From assembly GCF_000012485.1 (NCBI RefSeq), contig NC_007512.1, positions 1,945,501 through 2,009,500 of the forward strand: 64,000 nucleotides of DNA. The letters run 5' to 3'. The DNA is from Pelodictyon luteolum DSM 273 (GTDB lineage: Bacteria > Bacteroidota > Chlorobiia > Chlorobiales > Chlorobiaceae). The position numbers were made by a program, and so were the translations under genes. Numbering within the stretch: the stretch's first letter is position 1; each line of letters begins with the position of its first letter. Below the pieces are notes generated by a model that saw only the letters and a program-made list of their open reading frames with translations, had not been told where the DNA came from and did no database searches. Positions 1 to 64,000 of the stretch are shown here, piece after piece.

Positions 1-1
1 G

Positions 2-1747
2 ATCGAGACCGAAAACGCGGACCTCGACAAGATGCGGCGGGAGAGCCTCCAGCGCATCCTCGCCCAGCATACCGGCGACTGCCAGGGCCCATGCGAAACG
101 TCCTGCCCTGCAGGCTGCAACATTCCGGGGTTCATCGACGCCATCGCCGGCGGCAACGACCGCCTGGCAATTGAAATCATCAAGGACTCCATCCCTCTTC
201 CCGGCATGCTCGGAAGAATCTGCCCCGCGCCCTGCGAGGAAGAGTGCCGCCGGAACGGAGTAGACGAACCGGTCTCCATCTGTGCCCTCAAACGCCATGC
301 CGCCGACCTCGACACAGCTTCGACGGAACGCTTCATTCCCCCGCCCGCCCCGGAAACAGGCAAAAAGATCGCCATCATCGGTTCCGGCCCTGCCGGCCTC
401 AGCGCCGCCTACTACCTCCGGAGGATGGGCCACCGGGTCACCCTCTTCGAAGCCGAACCGCAGCCCGGCGGCATGATGCGCCAGGCCATCCCCCGCTTCC
501 GGCTTCCCGAATCGGTCATCAACTCCGACATCGCCCCGCTCGAAGCCATGGGCGTGGAGTTCCGCTGCGGCACCACATTCGGAAGGGATGTCACTATTGA
601 CGAACTCAGAAAGGACTACGACGCCCTGCTCCTTGCCGTCGGAGCGCAGCTGTCCGCCCGGCTCGGCATCCCCGGTGAAGATTCCCCGGGGGTCATCTGC
701 GGCATCAGTTTCCTGAAAAAAGCCGCTCTCGGCGAAAAGCTGGAGATCGGCAGAAAGGTGCTTGTCGCCGGAGGCGGCAACACGGCCATCGACGCAGCAC
801 GGACCGCCCTCTGCCTCGGCGCAGAGTCGGTGGAGATCATCTACCGCCGCTCGACTGAAGACATGTCGGCCAACCGCCCTGAAATCCGGGAAGCGCTTGG
901 CGAAGGAGTGAGGATCACCCCGTACACCGCGCCACTCTCTATCGAGTCATCCGACGGCCGGCTGGTTCTCACCGCCCTCAGAATGGAAGCCGGAGCCCCG
1001 GACGAAAGCGGCCGGCGGAGACCTGTGCCGATCGAAGGCTCAGACTTCACCATCACGGCCGATACCCTCATCACGGCCATCGGACAGGAGATAGACCCGG
1101 AGGTTTCAAGAGCAGCCGGACTGTATCCCAGTCACGGCCTCCGCATGCCCGTCGAGCGCGGAACGCTTCAGTCCAGAGAAGGGTGGATATTCGCTGCCGG
1201 TGACTGCGTGACGGGAGCCGACATTGCCGTGAAAGCCGTGGCGGCGGGAAAAACAGCAGCCCTCTCAATTGAGAGGTTCCTTGCCGGCAAGGAGCCCTCA
1301 TCCCCCGTGCGTCCGTTCAACTCCTCCTACGGCTTGCGCCATGAAGCGCCCGATGCACTCAGGGCAAATGCATCGGCTGAAAGCAGAATCCCCATGCAGG
1401 AAATCGGACACGAGATGAGAACCAGGGGGTTTGAAGAGATCGCAAAGGGTTACAGCCCGGATGAAGCCCGCAGAGAGGCCCTGCGATGCATGCAGTGCCG
1501 CTGCAGCGACGTTGATGCCTGCCGCCTGCGCCAGCTCGCAACCCTCTACCGGCCGGACACACCGCCCGTCGAAACGCTCCACGGCGGATTCAGCCGCCAG
1601 GAGCTTGGTGGAATACGGGTTGAACGGGAGAAATGCGTCGACTGCGGCATATGCATCCGCACGCTGCAGGAGGAGGGAAGCAGCAGAATGGAGGTCATTG
1701 CGAGGAACTGCCCCACCGGTGCGCTCTCAGTGGCCGAACATGGCTGA
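2..1747 (+). CDS. GltD-like FAD/NAD(P) iron-sulfur oxidoreductase (5' end outside window)
   Basis: Flavoprotein of the glutamate-synthase small-subunit family, which moves electrons between NAD(P)H and iron-sulfur centres. Counting from the first ATG (base 32), a Cys-rich Fe-S region lies at residues 17-72 (C17, C21, C25, C29, C64, C68, C72), an FAD motif GSGPAG at 117-122 and an NAD(P) motif GGGN at 247-250. The C terminus carries a ferredoxin-like cluster (CVDCGIC, then RNCPTGAL). The frame stays open to the left edge, and its first codons (IETENADLDK) fit the end of the [2Fe-2S] domain that precedes this module in NuoG/BzdV-like members, so I treat the gene as truncated. The physiological partner cannot be told here; it need not be true glutamate synthase. 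The 3' end overlaps the convergent small membrane gene by 21 bases. Confidence 0.85.
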   Translation: METENADLDKMRRESLQRILAQHTGDCQGPCETSCPAGCNIPGFIDAIAGGNDRLAIEIIKDSIPLPGMLGRICPAPCEEECRRNGVDEPVSICALKRHAADLDTASTERFIPPPAPETGKKIAIIGSGPAGLSAAYYLRRMGHRVTLFEAEPQPGGMMRQAIPRFRLPESVINSDIAPLEAMGVEFRCGTTFGRDVTIDELRKDYDALLLAVGAQLSARLGIPGEDSPGVICGISFLKKAALGEKLEIGRKVLVAGGGNTAIDAARTALCLGAESVEIIYRRSTEDMSANRPEIREALGEGVRITPYTAPLSIESSDGRLVLTALRMEAGAPDESGRRRPVPIEGSDFTITADTLITAIGQEIDPEVSRAAGLYPSHGLRMPVERGTLQSREGWIFAAGDCVTGADIAVKAVAAGKTAALSIERFLAGKEPSSPVRPFNSSYGLRHEAPDALRANASAESRIPMQEIGHEMRTRGFEEIAKGYSPDEARREALRCMQCRCSDVDACRLRQLATLYRPDTPPVETLHGGFSRQELGGIRVEREKCVDCGICIRTLQEEGSSRMEVIARNCPTGALSVAEHG

Positions 1748-1987
1748 GATGAAGTGAAGTGCGGTTGTGAAATGCTGCCAGAGCTGCCCGAAAAGGGGTG
1801 AGACGCCGGCGCCGGTAAACGAGAGGTAGGCGGCGTAGAGCACCACAAAGGCTGCCGCAACCAGCACAACCTGTACGACCTTCTTCAGGACGAACATCAA
1901 TACGAACGCCAGTACTGCGAGCGAGAGCACTACAGCCACGGCGAACAGCGCAGGGTGCTGGGAAAAATATGCGACGATCACCTCCAT
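1727..1987 (-). CDS. small membrane protein, unknown function
   Basis: A protein of 86 residues starting MEVIVAYFSQH. Two hydrophobic stretches (about residues 12-32 and 35-52) predict a small inner-membrane protein with a short tail rich in F and H. An earlier in-frame ATG at 2014 would put the start inside the hairpin at 2004-2021, so the ATG at 1987 is preferred. The gene lies 37 bases downstream of lpxB on the same strand and could be cotranscribed with it. No family was recognised. Confidence 0.6.
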   Translation of the reverse strand: MEVIVAYFSQHPALFAVAVVLSLAVLAFVLMFVLKKVVQVVLVAAAFVVLYAAYLSFTGAGVSPLFGQLWQHFTTALHFISAMFGH

Positions 1988-2003
1988 TACTCCACTCCTC
2001 ACT

Positions 2004-2021
2004 CCCCCCGGCAACGGGGGG
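2004..2021. other. GC-rich hairpin between lpxB and the small membrane gene
   Basis: Perfect 7-bp stem (CCCCCCG/CGGGGGG) with a GCAA tetraloop. There is no T-run on either side, so it is not a typical intrinsic terminator. It may stabilise or partly block the lpxB transcript. Confidence 0.45.
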
Positions 2022-2024
2022 TTC

Positions 2025-3176
2025 TCATTGCATTAGATAACCGGCGAGCACGTCGGCTACGTTCTTCGAAGGCGACAGGCTGGCAAGTCCGGAACGGGCC
2101 AGGAGCAGCTCTTCACGCATGGCCGCAAGCGCCCGGGGGTCATCGAGCAGGCGCGTCGCCTCGCGGAATATGCCCTCAGCCGACGCAGCACCCTGGATCA
2201 GTTCGGGAACCGCCTGCTCGGTGGCGCCGAGTCCCTTTGCGACGATGTTGGCCAGCGAAATGCTCGTCAATTTCACCAGATGGCGGCCGATCGTGTAGTT
2301 CAGCCAGCCGGTCCGGTAGATGACGACCATCGGCATGCCGAAGCAGAGCGACTCGAGGGTCGCCGTCCCGGAAGTCACAAGGCCAAGGTCGCTCTGCTGC
2401 ATCACTTCATAGGCGCTGCACTCCACGACCCGTACCCCCGGATGGTGCCGGAGCGCCTCGAACTGATGCACTTCGAGCTGCGGCGCCCGGCCGAGCAAAA
2501 AAACCACGTTACCTGTCTCAGCCAGCATTGCTGCCGCGCCGGCCATCGAGGGAAAAATGTGGGCAAGCTCCTGGCGGCGGCTGCCGGGCAGGAGGCCGAC
2601 AAGCTGAGTGCCTGGCTCTATGGCGTGGCGGCGCATGAATGCCTCCTTCGGCTCACGCTGCACCTCCTGCAGCTCCTCCACCACCGGGCTGCCGACGAAC
2701 TCGGCCTTCACGCCGTGGAGTTTGAAGAAGTCGACTTCGAAGCGGAATATGACGAGCAGGCGGTCGACATACTGCCGTATCGCCTCCACCCTGCGCTCCT
2801 TCCAGGCCCAGACCTGGGGGGAGATGTAGTAGACCACAGGTATTGCCTGTTCATGCAGGAACTTTGCAAGCATGAGGTTCATGCCCGGATAGTCGACAAG
2901 CAGCGCCACGTCGGGTTTTTCACGGACGATGGCCGCCTTGATATCACGGATTGCCCGGCGGAGGAATCGCGCGTGCAGGAGCACGTCGACAAAGCCCATG
3001 ATGCTCATCTGCCGGGTATCGTAGAGCAGACGGGCGCCCTGTGCCCTCAGCCTGTCGCCTCCCACGCCGAACACCTCCGTCCGGGGGGCCATCTCAAGCA
3101 GCCTCGCCACCGGACCCGATGCATGCAGGTCGCCGGATACTTCGCCGGCAAGGACAAAAAGCTTCTTTGGCATCAA
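2025..3176 (-). CDS. lpxB: lipid-A-disaccharide synthase
   Basis: Joins UDP-2,3-diacylglucosamine and lipid X to form the lipid A disaccharide (family GT19), acting at the cytoplasmic face of the inner membrane. The 383-residue length is normal for LpxB. Family motifs are GEVSGD at residues 11-16, VDYPGMN at 94-100, YYISPQVWAWK at 116-126 and a LLPGSRRQE loop near 195. The start is one of two adjacent ATGs (3176 or 3173). The gene is divergent from the phosphohexomutase gene across a 180-base gap holding short direct repeats. It shows that the organism makes lipid A, in line with kdsD, lptC and bamA elsewhere in the window. Confidence 0.96.
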   Translation of the reverse strand: MMPKKLFVLAGEVSGDLHASGPVARLLEMAPRTEVFGVGGDRLRAQGARLLYDTRQMSIMGFVDVLLHARFLRRAIRDIKAAIVREKPDVALLVDYPGMNLMLAKFLHEQAIPVVYYISPQVWAWKERRVEAIRQYVDRLLVIFRFEVDFFKLHGVKAEFVGSPVVEELQEVQREPKEAFMRRHAIEPGTQLVGLLPGSRRQELAHIFPSMAGAAAMLAETGNVVFLLGRAPQLEVHQFEALRHHPGVRVVECSAYEVMQQSDLGLVTSGTATLESLCFGMPMVVIYRTGWLNYTIGRHLVKLTSISLANIVAKGLGATEQAVPELIQGAASAEGIFREATRLLDDPRALAAMREELLLARSGLASLSPSKNVADVLAGYLMQ

Positions 3177-3235
3177 TGAGGGATCAATGATTAATCAATG
3201 AGGACGGATTGATGGCGGTTTGATGGCGGTTTGAC
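3173..3235. repeat. short direct repeats in the lpxB/phosphohexomutase divergent region
   Basis: ATCAATGA occurs three times between 3173 and 3202, followed by two tandem copies of the 11-mer GATGGCGGTTT. The first repeat overlaps the lpxB start codon region. It may be slippage-generated or regulatory; nothing more can be said. Confidence 0.5.
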
Positions 3236-3309
3236 AATGATGAGGGAAGATTGCGCCGGAACATTGTATGTACGGGGGGGAAACTGTATTTTGTGAAAGA
3301 TTTTCAGGG

Positions 3310-3324
3310 AATCCATCATGGATT
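3310..3324. promoter_or_regulatory. inverted repeat upstream of phosphohexomutase gene
   Basis: AATCCAT-C-ATGGATT is a perfect 7-bp inverted repeat, nested in a wider GGGAA...TTCCC pairing, ending about 30 bases before the ATG at 3357. It could be an operator or a leader hairpin. No regulator is known. Confidence 0.3.
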
Positions 3325-3356
3325 TTCATTTCCCATTATATTAAAAACGATACAGA

Positions 3357-4739
3357 ATGCAAGTCAAATTCGGCACTGACGGATGGAGAGCGATCATTGC
3401 AAAAGACTATACTTTCGACAACCTTAAACTCGCAGCACTCGCCAGCGCACGGTATTTCCTGAACCACCCGCTGAAGGCAAAAGGGGTCTGCATCGGCTAC
3501 GACACCCGCTTCATGTCGAAGGAGTTTGCCCGCTACACCGCCGAGGTGTTCTCCTCACAGGGTCTCAGGGTGTTTCTTGCCGACAGCTTCGCTTCAACGC
3601 CGGCCGTCTCGCTCTACACCAAGGCCAAGCAGCTTGCCGGCGGCATCGTCATCACCGCATCGCACAACCCCGCCATATACAACGGATTCAAGGTCAAGGC
3701 CTCCTACGGCGGCCCGGCCAGCCCTGAAGTGATTTCGGAAATCGAGTCCTATCTGCCGCAGGTTGATCCTGCTGCGGACATCAAGGCGGACCCGAAGCTG
3801 ATCGAACCGGTCGACATGAAAGGATTCTATGTCAACTACCTCGAAGCCCACATCGACCTCAAGCTGATCCGGCAGTCACGCATCAAGATCGCCCACAACG
3901 CCATGTACGGCGCAGGACAGGACATCATCACCCGCCTTTTCGACGAGTCAATGGTGAACTGCTACCACTGCAGCCAGAACCCCGGCTTCGGCGGCATCAA
4001 CCCTGAACCGATCCCCCCCTACATCGAAGAGTTCGTTGAATTCTTCCGCGAGGTGGAGACCGATGTAGCCATCATCAACGACGGCGACGCCGACCGCATC
4101 GGCATGCTCGACGAAAAAGGCGAGTTCGTCGACTCCCACAAGCTCTTTGCCATCATCCTGAAAGACCTTGTCGAAGAGAAGCACCAGCATGGCGAAGTGG
4201 CAAAGACCTTTGCGTTGACGGACGTCATCGACAGGATCTGCAAGAAACACGGCCTCATGATGCATGAGCTGCCGGTCGGGTTCAAGTACGTCAGCACCCT
4301 CATGGCGACCCGCGACATCCTCATCGGCGGCGAAGAGTCCGGAGGCATCGGCATCACGGCCTTCCTTCCCGAGCGCGACGGCATCTATATCGGCCTGCTC
4401 ATCCTCGAAATGATGGCCCGCAAGGAAAAGACCCTCTCACAGCTTGTACAGGAGCTCTACGACGAGTACGGCTTCTTTGCATACCGCCGGCTCGATCTCC
4501 ATGTCAGCGATGTGAAGAAACAGGCCATCATCGACAAGGCGGCAGCGGGCGACCTTCCATCGATTGCCGGCTACCCCGTCGTGAAGTTCAGCGATCTGGA
4601 CGGCTACAAATACCATTTCGAAGGAGGATGGATGCTCATCCGCCCCTCAGGCACGGAACCGATCCTCAGGATCTACTGCGAAGCTGACTCCTCTGAAAAG
4701 GTGGAAAAGGTGCTCGCTTTCGCTTCAAAACTCGCCTGA
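3357..4739 (+). CDS. phosphoglucomutase/phosphomannomutase family protein
   Basis: Alpha-D-phosphohexomutase of 460 residues that interconverts sugar 1- and 6-phosphates in the cytoplasm. The catalytic phosphoserine loop TASHNP has Ser102. The Mg-binding loop DGDADR lies at 242-247, the sugar-specificity loop GEESGG at 325-330, and the phosphate-binding RPSGTEP loop near the C terminus. All four active-site elements are intact. Substrate (glucose, mannose or glucosamine phosphate) cannot be assigned from motifs alone. A second mutase of the superfamily sits at 24091. The gene is followed 75 bases later by an ECF sigma factor gene. Confidence 0.92.
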   Translation: MQVKFGTDGWRAIIAKDYTFDNLKLAALASARYFLNHPLKAKGVCIGYDTRFMSKEFARYTAEVFSSQGLRVFLADSFASTPAVSLYTKAKQLAGGIVITASHNPAIYNGFKVKASYGGPASPEVISEIESYLPQVDPAADIKADPKLIEPVDMKGFYVNYLEAHIDLKLIRQSRIKIAHNAMYGAGQDIITRLFDESMVNCYHCSQNPGFGGINPEPIPPYIEEFVEFFREVETDVAIINDGDADRIGMLDEKGEFVDSHKLFAIILKDLVEEKHQHGEVAKTFALTDVIDRICKKHGLMMHELPVGFKYVSTLMATRDILIGGEESGGIGITAFLPERDGIYIGLLILEMMARKEKTLSQLVQELYDEYGFFAYRRLDLHVSDVKKQAIIDKAAAGDLPSIAGYPVVKFSDLDGYKYHFEGGWMLIRPSGTEPILRIYCEADSSEKVEKVLAFASKLA

Positions 4740-4814
4740 GCGACCATCGAGGGCGGCGCATACGGAGGGCACCCACCCTCGAAACATAGAACAGGTCCTT
4801 AGGGGACAGGGCAG

Positions 4815-5357
4815 ATGACACCGAGGGAAGAACAGTTAAGGGACATCGTAGAAGAGCACCAGGAGATGGTGCTCAATACCTGTTACCGTTTCGTCTTCAA
4901 CCGCGAGGACGCCGAAGACATCGCCCAGGACGTCTTTATAGAAGTACACCGTTCGCTGGACCGGTTCAGGGAGGATTCGAAGCTCTCCACCTGGATCTAC
5001 CGCATTGCCGTAACGAAGTCCCTCGACCACCTCCGCCGGCTGAAACGTAAAAAACGGTTCAGTTCGCTGAAGCGGATGATCGGAGCGGAAGACCCGGCAA
5101 TCAACATCGCGGCTCCTTCGAGGGACAACCCCGAAGAGGCGCTTGAGGACAAGGAACGAATACAGGTGCTGCAAGTGGCGCTGGAGTCGCTGCCCGACAG
5201 CCAGAAAACCGCGTTCCTGCTCAGCAAGCAGGACGGCTACAGCAACCAGGAGATCGCCGACATCATGGAAACGTCGGTCTCTGCGGTGGAGTCCCTGGTA
5301 CACCGGGCGAAGAAAAAGCTGCAGGAGCTGCTCGAGGACTATTACCGGCGCCACTGA
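4815..5357 (+). CDS. ECF-type RNA polymerase sigma factor
   Basis: A sigma-70 family protein of 180 residues with only regions 2 and 4. Sigma2 spans about residues 13-78, including the core-binding stretch [10 protein letters not shown] and the [18 protein letters not shown] region. A linker of about 35 residues follows, then sigma4 at 115-172 with the helix-turn-helix [20 protein letters not shown]. The genes downstream on the same strand are a one-pass membrane protein, a CpxP-like protein and a DUF4405 membrane protein, so the sigma factor probably controls an envelope or redox stress set. The 5430 product could be its anti-sigma factor (inference from position and topology). Confidence 0.93.
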
Positions 5358-5429
5358 AATGAGAGTGCATGCAGAAGCACAAGTTTTATACAGACCTGTC
5401 GTCAAATAAAAGAAACACCCCAGGAACAG

Positions 5430-5831
5430 ATGATCAGAAAGAGCCGTAACGACATGCATACCAGAGAAGAAGTGAAGAGAACCATGGCCGTTCTTGATGG
5501 AATACGGCCGATCGGGGTGCACCCCAGCTTCCGGGTTCGGCTGATGCAGCGGATCGAAGAAGAATCAAATGCCGGCGCCCTGAAAACGAGCGGCATCGGA
5601 TCCAGAGTGAACTACCGCTTCGCCCTCATGCTGCTGCTTATCATCATCAATCTGGGCTCCGCGCTTATTGTCCTTCTCCAGAATGCAGGCGACTCCGCCC
5701 CGGCCATCAGCGAAATGCTGGGGAGTTTCGGCGACGATTACTCAAGCTCGACGTTTGCCTATTACCAGGAGCCCGCCCCATATGCCGGAGAGCATCTCGA
5801 AGCGGCACCCGCAGACCTGCAGACTCCCTGA
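5430..5831 (+). CDS. one-pass membrane protein, candidate anti-sigma factor
   Basis: A protein of 133 residues with a basic cytoplasmic N-terminal part (residues 1-60), one membrane segment at about 63-84, and an acidic, aromatic C-terminal tail. AGGA stands just before the ATG and supports this start. Position directly after an ECF sigma gene and the N-in, one-pass layout match anti-sigma factors, but no zinc-binding HxxxCxxC motif is present, so it is not a classical ZAS protein. Function is inferred from context only. Confidence 0.65.
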   Translation: MIRKSRNDMHTREEVKRTMAVLDGIRPIGVHPSFRVRLMQRIEEESNAGALKTSGIGSRVNYRFALMLLLIIINLGSALIVLLQNAGDSAPAISEMLGSFGDDYSSSTFAYYQEPAPYAGEHLEAAPADLQTP

Positions 5832-5903
5832 GGAGGGGAGCTTCGCCACAAACGGATGGCGTACCCCCCTGCCGGGCACCCTCCACATGACTTCACCGAT
5901 ACC

Positions 5904-6419
5904 ATGAACTTCCTTACTACAAAACGGCTCGTCACCACGGCCCTCATCCTGCTCGTCATCCTTAACGTCACCCTGCTCAGCGTGCTCTGGTGGCAGAACA
6001 TCCATGCCCCGGCACCACGGCCGGTGACCCTCACCCGCGAGGTGAGCCGGCAGATCTACTTCCAGCTCCCGCTCTCCCTCACCCGCAGCCAGGCGGCCTC
6101 TTTCCAGGAGCTCCGCCGTCAGCACTTCCGGAAAGTCCGCCCCCAGATACAGGCCATCGGGTCCCTGAAGCAGCAGCTTGTTGAAGAGTCCTTCCAGGAG
6201 AGCCCCGACACGATGAAGATCACGGCCCTGGCCACAGAGCTCGGCAACCGTCAGGCGGAGATCGAGCGAGAGCTCGCCCATCACTTCCATGAACTCGCAA
6301 TGACCTGCACGCCCGCCCAGCGCGACTCGCTGAAAACCATGCTCGGAGAGCTGGCAACCCGCAAAATCATCATGCACCAGGAGCACTGGAAAAGCACTCC
6401 TGCCGGCGGGACCCGCTGA
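5904..6419 (+). CDS. CpxP/Spy-like periplasmic protein with N-terminal membrane anchor
   Basis: A protein of 171 residues. An N-terminal membrane segment (about 9-30) is followed by a helical domain with two LTxxQ-type motifs (SLTRSQAASFQELRRQHF and CTPAQRDSLKTML), the hallmark of the CpxP/Spy/ZraP group. Those proteins act in the periplasm as stress sensors, metal sensors or chaperones. An upstream in-frame ATG at 5856 would add a Pro-rich stretch unlike a signal peptide, so the ATG at 5904 is chosen. It lies in the ECF sigma cluster, which supports an envelope-stress role. Confidence 0.72.
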   Translation: MNFLTTKRLVTTALILLVILNVTLLSVLWWQNIHAPAPRPVTLTREVSRQIYFQLPLSLTRSQAASFQELRRQHFRKVRPQIQAIGSLKQQLVEESFQESPDTMKITALATELGNRQAEIERELAHHFHELAMTCTPAQRDSLKTMLGELATRKIIMHQEHWKSTPAGGTR

Positions 6420-6447
6420 ACCGAATAACAACAACCATTTTTTCGAC

Positions 6448-7269
6448 ATGAAAAAAATCATCAACTGGCGGATCTTCATCAGCCTCGGGCTCGTCACCTC
6501 GTTTGTGATGCTCCTCGTCTCCGGTACCGTGCTCTTCATCGCCCCTCCCGGAAGGGTGGCGAACTGGACCGGATGGCAGCTTCTCGCTCTCAGCAAGAGC
6601 GAATGGCAGGACCAGCATACCATTTTCGGATTCACCTTCGCCCTTCTGTCGGTGTTCCACCTCTTCGTCATCAACTGGAAGGCGTTTGTCAGCTACATCA
6701 AGGCCAAAGCCACCAGCGGGCTCAGCCATCCGCTTGAGCTCGTATCCATTCTCCTGCTCACCATCCTCTTCGGTGTCGGCACCGCACAGCACCTGCAGCC
6801 GTTCTCAGCAATCACCACGCTCGGAGAGCAGCTTAAAGGATCATGGGAAAGCAGCATCAAGCAGCCGCCCGTCGCCCATGCCGAAACAATGACGCTTGAA
6901 GAGCTCGCCCGGCAGCCATCTGTCGGAAAAAGCGCAGAAGAGATCCTCGAAACCCTCCAGAAAGCCGGCCTTAAGGCGTCCTCAACATCCGAAACCCTCG
7001 GTGAAATAGCCCGAAAGAGCGGCATCTCGGCCGAGCAGGCATACAAGCTCCTGGCCCCGGCGAACAAGGAACTGCAGAAAGAGGGGTTCGGCAGAAAGAC
7101 ACTGCTTGAGGTAGCCGAAGAAAACGGCGTTTCGGCTGCATCGCTGCAGCTCGCCCTTGAAGCGAAGGGTATGAAGGCAGAGCCATCAGACAGCATGAGA
7201 AGCATTGCCGAATCCAACGGCATCAGCGTTCAGGAACTGCGCCAGCGTCTAGAGGAGATCCTTCGCTAG
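6448..7269 (+). CDS. DUF4405-type membrane protein with C-terminal helical repeats
   Basis: A protein of 273 residues. The first 120 form a cytochrome-b-like DUF4405 core with three membrane segments (about 8-32, 58-78, 96-113) and histidines H57, H71, H94 and H115 as possible haem ligands. After a linker comes a tail (147-273) of about four degenerate 30-35 residue repeats built on TL-x-E-(I/V)-A-x-x-x-G-(I/V)-S-x-x-x-L. The same HTH-like pattern recurs at about 148, 183, 218 and 249. It is last in the sigma-factor cluster and its stop overlaps the convergent flippase gene by four bases. Function is unknown; an electron-transfer or sensing role is a guess. Confidence 0.72.
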
Positions 7270-8789
7270 CTGCGCCGCCGGGTCCTGCTGCGCAGCTTTG
7301 CAAAGAGGAGCCCGGATTCAGGGCGGAACATGAGGACGGAAAAGAGCAGGTAGAAACCGAGCAGTGCTCCTTTAAAGCCGGGCCCGACCCACGAGCCGTC
7401 CGGCAGGAGCGCAGAGGCCGATACACCGGCCCAGCCGGCCCCGATACCCCCGACAAGCAGAAGAGAGAGTTTTCCCCAGTCATGCTGCACCGGGTATGCA
7501 CGCAGGGAATAATAGGCCATCATCATGCACATCACCACCGTACCGGCAACGATGGCGTAAGCCGCTCCCTCCATCCCCGACAGAGGAATCAGCCACCAGC
7601 AGAAAAGACCGGTCACCGATGCACCCGCAAAGGTCACGACCGGCAGGTACCGGGTCGTCCCCGTGATGAGGATGCCGGCCGAAAGGTTGGTTGAAACCAT
7701 GTCGAACACATAGCTCAGAAAAATCCACGGCAGCACCGAGAGGCCTATCCAGTAGCCGGGAGGGAGCAGGTAAAGGGCCCCCCCGTAATGGTAGCGCACC
7801 AGATCCGGCACGAAAAAGGTTGCCGCAAGCGCCATGAACATGGTGAGCATGGTCGAAATGCTGAGGACGTGGCGGAACAGCCGTTTGGCATCGGGGTCGT
7901 TGGAGTGCTGGAGGAAAAAGGGCTGCCATGCGAACCTGAACACCTGGATGAGCAGCTGCAGCACCACCCCGAACGCCACTACCCTGCCGTAGATACCCAC
8001 CACGTCGGAAGCCTCGAGACCTTTGCCATAGATGCGCTCGATATCGCCGGAGGACATACGGATCAGGATGTTGCGGTCTATGAGGTGGATAAGGAGGCCG
8101 GCGATGCCTGTCGGCACGTAGGGAAGGCCGATACGAAGCATATCGCGAAGGTCGGCGAACGAGAACGCCGCCCGGAGGCGGCGGAGGACAGGAAAGAGCA
8201 GGATGAGGGTAAGGAGGGAACCAAGAATATTGGAGAGAAATGCACCGCCGAGGCCCGCCTGCAGGGGCCCGAGGAGGATGAAGGCACTGATGACAACGGC
8301 CACGACGCCCGCGATGCGCGCCACGGCGAATCGCACGGCCTGGCGCTTGAGGCGAAGCTCCGCAAAAGGAATCACGAGCAGGGTGTCGATCCAGAGAATC
8401 ACGGCCGCATAGCGGATGAAGGGCTGTTCGGCGGGCGATAGGCCGATCATGGAGGAAACCGATGGAGCAAGCAGAAAGAGTATCGCGGTAAAAAGGGTTG
8501 CGGTCGTAAAGAGTGAGATGAAGGCCGTCGAGAAGAGCGGGCGCTCATCCTTCTGCAGGCGGATCGCATCGGAAGCGGTCTTCAGGTACGAGGTTTCAAG
8601 ACCATAGGAAAAGATGACATTGGCGATGGCGATGTTCGCGTACACCAGCGTCTGGATACCGTTGTCGAAGGTCGAGAGCTGGTTGGCGTAGAGCGGGACG
8701 AGCAGATAGTTGAGGCTGCGGGCCAGTATCGTGCTCGTCCCGTAGATGAGGGTATCCTTGAAGAGAAGCTTGAGCTTTCCAAGCAGCAT
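7266..8789 (-). CDS. polysaccharide/oligosaccharide flippase family protein
   Basis: A hydrophobic protein of 507 residues with about 12-14 membrane segments, beginning with the [20 protein letters not shown] stretch typical of the MATE-like MOP superfamily (Wzx/MurJ/RfbX group). Such proteins flip lipid-linked sugars from the cytoplasmic to the periplasmic leaflet. No glycosyltransferase is adjacent; the surface-glycan genes sit at 54-64 kb. The gene ends in the sequence shared with the DUF4405 gene, so the two transcripts converge. Substrate unknown. Confidence 0.85.
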
Positions 8790-8809
8790 TGATCGATGCT
8801 CCTCTTGGC

Positions 8810-9163
8810 CTAGGCCTCTTCTGACATGCCGGACTTCCCGGCACCGTCCGCGCTGCCGTTTTCGGCTTCACGGCGGCGGCGCACAGCATCCGCATCAATC
8901 TGGAACCGGCCGTCTTTCTCCATGACGGGGATTTTCGAGATCACCTCGCGCAGGTGGGCCTGGGCCTCCTGCTGCTGCTGCTTGAGCTTTTCGAGTTCCG
9001 CGCCCGACAGGCCGACGGGGTTGTCGGGATCAATGAGTGAAGACTTGAAGGATTCAATTTCCAGCGACTGCTCCGTTTTCATGTACCCGACAAACTTCCT
9101 GAGCAGAAAGATGAAGAAAAAAAACACCAGCAGCGAAAACACCATGATGGGGATCCAGCTCAT
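8810..9163 (-). CDS. membrane-anchored protein with coiled-coil tendency, unknown
   Basis: A protein of 117 residues. The start [12 protein letters not shown] at 9163 gives one N-terminal membrane segment (about 4-24). The cytoplasmic or periplasmic remainder is charged and Q-rich ([16 protein letters not shown]) and probably helical. Earlier in-frame starts lack signal character. It lies 20 bases upstream of the flippase gene on the same strand, so the two are probably one operon. No family was recognised. Confidence 0.6.
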
Positions 9164-9276
9164 AATCGCAACAGTCTGTTTGGTGAAGAAAGCGGTAGTT
9201 ATTGCAATGTAGCCGATATTCCTTTTTATTGAAAGTACAACCAAGGTTCTTTTGCCGAACCCCGCATAACAACACC

Positions 9277-10257
9277 ATGAAGAGAGCTGCATCCCCCGAT
9301 TCCCTCACCGAAAAAGGCCGCCGGATCCTCCTGCAGGAAGCCGAGGCCATCCTCCGTATGGCCGAACGCCTCGACGGCAGTTTTTCAAGTGCAGTGAGCC
9401 TTCTTGCAGGCTGCAAGGGCAAGATCATCATATCCGGTATGGGCAAATCGGGCATCATCGGCCAGAAAATGGCGGCCACCATGTCCTCGACCGGCTCGAC
9501 TGCAGTCTTCCTCCACCCGGCCGAAGCCGCCCACGGCGACCTTGGCATCGTCCAGAAACACGATGTTGTCATCGGCCTCTCCAAAAGCGGTACCACCGAG
9601 GAGCTCAACTTCATCATTCCACCGCTCCGCCAGATCGGAGTGAAAATCATCGCCATGACCGGAAGCCGCCGTTCTTTTCTCGGTGAGAACGCCGACATCA
9701 CGCTCGATACCGGCATCGGCACCGAAGCCTGTCCCTACGACCTTGCTCCGACAACTTCCACAACCGCCATGCTCGCCATGGGAGACGCTCTGGCCATTGC
9801 GCTCATGGAGGAGAAACAGTTCACACAACGTGACTTCGCCCTCAGCCACCCCAAAGGCGCACTCGGTCGGCGCCTGACCGTCCGTGTCGGCGACATCATG
9901 GCAAAGGGAGATGCGGTTCCGGTGGTTCACGAAAGCTCGTCCCTTTCGGACCTGATCCTTGAAATGACTTCAAAGCGCTACGGGGTCAGTGCCGTTGTCG
10001 ATAGCGATGGGCGCCTGAAAGGGATCTTCACCGACGGTGACCTCCGCCGCCTTGTCCAGAAAGGCGAAGAGTTCCTCTCACGGACTGCAGGCGATGTCAT
10101 GACGGCCGGCCCGAAAACCGCCGGGCCTGACATGCTCGCAAAAGAGTGCCTCGACATCCTCGAAACCTGGCGCATAACGCAGCTCATGGTCTGCGACGCC
10201 CTGAACCGCCCTATAGGCCTCATCCACCTGCATGACCTGTTGACACTCGGTCTCTGA
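9277..10257 (+). CDS. kdsD: KpsF/GutQ-family arabinose-5-phosphate isomerase
   Basis: Converts ribulose 5-phosphate to arabinose 5-phosphate, the first step to Kdo for the lipopolysaccharide inner core. A protein of 326 residues with an N-terminal SIS domain (about 35-180; SGMGKSG at 53-59, a PAEAAHGD loop with H86, and GLSKSGTTEE) and two CBS domains (about 200-326). Order and length are standard for KdsD. The ATG at 9277 is used; an in-frame ATG at 9202 would add a non-homologous Cys-rich leader. Three 15-bp repeats and a terminator follow. No other Kdo gene is adjacent. Confidence 0.93.
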   Translation: MKRAASPDSLTEKGRRILLQEAEAILRMAERLDGSFSSAVSLLAGCKGKIIISGMGKSGIIGQKMAATMSSTGSTAVFLHPAEAAHGDLGIVQKHDVVIGLSKSGTTEELNFIIPPLRQIGVKIIAMTGSRRSFLGENADITLDTGIGTEACPYDLAPTTSTTAMLAMGDALAIALMEEKQFTQRDFALSHPKGALGRRLTVRVGDIMAKGDAVPVVHESSSLSDLILEMTSKRYGVSAVVDSDGRLKGIFTDGDLRRLVQKGEEFLSRTAGDVMTAGPKTAGPDMLAKECLDILETWRITQLMVCDALNRPIGLIHLHDLLTLGL

Positions 10258-10270
10258 GCCGCCACCCGGG

Positions 10271-10315
10271 AAGCAGTACCCCGGCAAGCAGCACCCGATA
10301 AAGCAACACCCATAA
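10271..10315 (+). repeat. three tandem 15-bp repeats after kdsD
   Basis: Units are AAGCAGTACCCCGGC, AAGCAGCACCCGATA and AAGCAACACCCATAA. They lie between the kdsD stop and the terminator. The kdsD frame stays open through them (21 codons) until a TGA at 10321. Confidence 0.6.
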
Positions 10316-10317
10316 AG

Positions 10318-10350
10318 CACTGAACCCCCGCCAAAGGCAGGGGTTCAGTG
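10318..10350. terminator. bidirectional intrinsic terminator between kdsD and sucD
   Basis: Perfect 11-bp stem CACTGAACCCC/GGGGTTCAGTG with an 11-base loop between two convergent genes. The T-tract is weak on both sides. Confidence 0.7.
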
Positions 10351-10386
10351 TTATAGTACCCGGCATGAGCGGGAAAAGAGCAACGC

Positions 10387-11286
<900 letters not shown>

Positions 11287-11298
11287 AATATCGATGAT

Positions 11299-12756
11299 TT
11301 AATGGTTGCTGGGAGCTGGTATGCGTGAGGAGTCCGGCCGCTGCATGTGGCGGGCGATGCCGAGCATTTTCCCCTCCTCGAAGAAATTGCAGATAAGGTG
11401 GATGCCCACCGGAAGGCCGAGGCTGTCATAGCCCACGGGAACACTGAGGGCCGGCATGCCGACGATGCTGGCAGGCACCGTGAACACATCGGCCAGGTAC
11501 ATTTCAAGAGGGTCTGCCGTCTTGTCGCCGATGCCGAACGGAGGAAAGGGTGAAGTGGGGCCGGCGATGACGTCAACCCCCTTGAGCGCCTCGCGGTAGC
11601 GGTCCTGGAAGAGACGGCGGACCTGCTGGGCCTTCTTGTAGTAGGTATCGTAGTAGCCTGCAGAGAGCACGTAGGTACCGAGCATGATGCGACGCTTCAC
11701 TTCAGCCCCGAACCCTTCGGTCCTCGACTTCACGTACATCGAGGAGAGGTCATCGGCCGCTTCCGAACGGTACCCGTACCGGGCACCGTCGAAGCGGGCA
11801 AGGTTGGATGATGCCTCAGCCGTGACGAGGATGTAGTAGGCCGCGATTGCATAATCGCTCTGCGGAAGGGTGAGGTTGACAAGCTCGGCACCCTGCAGAC
11901 GCAGCTCCTCAAGCTTGGCTCGTACGACACTGGCAACATCGGGGTTCAGGCTCTCGTTGAAAAACTCTTCGGGAACGCCGATCCGGAGCCCTTTGAGACT
12001 GACGTCCGTCATTTCGGCTGCGTATGCTGGAACCGGATGCGCGGAGGATGTCGCATCCTTGCCATCGACTCCTGCCATCACCTCAAGCACGAGCGCGGCA
12101 TCATCGCAGTTCAGGGCAAGCACGCCGATCTGGTCGAACGAGGAAGCGAATGCCACGAGACCGTAGCGGGAGATCCTTCCGTAGGTAGGCTTCAGTCCTA
12201 CGATATCGCAGAACCCTGCCGGCTGGCGGACTGAACCACCCGTGTCGGATCCAAGGGCCACCATGGCGAGGCCTGCTGCCACGGCAGCTGCCGATCCGCC
12301 GGAACTGCCACCCGGCACCCGTTGGTTATCGAACGGGTTCGGCACAGGACCGAACGCCGAGTTTTCGTTCGAGCTGCCCATGGCGAACTCGTCCATATTG
12401 GTCTTGCCGAGAAAGATGGCATCCTCGGCTTCAAGGCGGAGCACGGCTGTGGCGTCATAGACGCTCGTGTATCCCTCAAGCATTTTCGAAGCGCAGGTAA
12501 GCGGGGCCCCCTTCATCGAGATGTTGTCCTTGATGGCCATCGGCATGCCGAACAGCCGGCCGGGAGTCCCGCCTCCAGCGAGCTTCAAGTCGAGTGAACG
12601 GGCCCGCTGCAGAGCCTCATTCTCGAACACCGTTATGTATATGTTGTCGCCCTCGTGGCTTCGTATGCGGTCGAGGTAGTGGCGGGCCACCGCTTCACAC
12701 GTCACCGCATGCGACAGCAGTCTGGAGCGCAGATCTTCGTAACTACTGAATTGCAC
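11299..12756 (-). CDS. gatA: Asp-tRNA(Asn)/Glu-tRNA(Gln) amidotransferase subunit A
   Basis: Glutaminase subunit of GatCAB, which amidates mischarged Glu-tRNA(Gln) and/or Asp-tRNA(Asn). The 485-residue length matches the family. The amidase-signature triad is complete: Lys76 in MAIKDNIS, Ser151 in the [14 protein letters not shown] loop and Ser175 in [10 protein letters not shown]. gatB and gatC are not adjacent; the downstream neighbour is sucD. A sigma70-like promoter is visible upstream at 12864-12892. Confidence 0.97.
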
Positions 12757-12863
12757 GGTTCTAATGAATGGTTATAATGGACGGCCCGGGACAGCGGAGC
12801 CTTGACATCCGGCCCCGAAAACCCTTTGAAATTGCAGGGGGCCCGATTGACTGTAAGGTTTGT

Positions 12864-12892
12864 ATAATAACAAATAGATCCATATTATTCAA
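12864..12892 (-). promoter_or_regulatory. candidate sigma70 promoter of gatA-sucD
   Basis: On the minus strand TTGAAT (12892-12887), a 17-base spacer, then TATTAT (12869-12864). The predicted transcript start near 12857 gives a leader of about 100 bases to the gatA ATG. It shares its AT-rich core with TATAAT on the plus strand at 12863-12868, which could serve uppS-bamA but lacks a well-placed -35 box. Confidence 0.45.
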
Positions 12893-12982
12893 TTTGAACC
12901 GTTTTGAAGAGCTATTCGTGATCCCGCTGCATTACGCCAGAGAATACGCACCGGAACCATAGACACCGAGCAGAGAAAGAAC

Positions 12983-13858
12983 ATGGCCCTGATAAAAAAA
13001 CTGGACCCGTCGGCCACGAAAAAGGCCCACTGGTTTTCCGGGGAGATTGCAACCGCAGACGACAGGGCACAGGCGGAGCTTAAGGCAACGTGTGAGCTCC
13101 CATCCCACATCGCCATCATCATGGACGGTAACGGCCGCTGGGCACGTCTGAAGGGCAAAACACGCATCGAGGGGCATGCCGCCGGAGTCAGCTCGGTCCG
13201 TGATGTGGTGGAGGCATCTATCCAGCTCGGCGTTCCCTACCTCACCCTCTTCACCTTTTCCACCGAAAACTGGAAACGCCCCGAAAAAGAGGTTTCCGCC
13301 CTGATGCAGCTGATCGTGCGCATCCTCGCCCGTGAAACCCGCGCGCTGCACGACAACAACGTTCGGCTGAACGTCATCGGCAACACGGCCCTCCTGCCGG
13401 ATAAAGTCCGCACGGTGCTGGAAAACACCATAGAGATCACCAAAAACAACAGCCGCCTCGTCCTCAACATCGCACTCAGCTACAGCGGCAAATGGGATGT
13501 CACCCAGGCCTGCGCCTCCATCGCCCGCGATGTGAAGGCCGGGCTGCTCGATCCTCCTGCCGTCACCGAACAGCTGATCGAATCACGACTTTCCACAGCA
13601 TCCATGCCGGACCCGGAGCTCATCATCCGCACCAGCGGGGAGTTCCGCATCAGCAACTTCATGATCTGGCAGAGCGCGTATTCGGAAATCTATTTCACCA
13701 ACACCTACTGGCCCGATTTCCGCCGGGCCCAACTCTACGAGGCCATCCGGGACTATCAGGGCAGGGAACGCCGTTTCGGCCAGACCAGCGACCAGGTCCA
13801 GAACACCGGTGCACATCATACAGAAGCATTAACCCGTCTGAAAGAAAACGCTCGATGA
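12983..13858 (+). CDS. uppS: isoprenyl transferase (undecaprenyl diphosphate synthase)
   Basis: cis-Prenyltransferase that elongates FPP with IPP to make the undecaprenyl carrier used for peptidoglycan and LPS. A protein of 291 residues. The diphosphate-binding motif IIMDGNGRWA has the catalytic Asp48, followed by GHAAG, FTFSTENWKRP and, near the C terminus, PDPELIIRTSGEFRISNF. About 35 extra N-terminal residues precede the usual start of the domain. Its stop overlaps the bamA start (ATGA), so the two are translationally coupled; uppS-bamA adjacency is common in Gram-negative bacteria. Confidence 0.96.
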   Translation: MALIKKLDPSATKKAHWFSGEIATADDRAQAELKATCELPSHIAIIMDGNGRWARLKGKTRIEGHAAGVSSVRDVVEASIQLGVPYLTLFTFSTENWKRPEKEVSALMQLIVRILARETRALHDNNVRLNVIGNTALLPDKVRTVLENTIEITKNNSRLVLNIALSYSGKWDVTQACASIARDVKAGLLDPPAVTEQLIESRLSTASMPDPELIIRTSGEFRISNFMIWQSAYSEIYFTNTYWPDFRRAQLYEAIRDYQGRERRFGQTSDQVQNTGAHHTEALTRLKENAR

Positions 13859-16317
13859 ACATTCCACAGAAACCCGCATTTATCCTCCTCCTTGCCGCAC
13901 TCCTTCTTTCCCCTTCGGGGAACATAGGGGCCGCGACTGTCCAGAAAACGGCAGCCGCACCACAGCATGAGCTCTACACCCTCGGCACCATCTCATTCAG
14001 CGGCCTCCAGTCGATCAAGGAGGAAGACATAAAGGGAAGCATGCCATTGAAGGAAGGCCAGCGGATCGCCATCCCCGGCCCCGAGATCTCCACTGCGATG
14101 CAGTATCTCTGGAACCTCGGCTACTTCAGCGACATCAGAATCGAGCAGAACGACCTCGGAGGCCGGAGGATCGCCCTGAAGTTCGTTGTCGGAGAGCTTC
14201 CGGTGCTGGAGGGAGTTGCGTTCAGGGGAAACAAGAAGATCAAGACTGAAGAGCTTGAAAAAACCGCAGCCCTCCCGGTAGGTAAAACCGTAACCGAGCA
14301 GGAACTGGTCACCGCAGCAAACAAAATCGAGAAAATCTACGCCGGCAAGGGGTACCTGGCGGCCGGCGCCGAGTTCAAGCTGCAGCGCTCAGAAAAGAAG
14401 AACCATGTCAACGCCCTCTTCACCATCACCGAAGGGCGGAAGGTGTCGATCGAGAAAATCACATTCCACGGCAACAAGGCCTTCGACCAGGGCAAACTCC
14501 GCAGTGTCTTCAAAGAGACCCACCAGAACTCCTGGTGGCGGAAGTTATTCGGCAGCCCGAAACTCGACCGCGACAAGCTGCAGGAGGACCAGGACCTCCT
14601 CGTGGAGTTCTACCGCAACAACGGCTACCGCGATGCACGCGTCCTGCGCCACGATGTGGCCTACACGAAAAACAACAAGGGGCTGCTGCTTGACATCTAC
14701 ATCCTTGAAGGGCCAAAGTACGTCATCCGCAACATCACCTGGACCGGCAACTCGAAGGATTTCGCAACCACTCAAATCCTCAACACCACCTTCGCCATCA
14801 AGAAAGGTGACGTATACAACGCAAAGCGGATACAGGAGCGGCTCAACTACTCTGAGGACAATACCGACGTCAGCTCACTCTACCTTGACCGCGGCTATCT
14901 TTCCTTCCGTGCCAAACTCCAGGAGCAGGTGGTTCGTCCCGACTCCATCGACATCCTCATCAACATTGAAGAAGGCGGCCAGTTCCAGCTGAGCAGCATC
15001 AACATAAAGGGCAACACGAAAACCAAGGACCATGTCATCCGCCGTGAGCTCCACACGGTACCCGGCGACATGTTCAGCCGCAAAAATGTTGTGCGCAGCA
15101 TCCGTGAGCTCAATATGCTCAACTACTTCAATCCGGAAACCCTGACCCCGGACATCGACCCGAATCCGGAAAACAACACCGTGGACCTTACCTACAATGT
15201 CGAGGAGAAGCAGACCGACACGTTCAACGCCTCGGTCGGTTACAGCGATGCCGGATTCACCGGAGCACTCGGCGTGACCTTCAACAACTTCTCACTTGAA
15301 GACATCTTCAATGCCGAGGCTTACAAGCCCATCCCGCACGGCGACGGACAGAAACTCGGCTTCCAGTGGCAGTTCGGAAGCGACGAATACCGGACCATCT
15401 CGCTGAACTTCACCGAGCCATGGGCATTCGACACCCCGACCTCCGTCGGCTTTTCGGCCTTCACCAGCCACCGCTCCTACGACTACACGACCAACGACGT
15501 ATATGATCCGCAACCCATTGACCAGTACGGCACAACCTTGTCGATCGGTAAGCGCCTGACATGGCCCGACGACTACTTCTCCATCAACTGGCGGCTCAAG
15601 TACCTCCACAGTGAAGGAAGCTTCCTCTCCTTCATTGATGACACTGCCCCTGAACAGGCCGACGAGTTCTCCATCACGCAGACCATCACGCGCAACAGCA
15701 TCGACAACCCGATCTACCCAAGACACGGCAGCAAAAGCTCGATATCGGCCCAGCTGGCCGGCGGAGTCCTGCCCGGCACCGTCGACTTCTACAAGTTCAC
15801 CGGCAGCACCAGCTGGTACGTACCGCTCGACAGGAAGTTCGTCCTGAACCTCTCGACCCAGCATGGCTACCTCTCGACTTTCGACGACAAGGACTACATC
15901 CCCTATACCGAGTACTTCTATATGGGCGGCAGCGGCATGTCATCACTCCCGACCGTGGCCCTGCGCGGCTATGACGACCGCAGCATCGGCACGCAGTTCG
16001 GAACAGACACAACCTCCGATCTGTACGGAGGAAAAATCTATTCGAAGTTCACCTCCGAAATCCGCTATCCGCTGACCCTCTCCTCTTCGGCCAGCGTCTA
16101 TGCTCTGGTCTTTGCCGAGGCCGGCAACCTCTGGATGAGCGCTTCGGACGTGGATCTGTCCAAACTGAAAAAGTCCGCAGGCATCGGCATGCGGCTCTAC
16201 CTGCCCATCATCGGCCAGGTCGGACTTGACTACGGCTACGGGTTCGACGCACCCCGCCCGGGCGAGGATAAACAGGGGTGGAACTTCCTCTTCAGTTTCG
16301 GCACCGGCATGGAATAA
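13855..16317 (+). CDS. bamA: outer membrane protein assembly factor BamA
   Basis: Core of the machinery that folds beta-barrels into the outer membrane (Omp85 family). A protein of 820 residues: signal peptide (MNIPQKPAFILLLAALLL..., cut probably near AATVQ), about five POTRA domains (residues 40-420) and a C-terminal barrel of about 400 residues. The barrel has the family VRGF-equivalent loop as ALRGYDDRSIG. The ATG at 13855 overlaps the uppS stop; a longer frame upstream is only uppS in another frame. Oddity: the chain ends FSFGTGME, without the terminal aromatic residue usual for outer-membrane barrels. Confidence 0.96.
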   Translation: MNIPQKPAFILLLAALLLSPSGNIGAATVQKTAAAPQHELYTLGTISFSGLQSIKEEDIKGSMPLKEGQRIAIPGPEISTAMQYLWNLGYFSDIRIEQNDLGGRRIALKFVVGELPVLEGVAFRGNKKIKTEELEKTAALPVGKTVTEQELVTAANKIEKIYAGKGYLAAGAEFKLQRSEKKNHVNALFTITEGRKVSIEKITFHGNKAFDQGKLRSVFKETHQNSWWRKLFGSPKLDRDKLQEDQDLLVEFYRNNGYRDARVLRHDVAYTKNNKGLLLDIYILEGPKYVIRNITWTGNSKDFATTQILNTTFAIKKGDVYNAKRIQERLNYSEDNTDVSSLYLDRGYLSFRAKLQEQVVRPDSIDILINIEEGGQFQLSSINIKGNTKTKDHVIRRELHTVPGDMFSRKNVVRSIRELNMLNYFNPETLTPDIDPNPENNTVDLTYNVEEKQTDTFNASVGYSDAGFTGALGVTFNNFSLEDIFNAEAYKPIPHGDGQKLGFQWQFGSDEYRTISLNFTEPWAFDTPTSVGFSAFTSHRSYDYTTNDVYDPQPIDQYGTTLSIGKRLTWPDDYFSINWRLKYLHSEGSFLSFIDDTAPEQADEFSITQTITRNSIDNPIYPRHGSKSSISAQLAGGVLPGTVDFYKFTGSTSWYVPLDRKFVLNLSTQHGYLSTFDDKDYIPYTEYFYMGGSGMSSLPTVALRGYDDRSIGTQFGTDTTSDLYGGKIYSKFTSEIRYPLTLSSSASVYALVFAEAGNLWMSASDVDLSKLKKSAGIGMRLYLPIIGQVGLDYGYGFDAPRPGEDKQGWNFLFSFGTGME

Positions 16318-16338
16318 CTGCTGACAAATCAGCGGCAA

Positions 16339-16372
16339 TAAAAAAGCCGGCCTCAACAGGCCGGTTTTTTTA
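16339..16372 (+). terminator. intrinsic terminator of uppS-bamA
   Basis: Stem CCGGCCT/AGGCCGG with a CAAC loop, followed by a run of seven T and preceded by A-residues. It lies about 20 bases after the bamA stop. Confidence 0.9.
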
Positions 16373-16384
16373 TTGTCTATTCTG

Positions 16385-16413
16385 TTGCCGAACTCTACGA
16401 AAACATATACATT
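16385..16413 (+). promoter_or_regulatory. candidate sigma70 promoter of outer-membrane protein gene
   Basis: TTGCCG (16385-16390), 17-base spacer, TACATT (16408-16413) in an AT-rich stretch directly after the bamA terminator. It predicts a leader of about 75 bases before the ATG at 16495. Confidence 0.45.
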
Positions 16414-16494
16414 ATATATATGAAGGTACCCCCAAAGCAGTAAGATGTATATCAGAAGAACGATCAAAATGACAACCACTAAATGATTACTGCC

Positions 16495-17067
16495 ATGAAA
16501 AAGCAACTTGCACTTCTCTTCACAGGATTGGCTCTGGCTGGATTTACAGCCCAACCAGCTGTCGCTGCTGACATGTATGGCAGCCTACACGGAGGCATCT
16601 CATGGATGGATGACATGGACAATGCGCCCAATCTGGGAGACGATATTGAAATGAATGGCGCCTACATGGTACTCGGAGCCATCGGCTGCGATTACGGCAA
16701 CTACCGTGTTGAGGCTGAAGCCGGCTATCAGGAGAGCGAGGTAGACGGCTACAACGCCGTTGCTTCAAGCGGCGACGTGAAGATCTTTTCGCTTCTGGCC
16801 AACGGCTACTATGACATCGATGCCGGCGGCTTCGAGCCCTATCTGACGGCAGGCGTCGGCGTTGCCAATGTCAACTTCAACAATGTAGCCGCCACCGACC
16901 CCAATGAAACCACACTTGCCTACCAGATTGGTGCAGGTCTGGCCATACCGGTTGCTGATGGTGTCATGCTCGACGCACGCTACCGCTACTTCTCCACTCT
17001 GGAATTCCTGGACAATACGCAGGCGGGAAGCCACAGCGCGCTATTGGGATTCAGGGTCGGATTCTGA
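16495..17067 (+). CDS. outer-membrane beta-barrel (OmpA-like/porin family) protein
   Basis: A protein of 190 residues. It has a clear signal peptide (MKKQLALLFTGLALAGFTAQPAVAA, cleavage likely after AVAA), then alternating strands rich in G, Y and A, ending LLGFRVGF with a terminal Phe typical of an eight-stranded outer-membrane barrel. Motifs such as YEVEAGYQESEVDGYN-like stretches and VMLDARYRYF fit the OmpW/OmpA-like outer_membrane beta-barrel family. The codon at 16483 is an alternative start only 12 bases earlier. A monocistronic unit bounded by a promoter and a strong terminator. Confidence 0.85.
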   Translation: MKKQLALLFTGLALAGFTAQPAVAADMYGSLHGGISWMDDMDNAPNLGDDIEMNGAYMVLGAIGCDYGNYRVEAEAGYQESEVDGYNAVASSGDVKIFSLLANGYYDIDAGGFEPYLTAGVGVANVNFNNVAATDPNETTLAYQIGAGLAIPVADGVMLDARYRYFSTLEFLDNTQAGSHSALLGFRVGF

Positions 17068-17112
17068 AGGGTTGAACCTCAGCGGACAAACGCTGTAGGG
17101 GTGTAAACGACG

Positions 17113-17150
17113 GAGGGGGTGTCGCGGCTTTGCCGCGACACCCCCTCTTT
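17113..17150 (+). terminator. strong intrinsic terminator after outer-membrane protein gene
   Basis: Perfect 16-bp stem (GAGGGGGTGTCGCGGC and its complement) with a TTT loop, followed by TTTTC. On the minus strand it can also end the 17175 transcript. Confidence 0.93.
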
Positions 17151-17174
17151 TCATTTCTTAAGACCGAAGCGATC

Positions 17175-17780
17175 TCAAGAGCTGCTCTTCAGCCGTGAGA
17201 TCTCATCGCGCAACCGGGCGGCCTCTTCGTAGTTCTCGCTCTTCACGGCCTCCCCGAGCGCAGCCTGCAGCTCATCAAGGCGGGCACCGGGACCGGGGGT
17301 GAGGAATTCCGCCTGCTCCGGCTCGATGGCTTCTTCAGCCGCGATTTCCGACAACTCGTCCTCATCTTTCTGTTCCTCCCTGATGCCTGCTTCAGCCATG
17401 ATTTCCTCGCTTACATACACAGGTGCGCCGAAGCGCACCGCAATGGCGATGGCATCGCTCGGCCGGGCATCGATTTCCTGTATCTCGCCGTTCACCTCAC
17501 ACACCACCTTCGCATAAAAGGTCTCGTTGTGCAGCTCGTCGATGAAGATTTCGTTCACATGGAGATTGAAAGCGTCTGCGATGTTCTTGAAGAGGTCGTG
17601 GGTGAATGGACGGGGGGGCTTGATGTTCTCAAGCTTCAAGGCAATGGCCTGAGCTTCGAACCCCCCGATGATGATCGGAAGGCGACGGTTCCCTTCAAGT
17701 TCATATAGAATGAGGGCATAAGCTCCGTTCGTATGGGGGCTGGTCGACAGCCCCAGTATGTCTACCTGTACTTTCTCCAT
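17175..17780 (-). CDS. bifunctional nuclease (BFN/DUF151) family protein with UVR motif
   Basis: A protein of 201 residues. The DUF151/BFN domain covers about residues 1-135, with the family stretches LPIIIGGFEAQAIA and RPSDAIAIAVRFGAPVYV. The C-terminal 35 residues form a UvrB/UvrC-type motif (LQAALGEAVKSENYEEAARL). Plant and bacterial BFN proteins have DNase/RNase activity; the role in this group is not established. It stands 56 bases downstream of etfA on the same strand. Confidence 0.88.
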   Translation of the reverse strand: MEKVQVDILGLSTSPHTNGAYALILYELEGNRRLPIIIGGFEAQAIALKLENIKPPRPFTHDLFKNIADAFNLHVNEIFIDELHNETFYAKVVCEVNGEIQEIDARPSDAIAIAVRFGAPVYVSEEIMAEAGIREEQKDEDELSEIAAEEAIEPEQAEFLTPGPGARLDELQAALGEAVKSENYEEAARLRDEISRLKSSS

Positions 17781-17836
17781 GGTATCGGTCTCTGGGGGAA
17801 TTTACTTTCCGAATATCAACAACAATGTACTGCTAA

Positions 17837-18799
17837 TCATTTCAATTCCTGCAACTCCCTCACTGCAAGAGTGAAGGCGGGAAGGGCTGTGTGAAGATCG
17901 GCGATGAGGCCGTAATCGGCTGCACCGAAAATCGGCGCATGGGGGTCGCTGTTTATGGCGACGATCGTTCCGGCACGCCCTATGCCGGCAAGGTGCTGGA
18001 CCGCCCCGGAAATTCCGCAGGCGATGTAGAGGGCAGGGGCGACGGACTTGCCGGTCTGGCCGATCTGCTCAGAATGGGGCCGCCACCCTTCGTCGACCGC
18101 CGAACGGCTGGCCCCGACCGCGCCACCGAGCAGGAGAGCAAGCCCTTCAAGCATCCGGAACCCTTCCGCGCCTCCCACTCCCCTGCCGCCGGCAACAATG
18201 ATTCCAGCTTCCGAGACGTCCGGCATGCCGCTCTGGAGCACCACCTCGCGGACCAGTGCTGAGAGCCCCGTGGACTTTGTGACCGGGAGGGGAATCACCC
18301 GGAGCGAGCCTCCTCCAGCCGGTGTCGGGCGTTCCGGCGGGGGGCTGAGGGTGAGGATGCGGAGCGGAGCGGAGGATGTGAACTCCCCTATCGCCGCACC
18401 CGAATAAAGTGGTCGCATGGAGGGCCCGCCCGGAGCAGGGAGCCCGGAGCATCCCTGGAGCAGTGAAGCATGGAGGCGAACGGATAGCAGCGGGGCAAGG
18501 TCGTGCGCAAGTGCGGTGTCGGCGAACAAAAGCTCAACGGCACCCTCCAGAGCGAGAACCTCCTGTATGAGGGCAGCGTAGCTGTACTGATTATAGAGCG
18601 CAAGGGAGGGGTCGGATGCGTGGTACAGCGTCCCCTCCACAGGCGGAAGGCCGGCGGTCTCGACCGGTCCCGGAAGCACTGCTGCTACAGGGCCGGAACC
18701 CGAAGCGCGGGCCCGCTCGGCAGCAAGGAGCAGAAGGTCGAGGGATGCCTTTTTCAGCTGCCCCTCGCGCTGTTCAAGAAATACAAGCACCTTTCCCAT
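17837..18799 (-). CDS. etfA: electron transfer flavoprotein alpha subunit
   Basis: FAD-binding subunit of ETF, carrying electrons between dehydrogenases and the quinone pool or ferredoxin. A protein of 320 residues. The C-terminal FAD domain has GAVGASRSAVDEGW, QIGQTGKSVAP, the LYIACGISGAVQH signature and AINSDPHAPIFGAADYGL. The N-terminal half is more divergent than usual. The ATG shares one base with the etfB stop (TGATG), so the pair is coupled. No ETF-quinone oxidoreductase or acyl-CoA dehydrogenase gene is in the window. Confidence 0.93.
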   Translation of the reverse strand: MGKVLVFLEQREGQLKKASLDLLLLAAERARASGSGPVAAVLPGPVETAGLPPVEGTLYHASDPSLALYNQYSYAALIQEVLALEGAVELLFADTALAHDLAPLLSVRLHASLLQGCSGLPAPGGPSMRPLYSGAAIGEFTSSAPLRILTLSPPPERPTPAGGGSLRVIPLPVTKSTGLSALVREVVLQSGMPDVSEAGIIVAGGRGVGGAEGFRMLEGLALLLGGAVGASRSAVDEGWRPHSEQIGQTGKSVAPALYIACGISGAVQHLAGIGRAGTIVAINSDPHAPIFGAADYGLIADLHTALPAFTLAVRELQELK

Positions 18800-19548
18800 C
18801 AGAAGAGGCCCTCATGAGTGTTGAGCCGCCGGACAAGTTCATCCACCCCGTCAAGCATATGGCAGGGCTTTCTCTTCACAGCAGGCCGGATTGCAGAAAG
18901 AGCAGCCCTCGGAGCGTGCGTCTCTGTTTGCGGCAGGATATCCACCGGTTTCTTGCGGGCTTCCATGACCCCTTTCATGCTGGTTTTACGCGGGATATTC
19001 AACCCCTTCTCAGTGCTGAACAGAACCGGCATCCCGACACTCATGTGCTCCGCTCCGCCTTCGATCTCGCGCACCAGAAGAAACGACCCGTCCGGGGCGA
19101 CATCAAGCGACACAACTGCGGAGACCGACGGCATACCGAGAAGCGCGGCAAGCATGCCCGGCACCTCACCGCTCCCGAAATCGGTCGACCGACGACCGCA
19201 GAAAACCATATCCGGCATACTGTCCCCGTACACTTCAGCGAACGCATCCCTGAGCGCAGAGGCCGTCTGCCAGGGATCGGGAGTTGCGGGACCCTCAACA
19301 ATCACCAGCCGGTCAGCACCCATGGCAAGAGATTTCCGGAGCAGCTCCTTTTTCTCGGGGGAAGCAACACTGAACACCCGCACCACTCCGCCACCCGGAC
19401 CCTCACGCATCCTGAGCGCCTCCTCGAGGGCATATTCGTCATACGGGTTCATGACCTCGCTTACCCTCGTCATGTCGAGCCGGCCGTCCTGAAAACCTAT
19501 GACGGAAGCAGTGTCGGGAACGAGGCAGACGCAGACGGCAATTTCCAT
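18799..19548 (-). CDS. etfB: electron transfer flavoprotein beta subunit
   Basis: Partner of EtfA, binding AMP or FAD. A protein of 249 residues starting MEIAVCVCLVPDT; an in-frame ATG four codons earlier is possible. Family features are NPYDEYALEEALRM near residues 36-50, the nucleotide loop DRLVIVEGPATPDPWQTASAL, and DFGSGEVPGMLAALLG. It follows the two tRNA genes on the same strand but is separated from them by a terminator. Confidence 0.92.
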   Translation of the reverse strand: MEIAVCVCLVPDTASVIGFQDGRLDMTRVSEVMNPYDEYALEEALRMREGPGGGVVRVFSVASPEKKELLRKSLAMGADRLVIVEGPATPDPWQTASALRDAFAEVYGDSMPDMVFCGRRSTDFGSGEVPGMLAALLGMPSVSAVVSLDVAPDGSFLLVREIEGGAEHMSVGMPVLFSTEKGLNIPRKTSMKGVMEARKKPVDILPQTETHAPRAALSAIRPAVKRKPCHMLDGVDELVRRLNTHEGLF

Positions 19549-19586
19549 AGTGCACCACACTCTATCGGTTCAGAAAAGCATATCAA

Positions 19587-19619
19587 CCAGAAAAGCCGCT
19601 CGAAAGCGGCTTTTTCTGG
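19587..19619. terminator. bidirectional terminator between tRNA-Leu and etfB
   Basis: Stem AGCCGCT/AGCGGCT with CGAA loop, extended by CCAGAAAA/TTTTTCTGG. It ends the tRNA transcript on the minus strand. Confidence 0.85.
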
Positions 19620-19625
19620 GCTGTG

Positions 19626-19707
19626 TGCCCGAGAGGAGATTCGAACTCCTACACCTTGCGGCGCTACCCCCTCAAGATAGTGTGTCTACCAATTCCACCA
19701 CTCGGGC
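19626..19707 (-). tRNA. tRNA-Leu (GAG)
   Basis: Folds as a class II tRNA of 82 bases: acceptor GCCCGAG/CTCGGGC, D-arm with TGGAATTGGTAGACAC, anticodon stem CTATC/GGTAG with loop TTGAGGG (anticodon GAG), a long variable arm, and a T-arm with GTTCGAATC. The discriminator is A. CCA is not encoded. Confidence 0.95.
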
Positions 19708-19743
19708 ACGAAACAAATTCCAACGTTCTGCAATGAACAATTG

Positions 19744-19816
19744 TGAGAATAGAAGGGCTCGAACCTTCGACCCTCTGCTTAAAAGGCAGATGCTCTACCA
19801 ACTGAGCTATATTCTC
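19744..19816 (-). tRNA. tRNA-Lys (TTT)
   Basis: Cloverleaf of 73 bases: acceptor GAGAATA/TATTCTC, D-arm GCTCAGTTGGTAGAGC, anticodon stem CTGCC/GGCAG-type around CTTTTAA (anticodon TTT), T-arm GGTTCGAGCCC. Discriminator A, no encoded CCA. It lies 36 bases upstream of tRNA-Leu and 38 bases downstream of the small ribosomal-type gene. Confidence 0.95.
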
Positions 19817-19854
19817 AACCTGACTTACAATCCGCTCAGCGACAACACCCGAAC

Positions 19855-19962
19855 TTACTTGTTCTGGTAACGCAGACGCTTCTTATGACGGTTCTTACGG
19901 CGCATTTTTTTGCGTTTGTGGACCGCCATCTTATGTCTTTTTCTCTTTTTTCCGCAGGGCAT
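19855..19962 (-). CDS. AURKAIP1/COX24-domain small basic protein (ribosome-associated type)
   Basis: Only 35 residues: MPCGKKRKRHKMAVHKRKKM, then RRKNRHKKRLRYQNK. More than half are K, R or H. The K-KR-KRHK-x-x-x-HKRKK-x-x-RKNRHKK pattern is that of the AURKAIP1/COX24 (mS38-like) domain proteins annotated in Bacteroidota and Chlorobi, related to small-subunit ribosomal proteins; its exact place in a Chlorobi ribosome is not known to me. A GAGGAAAGG Shine-Dalgarno lies eight bases before the ATG. A promoter is visible at 19994-20021 and the two tRNAs follow without a terminator, suggesting a mixed protein-tRNA transcript. Confidence 0.85.
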   Translation of the reverse strand: MPCGKKRKRHKMAVHKRKKMRRKNRHKKRLRYQNK

Positions 19963-19993
19963 GTAGTAACCTTTCCTCTTGTTTTAAAGGCTG

Positions 19994-20021
19994 ATAATAT
20001 ATGAACTTTTTTATAAACCAA
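19994..20021 (-). promoter_or_regulatory. candidate promoter of the small ribosomal gene and tRNAs
   Basis: Minus strand TTGGTT (20021-20016), 16-base spacer, TATTAT (19999-19994), in an AT-rich stretch between rho and the small gene. Confidence 0.45.
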
Positions 20022-20069
20022 AAACAGAAAATGAAAGAATTCGCAACTTCAATCCAGATTGAACGGAAC

Positions 20070-21359
20070 TCATCGGTTCATGTACTTGAAAAACTCTTTA
20101 TTGTCCTTGGTGTCGGAGAGCTTCTCGCGCATGAACTCCATGCACTCTATCGGGTTCTTCTCGGCAAGGTACTTGCGGAGCAGCCAGGTGCGGGACAGCT
20201 CTTCCTGGCTGAAGAGCAGCTCTTCTTTACGGGTGCCGGAACGAAGGATGTCTATGGCAGGGAAGATCCTGCGTTCGCTGAGGCGGCGGTCAAGCACCAG
20301 CTCCATGTTGCCGGTACCCTTGAACTCTTCGAAGATGACATCGTCCATCCTTGAGCCGGTGTCGACGAGCGCCGTGGCTATGATGGTAAGGCTGCCTCCC
20401 TCCTCGATGTTGCGGGCTGCGCCGAAAAAGCGCTTCGGCTTGGTCAGCGCGTTGGCATCGATACCACCCGAAAGGATCTTGCCGGAGTGCGGGATGATGG
20501 TGTTGTGGGCACGGGCGAGGCGGGTGATGGAGTCAAGCAGGATCACCACATCACGGCCAACCTCGACCAGGCGCTTGGCCTTTTCCATGACCATGTCGGC
20601 CACCTGCACATGGCGCTCGGGATCTTCGTCGAAGGTCGAGCTCACCACCTCGGCCTCGACGCTGCGGGCCATGTCGGTCACCTCCTCAGGGCGCTCGTCG
20701 ATGAGGAGCACGATAAGGTAGACTTCGGGGTGGTTCTTGATGATGGCATTGGCGACCATCTGGAGAAGCATGGTCTTGCCGGTTTTGGGCTGTGCCACGA
20801 TCAGTCCCCTCTGCCCCTTGCCGATCGGGGTGAAGATGTCCATGATGCGGCCGCAGTACTCGTTCTGCTTCGTCTCGAGCTTCAGACGCTCATGCGGGAA
20901 CAGCGGGGTCAGGTTCTCGAAGAACGGCCGCTCCCGGGTAATGTCGGGATCGGCACCGTCAATGGTGTTGATCTTCAGCAGCGCGAAGAACCGTTCGCCC
21001 TCTTTCGGCGCACGCACCTGGCCGGAAACCGTGTCGCCGGTCCGCATGCTGAAGCGCTTGATCTGTGAGGGGGATACGTAGATGTCGTCGGGAGAGGAGA
21101 GGTAATTGTAGTTCGAGGAGCGGAGGAAGCCGTAGCCTTCGGGGATCACCTGCAGGACGCCGGTGTTGACCATGACATTGCCGCTTTCCGGATCGGAGCT
21201 CTTCTGCGACTGTGCTTCGATGATCTTGAAAATAAGCTCTTCTTTTCGAAGCCCTGCGGCAGAAACGCCAATCTCCTTGGCCATGGCGTTCAGCTCGTAA
21301 ACCTTCTTTTTCTGGAGCATGTTGATGTCCAGACTTGCGGCAACAGGATTGTTCGACAT
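20070..21359 (-). CDS. rho: transcription termination factor Rho
   Basis: Hexameric RNA helicase that ends transcription. A protein of 429 residues: Rho N-terminal helical domain ([24 protein letters not shown]), cold-shock RNA-binding domain ([34 protein letters not shown]), P-loop [11 protein letters not shown], Walker [18 protein letters not shown]-loop and R-loop regions ([20 protein letters not shown]). Complete and standard. The 265-base region upstream holds no gene and no clear promoter. Confidence 0.98.
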
Positions 21360-21624
21360 TTTTTCGGTGTGCTTGTGTTAAGCGCCCTTTGGTGCGCCTT
21401 TTAATACATGATGGAGAGGAAAAAGGAAGTCCCGAAACCCGCATGCGGACGGCAGTACGCCATTTAATGGCATGGAATGGGAACAATCGGGGAATAGCTG
21501 TATTGGCAATGGGATAGTGTCGTGAAGAGGATCCTTCGGGATGCTTCTCCCTGAGCATTGAAGCCAGGTTCGTTTAAGCGCAGATCCTGATTGAATATAC
21601 AACTTTTTCGATAAAAAAACCTGT

Positions 21625-22956
21625 TCACCCGGCCTTCCCCGCTGTTCCTTTTTCAAGCAGGGCTCCGGCCAGATAAAAAGACCCCGTAATAAGAATAAGC
21701 GAATCCGGCGAGGCCTCTTCCCGAAGGAACTGCAGCGCCTCGGGCGGCGAGGAAAACGCGACCGCTTCAGCCCCTAGGCCGCGGCATATTTCCGCCAGTT
21801 CTTCAGATGCAACACCCCGCTCACTCGGAAGTCCGGTAGTGGCGAACCGGCACCGGAGCCGCATGAGTTCCCTGATCATCGATTCCGAATCCTTGTCGGA
21901 AACAAGACCGAAGAGCACCCGGGCGTCCCGGTACCGGGAAAGAAACGGCATGAGGGCATCGACGGTGGCCCTCATGCCGTCGGCATTGTGCGACACGTCG
22001 AGGAAGGTGTCCGGCCGGTGTCCCAGAAGTTCAAGGCGTCCGCGGTAGCCTGTCGAAGCAAGCGCGTCGAGCCCCTCCCGCACCGCTTCCGGCCCCACGC
22101 CGGCGTCTTCAGCCACCGCAACCGCAGTCGCGATACCCGGCGCATGGAACGCACCCGTCACAGGGACCCTGAGCCCCTTATAGTGACAGGAGGCAGTCAC
22201 GACATCCAGCTGCAGCAGCCCCGGCTCAGCCACGACACCCCCGAAACTGAAATCCCGCCCCACCACCTGCAGCGGAGCGCCACACCCCTGTGCCGCATCC
22301 CTGACGGGTCCGAACGCCTCCGACTGACCGGGGTCAGCGTCGGGATTGATTGAGGTGAACACCCGGGAGGAGGGCTTGATGATGGCCGCCTTCTCCCCGG
22401 CAATGGCACTGATCGTGGAGCCGAGCCATTCGGTATGATCAAGTCCGATCCTGGTGAGCACCGCATAGTCGGACTCAACCACGTTCGTCGCATCCAGCCG
22501 GCCGCCCATCCCCGTTTCAAGCACCGACACCTCCACACCGCAGTCGGCGAACCAGGCAAAGGCGATGGCTGTCGTCACCTCGAAAAACGTCGATTGATGC
22601 TCCAGTGCGGCAGGCTTCAAAAGGGTGGCGTAACGGGCGGCAGCATCTTCCGGGATCCTCCGTCCGTCGATCCGTATCCGCTCAGTGAAGTCGACAAGGT
22701 GTGGAGAAGTGTAGAGCGCCGTCTTCTTCCCCGCAGCCGTGAACATCGATGCCATGGCCGATGCGGCCGTTCCCTTCCCGTTCGTTCCCGCCACATGCAC
22801 CACCATGCCGAGACTGCGCTCGGGCGAGCCTGCTGCCTGGAGAAGCATGCGCACCCGCTCGAGGCCCGGTTTGATGCCGAAGCGGTGAAGGGGAAACAGA
22901 AAATCAAGCGTTTCCTGGTAGGTCACGGGGTAACGGCTAACGGTTATGCATAGCAA
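21625..22956 (-). CDS. folC: bifunctional folylpolyglutamate synthase/dihydrofolate synthase
   Basis: Mur-ligase-family enzyme that adds glutamate to dihydropteroate and to folates. A protein of 443 residues with P-loop [13 protein letters not shown], the [11 protein letters not shown] stretch, [10 protein letters not shown] and the C-terminal [11 protein letters not shown] and [12 protein letters not shown]. The ATG at 22956 overlaps ruvA by 20 bases; a GTG at 22926 ([13 protein letters not shown]) is an equally plausible start and matches typical N termini better. Cotranscribed with ruvA. Confidence 0.95.
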
Positions 22957-23539
22957 GCAGTGCCGACTTCACCACATCCTCGACACTCCCGCCGGGGTTC
23001 GCTTCAAGCACCCCTGCAACCGCCTGCTGGGCAGCAGTTCGGGAGAAGCCGAGTGTCAGAAGGGCGTTTGTGGCGTCCTCTCGTATTCCGCACTGAACCG
23101 CGCCGGCCGGAGTGGCGGCGGCGCCTGGAGGAGAGAGCTTCAAAATCCTGTCGCGCAGTTCGAGGATGATGCGCGCCGCCGTCTTGCGGCCGACGCCGGT
23201 CACGCCAAACAGTCGTTCAGGCGCATTGGCGAGGATGGCCTCATGGACCTCCGCGACCGGAAGCCCCGAAAGCACTGCAAGGGCGAGCTTCGGGCCAACG
23301 CCGGAGACAAGGAGGAGCAGGCGGAACAGCTGCTTTTCCTCTTCACTTGAAAAACCGTAGAGCTGGAGAGCATCCTCCCGGACGGAAAGATGCGTATAGA
23401 GGATGGCCTCATTGCCCGCCTGGGGAAGGCTGCGGGAAGTGCCGGTGGAAATGAGGAACCGGTATGCAATGCCCGATACCTCGAGAACCGCCTCTTCAGG
23501 CAGGACAGAAACGACCCTGCCGCGGAAATATGCGTACAT
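22937..23539 (-). CDS. ruvA: Holliday junction branch migration protein RuvA
   Basis: DNA-binding subunit of RuvAB. A protein of 200 residues: N-terminal OB fold ([20 protein letters not shown]), two helix-hairpin-helix motifs ([16 protein letters not shown] and [19 protein letters not shown]) and the C-terminal helical domain III ([17 protein letters not shown]). Normal length. It stands 41 bases after rpsT on the same strand, separated by a GC hairpin. Confidence 0.97.
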
Positions 23540-23555
23540 GGAAGACAGTGGAAGC

Positions 23556-23573
23556 CCGGCCCCGGAGGGCCGG
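23556..23573. other. GC hairpin between rpsT and ruvA
   Basis: Stem CCGGCCC/GGGCCGG with a CGGA loop. No T-run on the minus strand, so at most a weak terminator or a processing barrier. Confidence 0.4.
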
Positions 23574-23580
23574 ACGCGGG

Positions 23581-23856
23581 TTACTCGGCCTCGGCGTAGC
23601 CGTTGAACAGGCGTGTAAGCTGCGACTTCTTGCGCGATGCCTTATTGGCGTGGATGTAGCTCTTCACGCCCAGACGGTCGAGCTTCTGGACGGCGGAACG
23701 GTAGGCAGACTCGACCTCGGACTTGGCTGCACGGGCCTCGATGAGTTTCTGCATGTTCTTGATCAGGGTCTTCAGCTCTTTTTTGCGAGCCCTGTTCCTG
23801 GCATTCCTTCTTTCAGACTGACGCAGTCTTTTTTCAGCCGACTTGTGTAAAGGCAT
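23581..23856 (-). CDS. rpsT: 30S ribosomal protein S20
   Basis: Binds 16S rRNA early in 30S assembly. A protein of 91 residues, strongly basic and helical, beginning [21 protein letters not shown] and containing the family stretch [15 protein letters not shown]. Standard length. Its own promoter is visible at 23951-23978; the leader of about 90 bases leaves room for S20 autoregulation, known in other bacteria. Confidence 0.97.
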
Positions 23857-23950
23857 AAATCGATCGCTCTTGATGAAAATTGATGTAACGAAACCCGGGT
23901 GTCCACCTGAATCCCGGCATCACACCGGAACCCGATAACAAAGGGCATGT

Positions 23951-23978
23951 AATATAGCAGAAGCATGCAAAAAATCAA
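23951..23978 (-). promoter_or_regulatory. candidate sigma70 promoter of rpsT
   Basis: Minus strand TTGATT (23978-23973), 16-base spacer, TATATT (23956-23951). Confidence 0.5.
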
Positions 23979-24090
23979 AAACCCATCCCCTCTTTTTTCT
24001 TATATTGGCCCAAAACGTCCACCGGCACGGCAACACCCGCATACATAAAGAAATAAGCAGCTCCCGACGCAACCCATATCTCTCCTCCGC

Positions 24091-25503
24091 ATGAGCCTGA
24101 TGATCAGCGTTTCCGGCATCAGGGGTGTCGTAGGCGAAAGCCTCACCCCGAAAAACCTCACAGCATTCAGCATGGCCTTTGCCCGATGGATCTCGGCCGA
24201 CCGGGTCCGCCGGGGAAAGACTGAGGGGAAAGCCCGCATCGTCATCGGCCGCGACACACGGCCGACAGGCCCCGCCATCCTCGGCCTCGTCGAGAACGCC
24301 CTTGCCCTCTCCGGATGCGATGTGCTGGACATCGGGGTAGCAACTACCCCGACCGTGGAGCTTGCCGTCACGGAGGAAGGTGCCGACGGAGGCCTCATCA
24401 TCACCGCATCGCACAACCCCGTCAAGTGGAACGCGCTGAAGATGCTCAACAGCCGCGGAGAGTTCCTAGACGCCGCCGAAGTAGAGGAACTGCTCCGGAT
24501 TGCTGCTGAAGACGCGCCGGAAAGTGCGGGGTGGGACGCCATCGGGACCATCAGCGAAAGCCGCCGCCATGACGGCCTCCATATCGAAAAGATCCTCCGG
24601 CTGCCCTTCATCAACCCCGAAGCCATCAAAAAAGAAGGGTTCCGGGTGCTTGTCGACTGCGTCGAAGGCGCTGGCGCCTCAATCGTCCCCGAACTCTGCC
24701 GCCAGCTCGGCGTCAAGGAAATCATTCCTGTAGCCTGCGGCGGAACCGGCATCTTCCCGCGCAACCCCGAACCCATTGAAGAGAACCTGCAGTCGAGCAT
24801 CGCAGCCCTGAAGGAATCGGGTGCCGACTTCGCACTCGTCGTCGACCCTGATGTCGACCGCCTCGCCCTCATCAATGAAGACGGCACCCTCTTCGGCGAA
24901 GAGTACACCCTCGTCGCCTGCGCCGACTTCCATCTCCGCCACAGCCCCGGCCCCGTCGCCAACAACCTTTCCAGCAGCCGCGCACTCCGCGACATCGCAG
25001 AACGCTACGGGGTAGCATGTTACAGCGGCAAGGTCGGCGAAGCCAACGTGACCGAAGTCATGAAGGCCAAAGGAGCCGTCATCGGCGGCGAGGGCAACGG
25101 AGGGGTCATCCTCCCGGAGCTCCATTACGGCCGCGACGCCCTCGTCGCCATCGCCATCTTCCTCCAGGCGTTCGCCCTCTGGCGCCAGAGCCACCCCCGT
25201 GGCCCCCTGTCGGCGTTCAGGAAAGAGTTTCCGGACTATGAGATGTCAAAGCAGAAGGTCGAACTCGGCAAAAACGGCCGCGAAAAGCTCCCCGAGCTCT
25301 TCGACGCTGTCAGGAACAAGTTTCCGGATGCGGCCGTGGACATGCAGGACGGCCTGAAGCTCGACTTCCCGAAGAGCTGGGTACACCTCCGCCCCTCCAA
25401 CACCGAACCGATCGTGCGCATTTACTCCGAGGCCCCCACGAAAGAAGAGGCAGAAGCGCTGGCAACCTCGGTACAGAGCACCCTGGAATCGCTCAATGGG
25501 TAA
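24091..25503 (+). CDS. glmM: phosphoglucosamine mutase-like phosphohexomutase
   Basis: A protein of 470 residues that starts [20 protein letters not shown], the GlmM-type N terminus (SGIRG). Active-site parts are complete: ITASHNP with phosphoserine Ser107, Mg loop DPDVDRLAL, sugar loop GEGNGGV and C-terminal [18 protein letters not shown] rather than GEESGG, and RPSNTEP, resemble GlmM or archaeal-type PGM/PMM enzymes, so the gene symbol is a best guess. Likely feeds UDP-GlcNAc synthesis. The stop region overlaps the ABC transporter start by eight bases. Confidence 0.88.
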
Positions 25504-27331
25504 AGGGCCAAGAGGGCAGGGCGGATTCACGACCCAGCAGGACGACACTCTCCATGGCCGGAAAAAGGGGTCGGTGGACAGCTATATCGTCTCCCGCCTG
25601 CTCCAGTACATCAAGCCGCTCAAGGGGCTTGTCGCAACGGCGATCATCATAACCGTCGGCGGCTCGTTCCTCGGCCCCCTGCGCCCCTACCTCACGAAAG
25701 TCGCCATCGACGACCACATCTCTAAAGGGGACCTCCAGGGGCTGGGGGCCATCAGCCTCATTCTCGGCGCCGTCATACTGCTCGACGGCATCAAGCAGTA
25801 CGCCGCCACATGGCTCGCCCAGGTCATCGGCCAGAAAGCGGTATTCAACATCCGCATGGACGTGTTCCGCCACCTCCAGAAACTCCCCGCCCGCTTCTAC
25901 GACCGCAACCCCATCGGCCGGCTCATCACCCGAACGACCAATGACATCGAGTCCCTGAACGAACTGCTCTCGAGCGGCATCGTCACCATCCTCGGCGACA
26001 CGCTCCAGCTCGTCTTCATCGTAGGGATCATGGTATGGATCGACTGGCAGCTCACGCTGGTGGTGCTTGCCATCCTGCCGCTCATGCTCTACGCCACCGT
26101 CTTCTTCAAGAGCCGGGTCCGCATCGCATTCCAGGACGTGCGTACCCATGTCGCCCGGCTCAACACCTTTTTCCAGGAACATATCACCGGCATGGCGATC
26201 GTGCAGCTCTTCAACCGCCAGGAGCGGGAAAGCGAAGCGTACGCCGCAATCAACCGCGACCACCGCGATGCCAACATCCGCACTGTCTTCTACTTCTCCA
26301 TCTACTACCCCCTCATCGAAACCCTCAGCGCCGTAGCCGCAGGCCTGGTGATCTGGTACAGCGGTGTACGCCTCCTGAAGGCCGATCTCACCATCGGTAT
26401 CGTCATCTCGTTCGTACAGTACATCTCGCTCTTCTTCCGTCCCCTGCAGCACCTGTCCGACAAGTTCAACACCATGCAGACAGCCATTGCCAGCTCAGAC
26501 CGCATCTTCCGGCTGCTCGACGAAAAGGAAGGCCTTGAGGATGAGGGTGAAAAGGACGCCGCGTCCCCCCTCGATACCTTCACCGGCAGCATCGAGTTCA
26601 AGAACGTCTGGTTCGCCTATGAGCATGAGAACTGGGTTCTGAGGGACGTCTCCTTCAGTATCCGGCACGGGGAAAAGATTGCCATCGTCGGCGCCACCGG
26701 CAGCGGAAAGACCACCATCATCAACATCCTCTCGCGCCTCTACCCCTACCAGCAGGGCGAAGTCCTCGTTGACGGCATCCGGCTCGAAGAGATCCCCCAG
26801 CAGTCTCTGCGCAGCCTTGTCGGCGTGGTCATGCAGGACGTGTTCCTCTTCTCCGGCACCATTCAGGAGAACCTCGCGTTCGGCAACCCTTCCGTGCCTT
26901 TTGAAACGCTCCGTCAAGCCGCAGAAACGGTCGGCGCCGACCGGTTCATCCGGAAACTTCCCGGCGGCTACAGCTACCGCGTCCTTGAAAACGGCACCGG
27001 CCTGTCAACCGGCCAGAAACAGCTCATCGCCTTCGTCCGCGCCCTGCTCTACAACCCCGAGATCCTCGTCCTCGACGAAGCCACCAGCTCTGTCGACACC
27101 GAAACCGAAGGGCTCATCGACCGCGCCACCGAGCGGCTCATGAAAGACCGCACATCCATCATCATCGCCCACCGCCTCTCCAGCGTGCAGAAAGCAGACC
27201 GCATCATCGTCCTGCACAAAGGGGTCATCCGCGAAACCGGTTCCCATCAGGAACTGTTGAAAGAGCGCGGACTCTACCACAAGCTCTACCTCCTGCAGCA
27301 CCCCGAGACCCTTACCGCCGAAGGCGCGTAA
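25496..27331 (+). CDS. MsbA-like ABC exporter (fused permease and ATPase)
   Basis: Half-transporter of 611 residues. The N-terminal 335 form six membrane segments with the EAA-like [19 protein letters not shown] loop. The ATPase domain has Walker [12 protein letters not shown]-loop [13 protein letters not shown], signature [16 protein letters not shown] (LSTGQ instead of LSGGQ), Walker [13 protein letters not shown] and H-loop IIAHRLSS. The family (MsbA/SmdB/LmrA group) exports lipids or drugs as a dimer. Overlap with the mutase gene suggests cotranscription; substrate unknown. Confidence 0.93.
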
Positions 27332-27521
27332 AGCAAAACGCTTGCGGCTACGACCGCTCAGTACTGCAACACTCCCCCTGTCAGTGGTACTGACCGAAAA
27401 TCCCGCGGCAGTCGCCGCCCCCTCCACAACGGTTACCATCGAGCCCTATGGTTTTCCTTTTTCATGTATATATTAAAGTATGAGGCTCAGCTGTACTCCT
27501 CTACCAAACAGGAAGGCTCAA

Positions 27522-27550
27522 GTGACTGCTTCTGTCACGGGCTCAGTCAC
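27522..27550. promoter_or_regulatory. inverted repeat upstream of the nucleotidyltransferase gene
   Basis: GTGACTG (27522-27528) and CAGTCAC (27544-27550) form a perfect 7-bp inverted repeat. A possible -10 box TATGAT follows at 27553. It could be an autoregulatory operator, as in many antitoxin operons, but this is inference. Confidence 0.3.
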
Positions 27551-27591
27551 GTTATGATACTATTGATGCGTACAGTCAGACTGGAGGCTAT

Positions 27592-27885
27592 ATGATGAAC
27601 AAACAAAGCGCTCTCGAACTGCTGAGCAGCAGCAAGCCTGAACTGCAAGCCCGTTTCGGTGTAGTCAGGCTGGCGTTGTTCGGTTCTACTTCCCGCAATA
27701 CGGCAACCAGTGAAAGCGATGTTGATGTGTTGGTTGCTTTCGACGGACCTGCCACCGCCAAACGCTATTTCGGGGTGCAGTTCTTTCTTGAAGACCTCCT
27801 TGGCCGCCCGGTAGATCTGGTCACTGAAAAAGCCCTTCGAACAGAGTTACGCCCATTTATAGAACGGGAGCAGATCAATGTCTGA
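27592..27885 (+). CDS. MNT-domain nucleotidyltransferase (MntA-type antitoxin)
   Basis: A minimal nucleotidyltransferase of 97 residues. The signature runs LALFGSTSRNTATSESDVDVLVAF, that is GS-x10-D-x-D. Such proteins pair with HEPN toxins (HepT) and neutralise them by AMPylation. Start is either of two adjacent ATGs. Its stop overlaps the start of the 15-codon HEPN stub at 27878. Promoter region is more AT-rich than the neighbours, consistent with acquisition. Intact by motif, but its toxin is not. Confidence 0.87.
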   Translation: MMNKQSALELLSSSKPELQARFGVVRLALFGSTSRNTATSESDVDVLVAFDGPATAKRYFGVQFFLEDLLGRPVDLVTEKALRTELRPFIEREQINV

Positions 27886-27925
27886 TACCAACCAGCGCCA
27901 GTGGCGTTTGTCAAGGCAACAGTAA
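27878..27925 (+). pseudogene. 5' stub of a HEPN (HepT-like, DUF86) toxin gene
   Basis: ATG overlapping the nucleotidyltransferase stop opens a frame of 15 codons, MSDTNQRQWRLSRQQ, then TAA. The position and the sequence MSDTNQRQWRL look like the N terminus of a HEPN partner protein (from memory of the family), after which the coding sequence is lost. No further HEPN-like sequence was seen in the next 170 bases, in any frame. Confidence 0.5.
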
Positions 27926-27995
27926 GATATGAGGGCCCCCGCCCGGGCAAGGTCGAGACCAGGGGGTCAGCAACGAACTGCCGCACCCATCCTGC

Positions 27996-28025
27996 CACCT
28001 CATGTCACCTTATGCCACCTCATGA
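27996..28025 (+). repeat. three tandem 10-bp repeats
   Basis: CACCTCATGT, CACCTTATGC and CACCTCATGA in direct succession, between the HEPN stub and the FtsX-type permease gene. They may mark the deletion scar that removed the toxin gene. Confidence 0.55.
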
Positions 28026-28094
28026 CTGATCAAGGGCTGAGCGCGCCAATGCATGCTGATGAAGGAGAACAGTCGATGCTCGATGCTGTTCCAG

Positions 28095-29363
28095 TTACAG
28101 CGAGCTGTCGCGCAGCACCTGCACCGGCTCGAGCTTCGCGGCGCGGGCGGAAGGGAATATGGCGGCGAAGGTGCTGATGAATACCGTGACGCCGATCACA
28201 TAGAGGAAGTAGAGCGGGTTCGTCGACATGCTGAACCCGGTTTTCGAGATGGGGCCCTGCGAGTTCTCGATGGGGATGCTGGCGAAGATATCGATGGAGC
28301 CGATGGCAAGGATGCCGCCGAGCACCGCCCCGACAAGCCCCACAAGGAACCCCTCGAGCACGAAGAGCGACACCAGCTGCAGGCGTGAGAAGCCGAACGA
28401 CTTCATGATGGCAATGTCGCGGCTCTTCTCGAACACGGTGGTCACGAGAATGTTTGCCACACCGAACCCGGAAACCACCCCCACGAACGCCACCAGCGAA
28501 AACACGATAGTGCCGATGCGGGCAAACAGGGAAAGCACGCCCGAGTTGGCCTCCTGCCAGGTGAGGGTGCGGTAGCCGGTGAGCGACTGGAGTTCCCGGG
28601 CAAGTAAGGTGTTGTCGAGCGGGTCCTGCACCTTCAGGGCGATGCCGCTCACCTTGTCCGGCGGCATGCCCTCAATGATCTGGGCCAGCTTGAGGGAGGA
28701 ATAGACGCTGTTGTCGGTGGCGTTGACCCCCGAAAAGAAAATCCCCGACACCTTGCACTGCCGGCTCGGGCCCGTTCCGGGAATGATGGTCACCTCGTCG
28801 TTCAGCTTGAGCTCCATGTCGCGCGCAACCGTACGACCGACGAGCAGTCCGTTCGAGGTGCGGGCGAAGAGCGCGGCATCGCCTTCGGTCAGCTTGCCGT
28901 TGATGCCGCTGATGCTGTCCTCACGCTCAAGGTCCACCCCTTTCAGGAGCAGCGGCTCGTTCAGCCGGCCTTTCACCAGCATCACCTGCGATTCCACATA
29001 AGGGGAGGCGGCCGTCACCCTCAAATCGTAAGGCGGAGCGGCAAGCAGCGACAGGATGCGCCGGTAACTCCGGACCTCGTCACGCTCCAGTTTTTCAATA
29101 TTGTCCACAACGAACGCCACCGACGACGGGCGGGCCTTGGCAAGCACGTTGACCGGAACCGGATCGATCTTCTCCCCTTTCAGGGTAATGTGCGGGGCGA
29201 CGTCGATGATGGTCTCGACAAAGGAATCGAGCAGGCCGCGCGTGAGGGAAATGGTGGTGATCAGCACCATGGTGCTGACGGCCACCCCGATAATGGTGGT
29301 CAGGCTTTGGCGCCGCCGGCCGAGAAGGTGCCGGATGGCTATCTGGAACAATGTCTTCAGCAT
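28095..29363 (-). CDS. FtsX/MacB-type ABC transporter permease
   Basis: A permease of 422 residues with the MacB/LolC layout: one N-terminal membrane segment (about 20-42), a periplasmic domain (about 45-270) and three C-terminal segments with the FtsX-type stretch VFEKSRDIAIMKSFGFSRLQL and closing FPSARAAKLEPVQVLRD. Partners of this fold move lipoproteins, drugs or signals using a separate ATPase, which is not adjacent here. Substrate unknown. Confidence 0.88.
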   Translation of the reverse strand: MLKTLFQIAIRHLLGRRRQSLTTIIGVAVSTMVLITTISLTRGLLDSFVETIIDVAPHITLKGEKIDPVPVNVLAKARPSSVAFVVDNIEKLERDEVRSYRRILSLLAAPPYDLRVTAASPYVESQVMLVKGRLNEPLLLKGVDLEREDSISGINGKLTEGDAALFARTSNGLLVGRTVARDMELKLNDEVTIIPGTGPSRQCKVSGIFFSGVNATDNSVYSSLKLAQIIEGMPPDKVSGIALKVQDPLDNTLLARELQSLTGYRTLTWQEANSGVLSLFARIGTIVFSLVAFVGVVSGFGVANILVTTVFEKSRDIAIMKSFGFSRLQLVSLFVLEGFLVGLVGAVLGGILAIGSIDIFASIPIENSQGPISKTGFSMSTNPLYFLYVIGVTVFISTFAAIFPSARAAKLEPVQVLRDSSL

Positions 29364-29471
29364 GGCGGGCGGGCGGTTCAGAAGGAAATATTATGGGATT
29401 TTTTATTAAGTTATGACTTTTACATAGAAGTATGAAACACAGGTAAAGGGCAAGAGAAGCAACCGGGCGGC

Positions 29472-30557
29472 ATGAGCACCACCATCACCAACAGCACCGC
29501 AGAGCGGAAACACAGCCATGTCGACATCTGCCTGAACGGCGATGTTGCATTCAGCACCCCTACGACCGGGTTTGAGCGTTACCGGCTCCGCCACAACGCC
29601 CTCCCTGAAGTAAGCTTCGCCGACATCACGACAGAAAGCCGGTTCCTCGGCCGCAGGATAGGCGCACCGCTCATGATCTCCTCCATGACAGGAGGATACA
29701 GCGAGGCCGCAGAACTCAACCGCCAGCTGGCAGAAACCGCCGAACGCTTCCAGCTGCCTCTCGGTGTCGGCAGCATGCGCCAGGCGCTTGAAGACGACGC
29801 ATACCGCGACAGTTTCTCCGTCGTGCGCCGCCACGCCCCCACCATACAGATATTCGCCAACATCGGCGCACCAGAGGTCGCCAAAGGCCTGTCCGACAAG
29901 GATCTTCACATCATGCTTGAGATGATCCGGGCCGACGGCCTCATCATCCATCTCAACGCCGCACAGGAACTTTTCCAGCCGGAAGGCGGAACCGATTTCC
30001 GCCGGGTGCTCGACAACATCGCCGACATTGCGGCCAAACTCCCCGTACCGGTCATCGCCAAGGAGGTCGGCTGCGGCATCTCCGGAGCAGTTGCCCGCAA
30101 ACTCCTTGAGGCAGGGGTCCAGGTGATCGACGTGGCCGGTGCCGGCGGCATCAGCTGGCAGAAAGTCGAGGAAGCGCGCTACACGAGACGGTTCGGCTCC
30201 GACACGCGTTTCAGCCAGGAAGGGATCGAGGAACTGCTGAACTGGGGTATCCCCACCGCAGCGTGCGTGGTGGAAGTCGACGCCCTCAGGCCGAGGACAG
30301 CCGGAGGGCGTCCGTTCTCCATCATTGCCTCCGGCGGCATCCACAGCGGCCTTGACATCGCAAAATCAATCGCGCTCGGCGCGGACCTTGCCGCATCGGC
30401 CGGAGCACTCCTGCGTGCGCTCCACCACGGGACCCTCGAGGCAACCATCACCGCATGGCTCCAGGACCTCAGGGCCTCGATGTTCCTTACCGGATCGGCC
30501 AATGTAGCGGAACTGCAGAACAACAGACCCATCGGCGACACCGCCAAGCAACCTTGA
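29472..30557 (+). CDS. fni: type 2 isopentenyl-diphosphate delta-isomerase
   Basis: FMN- and NAD(P)H-dependent enzyme interconverting IPP and DMAPP. A TIM-barrel protein of 361 residues with R-H-x-H start ([11 protein letters not shown]), [36 protein letters not shown] and [10 protein letters not shown], and the FMN-phosphate loop [21 protein letters not shown]. It supplies prenyl units to the synthase 11 bases downstream; the type 2 enzyme next to a polyprenyl synthase is consistent with green sulfur bacteria. Confidence 0.96.
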
Positions 30558-30568
30558 CACAACCAGCC

Positions 30569-31561
30569 ATGACCGTCACGCACGAGCTCGTAGAACAAAA
30601 ATACAGGGCATACCATAAGAGGATCAATGATGCGCTTGGGGCGTGCTTCAGCGCCACGACCCCGGCCACCCTCTATGCTCCGGCCCGATACATCCTTGAG
30701 GGCAAGGGCAAGCGCATCCGCCCATTCCTCACCCTGCTCGCCTCCGAAGCCGTCAGCGGCAACTCTGAAAATGCCCTGAAGGTTGCGCTCGCCGTCGAAG
30801 TGCTGCACAACTTCACCCTCATGCATGATGACATCATGGACGAGGCTGAACTCCGCCACAACCGACCGACCGTGCACCGGGAGTGGAACGCGAATGTCGC
30901 AATCCTCTCCGGCGACATGATGATCGCCTACGCCTACGAGCTTGCGCTCGAGGCCGAGAGCCACCGCCACTGCGAGCTCATCCACATCCTCAACCATGCC
31001 AACATCACCATCTGCGAAGGCCAGGCGCTTGACATGGAGCTTGAGGAGAAGCAGGACGCCACCATCGCCGACTACCTCGACATGATCTCCAAAAAAACAG
31101 GACGGCTCATCTCCGCGGCACTCGAAGCCGGCGGCGTATCGGCCGATGCAACCCGGGAGCAGCTCCAGAGCCTCGTTCTTTTCGGAGAGAAGATCGGCCG
31201 CGCCTTCCAGATCCAGGACGACTACCTCGACATCATGGCCGAAGACGGCAAGTCTGGCAAGATGGCCGGAGGAGACGTCATCAACGGCAAGAAAACCTAC
31301 CTCCTGCTCCGCTCGCTCGAGCTCACGAGCGGTGCGGACAACGAACTTCTCCGCTCCATCTATATGAACAAGGGAATCGGCAAGGAACGCGTTCCCGATG
31401 TCAGGGCCGTCTTCGAACGCTGCGGGGTGCTCAAGGAGACTGCCGCCCTCATCAACAGCGATACCGAAGAGGCGCTTCAGGCACTCGAGAACCTCCCGAA
31501 CGCCGAGGGCAGGGACTACCTCCGAGGCTTTGCCAACATCCTCATGAAGAGGGACTTCTGA
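30569..31561 (+). CDS. polyprenyl (geranylgeranyl-type) diphosphate synthase
   Basis: trans-Prenyltransferase of 330 residues. The first Asp-rich motif is HDDIMDEAELRHNRPTVH (DDIMD 87-91) and the second is QIQDDYLDIMAEDG (DDYLD 217-221). KGKRIRPFL binds diphosphate. Chain length is not certain: the residues before the first motif (NFTLMH) lack bulky aromatics at -5, compatible with C20 or longer. Products could feed carotenoids, (bacterio)chlorophyll tails or quinones. The ATG at 30569 is chosen; a longer frame upstream lies over fni. Confidence 0.93.
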   Translation: MTVTHELVEQKYRAYHKRINDALGACFSATTPATLYAPARYILEGKGKRIRPFLTLLASEAVSGNSENALKVALAVEVLHNFTLMHDDIMDEAELRHNRPTVHREWNANVAILSGDMMIAYAYELALEAESHRHCELIHILNHANITICEGQALDMELEEKQDATIADYLDMISKKTGRLISAALEAGGVSADATREQLQSLVLFGEKIGRAFQIQDDYLDIMAEDGKSGKMAGGDVINGKKTYLLLRSLELTSGADNELLRSIYMNKGIGKERVPDVRAVFERCGVLKETAALINSDTEEALQALENLPNAEGRDYLRGFANILMKRDF

Positions 31562-32496
31562 AGGAGCCCGGGCGGCTTGACCCCCGAACCCTCCTGCTCG
31601 CCCTCACCCGGATTGCAGGCATCGGTCCGGCAAAGATGAAGGCACTCCTGGCCAGCGTCACTGAACCAGCGGAAATTGCCGGTCTCAGCCGGGACCGGCT
31701 CGCCCTCATCCCCGGCATCGGCGGACAGCTCTCGGGTGAAATCCACTCCTTTTTCCACCGCCCGATGGGGCTTCAGCAGTCGCTCGACGAAGCCCGCCGT
31801 CAGCTCGAACAGCTCCACCGCCTCGGCGGCAGGATGATGACGATCCTCGACCCGGACTACCCTCCCCTGCTCCGCGAAATCTACGACCCGCCGGCATGCC
31901 TGTTCATCCGTGGCACCCTGCCCCCTCAGCCGCAACCGGGGCTCGCCGTTGTCGGCACACGGCACTCTTCGACCTACGGCAAAGCCTGCGCCGCTCTGTT
32001 TTCCGGAGGACTTGCGGCATGCGGCATCACCATCTACAGCGGCCTGGCCTACGGCATCGACATGGCCGCCCATGAAGCAGCACTCAAGGCCGGAGGCACA
32101 ACCGTGGCCGTGCTCGCCAGCGGAGTCGACACCGTATACACCGACCCAAAAGGGCGGCTCTGGCCGAAGATCGTGGAACGGGGGGCTCTCATCTCGGAAG
32201 AGTGGATAGGCTCGGAACTCAGTGCAGGGAAGTTCCCCAAACGCAACCGCATCATATCCGGAATCACCAGCGGCACCATCGTCATCGAGTCCGCCCTCAA
32301 GGGAGGCTCGCTCATCACCGCATCAAGCGCCCTTGAACAGAACAGGGAGGTGTTCGCCGTTCCCGGCTCAATCTTCAGCGCCCATTCAGAGGGCACGAAC
32401 ATGCTCATCCAGGAAGGCCGGGCCAAACCGGTCATGAAGATTGATGATGTGCTGGCGGAATTCGGGACGATGCTGCCGCCTTCACGAAAGGAGTGA
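31558..32496 (+). CDS. dprA: DNA-processing protein DprA
   Basis: Loads RecA on incoming single-stranded DNA during natural transformation. The Rossmann-like core is complete: VVGTRHSSTYG, IYSGLAYGIDMAAHEAAL, VLASGVDTVYTDPK, SEEWIGS, KRNRIISGI and TASSALEQNREVFAVPGS. A helix-hairpin-helix stretch (IAGIGPAKMKALL) begins before the first ATG at 31636, and the frame upstream has no ATG, GTG or TTG. A CTG at 31558, sharing bases with the preceding TGA (CTGA), is my best guess for the start; ATT at 31612 or the ATG at 31636 are alternatives. With the CTG start the protein is 312 residues. Confidence 0.88.
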   Translation: MKEPGRLDPRTLLLALTRIAGIGPAKMKALLASVTEPAEIAGLSRDRLALIPGIGGQLSGEIHSFFHRPMGLQQSLDEARRQLEQLHRLGGRMMTILDPDYPPLLREIYDPPACLFIRGTLPPQPQPGLAVVGTRHSSTYGKACAALFSGGLAACGITIYSGLAYGIDMAAHEAALKAGGTTVAVLASGVDTVYTDPKGRLWPKIVERGALISEEWIGSELSAGKFPKRNRIISGITSGTIVIESALKGGSLITASSALEQNREVFAVPGSIFSAHSEGTNMLIQEGRAKPVMKIDDVLAEFGTMLPPSRKE

Positions 32497-32660
32497 AAGT
32501 ATCCCTATCGCCGGGGGTGGAGGCATGAAAAGAATTCCCGCCGCCCGACAGGGAGCGCTATAGTTTTTAATCGCGGAATTATTACCTTTGAACATGTATT
32601 TCGTTCCATGGAACGACCATGGAACCGCAAGGAATCACTTCAAAATCAAACACGACCAAG

Positions 32661-33209
32661 ATGAACCGCACCCGAGACCTTATGAGCCTGTGCCGCCGCA
32701 CCGCCCTGGCCGCCGTATTCAGCATCATCGTCACCGTCCCCTCCCTGCAGGCCGCTCCGGTTGCCGGCAAGGTCGGAGTCGTCGATTTTCCGAGGATCCT
32801 CCAGCAGATGCCGGAAGCCAAACAGGCCGAAACAACCCTGAAAGCCACTGCCGCTCCCTTTGAAAAGGAGCTCCAGCGCCAGCAGGCCGAACTGCAGAAA
32901 TCGGCTGAGGCATACGGCACCGCACGCGCATCAATGACCAAGCAGGCCCGCGACCTTAAAGAGAAGGACCTGAACCTGAAAGCCCAGGGCATGCAGAAAT
33001 ACAAACAGGACAAGTTCGGCCAGGGCGGCGTGCTTGACCTCAAGCAGCAGGCGCTCATCACCCCCATCCGCCAGAAGCTCCTTACAGCGGTCAAGACCGT
33101 TGCCGACCGTGAAGGCTACTCGCTCGTCCTAGACAAGCAGGCCATGGTGTACGGATCGGCGGACAGCGACCTCACCTTCAAGGTCATGAACCAGCTCAAC
33201 ATCAAGTAA
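32661..33209 (+). CDS. OmpH/Skp-family periplasmic chaperone
   Basis: A protein of 182 residues: signal peptide (to about SLQA-APVAG), then KVGVVDFPRILQQMPEAKQAE, a long helical coiled-coil region (about 55-130) and a C-terminal strand region (YSLVLDKQAMVYG). This is the Skp layout; Skp holds unfolded outer-membrane proteins for BamA. Starts at 32619 or 32682 are possible. Followed by lptC after 27 bases, so part of an envelope operon. The preceding 150 bases contain the palindrome GTTCCATGGAAC. Confidence 0.88.
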   Translation: MNRTRDLMSLCRRTALAAVFSIIVTVPSLQAAPVAGKVGVVDFPRILQQMPEAKQAETTLKATAAPFEKELQRQQAELQKSAEAYGTARASMTKQARDLKEKDLNLKAQGMQKYKQDKFGQGGVLDLKQQALITPIRQKLLTAVKTVADREGYSLVLDKQAMVYGSADSDLTFKVMNQLNIK

Positions 33210-33236
33210 CCGTTCCGTTCACCACCAGTCAGCTTC

Positions 33237-33821
33237 ATGGGCATCCCTCGACAGCATACCGCCACCGCACAACGGGGTGCCCATACCATCCTTATTACTG
33301 CCTTCATCCTCTTCTTCTCTGCCGGCTGCACTGCGCCGAAAGGCAATGAGCCCCGGCCGGATGCCCCCGTCGTCAAAAACAACAGCCCCGTTCAGGAAAG
33401 CTGGAGCTTCCGGTTCACAGTCACCGAAGAGGGCATCAGGAAATCACTGATCACGGCCGGCCATGCCGCCGAGTACAGGATTGAGGGCGGCAGCGAGCAG
33501 CATCTTGATGAGGGCGTGGCTGTCAACTTTTTCGATGCAGACGGCAACACCACCACCCACATCTCGGCAGACCGCGCCATCGTCTATGAGAATCAGGACA
33601 TCGAGGGAATGGGCAACGTGGTGATATCCTCCAAAGACAGTACCGTCATCAGAACAGAGTACGCCCGGCGCTCAGGCAGCGACCGCATGATCCGCTCTGA
33701 GCGGTTCGTCACCATCAAAAGGCCCGGTCAATCAATCAACGGATACGGATTTGAAAGCGATCAGGAACTCAAGCATTATCGTATATTCCGTGGCAGCGGA
33801 GAAGGCCTGATCAACAAGTAA
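33237..33821 (+). CDS. lptC: LPS export ABC transporter periplasmic protein LptC, lipoprotein form
   Basis: Bridges the inner-membrane LptBFG exporter to the periplasmic LPS path. A protein of 194 residues with an N-terminal hydrophobic stretch ending in lipobox FFSAGC (Cys31), then the beta-jellyroll with [33 protein letters not shown]-like repeats typical of LptC. E. coli LptC is anchored by a membrane helix; a lipobox version is common in Bacteroidota/Chlorobi relatives. lptA, lptB and lptFG are not in the window. Confidence 0.88.
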
Positions 33822-33846
33822 CACACACAACGAAGTCCAGTTTTTC

Positions 33847-34233
33847 ATGAAAGTACATCTGCTCAAATCAAAAATCCACAACGCAATCGTCACCAGCGGC
33901 GATCTTGAATACGAAGGCAGCATCACCATCGACTGTGAGCTCCTGGAAAAAGCCGACATGATCCCCAACGAAAAGGTCCTCGTCGTCAACAACAACAACG
34001 GCGAACGGTTCGAAACCTACATCATCAACGGTGTCAGGGGATCGCGGGTAATCCAGCTGAACGGCGCAGCAGCGCGCTGTGCGCTTCCGGGAGACGAAAT
34101 CATCATCATGACCTTCTGTGAAATCGATGCCGAAGAGTCCAGGGAGTTCAAGCCCATGGTGCTCATCGTCGACCGCAACAACAACCCCAAGCGCCGCCAC
34201 CGCATCGGGGAGGAAGACGAGCAGCTCGACTGA
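33847..34233 (+). CDS. panD: aspartate 1-decarboxylase
   Basis: Makes beta-alanine for pantothenate and CoA. A protein of 128 residues. The self-cleavage site is visible: YEGSITID with Gly24-Ser25, where Ser25 becomes the pyruvoyl group. Lys9 and the conserved Tyr ([20 protein letters not shown]) are present. The stop is 63 bases before the GlmU-like gene. It lies in an otherwise envelope-directed operon. Confidence 0.97.
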
Positions 34234-34296
34234 ACAGCAGCCCGAAAGGCGAAGCACGGAAGAACGAACCACACACACCCGTCAAGTCACCTACCC

Positions 34297-35031
34297 ATGT
34301 CCCTCGCAATCGTCATCATGGCAGCGGGCAAAGGCACCCGCATGAAGTCCGACCTGCCGAAGGTCCTCCACAAGGCGGCAGGGCGCGCTCTCATCGAGCA
34401 CGTCATCCTGAAGTCAGAAAGCCTCAAGCCCGACACCATCATCCTCATCGTCGGCCACCAGGCCGATCAGGTGAGGAACGCCGTCCGGCATTTCCCGGTC
34501 ACCTGTGCCCTGCAGGAACCACAGCAGGGCACAGGCCATGCCGTCATGCAGGCCGAAGCGGCCCTCGCGGGGTTCGGGGGTGAAGTCCTCATCCTCTCCG
34601 GTGACGCTCCGCTCTTCACCGAAGAAACGCTCCGGAACCTCATCAGCTTCCATAGAGAAACAGGGGCAGCCGCCACCGTCCTCACCGCCGACATAAGCGA
34701 CCCCACCGGATACGGCCGTATCATCCGAAAATCCGGCACCGACAGCGTTGAAAAGATCGTCGAAGAGAAAGACGCTTCGGAGACACAAAAAGCCGTTCCG
34801 GAAATCAACTCCGGCGTCTATGTCTTCGATGCCCACACCCTTTTCAGCTCCCTCAAGGAGATCACGACCGACAACGCCCAGGCGGAATACTACCTTACCG
34901 ACGTCTTCGGGGTCTGTTTCCGGAAAGGCCTGCGTGTCGCCGCATGGAAGACCCCCAACCCCGACGAGATCCACGGCATCAACACCCCCGAGCAGCTGCT
35001 GCACGCCGAACGCCTCCTCCTGCAGTCGTAA
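34297..35031 (+). CDS. GlmU-like nucleotidyltransferase lacking the acetyltransferase domain
   Basis: A protein of 244 residues with the sugar-nucleotide pyrophosphorylase fold: MAAGKGTRMKSDLPKVLH at residues 8-25 (G-x-G-T-R and PKxL), QQGTGHAVMQAE, LSGDAPL, GYGRIIR and EINSGVYVF. This is the GlcNAc-1-P uridyltransferase half of GlmU; the C-terminal left-handed beta-helix acetyltransferase is absent and the gene ends in a terminator, so no fragment is lost downstream. A separate acetyltransferase would be needed. Likely UDP-GlcNAc synthesis; other NTP-sugar products cannot be excluded. Confidence 0.88.
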   Translation: MSLAIVIMAAGKGTRMKSDLPKVLHKAAGRALIEHVILKSESLKPDTIILIVGHQADQVRNAVRHFPVTCALQEPQQGTGHAVMQAEAALAGFGGEVLILSGDAPLFTEETLRNLISFHRETGAAATVLTADISDPTGYGRIIRKSGTDSVEKIVEEKDASETQKAVPEINSGVYVFDAHTLFSSLKEITTDNAQAEYYLTDVFGVCFRKGLRVAAWKTPNPDEIHGINTPEQLLHAERLLLQS

Positions 35032-35056
35032 AAAAACGAACACGCAACATCCATGC

Positions 35057-35086
35057 AAAAGCGCCCGTGAAACCCACGGGCGCCTT
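35057..35086 (+). terminator. intrinsic terminator after GlmU-like gene
   Basis: Stem GCGCCCGTG/CACGGGCGC with a five-base loop, flanked by AAAA and CTTT. The rest of the gap to 35296 holds no gene or clear signal. Confidence 0.82.
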
Positions 35087-35296
35087 TGCTCATAGGCTTT
35101 TATAAAAGAGACCGCTCAGCTTTTCAGGGCAATAGCAAAATTATCTTACATCTCAATAACAAAGTAACCTTACACCAATCAAGAGGCCTAAGCAGCATGA
35201 CGCACTGAGGGCCTTACGTAGAGAATTGGAAATGAGGACAGGCCGTATTGATCCCCTGATGAGGGGTCCCCGGCAGTGAAATGGTGGTACGTCGGC

Positions 35297-35773
35297 TTAT
35301 TTGCGGGAACGGCGGGGCTTGTCTTCGGGTGCGCTCAAGGGGAGGGAGGCAGAGGGCGAGGAGGTGTCGATGCCTTCATGGCCTTTCTCGATGCCGCTGT
35401 CGCGCATGGAGTAGAACTCGACGAGGTTGCCGTCGGGGTCCATGACGAAAAATGCACGGCCTTCACGACGGTTCGAGGGACGGGTGACGAGGTGTACGCC
35501 TTTGGACTCCAGATATGCGGCAGCATCGTCGACCTCATGGTTGGAGGGAAGACGGAACCCGAAATGATCGACGCGGATGTCGCGCGCCTCACGGGTGCCC
35601 GGAGTCTCGGCCTTCACCAGCACCAGCAGATCGGAATTGATGCGCAGGTAGGTGATGTTGGCCCCGACCCGGTGATCGAGGCCGAGGCCCAGGATATCGA
35701 TGTAGAACGCTTCGGCTTCACGCAGATCGTTGACCCGGAGCGTAATCTGGTTAATCCCCGTCAGTTTCATCAT
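35297..35773 (-). CDS. VOC (glyoxalase/bleomycin resistance) superfamily protein
   Basis: A protein of 158 residues with two beta-alpha-beta-beta-beta modules: ITLRVNDLREAEAFYIDILGL at the N terminus, VDHFGFRLP in the middle and AFFVMDPDGNLVEFYS near 110-125. H-x-E type metal ligands typical of the superfamily are suggested by VDHFGF and NLVEFY. About 30 C-terminal residues are low-complexity. Substrate unknown. The start overlaps the rpoZ end by 23 bases. Confidence 0.87.
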   Translation of the reverse strand: MMKLTGINQITLRVNDLREAEAFYIDILGLGLDHRVGANITYLRINSDLLVLVKAETPGTREARDIRVDHFGFRLPSNHEVDDAAAYLESKGVHLVTRPSNRREGRAFFVMDPDGNLVEFYSMRDSGIEKGHEGIDTSSPSASLPLSAPEDKPRRSRK

Positions 35774-36104
35774 CTTCTTCGAGTTTTACCACTTTAGGTT
35801 CCGCCGGCTTCTCGAGGGTGTAATCAAACTTGTGGTTGAAGAACTCTTCAACAGCGCGGTGCGATGCTTTCTCACGGGTCTCGAACTCAAGGCTGATGGC
35901 GATCTGCTCCGGGAACACACGGTCGGATTCCGACTCGCTGCTCGGATTGCGGATCATCTCCTTGTATGGCATGAGCTTCTCTTCGAGTTCAGCCCGCTCT
36001 TCGTCGTGGATCTTCTTTGCACGCTTGGAAATGGCGACCACCGTTTCGTACAGGTTATCGTGGGAGCTTCTCAACTTGTTCAGGTCAACAGGTTTGACTG
36101 ACAT
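35751..36104 (-). CDS. rpoZ: RNA polymerase omega subunit
   Basis: A protein of 117 residues in the position directly after gmk where rpoZ is usually found. It contains NLYETVVAISKRAKKIHDE, the counterpart of the conserved R-x-x-Q/K helix, and an acidic C-terminal tail (KLEEDDETDGD). It is longer than the E. coli protein (91). Sequence identity to the E. coli omega is low, so assignment relies partly on context. Three bases separate it from gmk. Confidence 0.75.
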   Translation of the reverse strand: MSVKPVDLNKLRSSHDNLYETVVAISKRAKKIHDEERAELEEKLMPYKEMIRNPSSESESDRVFPEQIAISLEFETREKASHRAVEEFFNHKFDYTLEKPAEPKVVKLEEDDETDGD

Positions 36105-36107
36105 CGT

Positions 36108-36701
36108 TCAGGTAGTTTGCTTGGTTGAAAGAAAATTGCTGATGGCAAGAATCACGGCCTCGACCGCATCCTCCAATGTATCGTTGATGATGACGGTATC
36201 GAACCGGTCGGCAAATCCGAGCTCGAGCCGAGCGCGCTCGAGACGCAGCTTCAGGCTCTCTTCATCTTCGCTCTTGCGGGACTGCAGCCGCTCTTTCAGC
36301 ACATCCATCGAGGGAGGCGCCAGAAAGACCAGAAGTGAACTGTCCGGAAAAAGCTTTTTCAGGTTCATGGCCCCCTTCACATCAAGATCAAGCAGAAGGT
36401 CCGTTCCCTGTGCCATGGCCTCGCGGGTCTTCTGGAGAAGGGTACCGTAATGGTTGCCGAAGAAGAATTCATGTTCGATGAACCCGCCGTTTCGGATCTC
36501 CGACTCAAAGTCCTCTTTCGAAAGGAAGTGGTAGTTCACCCCGTCAACCTCGCCCTCTCGCATGGGACGCGTGGTGGCCGACACTGAAAAACGCATGGAG
36601 GGGAAGCGCTCGAGCACACGGCGGGCAATCGTCGACTTGCCGGTTCCCGACGGTGCTGAAAACACCACAAGCCGACCCACTCTCTCTATCTCTTCTGCCA
36701 T
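36108..36701 (-). CDS. gmk: guanylate kinase
   Basis: Phosphorylates GMP to GDP. A protein of 197 residues with P-loop SAPSGTGKST (15-24), the GMP-binding region SVSATTRPMREGEVDGVNYHF and the lid region R-x-x-x-A. Standard length. It is in a tight set: three bases after yicC and three bases before rpoZ. Confidence 0.97.
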   Translation of the reverse strand: MAEEIERVGRLVVFSAPSGTGKSTIARRVLERFPSMRFSVSATTRPMREGEVDGVNYHFLSKEDFESEIRNGGFIEHEFFFGNHYGTLLQKTREAMAQGTDLLLDLDVKGAMNLKKLFPDSSLLVFLAPPSMDVLKERLQSRKSEDEESLKLRLERARLELGFADRFDTVIINDTLEDAVEAVILAISNFLSTKQTT

Positions 36702-36704
36702 ACG

Positions 36705-37592
36705 CTACTCTATGTTCTGGAGCTGCTCCCGGATTTTCTCGAGCTCCTCCTTGATATGGACAACTTTCTGGGAGATTTCCGCGCTCTGTGATTTTGATGC
36801 GATCGTATTTGCCTCGCGGAGCTGTTCCTGGAGAAGGAAGTTCAGTTTCCGTCCCGTTCCGCTCTCGTCGTTATGCATCTCCTCGAGGAAAAACTTGTTG
36901 TGGCTCCTGAACCGGGTCAGCTCTTCGGTAATGTCAAGCCGGTCGGCCGAGAGCACCAGCTCCATTTCAAGCCGGTCTCGGCTGTAGGCAATGTCCTTGC
37001 CGGCAACAGCTTCGACCTTCGCCGCGAGTTTTTTGCGGACCACCTCGAGATTGCCCCCGGCAAGGGTGCTGACAAGGGAGAGCGTGTCTTCAATTTCGGC
37101 TATCCTTTTGCCAAAATCCTGCAGCAGCTCTTCACCCTCCCGGCGGCGCATCTCCTTCAGGCGTTCGACAGCCTCCAGAACCAGGGGCTTTACCATCGGC
37201 CAGAGAACCTCGGTGTTGTCAAGCGGGGTGGTTCCGTTGTCGAAGACTTCAGGAAAACGGAGCAGATGCTCAAGGGTGACGGGAGAGTCGACGCCCGCGG
37301 CCTCACTGAGGCGGTCGAGAAGCGCCCGGCAGGCTTTAGCCTTTTCCGGGTTGACGCTCGCCGTTATCGGCTGATCGTCGTCCGACTGGACCTGCACATA
37401 TACGGAGATCTTGCCCCGCTGGAACCGCTGGCGTACCAGCTCACGGACTTCGAGTTCGTAGGAAAGGAGCTGACGGGGAAGCTTGACGCTGATTTCAGCA
37501 AACCGGTTGTTCACCGAACGAAGCTCGACAAGGGCTTTCACCCCGCCCGCCACCAACTCGGCACTGCCGTATCCGGTCATACTTTCTAGCAT
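36705..37592 (-). CDS. YicC family endoribonuclease
   Basis: A protein of 295 residues starting MLESMTGYGSAE, the invariant YicC opening. Further stretches are ELRSVNNRFAEISVKLP, the middle RREGEELLQDF and the C-terminal DRLDITEELTRFRSHNKFF followed by GRKLNFLLQEQLREANTIASK. Members cleave RNA in E. coli; YicC next to gmk is conserved in many bacteria. First gene of the yicC-gmk-rpoZ-VOC set. Confidence 0.95.
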   Translation of the reverse strand: MLESMTGYGSAELVAGGVKALVELRSVNNRFAEISVKLPRQLLSYELEVRELVRQRFQRGKISVYVQVQSDDDQPITASVNPEKAKACRALLDRLSEAAGVDSPVTLEHLLRFPEVFDNGTTPLDNTEVLWPMVKPLVLEAVERLKEMRRREGEELLQDFGKRIAEIEDTLSLVSTLAGGNLEVVRKKLAAKVEAVAGKDIAYSRDRLEMELVLSADRLDITEELTRFRSHNKFFLEEMHNDESGTGRKLNFLLQEQLREANTIASKSQSAEISQKVVHIKEELEKIREQLQNIE

Positions 37593-37648
37593 AATCCCAC
37601 CCGCGTCTTAAAGTTTTGCTGGTAACCGCCGTCCGTGTTGAAAGGCGC

Positions 37649-37677
37649 GCCCTGCAGGAAAGCGCACCCTGCAGGGC
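37649..37677. other. inverted repeat downstream of rpsO
   Basis: GCCCTGCAGG and CCTGCAGGGC form a perfect 10-bp inverted repeat with a nine-base loop; each arm is itself palindromic (CCTGCAGG). Few T follow on the minus strand, so it may be a weak terminator for rpsO. Confidence 0.45.
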
Positions 37678-37719
37678 CTGGCCGGCAGAAGCGCGCCCGT
37701 CCTGAGCCGGTCGGCCTGC

Positions 37720-37989
37720 TTACTTGCGAAGATCGAGGTCGGCGAGAACCTGGCGGTAACGCGCGATGTTGACCTGCTGGAGATACTTCAGGGCTTTCTT
37801 GCGCTTGCCGACGATCATCAGAAGGCCGCGGCGCGAGTGCTTGTCTTTCGGATGCTGCTGCAGGTGGCCGGTCAGCTCAGTGATCCTGCGGCTGAACAGG
37901 GCGACCTGTACTTCGGTCTTGCCGGTGTTCTTGTCGTTGCCGCCGAACTGCGTAATGACTGCTGCCTTGTGCTCTTTTGAAAGGGTCAT
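37720..37989 (-). CDS. rpsO: 30S ribosomal protein S15
   Basis: Primary 16S rRNA binder of the platform. A protein of 89 residues with the family stretches TGKTEVQVALFSRRITELTGHL, HPKDKHSRRGLL and GKRKKALKYLQ. Normal length. It stands 50 bases after ribF, in the classical infB-to-rpsO order. Confidence 0.98.
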   Translation of the reverse strand: MTLSKEHKAAVITQFGGNDKNTGKTEVQVALFSRRITELTGHLQQHPKDKHSRRGLLMIVGKRKKALKYLQQVNIARYRQVLADLDLRK

Positions 37990-38039
37990 GTTCTCTTGCT
38001 GTTAGTATGGTAAATCGATTGACCTGCAATATAATATTC

Positions 38040-39002
38040 CTAACAATACAACTCCACCGTTTTTTTATCTTTTTCAAGCTGCTGGCGCAGCGCCTCAAGA
38101 GTCGGGAACTTCCGCTCCCTGCGGATGAAGTGAAGCAGATTGAAGGAGAGCTCCCTGCCGTATAGCGAACCCTCCCACCCGAGGATGTGTGCCTCCACCG
38201 ATGTCCTCCCGCCGTCTTCAACCGTCGGGCGGACGCCAACGTTCATCATCGCCATCCAGGATAAGCCGTCGATATTCGATTCGGCAACATAGACGCCGCT
38301 CTGCGGCAGCAGCTTGTGCGGGTCCGGAATATGGATGTTTACCGTAGGGAACCCGAGCCCCCTTCCGCGTCCGTCGCCCTCTACCACCGTGCCGGAAATG
38401 GTGTAGAACGAACCAAGGAATGCGTTGGCCTCTTCTATCCGCCCCAGGCCGAGAAGCTGGCGGATGCGGGTGCTGGAGAAATGCTCGTCGGCGATGCGTA
38501 CTTCGCTCTCCACGTCGACGGTGAACCCGAGTTCCAGGCCGAGCCGCCGGAGGTCATCTCCGCTGCCGCTCCGGTTCCGTCCGAACCCGTGGTCATAGCC
38601 GATGACAATGCTTTTGGCCCCGAGCAGCCCCACGAGCACGTTTTTGATGAACTCCTCTGAACTCTGCATGGCGAACTCGGGCGTGAAGCGGACGACGAAC
38701 AGCAGGTCGACGTCGGCAGAGCGGAGCAGTGTGATCTTTTCTTCAAGGGTGGTGAGCAGGCCGAGCGGCCCGGTCACTTCCCCCCCGAGCACCCGGCGGG
38801 GGTGCGGGTCAAAAGTCACCACGACACTCCGCAGAGCGCGCTGACGGGCAATCGAGACCATCCGGGAAATGATCTTCCGATGTCCGCGGTGCACGCCGTC
38901 AAACGCACCCACCGTCACGGCGGAAGCCACAACGGGAAACTCTTCCGGCTCTTCTGAGCGGAAGGGAAACACCCGGTTGCTGCGGTACTCAACGATCTGC
39001 AT
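38040..39002 (-). CDS. ribF: bifunctional riboflavin kinase/FAD synthetase
   Basis: Makes FMN and FAD. A protein of 320 residues. The N-terminal nucleotidyltransferase has TVGAFDGVHRGHRKII, and the ISSTRIR-like site is SSTRIRQLL. The C-terminal kinase domain has VEGDGRGRGLGFPTVNI (G-x-P-T-x-N) and the catalytic glutamate region VEAHILGWEG. Overlaps truB by 14 bases. Confidence 0.96.
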   Translation of the reverse strand: MQIVEYRSNRVFPFRSEEPEEFPVVASAVTVGAFDGVHRGHRKIISRMVSIARQRALRSVVVTFDPHPRRVLGGEVTGPLGLLTTLEEKITLLRSADVDLLFVVRFTPEFAMQSSEEFIKNVLVGLLGAKSIVIGYDHGFGRNRSGSGDDLRRLGLELGFTVDVESEVRIADEHFSSTRIRQLLGLGRIEEANAFLGSFYTISGTVVEGDGRGRGLGFPTVNIHIPDPHKLLPQSGVYVAESNIDGLSWMAMMNVGVRPTVEDGGRTSVEAHILGWEGSLYGRELSFNLLHFIRRERKFPTLEALRQQLEKDKKTVELYC

Positions 39003-39858
39003 GCTGGCGGCTGCGGTCTTCTCTGTTATTATCGGCTATTCTAGCTTCTTCTCTGTCATGCTCTGCATTACCCGCAGCACTGTCAAGCGCTCTGCTGCCC
39101 TCTCTTTCATGCTGCGCCAAAACACCACCCGGCTGCTGCTCATCCACCGCAATCTGGCTGAGGATGCGCGCCCTGGCATCCTCGACACTCATCGCATCCT
39201 CCACCCTGTACGGACCGACAGCCGTCCGCCGGAGACCGGCAAGGTATGCGCCGACGCCGAGCGCCATGCCGAGCTCATCGGCAATCACCCGGATATAGGA
39301 GCCTTTCGATACCAGGAGCCGGCAGTAGACGAGAGGGCCCTGCATATGGGTCACTTCGAACTGGTGAATCACGATCTCTTTGGCCTTCCGCTCCTTCACC
39401 TCTTCACCCTTCCGGGCCAGTGCGTAAAGGCGCTTGCCCTCATGCCAGGAAGCAGAGTGCATGGGCGGCTGCTGGAGGCGCGGGCCCACAAACGCCAGGG
39501 CGGCGGCGCGGACCATCGCAAGCGTGATGTGGCCGGCAGGGGTATGATCAGTCTCGGGGGTTTCAACATCGTGGCTTGCGGTCCGGGCACCAAGCTTGAT
39601 GACGGCAAGGTACTCCTTGTCGAGCCCTTCGAGCGAAGCAATCTCTTTGGTCTTTCTGCCGGTTGCAAGAATGAGGAGCCCAGTGGCCTTCGGGTCAAGC
39701 GTGCCTGAGTGGCCCACCTTCCGTTTCAGGCCGCCCCGCTTGTAGGTGTTGCGGATCTTGGCGACGACATCGAACGAGGTCCAGTCGAGCGGTTTATCAA
39801 GGAGCAGGAACTCCCCCGCTTCCGGGACCCCTTTCGTGCTGGTGTGTTCTGCTTCCAT
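38989..39858 (-). CDS. truB: tRNA pseudouridine(55) synthase
   Basis: Forms pseudouridine 55 in the T-loop of tRNAs. A protein of 289 residues. The catalytic motif KVGHSGTLDPKATGLL has Asp55, then KEYLAVIKLGARTAS with the conserved Tyr, and LLVSKGSYIRVIADELG. A hydrophilic tail of about 50 residues follows the core (rich in E, R, D, A), part of which lies over the ribF start. It follows rbfA by 26 bases. Confidence 0.96.
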   Translation of the reverse strand: MEAEHTSTKGVPEAGEFLLLDKPLDWTSFDVVAKIRNTYKRGGLKRKVGHSGTLDPKATGLLILATGRKTKEIASLEGLDKEYLAVIKLGARTASHDVETPETDHTPAGHITLAMVRAAALAFVGPRLQQPPMHSASWHEGKRLYALARKGEEVKERKAKEIVIHQFEVTHMQGPLVYCRLLVSKGSYIRVIADELGMALGVGAYLAGLRRTAVGPYRVEDAMSVEDARARILSQIAVDEQQPGGVLAQHEREGSRALDSAAGNAEHDREEARIADNNREDRSRQHADR

Positions 39859-39884
39859 TATCGGATTGCCCCCGAAGGGGGCCC

Positions 39885-40244
39885 TCAGGCGTTGTCCCCG
39901 TCGTCCTTGCGGACCGAGCGGAGCAGTTCCTCGATGCGGTTGGCCTGCTCGAAAAGCCGGTCCTCGAAAAACTCCAGTTCAGGGATGCGGCGGAACTGGT
40001 GGCGGATCCTGGTGGAAAGGATATGGCGGATGTTCTTGGTCTCATCCCGCAGGAACTCCATCGCAGCCGTCCGCTGTTCCTCCGACCCGATAATGGATAC
40101 ATAGGCCCGTGCCAGACCGAGGTCAGCGGTGACTTTCACATCAACCACGGTCAGCAGCGGTCCGCCGCGCGGATACTCCTTCTCAAGGATGGCTCCCAGC
40201 TCCTGCTGCAGGAGCGAAGCAACTTTCTCGGTTCGTCTCGACAT
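39885..40244 (-). CDS. rbfA: ribosome-binding factor A
   Basis: Acts in 16S rRNA 5'-end maturation. A protein of 119 residues, start MSRRTEKVASLLQQELGAIL, KH-like fold with VKVTADLGLARAYVSIIG and LSTRIRHQFRRIPELEFFED. The ATG at 40244 is preferred; the frame extends upstream over the infB end without homology. Sixteen bases after infB. Confidence 0.96.
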   Translation of the reverse strand: MSRRTEKVASLLQQELGAILEKEYPRGGPLLTVVDVKVTADLGLARAYVSIIGSEEQRTAAMEFLRDETKNIRHILSTRIRHQFRRIPELEFFEDRLFEQANRIEELLRSVRKDDGDNA

Positions 40245-40260
40245 GCCGTACTGCTGCAGT

Positions 40261-43008
40261 TCAGAGTTTGCGTTTCTTCTCGACGATGCGGTAGGCTTCC
40301 ACCACGTCGCCGACCTTGATATCGTCATAGTTCTTAAGCCCCACGCCGCACTCATAGCCGGCATCGACCTCTTTCACGTCATCCTTGAAGCGCCGGAGCG
40401 TATCGAGCATGCCATCGTAAATCTGGACACCGTCGCGCAGCAGGCGTACCTTTGCGTCGCGAAGGATCTTGCCCTCGAGCACGTGGCAGCCGCCGACGTT
40501 GCCGACCTTCGGCACCCTGAACACCTGGCGGATTTCCAGCGAGCCGAGGCTCTCCTCGTGCAGTTCGGGGGAAAGCATGCCCTCGAGCGCCTTTTCGACA
40601 TCCTCGAGCACATGGTAGATGACACTGTAGAAGCGGACGTCAAGGTCCTCCTTCTCGGCCAGTTTCTTGGCGTTGACGTTCGGACGGACCCTGAAGCCGA
40701 TGATGATGGCGTCGGAGGCAGCTGCAAGCAGCACGTCGGTTTCGGTGATCTGGCCCACACCCTGGTGGATGATCTGTACCTTGACCTCCTCGTTCTGGAT
40801 CTTCATCAGCCCGTCTGCAAGTGCCTGGATGGAACCGTCGGTATCGGCCTTGATGATGACGCTGAGCTCCTTCATCAGACCCTCCTTGATCTGGCGGGCG
40901 ATGCTGTCGAGCTTCACGCGGGTGCTGCGGCGGAACTCATGCTCGCGGCGGATGATCTGGCGCTTCTGGGCAAGATCACGGGCCTCTTTGTCGGAAGCCA
41001 TCACCGTCAGCACGTCACCGGCCTGCGGCAGGTCCTCGAAGCCGAGCACACTTACCGGCTGCGAAGGACCGGCACTCGGGATGCGCTTGCCGCGCTCATC
41101 CATCAGCGCCCGGACCTTGCCCATGATGTTGCCGGCAACGAACGGGTCGCCGACCTTCAGGTATCCGCGCTGCACGAGCACCGCGGATATGACGCCCTTG
41201 CCCTTGTCAAGCTCACTCTCGACGATGACGCCGGTAGCGGGAACATCTTTCGAGAAGTTGCCCTTCAGTTCGCGCATTTCAGCCTCGGTAAGCACCTTCT
41301 CCATGAGCTCCTCGATGCCGAGGCCTTTCTTGGCTGAAATCTCCTGGCACTGGCTTTCGCCACCCCACTCCTCGACGAGCACGCCGGCCTCGGAGAGCTG
41401 GGTCTTGATCTTCTCTGGGTTGGCCTCCGGCTTGTCCATCTTGTTGATGGCCACCACAATCGGCACTCCTGCCGCCTTGGCATGGTTGATTGCCTCGATG
41501 GTCTGCGGCATGACGCTGTCATCTGCCGCCACAACGAGGATGACGATATCCGTCACCTGGGCGCCGCGGGCTCGCATGGCGGTAAAGGCTTCATGGCCCG
41601 GGGTGTCGAGGAAGGTGATCTTGCGTCCGTTCGATGCCGTGACTTCATAAGCCGCCACATGCTGGGTGATGCCGCCGGATTCACCGGCCACCACGTTGCT
41701 GTTGCGGATGTAGTCGAGCAGCGAGGTCTTTCCATGATCGACATGGCCCATGATGGTGACCACCGGGGGACGGGTCTCGAGATCCTCGTCACGGTCCACC
41801 ACCGCTTCGACAGCCGTGGCCTCGACTTCGGAGATGAACTCGGCCTCAAAACCAAACTCGAGCGCGATGAGCTCGATCGACTCTTTGTCAAGCCGCTGGT
41901 TGATGGTCACGAACTTGCCGAGAGCGAAACACTTCTGGATGATGTCCTTGGCCGTAACGCCCATCAGCTCCGCCAGCTCGTGCGGAGAAGCGTACTCGGT
42001 AACCCGCATGATCTGCTGTTCGGATTCGCGGAGCAGGTCTGCCTCCTCCTGCTCACGCTCACGCTCCATTTTGCGCTGCTTGCGGAACTTCGAGCGCGAG
42101 CCGGTGCCGGAGCTGTCGTCCATGCCACTGATGGTGGTACGGATGTTTGCCGAAATGACCTTGTCGTCAACGGCGGGTTTCTTTTTCTTCCCTTTCTTCT
42201 TGCCTACGCCGAACCCTTCCGGCTGCACACCGGCGACCGGTTTCTTCTTCGGCACACCGTCCTCATCGAGGGTGGTTGAGCTCGGGGTTTCGAACTCATC
42301 TTTGAGTGCGACGGCCTGTTCACGGAAATTCTTTTTCTTGCCCTTCTTCTTACGATCGGCCTCGCTCTGCATGTCGAGGGTGCCGAGCACCGTCAGACCG
42401 CCAATGTTCTTCGGTGCGTCGTATGATACAATCTGGTCGTTGGGAACGGCCTCCACGACCGCCACCACCTCAGGGGCCGGGGGCTCGGGAACGGGTTCAG
42501 GGACGGGTTCCGGGAGAGGAGCGGAAAGTGCTTCGGATACCGGTTCGGCGGCGGGTACACCAGCTGGTGCAACAGCAGGTGCGGACTCCGTTGCCGGAGC
42601 TGGCGTTTCGGGAGCAAGGGGAGAGGGCGCCTCTCCGGCAGCAACGGGGACCGGAGCCGGCTGTGCGGCGGCACGGACCGGGGGCTCATGTACCGGAGGG
42701 GCGGGGCTGGGGGTAAGGGTTTCACGGAGTATCTGCTCCTTCTCGACGGCGCGGCGGGACTGCTCCTCAAGGCGCGTCAGGCGGAGCTGTTTCTCGGCGC
42801 GGATCTTGCGGGTCTCATCGACCATCTTCTTCTCGTTGCTGAACTCAGCAAAAATCAGGCCGCGCATCTCCGAATCCACCATGGAGGATGTTGAAGCCAC
42901 CTTTGCCCCTCCCTCTTTGACGAAGCGCAGGACTTCCTGCGGGCTAACCTGCAGCTCTCTTGCTATGTCACTGATCCGGTATTTCTTGTCCATGTCCTCA
43001 ACGGCCAT
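40261..43008 (-). CDS. infB: translation initiation factor IF-2
   Basis: GTPase that brings initiator tRNA to the 30S subunit. A protein of 915 residues. A short N-terminal fold (KKYRISDIARELQVSPQEVLRF) is followed by a Pro/Ala/Glu-rich linker (about 110-230), a basic region, the G domain from near residue 420 (G1 GHVDHGKTSLLDYI, DTPGHEAF, NKMDKPEANP) and the C-terminal EF-P-like and C1/C2 domains (VGQITETDVLLAAASDA). A strong AGAGGAGGA ribosome site fixes the ATG at 43008 rather than the longer frame over nusA. Confidence 0.98.
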   Translation of the reverse strand: MAVEDMDKKYRISDIARELQVSPQEVLRFVKEGGAKVASTSSMVDSEMRGLIFAEFSNEKKMVDETRKIRAEKQLRLTRLEEQSRRAVEKEQILRETLTPSPAPPVHEPPVRAAAQPAPVPVAAGEAPSPLAPETPAPATESAPAVAPAGVPAAEPVSEALSAPLPEPVPEPVPEPPAPEVVAVVEAVPNDQIVSYDAPKNIGGLTVLGTLDMQSEADRKKKGKKKNFREQAVALKDEFETPSSTTLDEDGVPKKKPVAGVQPEGFGVGKKKGKKKKPAVDDKVISANIRTTISGMDDSSGTGSRSKFRKQRKMEREREQEEADLLRESEQQIMRVTEYASPHELAELMGVTAKDIIQKCFALGKFVTINQRLDKESIELIALEFGFEAEFISEVEATAVEAVVDRDEDLETRPPVVTIMGHVDHGKTSLLDYIRNSNVVAGESGGITQHVAAYEVTASNGRKITFLDTPGHEAFTAMRARGAQVTDIVILVVAADDSVMPQTIEAINHAKAAGVPIVVAINKMDKPEANPEKIKTQLSEAGVLVEEWGGESQCQEISAKKGLGIEELMEKVLTEAEMRELKGNFSKDVPATGVIVESELDKGKGVISAVLVQRGYLKVGDPFVAGNIMGKVRALMDERGKRIPSAGPSQPVSVLGFEDLPQAGDVLTVMASDKEARDLAQKRQIIRREHEFRRSTRVKLDSIARQIKEGLMKELSVIIKADTDGSIQALADGLMKIQNEEVKVQIIHQGVGQITETDVLLAAASDAIIIGFRVRPNVNAKKLAEKEDLDVRFYSVIYHVLEDVEKALEGMLSPELHEESLGSLEIRQVFRVPKVGNVGGCHVLEGKILRDAKVRLLRDGVQIYDGMLDTLRRFKDDVKEVDAGYECGVGLKNYDDIKVGDVVEAYRIVEKKRKL

Positions 43009-43078
43009 TACATCCTCCTCTGGATTAAAAAACTCTTTACTCTTTATCCGCCCCGACGCCGCCTGCCCCGCCGATTCA

Positions 43079-44740
43079 TCACTCCTCGTCGGGGGCCGTT
43101 TCGCCGGCGGACAGGGGGGCCTGAGCCTCATCCTCATCCACGGCTGCATCCGCTATCCCGCTGGCTTCAGGGTCAGCAGGAACCTCAGGGGCCGCATCTT
43201 CTCCACCTCTGTCGGACGCATCGAAAAACAACGGTTCGGGCTCCTTGAACAGATCCTCCAGATCCTCGTCCGAGAACTGCTCCTTCACGGTGCGGTAGAT
43301 CGTATCGGCAATCTTGTGCCAGTAGCGCTTTTCGTCATCGCTGATACGGCGTTCCCTCGGTTTGGCGGGACCGCGCATGCTCTTGCCGAACACGGTGACT
43401 TCTTCCTGTCGCTGCGGGCCGAGCAGTGCCTGCTCGATCTCCTCCACGCCGGCTTTCAGCGCTTTCTTGGCGGTATCGAGGCCGGCATCGAGCAGCTGGT
43501 AGATCATGTCGTCGCCAAACTCCTCGCGGAACTCGATGATGTCGATGTCGGTAGGATCCTCCATCGAACGGTCAATCACGTCGCGGTAGACATCGATCTC
43601 ATATCCGGTCAGTTTCTCGGCCAGATGGATGTTGTTGCCGTTCTTGCCGATCGCGTATTTGATCTGGTCGGGCTTCAGCATCACACGGGCCTTGCGGGTC
43701 TTCATGTCGGCATGTACCGTAAGCGGGTCGATCTTTGCCGGCTGCAGTGCACGTGAAATATAGACCTGCGGTTCGTCGCTGTAGTAGATGACGTCGATGT
43801 TCTCGTTGTTGAGTTCCTTGACGATGCTCTGGATGCGTTTTCCCCGGTAACCGACCGTGGCGCCGACAGGGTCGATGCGTGCGCTCGTCGATTCGACGGC
43901 GACTTTCGCCCGCTCGCCCGGCACGCGGGCGATGCCCTTGATGACGATGAGGCCGTCAAGGATTTCGGGGACTTCCTGTTCGAAGAGTTTGTAGAGAAAG
44001 CGGTCGTCGACACGCGATACGATGACCTTCATGCCGCCGTCCGCCTTCTCCTTCTCTTCCATCGTACCGTCATCGAGGCGTACCTTCACCCGCTCGCGCT
44101 CGATGTTCTTCACATAGAGCTTCATGCGGGGGGTACGGCGGGGGTTGTCCTTCTTCATCATCTCAGACTTCGGCAGCACCAGTTCGACCCGGTGGTCTTT
44201 CGATGTGTTGTAGGTGAAGATCACCTCATTCGAACGAACCTGGTATACCTCGGCAGCGATCACCTCGCCGACCTTCTCGAGGCACTCTTCATACACAACC
44301 ATACGCTCAAGGTCGCGCACCTTTTTCTGCACCGACTGCTTGATGATCTGGATGGACTTGCGCGTGAGGTAGTCGTCAAGCTTGATGGGACCCTCTTCAT
44401 AGTAATCACCGACTTCAAGCGATTCGTCGATCCTGCGGATCTCCTCGAGGCTGATTTCGATCGGTGCGATGTCCACCTCTTCGACGATCTTCTTCAGGAT
44501 ATAGACCTCGAAGTCGCCTCTCTCAGGGTTGATGAAGATGTTGGCCTCGACCTCCGGGTCGTAGTCCTTGCGGAGCTGCTTCTGGATGATATCCTTCAGA
44601 AGGTCGGCAATGTCCATTTTCACCGCAGCGCTCTCAACGCGCTTGTCGAGGAAAATCTTCGACTGCTCGATTTCACCGAACGCGCTAGCGATCTGTGCCT
44701 TCCTGTCAGCTCCTTCAGCTTTTACCTGCTTTCTGGCCAT
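43079..44740 (-). CDS. nusA: transcription termination/antitermination factor NusA
   Basis: RNA polymerase-binding regulator of pausing. A protein of 553 residues: N-terminal polymerase-binding domain (1-130), S1 domain (about 140-210), KH1 and KH2 (about 235-385; ARVPGERAKVAVES, GRKRIQSIVKEL-like and KYAIGKNGNNIHLAEKLTGYEIDV), then an acidic C-terminal extension (DEDEAQ...ETAPDEE) without the E. coli AR repeats. Thirty-eight bases after rimP. Confidence 0.97.
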   Translation of the reverse strand: MARKQVKAEGADRKAQIASAFGEIEQSKIFLDKRVESAAVKMDIADLLKDIIQKQLRKDYDPEVEANIFINPERGDFEVYILKKIVEEVDIAPIEISLEEIRRIDESLEVGDYYEEGPIKLDDYLTRKSIQIIKQSVQKKVRDLERMVVYEECLEKVGEVIAAEVYQVRSNEVIFTYNTSKDHRVELVLPKSEMMKKDNPRRTPRMKLYVKNIERERVKVRLDDGTMEEKEKADGGMKVIVSRVDDRFLYKLFEQEVPEILDGLIVIKGIARVPGERAKVAVESTSARIDPVGATVGYRGKRIQSIVKELNNENIDVIYYSDEPQVYISRALQPAKIDPLTVHADMKTRKARVMLKPDQIKYAIGKNGNNIHLAEKLTGYEIDVYRDVIDRSMEDPTDIDIIEFREEFGDDMIYQLLDAGLDTAKKALKAGVEEIEQALLGPQRQEEVTVFGKSMRGPAKPRERRISDDEKRYWHKIADTIYRTVKEQFSDEDLEDLFKEPEPLFFDASDRGGEDAAPEVPADPEASGIADAAVDEDEAQAPLSAGETAPDEE

Positions 44741-44778
44741 CTCATTCTATGATTGTGCATTTATAAAAAAAGACAAAC

Positions 44779-45309
44779 TCAAATTTCCGCTTCCGGAACC
44801 GCGCGGCTTACCGCATCGAGCTCCAGCGTCATATCTTCAGTCTCTTCCTGCCGTCCCTTCTTCTTTGCAGTCTGGGGCTTGAGGGTTATCGATCCGCCAC
44901 CTTCCGTGAGCGACACCGCCTGCAGGTGCCCCGCCACCTCATGCTCAACGCCTTCCGTGTCGCGGTACCACACCCTCAAAAGCCTGCCCACATGCCGGCC
45001 GTACTGACGCCGGAGCACGAGCGGTTCACCGAGGCCGGGAGAGCCGACCACAAGGTCGAAATCCTCGCCCATCGTTCCCGAGAGAGCCTCGTCCTCCTCC
45101 AGCCGTTCACGGATGCGCCGTGCAAAAAAAGAGCACTGGTCGATACGCACGCCGGAATCGGCGTCCAGAATAACCTCGATCTTGCGGTGCACCGCCGAGC
45201 CCTTGACCGTCATCGCGACGAGGTAGACGCCCTCGCCCTTTGTGCCGACGGAGTCCTCGAGTATGTTCTGGACGATTCCTTCGATATGACTGTCAATCGA
45301 GCCCTGCAT
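44779..45309 (-). CDS. rimP: ribosome maturation factor RimP
   Basis: Needed for 30S assembly. A protein of 176 residues, start MQGSIDSHIEGIVQNILED. Family stretches are VEVILDADSGVRIDQC-like (IEVILDADSGVRIDQCSFF) and DFDLVVGSPGLGEPL. The last 50 residues are charged. An in-frame non-ATG start at 45435 is rejected because a promoter and a terminator-like hairpin lie inside that extension. First gene of the rimP-nusA-infB operon. Confidence 0.94.
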   Translation of the reverse strand: MQGSIDSHIEGIVQNILEDSVGTKGEGVYLVAMTVKGSAVHRKIEVILDADSGVRIDQCSFFARRIRERLEEDEALSGTMGEDFDLVVGSPGLGEPLVLRRQYGRHVGRLLRVWYRDTEGVEHEVAGHLQAVSLTEGGGSITLKPQTAKKKGRQEETEDMTLELDAVSRAVPEAEI

Positions 45310-45352
45310 GGCAATAAAAATTGTGTTCGTGTGCCCTGAAATCGGGGAAAAC

Positions 45353-45375
45353 AAAAAAGTGGGGATCCCCCACTT
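45353..45375 (-). terminator. terminator-like hairpin in the rimP-nusA leader
   Basis: Minus strand: AAGTGGGG-GAT-CCCCACTT, an 8-bp perfect stem with a three-base loop, directly followed by TTTTGT. It sits between the candidate promoter at 45427-45455 and the rimP ATG at 45309. It may be an attenuator of the operon or the terminator of the upstream small gene. Confidence 0.65.
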
Positions 45376-45426
45376 CACATAAGAAAAATTCCGGATCCTT
45401 CTTCCCCTCTTCAAACGCTGCACGCT

Positions 45427-45455
45427 AATGTACAAAAAAAGCCTGCAACAGTCAA
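45427..45455 (-). promoter_or_regulatory. candidate sigma70 promoter of the rimP-nusA-infB operon
   Basis: Minus strand TTGACT (45455-45450), 17-base spacer, TACATT (45432-45427). It predicts a leader of about 110 bases that includes the 45353-45375 hairpin. Confidence 0.55.
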
Positions 45456-45460
45456 CAACA

Positions 45461-45685
45461 TTACGCGCCGCCCCTCTCTTCGTCCCGAAGCCTGCTCTCC
45501 ACCACCTCGAAATCAGCCTCCTCGGCCTCTTTCGGCCCCGGTGTGCGGCTCTTCGGCCCTAACGGTACGCGCCCTTCAGCCGCCCCCTGGAGAAAGGAGA
45601 CGAACGCGCTCCTCAGCACCCGCATGAGCAGGCGTCCGATGAGCCAGAGTACGACGAGAAAAAGGAAGAATTTCAACATGTTCAA
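45461..45685 (-). CDS. small membrane-anchored protein, unknown
   Basis: A protein of 74 residues: one N-terminal membrane segment (MLKFFLFLVVLWLIGRLLMRVL) and a charged cytoplasmic tail with Pro and Glu (PKEAEEADFEVVESRL). Resembles the DUF4834-type proteins of Bacteroidota by layout; this was not confirmed. It ends six bases before the -35 box of the rimP promoter. Confidence 0.55.
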   Translation of the reverse strand: MNMLKFFLFLVVLWLIGRLLMRVLRSAFVSFLQGAAEGRVPLGPKSRTPGPKEAEEADFEVVESRLRDEERGGA

Positions 45686-45827
45686 CTATACAACACCGGA
45701 ACTCAAAAAAAAAATCCCGGGGCGGAATGCCTGAACCGCCCATGAGCACACAGGAATGATCTCTTGGAAAGGGCGCCAAAAAGATTTATACTTTTTAAAA
45801 GTACGAATAAGACAAAAAGTTGTCGCC

Positions 45828-47156
45828 ATGGAAGAACATTTTCGCGATACCATACGACAGAAGATCGTCGATTCGCAGGCCAGGGCCTATCCCTCCTTCA
45901 CCCGGAGGGACACCCGCATACCGGCCGTTGCGGGAAAAGCCGTAGCGGTCATCGGCATGCGCAGGGCGGGCAAGACCACCCTGCTCTGGCAGCTCATGCA
46001 GGAGAGCGAGGAGAGCGGGACCGGCCGCGAGGAGATGCTCTACTTCAGCTTCGAAGACGAGCGCCTTGTGGGGATGCGGGCCACGGACCTCCAGCTGGTC
46101 GTCGAGGAGTACTACCGGCTGCACCCCCGGCTCAGGGACAACAGGAAGGTCCTCTTCTGTTTCGACGAAATCCAGGTGGTGGAGGGCTGGGACGCGTTCG
46201 CGAGGCGCATCCTCGACAGCGAATCCTGCAGGGTCTTCCTCTCCGGCTCCTCGGCGAAGATGCTCTCGCGGGAGGTCGGCACCAGCATGCGCGGCAGGGC
46301 GCTGGAAGCCACACTCTATCCGTTCAGCTTCAGGGAGTACCTGCGCCACCGGAGCCTCGAACCCCGGGAGGAGCCCGCACGGTGGACCAAGAGGGATCGC
46401 TCCGCCATCCGCCACGAGCTCGAAGAGTACCTCGTCTACGGAGGGTTCCCCGAAAGCCTGGGGGTGAGGGGGCGCGACCGGATGGAGCTCCTGAAGAGCT
46501 ACGTCGACGTCACGCTGCTGCGCGACGTCATCGAACGGCACGAGGTCTCCAACCCCACGGCGCTGCGCCGGATGGTCCGCCACCTGCTCGCCAACCCTGC
46601 GGGCTCCTTCAGCGTCAACCGCTTCCACAACGATCTGAAGTCGCAGGGCATCACCGCCGGAAGGGAGAGCGTCTACGACTATCTCGGCTTTCTCGAGGAC
46701 GCGTTCCTGCTCCGCACCGTCCCGATAAGCACCACCTCCGAACGCCGCAGGATGGTCAACCCGAGGAAGGCCTACCCGATAGACATGGGGCTGATAGGCC
46801 CCTACGACCGGTCGGGCAAAGCCAACACCGGCCATGCCCTGGAAACGTGCGTCTATCTGGAGCTCTGCAGAAGGGGATATGAGGTCGCCTACGTCAGGAC
46901 CGGCGAAGGGTACGAGGTCGATTTCCATGCGACGGACCCGGAGGGGAACGAGATGCTGATCCAGGTCTGTGCAGCAGCGGCCGACAGCAAGACTCTTGCA
47001 AGGGAGGTGCGCGCGCTCGGGAAAGCGGCAGAAGAACACCCCCGCGCCGAACTGCTGCTGATTACGATGGAGCCGCCGGCTGGAAAGGGGCTTTCAGGAA
47101 AGGTCAAAACCGTGCAGGCCGAGGAGTGGCTGCTGGAAGAGCTGCCCTGGAGATGA
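45828..47156 (+). CDS. DUF4143-type AAA ATPase
   Basis: A protein of 442 residues. N-terminal AAA domain with Walker A VIGMRRAGKTTLL (about 41-54), Walker B LFCFDEIQVVEGW and sensor LSGSSAKMLS. Then the DUF4143 domain with YLGFLEDAFLL and NPRKAYPIDMGL, and a C-terminal nuclease-like stretch (GYEVDFHATDPEGNEMLIQV) as seen in this family. Such ATPases are patchily distributed accessory genes of unknown role. The ATG at 45828 is chosen; 45756 would add 24 odd residues. It converges with the secreted-protein gene. Confidence 0.88.
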   Translation: MEEHFRDTIRQKIVDSQARAYPSFTRRDTRIPAVAGKAVAVIGMRRAGKTTLLWQLMQESEESGTGREEMLYFSFEDERLVGMRATDLQLVVEEYYRLHPRLRDNRKVLFCFDEIQVVEGWDAFARRILDSESCRVFLSGSSAKMLSREVGTSMRGRALEATLYPFSFREYLRHRSLEPREEPARWTKRDRSAIRHELEEYLVYGGFPESLGVRGRDRMELLKSYVDVTLLRDVIERHEVSNPTALRRMVRHLLANPAGSFSVNRFHNDLKSQGITAGRESVYDYLGFLEDAFLLRTVPISTTSERRRMVNPRKAYPIDMGLIGPYDRSGKANTGHALETCVYLELCRRGYEVAYVRTGEGYEVDFHATDPEGNEMLIQVCAAAADSKTLAREVRALGKAAEEHPRAELLLITMEPPAGKGLSGKVKTVQAEEWLLEELPWR

Positions 47157-47163
47157 CGGCAGC

Positions 47164-48021
47164 CTAGCGCACCCTCATCCGAACATCAAACGGATCGCCG
47201 TTGAAACAGGTCAGCACACCCCCGACCGTCTGGACGACGGTCGAGCAGTTGGCGACGTTGAAGGAAAGATCGAGCCCCTGCGTGGCGCGAGTCACCGCGG
47301 CGTCAAGCTCGAACACGACGACCAGGCGGGCAACGTCGCCGAGACTGTTTTCGGCGATCCCGGAAGCAGGGATCTTGCCGCTTTCAGCCACAAGGAAGCG
47401 GCCTCCGGAGGAGTAGGACTGGGCATTGGACTCGAGGGAATTGAAATAGAAGGTCGTATAGCCCCAGTCGCCTAAGCTTGTGGCTATCTGGGCCGCCGTT
47501 TTCGGATCGCCCTTGTACCGGTATACCGTGGAGCCTGAACGGGAGTAACAGAGGGTGTTTACCGGCAGCGTCACCTGATCGCCGCCGCCGGGGTTATTGG
47601 TTGTATGCGCCCGAGAGAACTTCGCATGCGCCTTGACCTCCACCCTGGGAGCCAGGATCACGTAGCCGTGCGTGTATGTCCAGTCAGGCGGCCGCTCGAG
47701 CAGCGACGAGAGGAGTGAGGACTCGCCGTTCTTCACCTCCAGGAGCAGCGGCTCGGAGCCGCTCTCGAAAAGCTTTACTGCCGTATCGCCCGCATCGAAA
47801 GCCACGGAGGTAGTTGGCGACACCGGCGGCTCCGTGCAGAACCCAACCTCATAGATGAACACCCGGTAGCTGTCGGGCTCGATATAGCAGTTCCTCGCTG
47901 AAGTGATCTGGCCGCTGACGGGGTCGATCTGGCAGGCTTCGTCAGCTAATATAATCCCAGTAAAAAAGATGAACAAAAACGCCACTTGTAGTGGCAATAA
48001 TAAACGCTTCTGCTTATTCAC
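47164..48021 (-). CDS. secreted protein, unknown family
   Basis: A protein of 285 residues with a signal peptide (MNKQKRLLLPLQVAFLFIFF, cut near ILA-DEA). The mature part starts with ACQIDPVSGQITSARNCYIEPDSYRVFIYEVGFC, is rich in S, T, G and V and predicted mostly beta-stranded, and ends LDLSFNVANCSTVVQTVGG then a C-terminal FNGDPFDVRMRVR. Six Cys could form disulfides. I recognised no family. A fragment of a paralogue is next to it at 48098. Possibly an adhesin or surface subunit (inference from composition only). Confidence 0.72.
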   Translation of the reverse strand: MNKQKRLLLPLQVAFLFIFFTGIILADEACQIDPVSGQITSARNCYIEPDSYRVFIYEVGFCTEPPVSPTTSVAFDAGDTAVKLFESGSEPLLLEVKNGESSLLSSLLERPPDWTYTHGYVILAPRVEVKAHAKFSRAHTTNNPGGGDQVTLPVNTLCYSRSGSTVYRYKGDPKTAAQIATSLGDWGYTTFYFNSLESNAQSYSSGGRFLVAESGKIPASGIAENSLGDVARLVVVFELDAAVTRATQGLDLSFNVANCSTVVQTVGGVLTCFNGDPFDVRMRVR

Positions 48022-48044
48022 CGGCGAGATCCTCCGTCAGGATA

Positions 48045-48074
48045 GAAAAAAGCTCGGTCATATGGAGACCGAGC
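48045..48074 (-). terminator. intrinsic terminator after the paralogue fragment
   Basis: Minus strand GCTCGGTC/GACCGAGC stem with a 7-base loop followed by TTTTTTC. It separates the 48098 fragment from the 47164 gene. Confidence 0.75.
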
Positions 48075-48097
48075 CCTTGTTGCCTTGAAAATAAAAA

Positions 48098-48337
48098 TCA
48101 CCGAACCTGAAGATTAATATCAAAAGGCCCCCCACCCAGCCCGTTAAGCTGTCCCTCTGAAGGCTGTTTGACGGTACAGCCATGGCCAACGTTAAAAGAA
48201 AGACTTGCAGATGTCGTGGCCGGAGTAATGAACACGCTTCCAAGGTCAATCATCGCAAACAGCTTCTCAATTGTCCGCCATCTGATCATTTTGAACATCT
48301 TTTCCAAGGCGATATTGACCGTCAACCAAGTACGCAT
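48098..48337 (-). pseudogene. 3' fragment of a paralogue of the 47164 secreted protein
   Basis: The frame of 79 residues has no signal peptide. From residue 24 on it aligns with the C terminus of the 47164 product: KLFAMIDLGSVF...SASLSFNVGHGCTV against RLVVVFELDAAV...LDLSFNVANCSTV, and GGGPFDINLQVR against FNGDPFDVRMRVR. The conserved part covers only the last 55 residues, so about 230 residues are missing and it is probably a remnant. Local GC is lower (about 42% in 48241-48300) than in neighbours. Confidence 0.6.
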
Positions 48338-48439
48338 GAACTGTCAAACCTGCTGTTGATGTGCCTTGAAATTCGTAAGTCTGGGTCTGTCCGAATGTAT
48401 TCATATTCTCAACATATATTTTTCCCATCCGAGGCGCGG

Positions 48440-49540
48440 ATGCTGATGGAAAACCTCACCCAGAGCCGCGGGACAGTCAAAAAAGCCGTGGGGCGCAAGG
48501 CTGTCGAAGAACGATTGGTAAATATTTATGAATCAAGGGGCCCCGAGGCTCTCAACCGCATCAGGGATGAGGCCCGCAACATCTCAGCCGCTCTGGGTTT
48601 CGAGAAGGAATGCGGTATGCTGCATGACCTCATCGGGAGCATTCCAGGAACAAAAAGTGCCCGACTTTCGACAGTAGCGGGTCGCGCTCTGGCAAGAGGG
48701 ATACCTCTTGATGCCGCTCGTCTGGAACTGTTCGAAACATTGGCAGCTGCATTGCGGACAACGCCCCTCATGCAGAAACACACTCCGGCCACAACGGAAA
48801 CAGCTCACTTCAATTTTGCTTTTCTGGAGTCCTATTTCAGCAACTTCATCGAAGGGACGGAATTTGATATCTCTGAGGCCCGCCAAATTGTGCTTGAAGG
48901 CAAAATCATCGACCAACGCCCGAAAGACTCGCACGATATCCTTGGAGTATTCTGGCAGGCCATCGATCCGGGATGGTCACTTCAATCGACAGCACCGGGA
49001 GAAGCCGTCCTGCAGCAATTGCGACAGCGCCACCGTACACTGATGAAAGAACGGCCGGAAACGGCACCCGGTGACTTCAAGGACCGCGAAAATGGTGCCG
49101 GGAACACCACATTCGTCTTGCCGAAGAATGTCCAGGGAACACTGATAGAGGGAAGCAAACTCCTGCCTTCGGTGCCGCCCGGCATGGCAAGGGCGCTTCT
49201 TGCAATGTTCATCGTCTCGGAAGTACATCCGTTCATCGACGGAAACGGCCGGCTGGCACGCCTGGTCATGAACGCAGAGTTGTCGCTCATGCAGGCATGC
49301 AGAGTGATTGTACCAACACTCTTCAGAGAAGAGTATCTTGACTGCCTCCGTGTCCTCTCGCAGCGGGGACAACCCGGACCGTTCATTGCCGCCATGCAGA
49401 AAATCCAGCAATGGTCCGCCGCGTTCGACTACAATGATCTGGACAGGGTGATCGGCCAGATGCAGGCATGCAATGCATTCGAAAAATCCACCAGACAGTA
49501 CCAGTTGCTGAGCCCCCCCGAAAGTGGGCCTGAGAAATAA
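48440..49540 (+). CDS. Fic domain protein (class II, N-terminal inhibitory helix)
   Basis: Fic proteins transfer AMP or other nucleotides to Ser/Thr/Tyr of target proteins. A protein of 366 residues. The catalytic loop is HPFIDGNGRLAR with His263, Asp267, Asn269, Arg271 and Arg274 all present. An inhibitory motif (S/T)xxxE(G/N) is visible upstream as SNFIEG (Ser134-Glu138-Gly139), which blocks ATP binding in related proteins. The ATG at 48440 has a GAGG ribosome site; the frame also runs upstream to 48182 with no further homology. Intact and probably autoinhibited. Neighbours are unrelated, so no obvious target or antitoxin. Confidence 0.88.
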   Translation: MLMENLTQSRGTVKKAVGRKAVEERLVNIYESRGPEALNRIRDEARNISAALGFEKECGMLHDLIGSIPGTKSARLSTVAGRALARGIPLDAARLELFETLAAALRTTPLMQKHTPATTETAHFNFAFLESYFSNFIEGTEFDISEARQIVLEGKIIDQRPKDSHDILGVFWQAIDPGWSLQSTAPGEAVLQQLRQRHRTLMKERPETAPGDFKDRENGAGNTTFVLPKNVQGTLIEGSKLLPSVPPGMARALLAMFIVSEVHPFIDGNGRLARLVMNAELSLMQACRVIVPTLFREEYLDCLRVLSQRGQPGPFIAAMQKIQQWSAAFDYNDLDRVIGQMQACNAFEKSTRQYQLLSPPESGPEK

Positions 49541-49690
49541 ACACCGCCCGCCAGTGAACAAACCCAGCGCAGCCGCCATACATGAGGAAAAACGCTGAAA
49601 CCAACAGATGAAAGGGCTCAGCACTCGACTGATAGAGTCTAACCTGCCGTCCAGTTCCAAACGGCAAGGATGACGCCGCATCTCCAACCC

Positions 49691-49930
49691 CTAATCCCGA
49701 AGGCGGGAAAGAATGTCAACTGCGGTAACGCGGTGTTTGAAGGCGAAGGCGCCGTCAATATGGATGACGGGGATGCTGAAGCGGTAGCGGGACTCCAGAA
49801 CCGGGTCCTCCGTTATATCTTTTTTTTCGATGGTGAACGGCACCTCTTTCTGCACAGAGAGCAGTACTTCCATCGCCTCAACGCAGAGGCAGCATTCAGG
49901 CCTGCCGTAGATGGTTACCGTTCGGGGCAT
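49691..49930 (-). CDS. glutaredoxin family protein
   Basis: A small thioredoxin-fold protein of 79 residues: MPRTVTIYGRPECCLCVEAM with redox motif CCLC (Cys13-x-x-Cys16), a cis-Pro loop FSIPVIHIDG and a shortened C terminus (HRVTAVDILSRL). It belongs to the DUF836/glutaredoxin-like group rather than the classical CPYC glutaredoxins. Start 13 bases after the hisS stop, so the two share a transcript. Confidence 0.85.
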   Translation of the reverse strand: MPRTVTIYGRPECCLCVEAMEVLLSVQKEVPFTIEKKDITEDPVLESRYRFSIPVIHIDGAFAFKHRVTAVDILSRLRD

Positions 49931-49943
49931 ACAGCTCAGGCCC

Positions 49944-51236
49944 TCAAGCCTTGAGGCCTTCGCGGATGGAAGGCTCGCGGAGGATTTCGATGATGGCCTG
50001 GAGTTCAAGGGTGGTCTGCTCGGAGGTGACGAGGTTCTTCAGTGCGTACTGCCCCGACTCTAACTCCGACTGCCCCACGAACAGGGCATATCCGGAGCGG
50101 ATCCGGTTGGCTTCGCGCATCTGCGCCTTCATGCTTCTTGCAGCAAGGTCGATTTCGGTGCTGATGCCGGAGCGGCGCAGCTTGAAGGCCACCTGCATAC
50201 CATGGTCGGCAAGCTCAGACTGCTGCACCACCACATACACGAGGGGACCATGCGGATTAAGGGTAGCGAACAGCCCCTGCTTCTCCATGGCGATGAGCAG
50301 CCGCTCCATTCCCACCGCAAACCCTACCGCCGGCATTTCCTTGCCTCCGCCGAGTTCTTTTGCGAGCCCGTCATAGCGTCCACCGCCACCTATCGCATCC
50401 TGTGCACCGAGCGCCGTGCTCTGCACTTCAAAGGCCGTATGGCAGTAGTAATCGAGCCCCCGCACGAGGAGGTGGTCGACGTCGTAGTCGATACCGCGGT
50501 CCGCAAGGAACCGCAATACAGCCTCGAACTCCCGGACCCCTTCCGCCTTCACGAAATCGAACAGGCGCGGAGCGCCGGTGATCATGTCCCGGAGAGCGGG
50601 GTTCTTTGAATCAAGGATACGAAGAGGGTTCTTCTCGAGTCGCTCTTTCGAGGACTCGTCAAGCTCCCCTTCATACGGCTGAAAATAGGAGCGCAGCGCC
50701 TCACGGTAGCGCGCACGGTCCTCAAGGTCGCCGAGGGTGTTGATACGGAGGCGAAGGCCTGAGAGGCCGAGCGTTTCGAACACCTGCATCATGAAGGTGA
50801 GCACTTCGGCCACCGCCGCAGGAGAGGACACGCCGAGCAGTTCGGCGCCGAACTGCGAGAACTGCCGCTGGCGGCCCGCCTGGGGGCGCTCCTTGCGGAA
50901 CAGTTCGCTGATGTAGTAGAGTTTATGGACAGGGGCCTGCGAGAGCAGGTTCCGCTGCAGGGCGGCACGCATCACGCCGGCAGTCATTTCGGGACGGAGG
51001 GTAAGGGAGCGCCCGCCGGGGTCGGGCAGGAACGTGAACATCTCCTTGCCGACAATGTCCGTGGTGGCCCCTATGCCGCGCTGGAACAGTTCAGTGTACT
51101 CGAACACCGGCGTGCGCACCTCGCTGAACCCGTAGAGGGAGGCCAGGGTATGCACCACCTCCTCAACATGTTTCCACTGTGCTGCCTCTTCAGGAAAGAT
51201 ATCCCGTGTTCCCTTTACTGCCTGATACTGCGACAT
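49944..51236 (-). CDS. hisS: histidine-tRNA ligase
   Basis: Charges tRNA-His. A protein of 430 residues: start [17 protein letters not shown], class II motif 1 and motif 2 ([31 protein letters not shown]-type), the HisA motif [14 protein letters not shown] and the GGGGRYDGL loop, and the C-terminal anticodon domain. Complete. Fifty-eight bases downstream of the PTS IIA-like gene on the same strand. Confidence 0.97.
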
Positions 51237-51294
51237 AAGCCCCTTTTACCTCTCTAATAACCTTGCTTGCGTTTGTAATGGATAGATGGGCCGC

Positions 51295-51765
51295 TCAGAT
51301 CTGCGGCAGATCCTTCTCCTCTTCCCTGAACATCTCGAGGACTTCAGTCGAAGACTCTGCCCGGCAAATCTTCTCCCTGACGTCCGCCCGCCCGGCAAGC
51401 CGCGTGATGCGCCCGAGCAGCTTCAGGTGTTCGGCAAGCATGTCCTCGGGAGTGGCCAGAAGGAATATGATCTCCACCGGCTCGCCATCGATGGCGTCGA
51501 AATTGATATCCTCTTTGAGGGTCGCGATGGCAAGCACGGGGTGGGTAACCGCTCCGGTCTTGGCATGGGGAAGGGCGATCTTCTTTCCGATGCCGGTCGA
51601 CATCTCCTGTTCCCGCTTCAAGACATCAGCCCGAAGCCTGTCGATATCCCGCACCCCCGGATGCTCCAAAACGATCGAAAGCATTTTTTCTATCACCTGT
51701 TCCTTGGTCTCGAGTACGAGGTTCAGGGCAATGTACTTTTCGGAGAGAAGGCTTTCAATCTTCAT
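51295..51765 (-). CDS. PTS IIA (PtsN-like) protein
   Basis: A protein of 156 residues of the fructose/mannitol IIA type. The phosphorylated His67 is in KKIALPHAKTGAV, followed by LLATPEDMLAEHLKLLGRI. No PTS membrane component is nearby, so a regulatory PtsN-type (nitrogen PTS) role is likelier than sugar uptake. The ATG at 51765 is chosen; the open frame upstream is non-homologous. First gene of a probable operon with hisS. Confidence 0.9.
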   Translation of the reverse strand: MKIESLLSEKYIALNLVLETKEQVIEKMLSIVLEHPGVRDIDRLRADVLKREQEMSTGIGKKIALPHAKTGAVTHPVLAIATLKEDINFDAIDGEPVEIIFLLATPEDMLAEHLKLLGRITRLAGRADVREKICRAESSTEVLEMFREEEKDLPQI

Positions 51766-51875
51766 TATGACATTCTTACGGGACCGGGTTGCTGGAGCTG
51801 CGGGGCAGGGCACGAAAGAGGGGCCCCACCATTCAAATTGAAACGCAAATATACGCAATAGGGAACGAACCTCTA

Positions 51876-52004
51876 AACGGAGAACACCCCCCAGACCGAA
51901 CGGAAGAGAATCCATCTTCATCCCTACAAGGGAAAGCATGCAAGGATAGAGCCTTAATGAAATTCTTCGAAGATTACTTTGACACTGAGCCAACGGAGAA
52001 CACC
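51876..52004 (+). repeat. 13-bp direct repeat AACGGAGAACACC
   Basis: Copies at 51876-51888 and 51992-52004. The second is immediately followed by an ATG (52006) and contains GGAG, so it could act as a ribosome site. Confidence 0.6.
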
Positions 52005-52034
52005 TATGGATGCAACGAGCGTTATCAACAGTGA
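51957..52034 (+). CDS. possible 25-residue peptide, unsure
   Basis: MKFFEDYFDTEPTENTYGCN, then ERYQQ. Acidic, no family, weak ribosome site. It overlaps the 52006 frame in another phase; at most one of the two is likely real. Confidence 0.15.
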   Translation: MKFFEDYFDTEPTENTYGCNERYQQ

Positions 52035-52083
52035 AATCAGGAGGGTGCTCAAAGAGAGGAGAATGCGATGGCTCAAGAAATAA
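52006..52083 (+). CDS. possible 25-residue basic peptide
   Basis: MDATSVINSEIRRVLKERRM, then RWLKK, stop TAA. Its C-terminal two thirds form a basic amphipathic helix. It is preceded by GGAG inside the 13-bp repeat, eight to nine bases ahead of the ATG. No known family. Confidence 0.3.
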   Translation: MDATSVINSEIRRVLKERRMRWLKK

Positions 52084-52137
52084 CCTGAGGAAATCCGCCG
52101 TTCACGCTGCATGCAGCCCACCCGCAGAACGTAATCT

Positions 52138-52953
52138 TTACCGTGTCAAGAGGTAAACGAACGGTGCAACGAACATCACCGTGTCGAACCGGTCCAAGAC
52201 CCCCCCATGGCCGGGGATCAGCGCGGAAGAATCCTTCACTCCGGCATCGCGCTTGAACATGGACTCTATGAGGTCACCGGCAGGACTGAACAGGCCGATG
52301 AGGGCACCGGCAAGCAGTGCGGTCTCACGGGTGAGGGAAGGAACGAAAGAGGAAAAAGCGAACGCTGCTGCAACACTCCCTGCCACCCCGAAAAAGAACC
52401 CCTCCCAGGTCTTGTGCGGGCTGTGGCGGGGGAACAGTTTCCGCCGGATCAGTTTCCCTCCGGCAAGACTCCCACCGAAATAGGCGGAAATGTCCGTCGC
52501 CCAGATAGAGATGAACATCAACAGCACCATGGCCTCCCCCGTACCGTTCATCGGTTCCATACGAAGGCGCAGAAGGGCACCGAACGAGAGGTTGACATAG
52601 AGCAGGCCGGCAAGAGCCGAACCGAGGTTCAGGAGCGGAGAGCCCGCCGTCATAAAGAGCTCAAGCAGGAACAGCAGCATCACCGCCAGAAGAAACGCCA
52701 CCCACGGCTCCACAAGGCCGTAATAGAAATCCCCCTGCAGCAGAACGGTGGAGAGCAGCATGAGCCAGAGCGCAGGGGGATGGGCCCGGTGCGAAGCAAG
52801 GCGGTGGAACTCGTAGGTGGCAAGCAGCGCAAGCAGCAGGAAGAATGCAAAAAAGAAGTCGCCGCCCGCCCTGATGACCAGAAGCAGGAGCGGAATGCCC
52901 ACCACAGCCACCAGCACGCGCTGCAGAAGATTGATGCTCAGAAGTTTACCCAT
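52138..52953 (-). CDS. cdsA: phosphatidate cytidylyltransferase
   Basis: Makes CDP-diacylglycerol, the precursor of all phospholipids, in the inner membrane. A protein of 271 residues with about eight membrane segments and the C-terminal signature SPAGDLIESMFKRDAGVKDS followed by IPGHGGVLDRFD. The ATG at 52953 is chosen; the long upstream frame is over the CPBP gene. Eleven bases separate the two genes. Confidence 0.96.
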   Translation of the reverse strand: MGKLLSINLLQRVLVAVVGIPLLLLVIRAGGDFFFAFFLLLALLATYEFHRLASHRAHPPALWLMLLSTVLLQGDFYYGLVEPWVAFLLAVMLLFLLELFMTAGSPLLNLGSALAGLLYVNLSFGALLRLRMEPMNGTGEAMVLLMFISIWATDISAYFGGSLAGGKLIRRKLFPRHSPHKTWEGFFFGVAGSVAAAFAFSSFVPSLTRETALLAGALIGLFSPAGDLIESMFKRDAGVKDSSALIPGHGGVLDRFDTVMFVAPFVYLLTR

Positions 52954-52964
52954 ACAGACACCTG

Positions 52965-53876
52965 TTACGAAGAGGAAGCAATGGCGGAAAAACGCCGCAT
53001 CACCCAGATGAACAACCACAGCGACAGCAGCAGGAGCACCCACCACCAGACCTTGAACAGCAGCAGTTCCGGATCGGAACCCGCCACCGGCGAGCTGCCG
53101 GCCGACAGAAGAAGCAGGAGCGCGGCCATGTTGTTCACAAAATGAACCGACACCGGCACGGCAAGGTTGCCGGTTCTGCTGTAAATATAGCCAATATACC
53201 AGCCAAGCAAAGCAAGGGGAAGAAGATTGGCCGCACTCATATGGAAGAAAGCGAACATGGTGCCGGTAAGCAGCACTGCCGAAAACGGACGCATTGAGCG
53301 GGTATAGTTCCCCTGCACATATCCCCTGAAGAGCAGTTCCTCCGTCACCGCCGGAACCACAGCCAGTACCGAGGCCACCACAAGGAACTCCCCCACTGAC
53401 CCGGCATGGGCAAGCTCGGCGATGAACACCTCCATCACCGCCTGCTGGCGCACCACCTCCGCGCCGGCAGCACCAAGCGCTGGCCAGAGAAAGAGGTTCT
53501 GCAGCCCGGCCACCGTAAACACGAGCGGCTGAAGCAGGAACACCCCGGCAACCGCAAACCCCGCAAGCCGCCAATCAAACCCTCCACGGACTCCAAGAAA
53601 CCGCAGGCTTTCCAGTGAAAAGAGTGGGGCGCGCACATGCCATGCCGCAAGCAGCAGCACCGGCAGCGCAAGCATCATGAGTTGGCCCGAAGCCTGTGCC
53701 ATCCGAAGCGGACCGAGCAGCCCGCCGATGCCGCCACCTCCAAGCACGGCCTCGCCACTTCCCCCCGCAAGCGAGAACAGCAGCGCACCGGCAACAGGGT
53801 ATAGAACCATCGTTGCGAGCAGAAACAGGGTGGTGAAAAGAAAAGAAGGCCGGCGCACGGCGACTGGATCCATCAT
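52965..53876 (-). CDS. CPBP family intramembrane protease
   Basis: A protein of 303 residues with about seven to eight membrane segments. The Abi/CAAX-protease motifs are EELLFRGY (E-E-x-x-x-R-G), FAFFHMSAAN (F-x-x-x-H) and HFVNNMAA (H-x-x-x-N). Such proteins cleave membrane-buried substrates; roles in this group are unknown. Upstream of cdsA on the same strand. Confidence 0.9.
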   Translation of the reverse strand: MMDPVAVRRPSFLFTTLFLLATMVLYPVAGALLFSLAGGSGEAVLGGGGIGGLLGPLRMAQASGQLMMLALPVLLLAAWHVRAPLFSLESLRFLGVRGGFDWRLAGFAVAGVFLLQPLVFTVAGLQNLFLWPALGAAGAEVVRQQAVMEVFIAELAHAGSVGEFLVVASVLAVVPAVTEELLFRGYVQGNYTRSMRPFSAVLLTGTMFAFFHMSAANLLPLALLGWYIGYIYSRTGNLAVPVSVHFVNNMAALLLLLSAGSSPVAGSDPELLLFKVWWWVLLLLSLWLFIWVMRRFSAIASSS

Positions 53877-53929
53877 GCGGATGAAAAGCTTGAAACATTA
53901 CAAGAAACTGCGCTCTCTGGCGCTCATGA

Positions 53930-53977
53930 ATAGAGGCGGTCATAAAGGCGATCATAGAGGCGATTATAGAGGCGATC
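53930..53977 (+). repeat. four tandem 12-bp repeats
   Basis: ATAGAGGCGGTC, ATAAAGGCGATC, ATAGAGGCGATT and ATAGAGGCGATC. They lie 54 bases upstream of the CPBP gene start, in its likely promoter region. Confidence 0.75.
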
Positions 53978-54055
53978 ACTGGCTTCCTCGACAGCAATAC
54001 CTACCATGACACCACCCTCAGTGACGAAGCACTGTCAAGTATGCAATATCAATAC

Positions 54056-54161
54056 TGACGGCTCACATTCAAAACTCACTCAGTCGATGCGCCGGTTTTC
54101 CTGCCCGGCACTGGGCAAGTTGCTGTAATGGCAATACCCCCAAAGAAAGACTGAGCCGTCA
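54056..54161. repeat. perfect 10-bp inverted repeat flanking 86 bases
   Basis: TGACGGCTCA (54056-54065) and TGAGCCGTCA (54152-54161). The inner part contains TGCCC/GGGCA hairpin arms near 54102-54118. The right arm ends eight bases before the ATG at 54170. Could be a small non-autonomous element or a regulatory structure, or chance. Confidence 0.4.
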
Positions 54162-54169
54162 ATAAATGC

Positions 54170-54520
54170 ATGTCGGTCGTTCCGGGCAGGCGGCAGCTGG
54201 AGATCAACCACCCGATCCTTGGCCTCTACCGGATGTACCCCATTGCGATTCAAGAAGGCGGTTTACTGGAGTCGGTCGAACGCATCACATTCAATGGACA
54301 CGCAGCGCTGGTTGCCATGCCCCTTCGGGCATTGCTGGACATCATCTGCCGTCGAAAGCTCGCCCCCGAAGAGGTAAGGGGATTTGCCGATGCCATGCGC
54401 ATTGATGTTGAGCATCTCCGGAACATAGCTCCTGAAGTTTGGCAGTCCATGGGCCGGGTGTATCGGCACAAACGGATGACTCTCTGCATCACGGCACTGC
54501 GCGAGGCATGCAAAAAGTAA
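54170..54520 (+). CDS. unknown protein
   Basis: A protein of 116 residues: MSVVPGRRQLEINHPILGLY opening, a strand-like first half, then a helical half (LDIICRRKLAPEEVRGFADAM, WQSMGRVYRHKRMT). No signal peptide or membrane segment and no family recognised. Isolated between the CPBP gene (divergent) and the first GT9 gene (160 bases downstream). A different-frame ATG four bases earlier gives only shadow sequence. Confidence 0.5.
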   Translation: MSVVPGRRQLEINHPILGLYRMYPIAIQEGGLLESVERITFNGHAALVAMPLRALLDIICRRKLAPEEVRGFADAMRIDVEHLRNIAPEVWQSMGRVYRHKRMTLCITALREACKK

Positions 54521-54679
54521 CCGGCAGTACAGAGAAAACAACCTGACCGGCCAACATGACACATTGGAGATCCTCCCGGCCATGCCGCAGAGGACCCAAT
54601 GCGTCGCATCAAAAAAATCACAGAGAAACCGTACATTGCAGGGCATTAAAAAATCAACACCCAACGACACGCCCCCGTT

Positions 54680-55762
54680 TTGGAACAGAGTACCGACCCC
54701 AAACAAGGTCATGTGACCGGAAAGAGAAAAGCCGTTGCCCGGCTGCTCCAGGCAGTCTCCCGGTTCCGCTCACACCGGCTCAACAATCATGAAAATAAGC
54801 CGATCCGCTCCATCGCCATCCTCATGGTCGGCCGGTACGGCGACAGCATCCTTCTCACAAAACTGCTGCGCCAGCTGAAGGCAGCACTTCCGGATACCGA
54901 GCTCCATGTCATCACCTCGCGGACTGGAACGGAGGAGTTCTTCCGCTACTCACCCTATGTATCGGGGACCTTCTGCCTGAAAAGCGGGATAGGGGTCTGG
55001 GTGAAGTTCCTCCTCACCCACCGCTACGATGTTCTCTTCAACCCGAAAGACTCCCCCTCAACCAGCAACCTTCTCCTCTGCACCATCTTGAGGGCCAAGA
55101 TCAAGGTCTCGCACAGCCATCCCCTGCACGAAGGCATTTTCGATCGGCTCGTCAAGATCGACCACCTGGATCATGTAACCGAGCAGAGCGCCGGCCTCCT
55201 CGATGCGCTCGGCTTCGACCGGAAGAAGTACGCCGCCTTCTATCCCGAAATGCCATGCTACCCCGTCGGCAGGAATGTCAGGGAGTTCAGCCGTTCGATT
55301 TCCCTGAAAGGGTGCATCGGCATAAACCTCAGCGCAGGAGGCCCGTCGCGCTACTGGACCCTCGAGAAGTGGGAGGCGCTCGTCAGGGAGTTCCCCCTCC
55401 ATCAGTTCGTCGTGTTCTCAGCAGGGAACGACACTGCCGATAAAAAGCATCTTGAGGACACCCTTCCGAACATCATCCCCTCCCCGGCAACAGCGAATCT
55501 CGGAGAGGTCGCCACCATCCTGCAGCAGCTGGATCTGCTCGTAACCCCCGACACTTCGCTCGTGCACATGGCCGCATGCTTCGATACCCCGGTCATCGCA
55601 TTCTTTCCCAGCGACCTTAAAGCCATGAAAGGCTATGGCCCACTCAGCACCACAAGCACCATCGTAGCCTCTGAAACCTACCTGGTTAGAGATATCAAGG
55701 TCGGAACCGTTGCCGAAGCCATCCGCTCGATGCAGAGCTCGCTCAGGCGGATTACGGGGTAA
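54680..55762 (+). CDS. glycosyltransferase family 9 (heptosyltransferase-like)
   Basis: A protein of 360 residues of the LPS heptosyltransferase superfamily. N-terminal ILMVGRYGDSILLTKLLRQLK (G-D-x-x-x-x-T-P/K-x-x-x-L) and the C-terminal nucleotide-sugar site LLVTPDTSLVHMAACFDTPVIAFF (D-T-S/G-x-x-H). It shares motifs DVLFNPKDSPST and IPSPAT with the 58502 protein. First gene of the plus-strand surface-glycan set; its 3' end is close to the GT39 gene. Acceptor and sugar unknown. Confidence 0.88.
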   Translation: MEQSTDPKQGHVTGKRKAVARLLQAVSRFRSHRLNNHENKPIRSIAILMVGRYGDSILLTKLLRQLKAALPDTELHVITSRTGTEEFFRYSPYVSGTFCLKSGIGVWVKFLLTHRYDVLFNPKDSPSTSNLLLCTILRAKIKVSHSHPLHEGIFDRLVKIDHLDHVTEQSAGLLDALGFDRKKYAAFYPEMPCYPVGRNVREFSRSISLKGCIGINLSAGGPSRYWTLEKWEALVREFPLHQFVVFSAGNDTADKKHLEDTLPNIIPSPATANLGEVATILQQLDLLVTPDTSLVHMAACFDTPVIAFFPSDLKAMKGYGPLSTTSTIVASETYLVRDIKVGTVAEAIRSMQSSLRRITG

Positions 55763-55790
55763 TCTTCGTATATTCGGCCATTACCGGAAC

Positions 55791-57485
55791 ATGCCCTCTT
55801 CCAGGGCGCCTCAACCGTCCATACCCATGCAAGGCACCGCTTCCACCCAGAGAACATTCCTGCTGCTCCTCGCCTTCACGGCGCTGCTCTATGTTGTCAA
55901 CTTCCACATCAATGACATCTGGACGGAAAACGAGAGTTTCTACGCGGACGCAGTCCGCGTTATGCTGCAAAAGGGAGACTTCCTCAACATCACCTACAAC
56001 GGCGAACCGCGCTTTGTCAAGCCGCCGCTCACCTACTGGCTGATGGCCGCCTCGGCGTCCGTGTTCGGGCTGAACGAGTTCGCACTCCGCCTCCCCATCG
56101 TCGTGATGGCGTTCTGGACCGTACTGCTTACCTGGTCGATGGCGAGGATGCTCTACGGTGACAAAGCAGCCCTCTATGCTCTTGCCATGCAGGCGATCGG
56201 CATACAGTTCATCGCCGGCAAACAGTACGCTTCACCCGAAATCCCGCTGGCGTTCTTCTTCACCCTCACGCTCTGGCTCTTCCTCAAAAGCGAGAAAAGC
56301 GGCAACAGATGGTACAGCACCGCCGCCGCCGCGGCACTCGGCCTCACCGTCCTCACCAAGGGGTTCCCCTACTTCATCGTCATCGGGGGCATCATCATCA
56401 CCTACATCACGGTTTATGCCCGCTTCAACGCAAAGAATATATTCCGCCGGATCTGGAGCCACCGCCCCCTGTCGGGCGCGCTCATTGCCGTGGCCATAGG
56501 CATGAGCTGGATCCTTGCCATGTACCTCTCCTACGGCAGTGAGTACCTCAAGGTACTCAGCAATGAAACCGTAGAGCGCGCGTTCAGCTATAACGGCAAC
56601 CTCCTTAAAGACCTCTTCTTCTACCCGGAAGTCATCCTCTGGAGCTTCTTCCCCTACTCGCTGGTGTTCTATTTCGCGCTCATCGGCACATTCCTGCAGC
56701 CGAGCCGGCTCAGGAACATCGCACTCCCCATGGCATGGTTCACAGTCATGCTCGTCATCTTTACCGCCTCGAAAGGCAAGATCCCGACCTACTTCATCCA
56801 GGCCCACCCTGCCATGGCGCTCCTCACGGCAGCATGGATGAGCACAAGTCCCGCGCCTTCGAACAAAGCGCTCGCACTGCTATGGAATACCGCATTCATT
56901 CTACCTGCGGTGATAGGGGTAGCGCTCAGTGTGGCCATGGTGCAGGTGTTCAGTTTCCATCCGGCGTTCTATGCCATACCGGTCATTGCGCTCATCCTCA
57001 TGCTGGCCCCCTACACCCGCTCGCTCTACTACGCCCCATTCATCGGCACCTTCAGCGCGCTTTTCATCTTCAGCACGGCACTCATGCCGCAGCTGGAAAC
57101 GCGCCGCCCGATCGACAGCCTCGGCAGGGCGGTCGTCAATGAGAACCAGATTCCGGGCAACATCCCCATCCATGTGGAAAACGGAGATCTCTACAACGTC
57201 CCGTTCTACACCGGACGAAAAGCATTCTACTACGCCTCCACCGCAGACATGCCCCTGCAGTCCACACCGCTGCTCGCACTTGTTAAAACGACCAACCTCC
57301 CCGACTCGCTCAGGCAGTACGGCATATGGAGCGGCGACATCTATACCGCACGCAGCAGCGAATCACGCCTCATGATCTTCATCCGCTACCACCTCAACGC
57401 GCAGAAAGGAGACATGAGCGGGTTCACCAACTTTACGGCCATTTACCGGAAAGCTAACAACAAAGAGCCGGCAGACACCAACTGA
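55791..57485 (+). CDS. GT39/ArnT-like membrane glycosyltransferase
   Basis: A protein of 564 residues with about 12 membrane segments and the PMT/ArnT luminal loop WTENESFYADAVRVMLQKGDFL (E in the catalytic D/E position) followed by NGEPRFVKPPLTYWLMA. ArnT-like enzymes transfer lipid-carried sugars to lipid A or to proteins in the periplasm. C-terminal soluble part of about 130 residues. ATG at 55791 or 55827. Likely modifies LPS or envelope proteins; substrate not determinable. Confidence 0.9.
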   Translation: MPSSRAPQPSIPMQGTASTQRTFLLLLAFTALLYVVNFHINDIWTENESFYADAVRVMLQKGDFLNITYNGEPRFVKPPLTYWLMAASASVFGLNEFALRLPIVVMAFWTVLLTWSMARMLYGDKAALYALAMQAIGIQFIAGKQYASPEIPLAFFFTLTLWLFLKSEKSGNRWYSTAAAAALGLTVLTKGFPYFIVIGGIIITYITVYARFNAKNIFRRIWSHRPLSGALIAVAIGMSWILAMYLSYGSEYLKVLSNETVERAFSYNGNLLKDLFFYPEVILWSFFPYSLVFYFALIGTFLQPSRLRNIALPMAWFTVMLVIFTASKGKIPTYFIQAHPAMALLTAAWMSTSPAPSNKALALLWNTAFILPAVIGVALSVAMVQVFSFHPAFYAIPVIALILMLAPYTRSLYYAPFIGTFSALFIFSTALMPQLETRRPIDSLGRAVVNENQIPGNIPIHVENGDLYNVPFYTGRKAFYYASTADMPLQSTPLLALVKTTNLPDSLRQYGIWSGDIYTARSSESRLMIFIRYHLNAQKGDMSGFTNFTAIYRKANNKEPADTN

Positions 57486-57542
57486 TCAAAAAGAAAAACC
57501 CTCCCGGGAACGGGTACAAATGCACCACGTCCCTGGGAGGGT
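57486..57542 (-). terminator. terminator of the FkbM gene at 57574
   Basis: Arms ACCCTCCCGGGAACG (57498-57512) and CGTCCCTGGGAGGGT (57528-57542) pair at 13 of 15 positions. On the minus strand it is followed by TTTTTCTTTTTG. It may also stop the GT39 transcript. Confidence 0.75.
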
Positions 57543-57573
57543 CGCGCCGGACCAGTGCCAAAGGCTCACAAAG

Positions 57574-58425
57574 TCAGCCAGCGAGAACCGTCAGAACCTT
57601 CCCGATCGCATCAACCTGTTCGGTGGGCACGAAGACATGATCCTTCATGACTGAATCGGTATAATCACCCACATCGCTTACCGGCGCAATGCCGCGATAG
57701 GTATCAGCCTCAGTTTTCATGATCCGGTAGAACGAGTAACCGAATCCGCTTATCATTCCGACCATCTCTTTGCTCCGGCGTGCCTTCAGCTCGTTCTCCT
57801 GCCGATTCGGCAGCACTTCCATGATGATGACAGGCCGGTCCCGCTCGATGAGTCCCTGCAGGCTACGCACTACCTCCAGTTCAGCCCCCTCGACATCGAT
57901 TTTAAGCACTGACACCCTGCCATCAAGCACAACGCCTTCAATGCTTTCGTGACGGAAAACCGGAACGAACTTCACCGTCTTTTGGCCTTCCGAACGAAGT
58001 TCGGCAACAATAGTCGATTCCGGATCAGTCCCGTCGCTACCATAGAGCGGCACCACGCCGTCACTATCCGAAAGGCCTGCGGGAACAACCTTGATGTTCT
58101 TCCACCGGTTGGATGAAACCAGTGCATCAAGGTAAGCGACGCAGGACGGGTTCGGCTCGAACCCCACATACTTCATGTCCGGGGCAAGCGTTTTCACCTT
58201 GATGAGGGTCTGACCGAGGTTAATCCCGACATCGTAAAAGATACCACCATCTGCATATCGGAATATCTCCGTCAATACACCCGACATCCACTTCTCTCCG
58301 CTCACGCCTACCTTTACCCCACCCAGCACGGGAACCGATACCGCTTTGCCGTTCACGGTCCTTGGAATGGAGAGATTGAGCGTCGACATCAGTCCGGCGG
58401 CTATGGTACTGAGGAAATCTGACAT
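57574..58425 (-). CDS. FkbM family methyltransferase
   Basis: A SAM-dependent methyltransferase of 283 residues. SAM motif FYDVGINLGQTLIKVK, then FEPNPSC, and LKIDVEGAELEVVRSLQGL (the FkbM-type D-x-E-G-x-E). FkbM enzymes O-methylate sugars or other groups, often on LPS or polysaccharides. It is transcribed opposite to its GT neighbours and has its own terminator. Confidence 0.88.
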   Translation of the reverse strand: MSDFLSTIAAGLMSTLNLSIPRTVNGKAVSVPVLGGVKVGVSGEKWMSGVLTEIFRYADGGIFYDVGINLGQTLIKVKTLAPDMKYVGFEPNPSCVAYLDALVSSNRWKNIKVVPAGLSDSDGVVPLYGSDGTDPESTIVAELRSEGQKTVKFVPVFRHESIEGVVLDGRVSVLKIDVEGAELEVVRSLQGLIERDRPVIIMEVLPNRQENELKARRSKEMVGMISGFGYSFYRIMKTEADTYRGIAPVSDVGDYTDSVMKDHVFVPTEQVDAIGKVLTVLAG

Positions 58426-58501
58426 ACTTGATACAAGAGATAAGTTTGGGACACAATGTCAGTGAATATACCACTCCATTCTTTCACCAAACGAAAATAC
58501 C

Positions 58502-59527
58502 GTGAAAAGCGCTACATTATCACAAAACTTGATCGAGATGCAAAAACACACAGCCCCCATCGCATCAACACCGAAAAGCATCGTCGTCCTCGCCAGGGAG
58601 TGCTACGGTGACGCCATCATGCAGACCCCGCTCATCGCAACCCTCCGGCAAACCTATCCGGCATCGGCCATTTATGTCGTTGCCTTTACCCGCATCATCT
58701 GCGACTTCTTCAGCTCCGACAGCAACGTCACCGCCACCTATCACGCCAAACGAGACCTGCATCGATACTTTTTCAAGTTCCTCCTGAAAAAATACGACGT
58801 ACTCTTCAACCCGAAGGACCACCCATCAACCACATTCAACCTCAACGCACGCCTTATCCGCGCCCGCTTCAAGGTAGGCCTCCGGAACAACGGCAACGAA
58901 GAATTGTACGACTACCTGCTCGACATACCCAAAAGCACCCATGAATCGATAAGGAACCTGTCCCTTATGCAGGCGCTCGGGCACCATGAGATCACCCCCT
59001 GCAGGCCGTATATACCTACCATGCCTGTATCGGACGAGATCAACACCTTCCTTGCTGAACTCCCGGACCGGCAATACGTCGGCATCAACATCAGCACCGG
59101 TACCCCGGGAGGCCACCGCACCATTGAACAGTGGTCCGACCTCATCAAGAGTTTCCCCGGCGAACGCTTCGTTATCTTCTCAGCACCGGGCGACCTAAAC
59201 GAAAAACGGCTGATCGAACAGCCGCATAAGAATGTTGTCCCCTCTCCCGCAACGAAAAACCTCTATGAAGTTTCGGCAGTTGTACGGAAGCTCCGGTTCC
59301 TCGTAACCCCCGATACCTCACTCGTCCATATCGCAGCCTGCTCAGACACCCCGCTCGTGGCCATGTACCGCCATAATCCGGGCGACAGCCAGGCCTACGC
59401 GCCACTCAGCACCCTGCAGGAGGTCATCGTCTCCCCGACCCCTGAAGTCGTCGATATTGACACCGCATCCGTAACGGCAGGAGTCACACGTATGCATCAG
59501 AACACAGCAGAGAACAGCAAACAGTAA
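58502..59527 (+). CDS. glycosyltransferase family 9, paralogue of the 54680 protein
   Basis: A protein of 341 residues (GTG start at 58502; ATG at 58538 is an alternative). It has IVVLARECYGDAIMQTPLIATLR, DVLFNPKDHPST, VVPSPATKNLYEV and LVTPDTSLVHIAACSDTPLVAMY. Several of these are nearly the same as in the 54680 product, so the two are paralogues with different insert regions. It runs into the FkbM gene two bases downstream. Confidence 0.87.
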   Translation: MKSATLSQNLIEMQKHTAPIASTPKSIVVLARECYGDAIMQTPLIATLRQTYPASAIYVVAFTRIICDFFSSDSNVTATYHAKRDLHRYFFKFLLKKYDVLFNPKDHPSTTFNLNARLIRARFKVGLRNNGNEELYDYLLDIPKSTHESIRNLSLMQALGHHEITPCRPYIPTMPVSDEINTFLAELPDRQYVGINISTGTPGGHRTIEQWSDLIKSFPGERFVIFSAPGDLNEKRLIEQPHKNVVPSPATKNLYEVSAVVRKLRFLVTPDTSLVHIAACSDTPLVAMYRHNPGDSQAYAPLSTLQEVIVSPTPEVVDIDTASVTAGVTRMHQNTAENSKQ

Positions 59528-59529
59528 TC

Positions 59530-60294
59530 ATGGCACGTCAGCCCCAGGAAAACCGAACAAAAGAAATGGATATGGGCTCCGTTGATTTTCAGAACAGATA
59601 TGTGCGAAACTTTAAAGTTTCCCATGCATACGAACAAGAACTTGAACGGAGCTTTTTCAACAATAAGCCACAAGGGTTTTTTGTTGATGTAGGCGCAAAT
59701 GAGCCGGTCATTCAGTCCCAGACCTATCATTTCGAACAGCTGGGTTGGAGGGGACTGCTATTGGAACCGATCCCGCACTATGTACAGTTGCTGAAGGAGC
59801 AGCGGACCGGAAAGGTCATCCAGTACGCATGCTCATCACCACAAAACCATGGCAATACCCTTAAGCTCATTGTTGCCGGCGGGCATTCAACCCTGAATAC
59901 CAACCCTATAGCTCTCGGCACCACCAGCAATGAAACCATCGACGTTACCTGCAGGACTCTGGATTCGATTCTCGAGGAAAACGGGGTAGAGCCTGGTTTT
60001 GACTTCATCTCAATCGATATAGAAGGCCATGAGATGGAGATGTTCAAGGGTTTTACACTCACGAAATGGAAACCAAAACTGGTACTGCTGGAAGACCATG
60101 TTACCAACCACCGAAAACACAACCATATGGTTTCGAACGGTTATCAGGTCATCATGAGGACCGGCTTGAACAGCTGGTATGTCCCGAAATCTGACGGGTA
60201 CAGGTTATCCGTGGCAGCAAGGATTGAATTCATTCGCAAATACTGGCTGGGACTCGGCTTCAGGAAGGTAAAATATTTCAGGATGCCCTTATAG
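59530..60294 (+). CDS. FkbM family methyltransferase
   Basis: A protein of 254 residues with SAM site GFFVDVGANEPVIQSQTYHFE, LLLEPIP and FISIDIEGHEMEMFKGF. Shares family and the D-x-E-G-x-E pattern with the 57574 protein but differs strongly elsewhere. Base composition is AT-richer (about 40% GC at 59641-59700) than in flanking genes (about 58-60%). The stop is 13 bases from the convergent GT9 gene. Probably methylates a surface glycan (inference). Confidence 0.86.
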   Translation: MARQPQENRTKEMDMGSVDFQNRYVRNFKVSHAYEQELERSFFNNKPQGFFVDVGANEPVIQSQTYHFEQLGWRGLLLEPIPHYVQLLKEQRTGKVIQYACSSPQNHGNTLKLIVAGGHSTLNTNPIALGTTSNETIDVTCRTLDSILEENGVEPGFDFISIDIEGHEMEMFKGFTLTKWKPKLVLLEDHVTNHRKHNHMVSNGYQVIMRTGLNSWYVPKSDGYRLSVAARIEFIRKYWLGLGFRKVKYFRMPL

Positions 60295-60307
60295 GGCGGT
60301 AGGATTC

Positions 60308-61252
60308 CTAACCGCACAACTCCTGAACAACTGATGCCACAGCGTCCGACATAAGGTTCTCCTGGCACCGGTAGTGGCCGTACCGGCAGGTCCGCTGGAA
60401 ACAAGGCGCACATGGTTCGGTCGACTGCATGATGACGCTCCTGCTGCCGAGCGGACGGGTCCAGCCTGGGCTTGTCGAACCGAACAGGCCAATGAGCGGC
60501 GTACCGACGTACCCTGCGAGGTGCATCAACCCCGAATCGTTCGACACCACCGCTTTTCCTGCAGCCATGATTCCTGCCGCCTCCACAAGAGAGGTCTTCC
60601 CGGTCAGGTCTTCCACCCGGCCAGGCGCTGCTGCGGCAATCTTACGGGCCTCATCACTGTCGGCAGCAGTACCCAGAACCACGACCCTTTCACCTGCCTG
60701 CAATCGGGCCAGCTCGGCAAAATGGGGCCAGCGTTTCGCTGGGCCGTATGCGGCACCGGGACAGTAAACGACCACACCGCGATAACGTTCATCGGCTGGC
60801 ACCGCTTTCCCGCCCCATGCTTCGGGTTCGCGGTACGGTACCTGCAGGATCTCGGCATACTCCTTCGTGATGTGCTGCGACTTGTCTCGGAGCCTGCCCG
60901 GAAGCCGCTCGGTCAAAAGCAACCCGCGCATCTCACGCGAAAGCCCCCGTCGAACCGGAATGCCAGCCTGGAAAGCGAACCACGCCGATGAGAAGGAATA
61001 GGGTAATAGGTAAATAGCGGAAAACCCCGCAGACTGCACGGACTCAAGCGTCCGGCTGCGCTCTGCACTGTCTGCCCGATCAAATGCAATCTGCGGCAAC
61101 TCGGAAAGGAGCGCTACCAGCCCGCCCATCTTCTTCGGGACGAGCAAGGTTGTTTCCGCCCGGCGCCGAGCCGGTAGGCGTTCGACAACGGAAAGGGCAA
61201 GCAGGAGATCCCCGATCCAGTTCGGCAGGAGGATGGCGGAACGGCTCTTCAT
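60308..61252 (-). CDS. heptosyltransferase II-like glycosyltransferase (GT9)
   Basis: A protein of 314 residues. N-terminal ILLPNWIGDLLLALSVVERL (the GD site), AVVSNDSGLMHLAGYVGTPLIGLFG (D-S-G-x-x-H) and a Cys cluster CAPCFQRTCRYGHYRC near the C terminus, as in WaaF-type heptosyltransferases II. Such enzymes add heptose to the LPS inner core. Four-base overlap with the preceding GT gene indicates coupling. Last gene of the minus-strand LPS operon. Confidence 0.9.
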   Translation of the reverse strand: MKSRSAILLPNWIGDLLLALSVVERLPARRRAETTLLVPKKMGGLVALLSELPQIAFDRADSAERSRTLESVQSAGFSAIYLLPYSFSSAWFAFQAGIPVRRGLSREMRGLLLTERLPGRLRDKSQHITKEYAEILQVPYREPEAWGGKAVPADERYRGVVVYCPGAAYGPAKRWPHFAELARLQAGERVVVLGTAADSDEARKIAAAAPGRVEDLTGKTSLVEAAGIMAAGKAVVSNDSGLMHLAGYVGTPLIGLFGSTSPGWTRPLGSRSVIMQSTEPCAPCFQRTCRYGHYRCQENLMSDAVASVVQELCG

Positions 61253-62112
61253 TTCACTGCAATAAAGTGTTTCTTGCTCAGCTCGAGCCCCAGCGCCCTC
61301 TCCAGCTTGAGCATGAGCCGATGCTTCTTCTCCCGTTTCGTCAGCACGTGGTCGGGGTTAGCTTGGAACAGTCCCTGTTCCTTCGCCAACCACTCCCTGA
61401 TCACCTCCGGATGAGCGCCAGTGAACGGCCTGATAATCTGCTGGTCGATTTCGCCGTAGTCGATGCGCTTATGGCTGTTGCTCCAGTACTTCTGCACATT
61501 CTCCGACTTCCGGTTCATCTCCTCCTCGCTCCGCACCCAGCCGTAGTGGTAGATGTGCGCCCCGGTATGGGCGGCCCGCGGGTAGCGGGTCACCCTCCCC
61601 CGATCTGCCAGCACATGCCAGAAAAGCCCGTCAGGCGCACAGCTCTTCACAGAGTTTTTGATGATGCGCGCCTCGCGCCGGTACCAACCGGGAGAATCGA
61701 GCACGCTCTGGGCGTTGCCGTAGAAATGGTGGTAATCAAACGTCAGTGCCTCCACCCTGTCGTCATTGAGATGGCGGCGGCAGGCGTCAACTATCTTCTG
61801 CAGCTCATCCTCATGCACGACTTCATCGCCCTCAAGGTAAAAGGCCCAATCGCCAGAAGTGTTGAACTGCGCAATCATCTTCTGCTGGCCGTAGACGTAG
61901 CCGCCCGACTGCATTTTATCGTTCCACCTTGACTCGATGATGCGGATTTTCGGGTCCCCTATCGAATGCACCCTCTCGAGCGTGTCGTCGTCCCCATAAC
62001 CCACGTTCACGACAAACTCGTCGACAATTGAGAGGACCGAGCGTATCGACTCCACGAAGGGAAATCCATAGATGGTTCCGTTCCTTATGAAGGTGAAGGC
62101 GCTGATTTTCAT
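61249..62112 (-). CDS. glycosyltransferase family 2-like protein
   Basis: A protein of 287 residues: MKISAFTFIRNGTIYGFPFV opening, GT-A fold with a DxD-like YLEGDEVVHEDE and a middle HFYGNAQSVLDSPGWYRREARI. ATG at 62112 chosen from two-base gap to the previous stop. Distantly related to GT2; sugar unknown. Part of the coupled minus-strand operon. Confidence 0.82.
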   Translation of the reverse strand: MKISAFTFIRNGTIYGFPFVESIRSVLSIVDEFVVNVGYGDDDTLERVHSIGDPKIRIIESRWNDKMQSGGYVYGQQKMIAQFNTSGDWAFYLEGDEVVHEDELQKIVDACRRHLNDDRVEALTFDYHHFYGNAQSVLDSPGWYRREARIIKNSVKSCAPDGLFWHVLADRGRVTRYPRAAHTGAHIYHYGWVRSEEEMNRKSENVQKYWSNSHKRIDYGEIDQQIIRPFTGAHPEVIREWLAKEQGLFQANPDHVLTKREKKHRLMLKLERALGLELSKKHFIAVK

Positions 62113-62114
62113 AC

Positions 62115-62921
62115 TCACTGCTTCTCCAGATACTTGTCGATGCCGTTCGGGCACCACGTCTTTTTCACCATCATTGCCTCTTGAAGGATCCTGTCGTTCT
62201 CTGCAAGGGCGCCCCCTGTAGCTTCCTTGTTGTTTTCCCTGTGCCAGAGGTGCGCCGCGATGGCGCTGAAGCGCACGTTGCGCCGGAGCACGCCGCTGTT
62301 GATCATCCGCACGGCAAACTCGCTGTCCTCTCGCCCCCACCCCGTAAAATCCTCATTGAAACCGTTGACGCGGATGCAATCCGCCCTGAAAAATGACATA
62401 TTGCAGCTCCGTATACCGCGGAGAGCCTCTGTCGGCCTTGCAAGCATACCTGCAAGCCAGGGGAGACGGACGGCGCTTTTGCGGTTGCCGACCCCCCTGC
62501 CGAAAGGAGATATATCGATATTCTTCGACACCAGACGCGCCTCAGTTGTCTGCCGTGAAAGCATCACCCGTGAACCCTGGACAAAGGTATTCTCGCGAGA
62601 AAGCTGTTTGTGATCCCGTATGAAATCGGAATGAAGCACCATGTCACCATCAATAATCACCACATACTCACCACAAGCCGCAGCGATTGCCCGGTTCCTT
62701 GATGCCGCCGCCCGAAAGCCGAGATCCTCCTGCCATACATGCACCACAGGAATGGAGGAGGACTGCCGGTACTCTTCGACCAGTCTGGCGGTATCGGACC
62801 GGCTCCCGTCATCGGCCACGATTACCTCGTCGGGCACTTCCGACTGCCGGAGCGCGCTCCTAAGTGAGAGCTCGAGCGCTTCCGGCCAGTTGTATGTTGT
62901 GATGACAAGACTGCACTTCAT
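62115..62921 (-). CDS. glycosyltransferase family 2 with galactosyltransferase-type C terminus
   Basis: A protein of 268 residues: GT-A start VITTYNWPEALELSLRS, DEVIVADDGSRSDTARLV, VIIDGDMVLH (DxD) and the C-terminal GWGREDSEFAVRM with H-x-H-like HLWHRENN, as in polymer-type GT2 enzymes. Start overlaps the previous gene's stop by four bases. Confidence 0.87.
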   Translation of the reverse strand: MKCSLVITTYNWPEALELSLRSALRQSEVPDEVIVADDGSRSDTARLVEEYRQSSSIPVVHVWQEDLGFRAAASRNRAIAAACGEYVVIIDGDMVLHSDFIRDHKQLSRENTFVQGSRVMLSRQTTEARLVSKNIDISPFGRGVGNRKSAVRLPWLAGMLARPTEALRGIRSCNMSFFRADCIRVNGFNEDFTGWGREDSEFAVRMINSGVLRRNVRFSAIAAHLWHRENNKEATGGALAENDRILQEAMMVKKTWCPNGIDKYLEKQ

Positions 62922-63667
62922 CGGCGGTTCGCTTCGTAGAGCTTGATGTACTTGTAAAAGACTCCGTTGGCGTTCGAGACAGAGATCAGGAGCCCCTCGT
63001 ATCCGTATAGCCACCCCCTCTTAAGGATGTAGTACTTGAAAAACGAGAACGCAGCAAAGAGGAACGCCTGTAAAGCCGATGCGCTCTTCTTTCCCTTCCG
63101 CTCATCGGCCCAGAGGGTCGAGTAGTGCTGCAGCTTGGCAATCAGCTGCGAAGCGTTGTCGTATGCGTAATGCTTAAGGCGGCCACGCAGCCGGACAATC
63201 CGTGTCCCCTCGTTGATTTCGAGACCCTCATGAATCATCCTGTCGTTGAATCGAACGCGCTTCCGGTTGAAAAGGCGCTCCACCAGGTCGTTGTCCCAGC
63301 CGCAACCATTGATGAGGCGCCCGTGGTAATGGTTGTTGCGCCCGACCGCGTAGACACAATGCTCGTCGAGCTGCATCGACTGAATTTCTTCTGCAAGAAA
63401 GGAGCTCACGACCTCGTCGCTGTCGACGGAAAGGATCCAGTCGTTCGACGCCTTGTCGACTGCAAGGTTCTTCATCGGCCCGAAGCCGAGGAAAGGGTGC
63501 TCATGCACCACCACGTTCGGGAATCTGCGGGCAATCTCGAGCGTACGATCACCGGAGCCGCTGTCGAGCACGACCACCTCATCGAAGCCCCGCAAGGCTT
63601 CAAGACACTCCCTGAGGGTTGCTTCCGAATCCTTCGTAAGGATGGTTACCGTGATTTTTTCAGCCAA
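62918..63667 (-). CDS. WaaE/KdtX-type glycosyltransferase family 2 protein
   Basis: A protein of 249 residues: VTILTKDSEATLRECLEALR, VVVLDSGSGDRTLEIARRFP, HPFLGFGPMKNLAVDKAS and LSVDSDEVVSSFLAEEIQ (DxD), the WaaE layout. WaaE adds glucose or a related sugar to inner-core heptose in enterobacteria. C-terminal segment with a possible membrane-associated helix (AFLFAAFSFFKYYILKRGWL). Overlaps the previous gene by 22 bases. Confidence 0.88.
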   Translation of the reverse strand: MAEKITVTILTKDSEATLRECLEALRGFDEVVVLDSGSGDRTLEIARRFPNVVVHEHPFLGFGPMKNLAVDKASNDWILSVDSDEVVSSFLAEEIQSMQLDEHCVYAVGRNNHYHGRLINGCGWDNDLVERLFNRKRVRFNDRMIHEGLEINEGTRIVRLRGRLKHYAYDNASQLIAKLQHYSTLWADERKGKKSASALQAFLFAAFSFFKYYILKRGWLYGYEGLLISVSNANGVFYKYIKLYEANRR

Positions 63668-64000
63668 GAGGCAACTTCCTGATAAATGGTTTCAGGCTCA
63701 ATACGGAAGAGGCAGTCGCTTTTGCCGTGATGGTCGTCGCACCCGGCCTTACCACACGGCACGCACTCCATATCCGCCTGGAACATGGTAATGTTGCCAT
63801 AGGTCTGTAGCGGCATGCTTTCGCCGGTGGCGCGGTGCAGACTGTTGCACCATGGAGACCACATGGCCGGAAGGGTAGGGCCGAAGATGGCAAACACCTG
63901 CCGCTCCTGAGCGGTCGCTATGTGCATGTTCAATGTATCAGCACCAATATACGCCATTGAGCAGGCACTCAGTGCAATCAGTTCGTCGATGCTGGTGCAC
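63646..64000 (-). CDS. GT9 heptosyltransferase-like protein (5' end outside window)
   Basis: The frame is open to the right edge; 14 codons precede the first ATG (CTSIDELIALSACS). The visible 118 residues are the C-terminal part with AYIGADTLNMHIATAQERQV (D-T-x-x-x-H site) and a Cys cluster ECVPCGKAGC...DCLF, as in heptosyltransferases. First visible gene of the minus-strand LPS operon; its stop overlaps the next start by 22 bases. Confidence 0.9.
   Translation of the reverse strand, partial: CTSIDELIALSACSMAYIGADTLNMHIATAQERQVFAIFGPTLPAMWSPWCNSLHRATGESMPLQTYGNITMFQADMECVPCGKAGCDDHHGKSDCLFRIEPETIYQEVASWLKKSR

What the first reader, a model, noticed from the sequence alone, without database searches (positions are those of the whole stretch)
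47164..48337. Secreted orphan protein with a fragmentary paralogue and terminator in between
The 47164 product has a signal peptide and no family I recognise. The 48098 frame carries only a match to its last 55 residues (SFNV...C-T-V and G-x-PFD-x-x-x-x-VR), no signal peptide, and its own terminator. This looks like a tandem duplication decaying, or a cassette of 3' ends that could be exchanged with the full gene. The next gene is Fic, an accessory type.
Basis: partly seen in the sequence, partly recalled or inferred. Interest (0 to 1): 0.5.

Follow-up and report, generated by a model that had tools for sequence, protein, structure and literature searches.

The report
Deletion scar in surface-secretion operon
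In a green sulfur bacterium a deletion appears to have removed an outer-membrane barrel gene and most of one secreted partner protein, leaving a broken stub beside an intact, mosaic partner gene; a sister strain still has the barrel, which suggests a two-part export system like one known from Salmonella.

Summary
The similarity is real. Both genes lie on the minus strand: B (47164-48021, 285 aa, signal peptide-like start) and a 79-codon frame (48098-48337) whose last 57-58 residues match B's end (score 88; maximum of 2000 shuffles 49). The stub is best read as a remnant, not an independent gene. In a sister genome (Pelodictyon luteolum CIII; fic-side flank 98.9% identical) the same place holds full-length fic, an inverse-autotransporter beta-barrel gene (IAT_beta, E 7e-35), a longer paralogue A (itself frameshifted there), then B. 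The window lacks the barrel gene, the 5' part of its A-like gene and about 126 codons of fic; 19 of 98 class genomes have fic matches spanning residue 1 to at least 492 of 500, which places the loss on the window's side. In the three other loci with this orphan family, the first orphan lies 13-20 bp behind another gene: an IAT_beta barrel in two, an unrelated 553-aa protein in the third. The closest known design is ZirT/ZirS of Salmonella. B is mosaic between the strains: a central tract with dS about 1.0-1.3 between ends that are 97-100% identical, so exchange hit the middle, not the 3' end. ZirTS-like export is inferred; the fold is unresolved.

The parts
47164..48021 (-). Gene B: 285-aa secreted-type protein of a rare Chlorobium family, no Pfam/NCBIfam match; last gene of the former barrel/partner operon
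   Evidence: CIII counterpart 79% identical over the protein
47279..47671 (-). Core of the exchanged tract of B: 108 of 393 sites differ from CIII against 18 of 395 in the rest of the mature gene
   Evidence: 0 of 5000 permutations; blockwise dS; identity profile
47952..48415 (-). 464 bp without nucleotide match to the 2770 bp at the same place in CIII: B signal-peptide and ribosome-site region, terminator, stub
48046..48078 (-). Rho-independent terminator-like hairpin with T run, between stub and B, 26 nt upstream of B's start codon
48098..48337 (-). 79-codon frame: the 3' part of the truncated A-like paralogue
48267..48428 (-). 53-codon frame that continues the paralogue's homology upstream in another phase (frameshifted remnant; moderate evidence)
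48416..48416 (.). Junction: the last base that aligns with CIII fic (L007 position 2237, about fic codon 126); beyond it the window reads into the A-like remnant
48440..49540 (+). fic without its first ~126-134 codons (ATG here equals residue 135 of the 500-aa CIII Fic); Fic core motif HPFIDGNGRLAR is still present
45756..47156 (+). AAA_14/DUF4143 ATPase gene, the other border of the accessory cluster

Best explanation
The window carries the scar of a deletion in an accessory surface-protein cluster. The fuller form, seen in the sister genome CIII, reads fic (one way) and, the other way, an inverse-autotransporter beta-barrel gene followed directly by one or two genes for Sec-secreted partner proteins (A, B). 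In the window the shared 5' side is gone: the start of fic, the barrel gene and the 5' part of the A-like gene. The 79-codon frame is what is left of that A-like gene, and it has since been frameshifted. B remains as an intact reading frame. I infer that the intact system works like ZirT/ZirS: the barrel sits in the outer membrane and exports or displays the partner protein, which reaches the periplasm by its own signal peptide. In the window B has lost its local barrel and probably its promoter; it may be silent, or rely on the second barrel gene elsewhere in the genome. Shown: homology of the stub, truncation of fic, gene order in other genomes, mosaic B. Inferred: order of events, export by the barrel, surface exposure, present silence of B.
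For: Sister-genome gene order; IAT_beta E 6.9e-35 in CIII and 4.3e-36 in G043. Junction inside fic at window 48416 with 98.9% identity over the adjoining 2237 bp. 19 of 98 class genomes, CIII included, have fic matches from residue 1 to >= 492 of 500, the window does not. The first orphan lies 13, 20 and 18 bp behind its upstream gene in CIII, G043 and G069. Stub homology significant. Site without B, IAT_beta and fic in 13 of 13 relatives fetched, AAA gene present in 1 of the 13. Precedent: ZirT, an Int/Inv-type barrel, exports ZirS, a 276-aa Sec-dependent exoprotein (PMC2270342: abstract, outline and passages seen).
Against: The stub has no nucleotide match to CIII's A, so the exact uncut parent is not in hand, and an import with an illegitimate left end would leave the same scar. 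In G069 the upstream 553-aa protein has no detectable IAT_beta, so the barrel link rests on two loci. The CIII barrels of this operon have almost no passenger (327 aa), unlike ZirT. A in CIII is itself frameshifted, and CIII is a metagenome assembly. fic is fragmentary in some other genomes too, though several of those lie at contig ends. No fold or sequence link of the orphan to ZirS or any solved structure.
Confidence: 0.62

Rival explanations
1. The 79-aa frame is a functional independent small protein.
For: It has an open frame, a start codon and a terminator behind it.
Against: It starts in mid-domain; homology continues upstream in another frame (moderate); no ribosome-site or promoter evidence; no free-standing relative was seen in 98 class genomes, where the only other short match is the broken A tail of CIII.
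Confidence: 0.05
2. Not a simple deletion: incoming DNA from a third strain (A-like tail, terminator, signal-peptide region of B) replaced the region, joined to fic without homology on the left and by homology inside B on the right.
For: The 464 bp have no nucleotide match to CIII while both sides are 97-100% identical near the edges; G+C of the stub is 0.46 against 0.58 for the window; B has a second exchanged tract.
Against: A lower G+C is also seen in CIII's own A (0.45), so it marks the gene, not the import. The outcome (barrel lost, fic and A-like gene cut) is the same.
Confidence: 0.35
3. The 3' stub is a donor cassette for exchange with B.
For: B does show exchange.
Against: The exchanged tract is central; B's last ~33 codons have no synonymous difference from CIII, and the stub's own 3' end differs from B's (about 40% identity).
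Confidence: 0.03
4. The mosaic of B is an artefact of a strain mixture in the CIII metagenome assembly.
For: CIII is a MAG (record title); A there carries a frameshift at a run of six G.
Against: Both alleles are intact frames with low dN/dS (0.13-0.20) in the divergent tract, so a divergent allele exists in either case; the flanks show no sign of mixture. The stub and fic truncation do not depend on it.
Confidence: 0.2
5. The barrel and the orphan share an operon but not a secretion route: the orphan is a periplasmic or surface protein that leaves by another path.
For: No contact or export data; barrel types differ between loci.
Against: The same orphan family sits directly behind the barrel-type gene in 3 of 3 loci other than the window.
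Confidence: 0.35

Closest known systems
ZirT/ZirS (ZirTSU) of Salmonella, and the sinH-sinI / iatB loci (PMC2270342; PMC6714894; passages seen)
   Same: Gene for an inverse-autotransporter barrel followed by a gene for a Sec-type secreted protein without barrel (ZirS 276 aa, B 285 aa); horizontally acquired location.
   Different: The Chlorobium barrels are 323-327 aa and end soon after the barrel, without Ig passenger; the partner has no sequence match to any solved structure; one or two partners in tandem; different phylum; export untested.
Inverse autotransporters, type Ve (intimin/invasin)
   Same: IAT_beta domain over most of its profile in CIII (21-279 of 279) and G043 (19-279 of 279).
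   Different: No passenger in the same chain; the window's own operon has lost the barrel gene.
Two-partner secretion, type Vb
   Same: Transporter and secreted protein are separate genes, side by side.
   Different: Barrel is IAT_beta by Pfam; no Omp85/POTRA family was reported for it.
Recombining surface-protein genes of bacteria in general
   Same: Block mosaic between close strains with purifying selection inside the blocks.
   Different: Only two alleles seen; no silent cassette store found in the own genome (two places only).

Membership tests
ZirTS-type system | Outer-membrane barrel of the Int/Inv (IAT_beta) type encoded beside the partner | tested here: met
   CIII and G043 operons only; absent beside B in the window; not detectable in G069
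ZirTS-type system | Partner protein with Sec signal, no barrel of its own | tested here: inconclusive
   Hydrophobic N termini by eye in B, CIII A and B, G043, G069; no signal-peptide predictor was run
ZirTS-type system | Barrel-dependent export of the partner | not testable with these tools
   needs a gene removal and secretion assay
ZirTS-type system | Sequence or fold relation of the partner to ZirS | tested here: inconclusive
   No PDB sequence match at E <= 10; models of pLDDT 51, no match with weight; ZirS itself was not compared
Inverse autotransporter (type Ve) | IAT_beta barrel domain | tested here: met
   CIII E 6.9e-35, G043 E 4.3e-36
Inverse autotransporter (type Ve) | C-terminal passenger in the same polypeptide | tested here: not met
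   Proteins end about 18 residues after the profile match (309 of 327, 304 of 323); so they work at most like a Ve barrel
Two-partner secretion (type Vb) | Omp85-type transporter with POTRA domains | tested here: not met
   Pfam scan reports IAT_beta only
Independent functional small gene (79 aa) | Conservation as a free-standing frame in relatives | tested here: not met
   No free-standing homologue in 98 class genomes; the only other short match is the broken A tail of CIII

The most novel reading that the evidence does not exclude
A split type V system in green sulfur bacteria: a passenger-less inverse-autotransporter barrel exports separately encoded, recombining partner proteins, and barrels of different descent converge on the same C-terminal octapeptide (FNVTVTGF in CIII, FNVSVSGF in G069), which could be the dock for the partner. 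Of 174720 octamer pairs between those two proteins this one alone has 6 identities, and it lies at the very C terminus of both; the barrels at the other locus end differently. Against: the choice was made after seeing it, and the G043 tail (FIVLADGNY) fits poorly.
Probability: 0.25. Interest if true: 0.65.

Novelty: new variant of a known kind. Interest (0 to 1): 0.4.

Why it matters
The stub itself is an ordinary pseudogene. The operon it points to would, if export holds, extend the ZirTS idea (a barrel that exports a separate protein) from enterobacteria to green sulfur bacteria and reduce it to a barrel without passenger. The mosaic partner gene would mark it as a surface protein that is being reshuffled between strains, in a group where little is known of cell-contact proteins. 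Two strains that differ by presence or loss of the barrel beside a surviving partner make the dependence testable.

Tried and rejected
Searches that gave nothing: Pfam and NCBIfam for B and the stub at E <= 1; viral contigs with the family profile (10 stretches, none confirmed); plasmids and phages by tblastn at E <= 0.01; PDB by profile at E <= 10. The genome-contig scan found one relative only, CIII; it uses short exact peptide patterns and reaches close relatives only. Phylum sample: 4 of 394 genomes, all in the window's genus.

Structure: two predictions, mean pLDDT 51.4 and 51.3, beta-rich ends and a low-confidence middle. Foldseek best E 0.39 (first model only); VIA-align best Z 2.7 and 3.7. 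I take no fold from this. The rows at the top were arginine methyltransferases; I do not believe them.

Rejected: that the G069 upstream protein is an IAT barrel (hhalign probability 0.5%); that A in CIII and the stub are the same allele (no nucleotide match); that B's 3' end was exchanged. The promoter scan found no sigma-70-like site in 46900-49700 (shuffle mean 1.2), which says little for this phylum.

Literature: searches. One search listed 3 papers with 'inverse autotransporter' and 'Chlorobi'; I saw passages of one (PMC6604945), where Chlorobi is named for TamL. None of the 15 rows listed of 22 holds both 'inverse autotransporter' and 'Chlorobium'. One search (Chlorobium luteolum, CIII, Banyoles) found 0. 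I found no report of this locus in those searches; subscription journals are mostly not held.

Full report
WHERE. The window lies in a single-contig genome of 2,364,842 bases. The size is that of Chlorobium luteolum DSM 273 as I recall it; the nearest named record is Pelodictyon luteolum CIII, a metagenome-assembled genome. The two genes of the finding are on the minus strand.

OBSERVATION. B (47164-48021) is a 285-aa protein with a hydrophobic start and no Pfam or NCBIfam match. The 79-aa frame (48098-48337) matches its last 57-58 residues: score 88, maximum of 2000 shuffles 49; it also matches CIII B (95), CIII A tail (85), the G043 orphan (82) and the G069 orphan (92), each with 0 of 2000 shuffles reaching the score. 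Profiles built without the stub find it at E 1.7e-7 and 2.5e-8. The hairpin between them is strong (z -4.3) and ends 26 nt before B's start codon. The frame 48267-48428 continues the homology in another phase: 9 of 2000 and 7 of 2000 shuffles reach the score against CIII A and G043, but 53 of 2000 against G069 and 757 of 2000 against B. I therefore call the frameshift likely, not proven.

THE SISTER LOCUS. In CIII (L007) the order is fic (500 aa, other strand), a 327-aa IAT_beta protein (E 6.9e-35, profile positions 21-279 of 279), paralogue A (an open frame of 182 codons, its tail in another frame), B (302 aa), AAA/DUF4143. BLASTN pairs window 50652-48416 with L007 1-2237 (98.9%) and window 47951-44000 with L007 5008-8963 (95.9%); 464 bp in the window face 2770 bp in CIII with no match between them at E 1e-3. 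The left edge falls at about codon 126 of fic. Its ATG at 48440 equals residue 135 of the CIII protein.

POLARITY. With the 500-aa Fic as query, 19 of 98 class genomes (CIII included) have a match from residue 1 to at least 492; the window's match starts inside. Some other genomes have partial copies as well, several at contig ends, so fic decays or is cut elsewhere too. The window keeps the Fic core motif HPFIDGNGRLAR (motif recalled).

THE CLUSTER IS ACCESSORY. I fetched the hisS-rimP interval of 13 relatives (of the 30 genomes with a rimP match). In 13 of 13, B, IAT_beta and this fic are absent there; the AAA gene is present in 1 of 13, G023. G043 has its fic and its barrel/orphan pair on different contigs.

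THE ORPHAN FAMILY. 4 of 98 class genomes and 4 of 394 sampled phylum genomes, all in the same genus, carry it; none was found in plasmids, phages or viral contigs. In the three loci other than the window the first orphan follows another gene by 13 (CIII), 20 (G043) and 18 bp (G069; 48 from a second possible start). The upstream gene is IAT_beta in CIII and G043. In G069 it is a 553-aa protein with a putative Ig domain (He_PIG, E 7.9e-11) and no detectable IAT_beta. IAT_beta is itself rare: 4 of 98 genomes, 5 places. The three of them outside this operon, one in the window's own genome (G000:C1:654418-655164), have no orphan match beside them.

MOSAIC B. Against CIII the mature gene shows 97-100% identity from 47951 to 47772, 60-85% from 47771 to about 47238, then 98% to its end and on into the AAA gene. 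Blockwise dS is 0, 0.18, 1.05, 1.12, 1.33, 0, with dN/dS 0.13-0.20 in the three divergent blocks; AAA, Fic and RimP have dS 0.009-0.021. The densest segment, 47671-47279, holds 108 of 393 differing sites against 18 of 395 outside, and 0 of 5000 permutations reach it. So the middle of B was exchanged in one of the two lineages; I cannot say which. The signal-peptide region differs as well.

HOW IT LIKELY WORKS. A barrel gene with one or two directly following genes for Sec-type secreted proteins is the layout of zirTS. There ZirT, an outer-membrane barrel of the intimin/invasin kind, exports ZirS (276 aa) after Sec-dependent passage to the periplasm (PMC2270342: abstract, outline, passages). 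PMC6714894 (passages) describes zirTSU, sinH-sinI and iatB as analogous. I infer the same division of labour in Chlorobium. Nothing here tests export. The Chlorobium barrels end about 18 residues after the IAT_beta match, so they lack the passenger that defines type Ve; by membership they are IAT_beta barrels, not complete inverse autotransporters.

WHAT IS LEFT IN THE WINDOW. The cut removed the shared 5' side of fic and of the operon. B has a ribosome site but the terminator stands 26 nt before its start, and no sigma-70-like site was found (weak evidence). B may be silent or use the distant barrel. Low dN/dS speaks for past constraint, not for present use.

LIMITS. The uncut parent of the stub is not in hand; CIII is a metagenome assembly; signal peptides were judged by eye; both structure models are poor and no fold match carries weight.

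Noticed in passing
L017:3904-4821(-) (own genome C1:654418-655164): A second, stand-alone IAT_beta barrel gene in the window's genome, beside a long ORF that I take for aconitase (recalled, not searched); counterparts in CIII and G023, none with an orphan partner.
   Followed up: partly
L007:4590-4620: Paralogue A of CIII changes frame at a run of six G; a mutation, slippage or an assembly error.
   Followed up: partly
L007:4045-4052 and L029:3066-3089: Two barrel-side proteins of different descent end in nearly the same octapeptide (FNVTVTGF, FNVSVSGF), both directly before an orphan gene.
   Followed up: partly
L020:3022-5034 and 8710-10521: Next to the G043 barrel/orphan pair lie two large ORFs that look like radical-SAM/SPASM proteins and Nif11-like leader peptides (by eye).
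   Followed up: no
window 48440-49540: The truncated Fic still has its core motif and an S-x-x-x-E-G motif (SNFIEG) of the kind known as inhibitory (recalled); its promoter side is lost.
   Followed up: partly
window 45756-47156: AAA_14/DUF4143 ATPase gene is nearly identical in CIII (98.9%) and present alone at this site in G023.
   Followed up: partly
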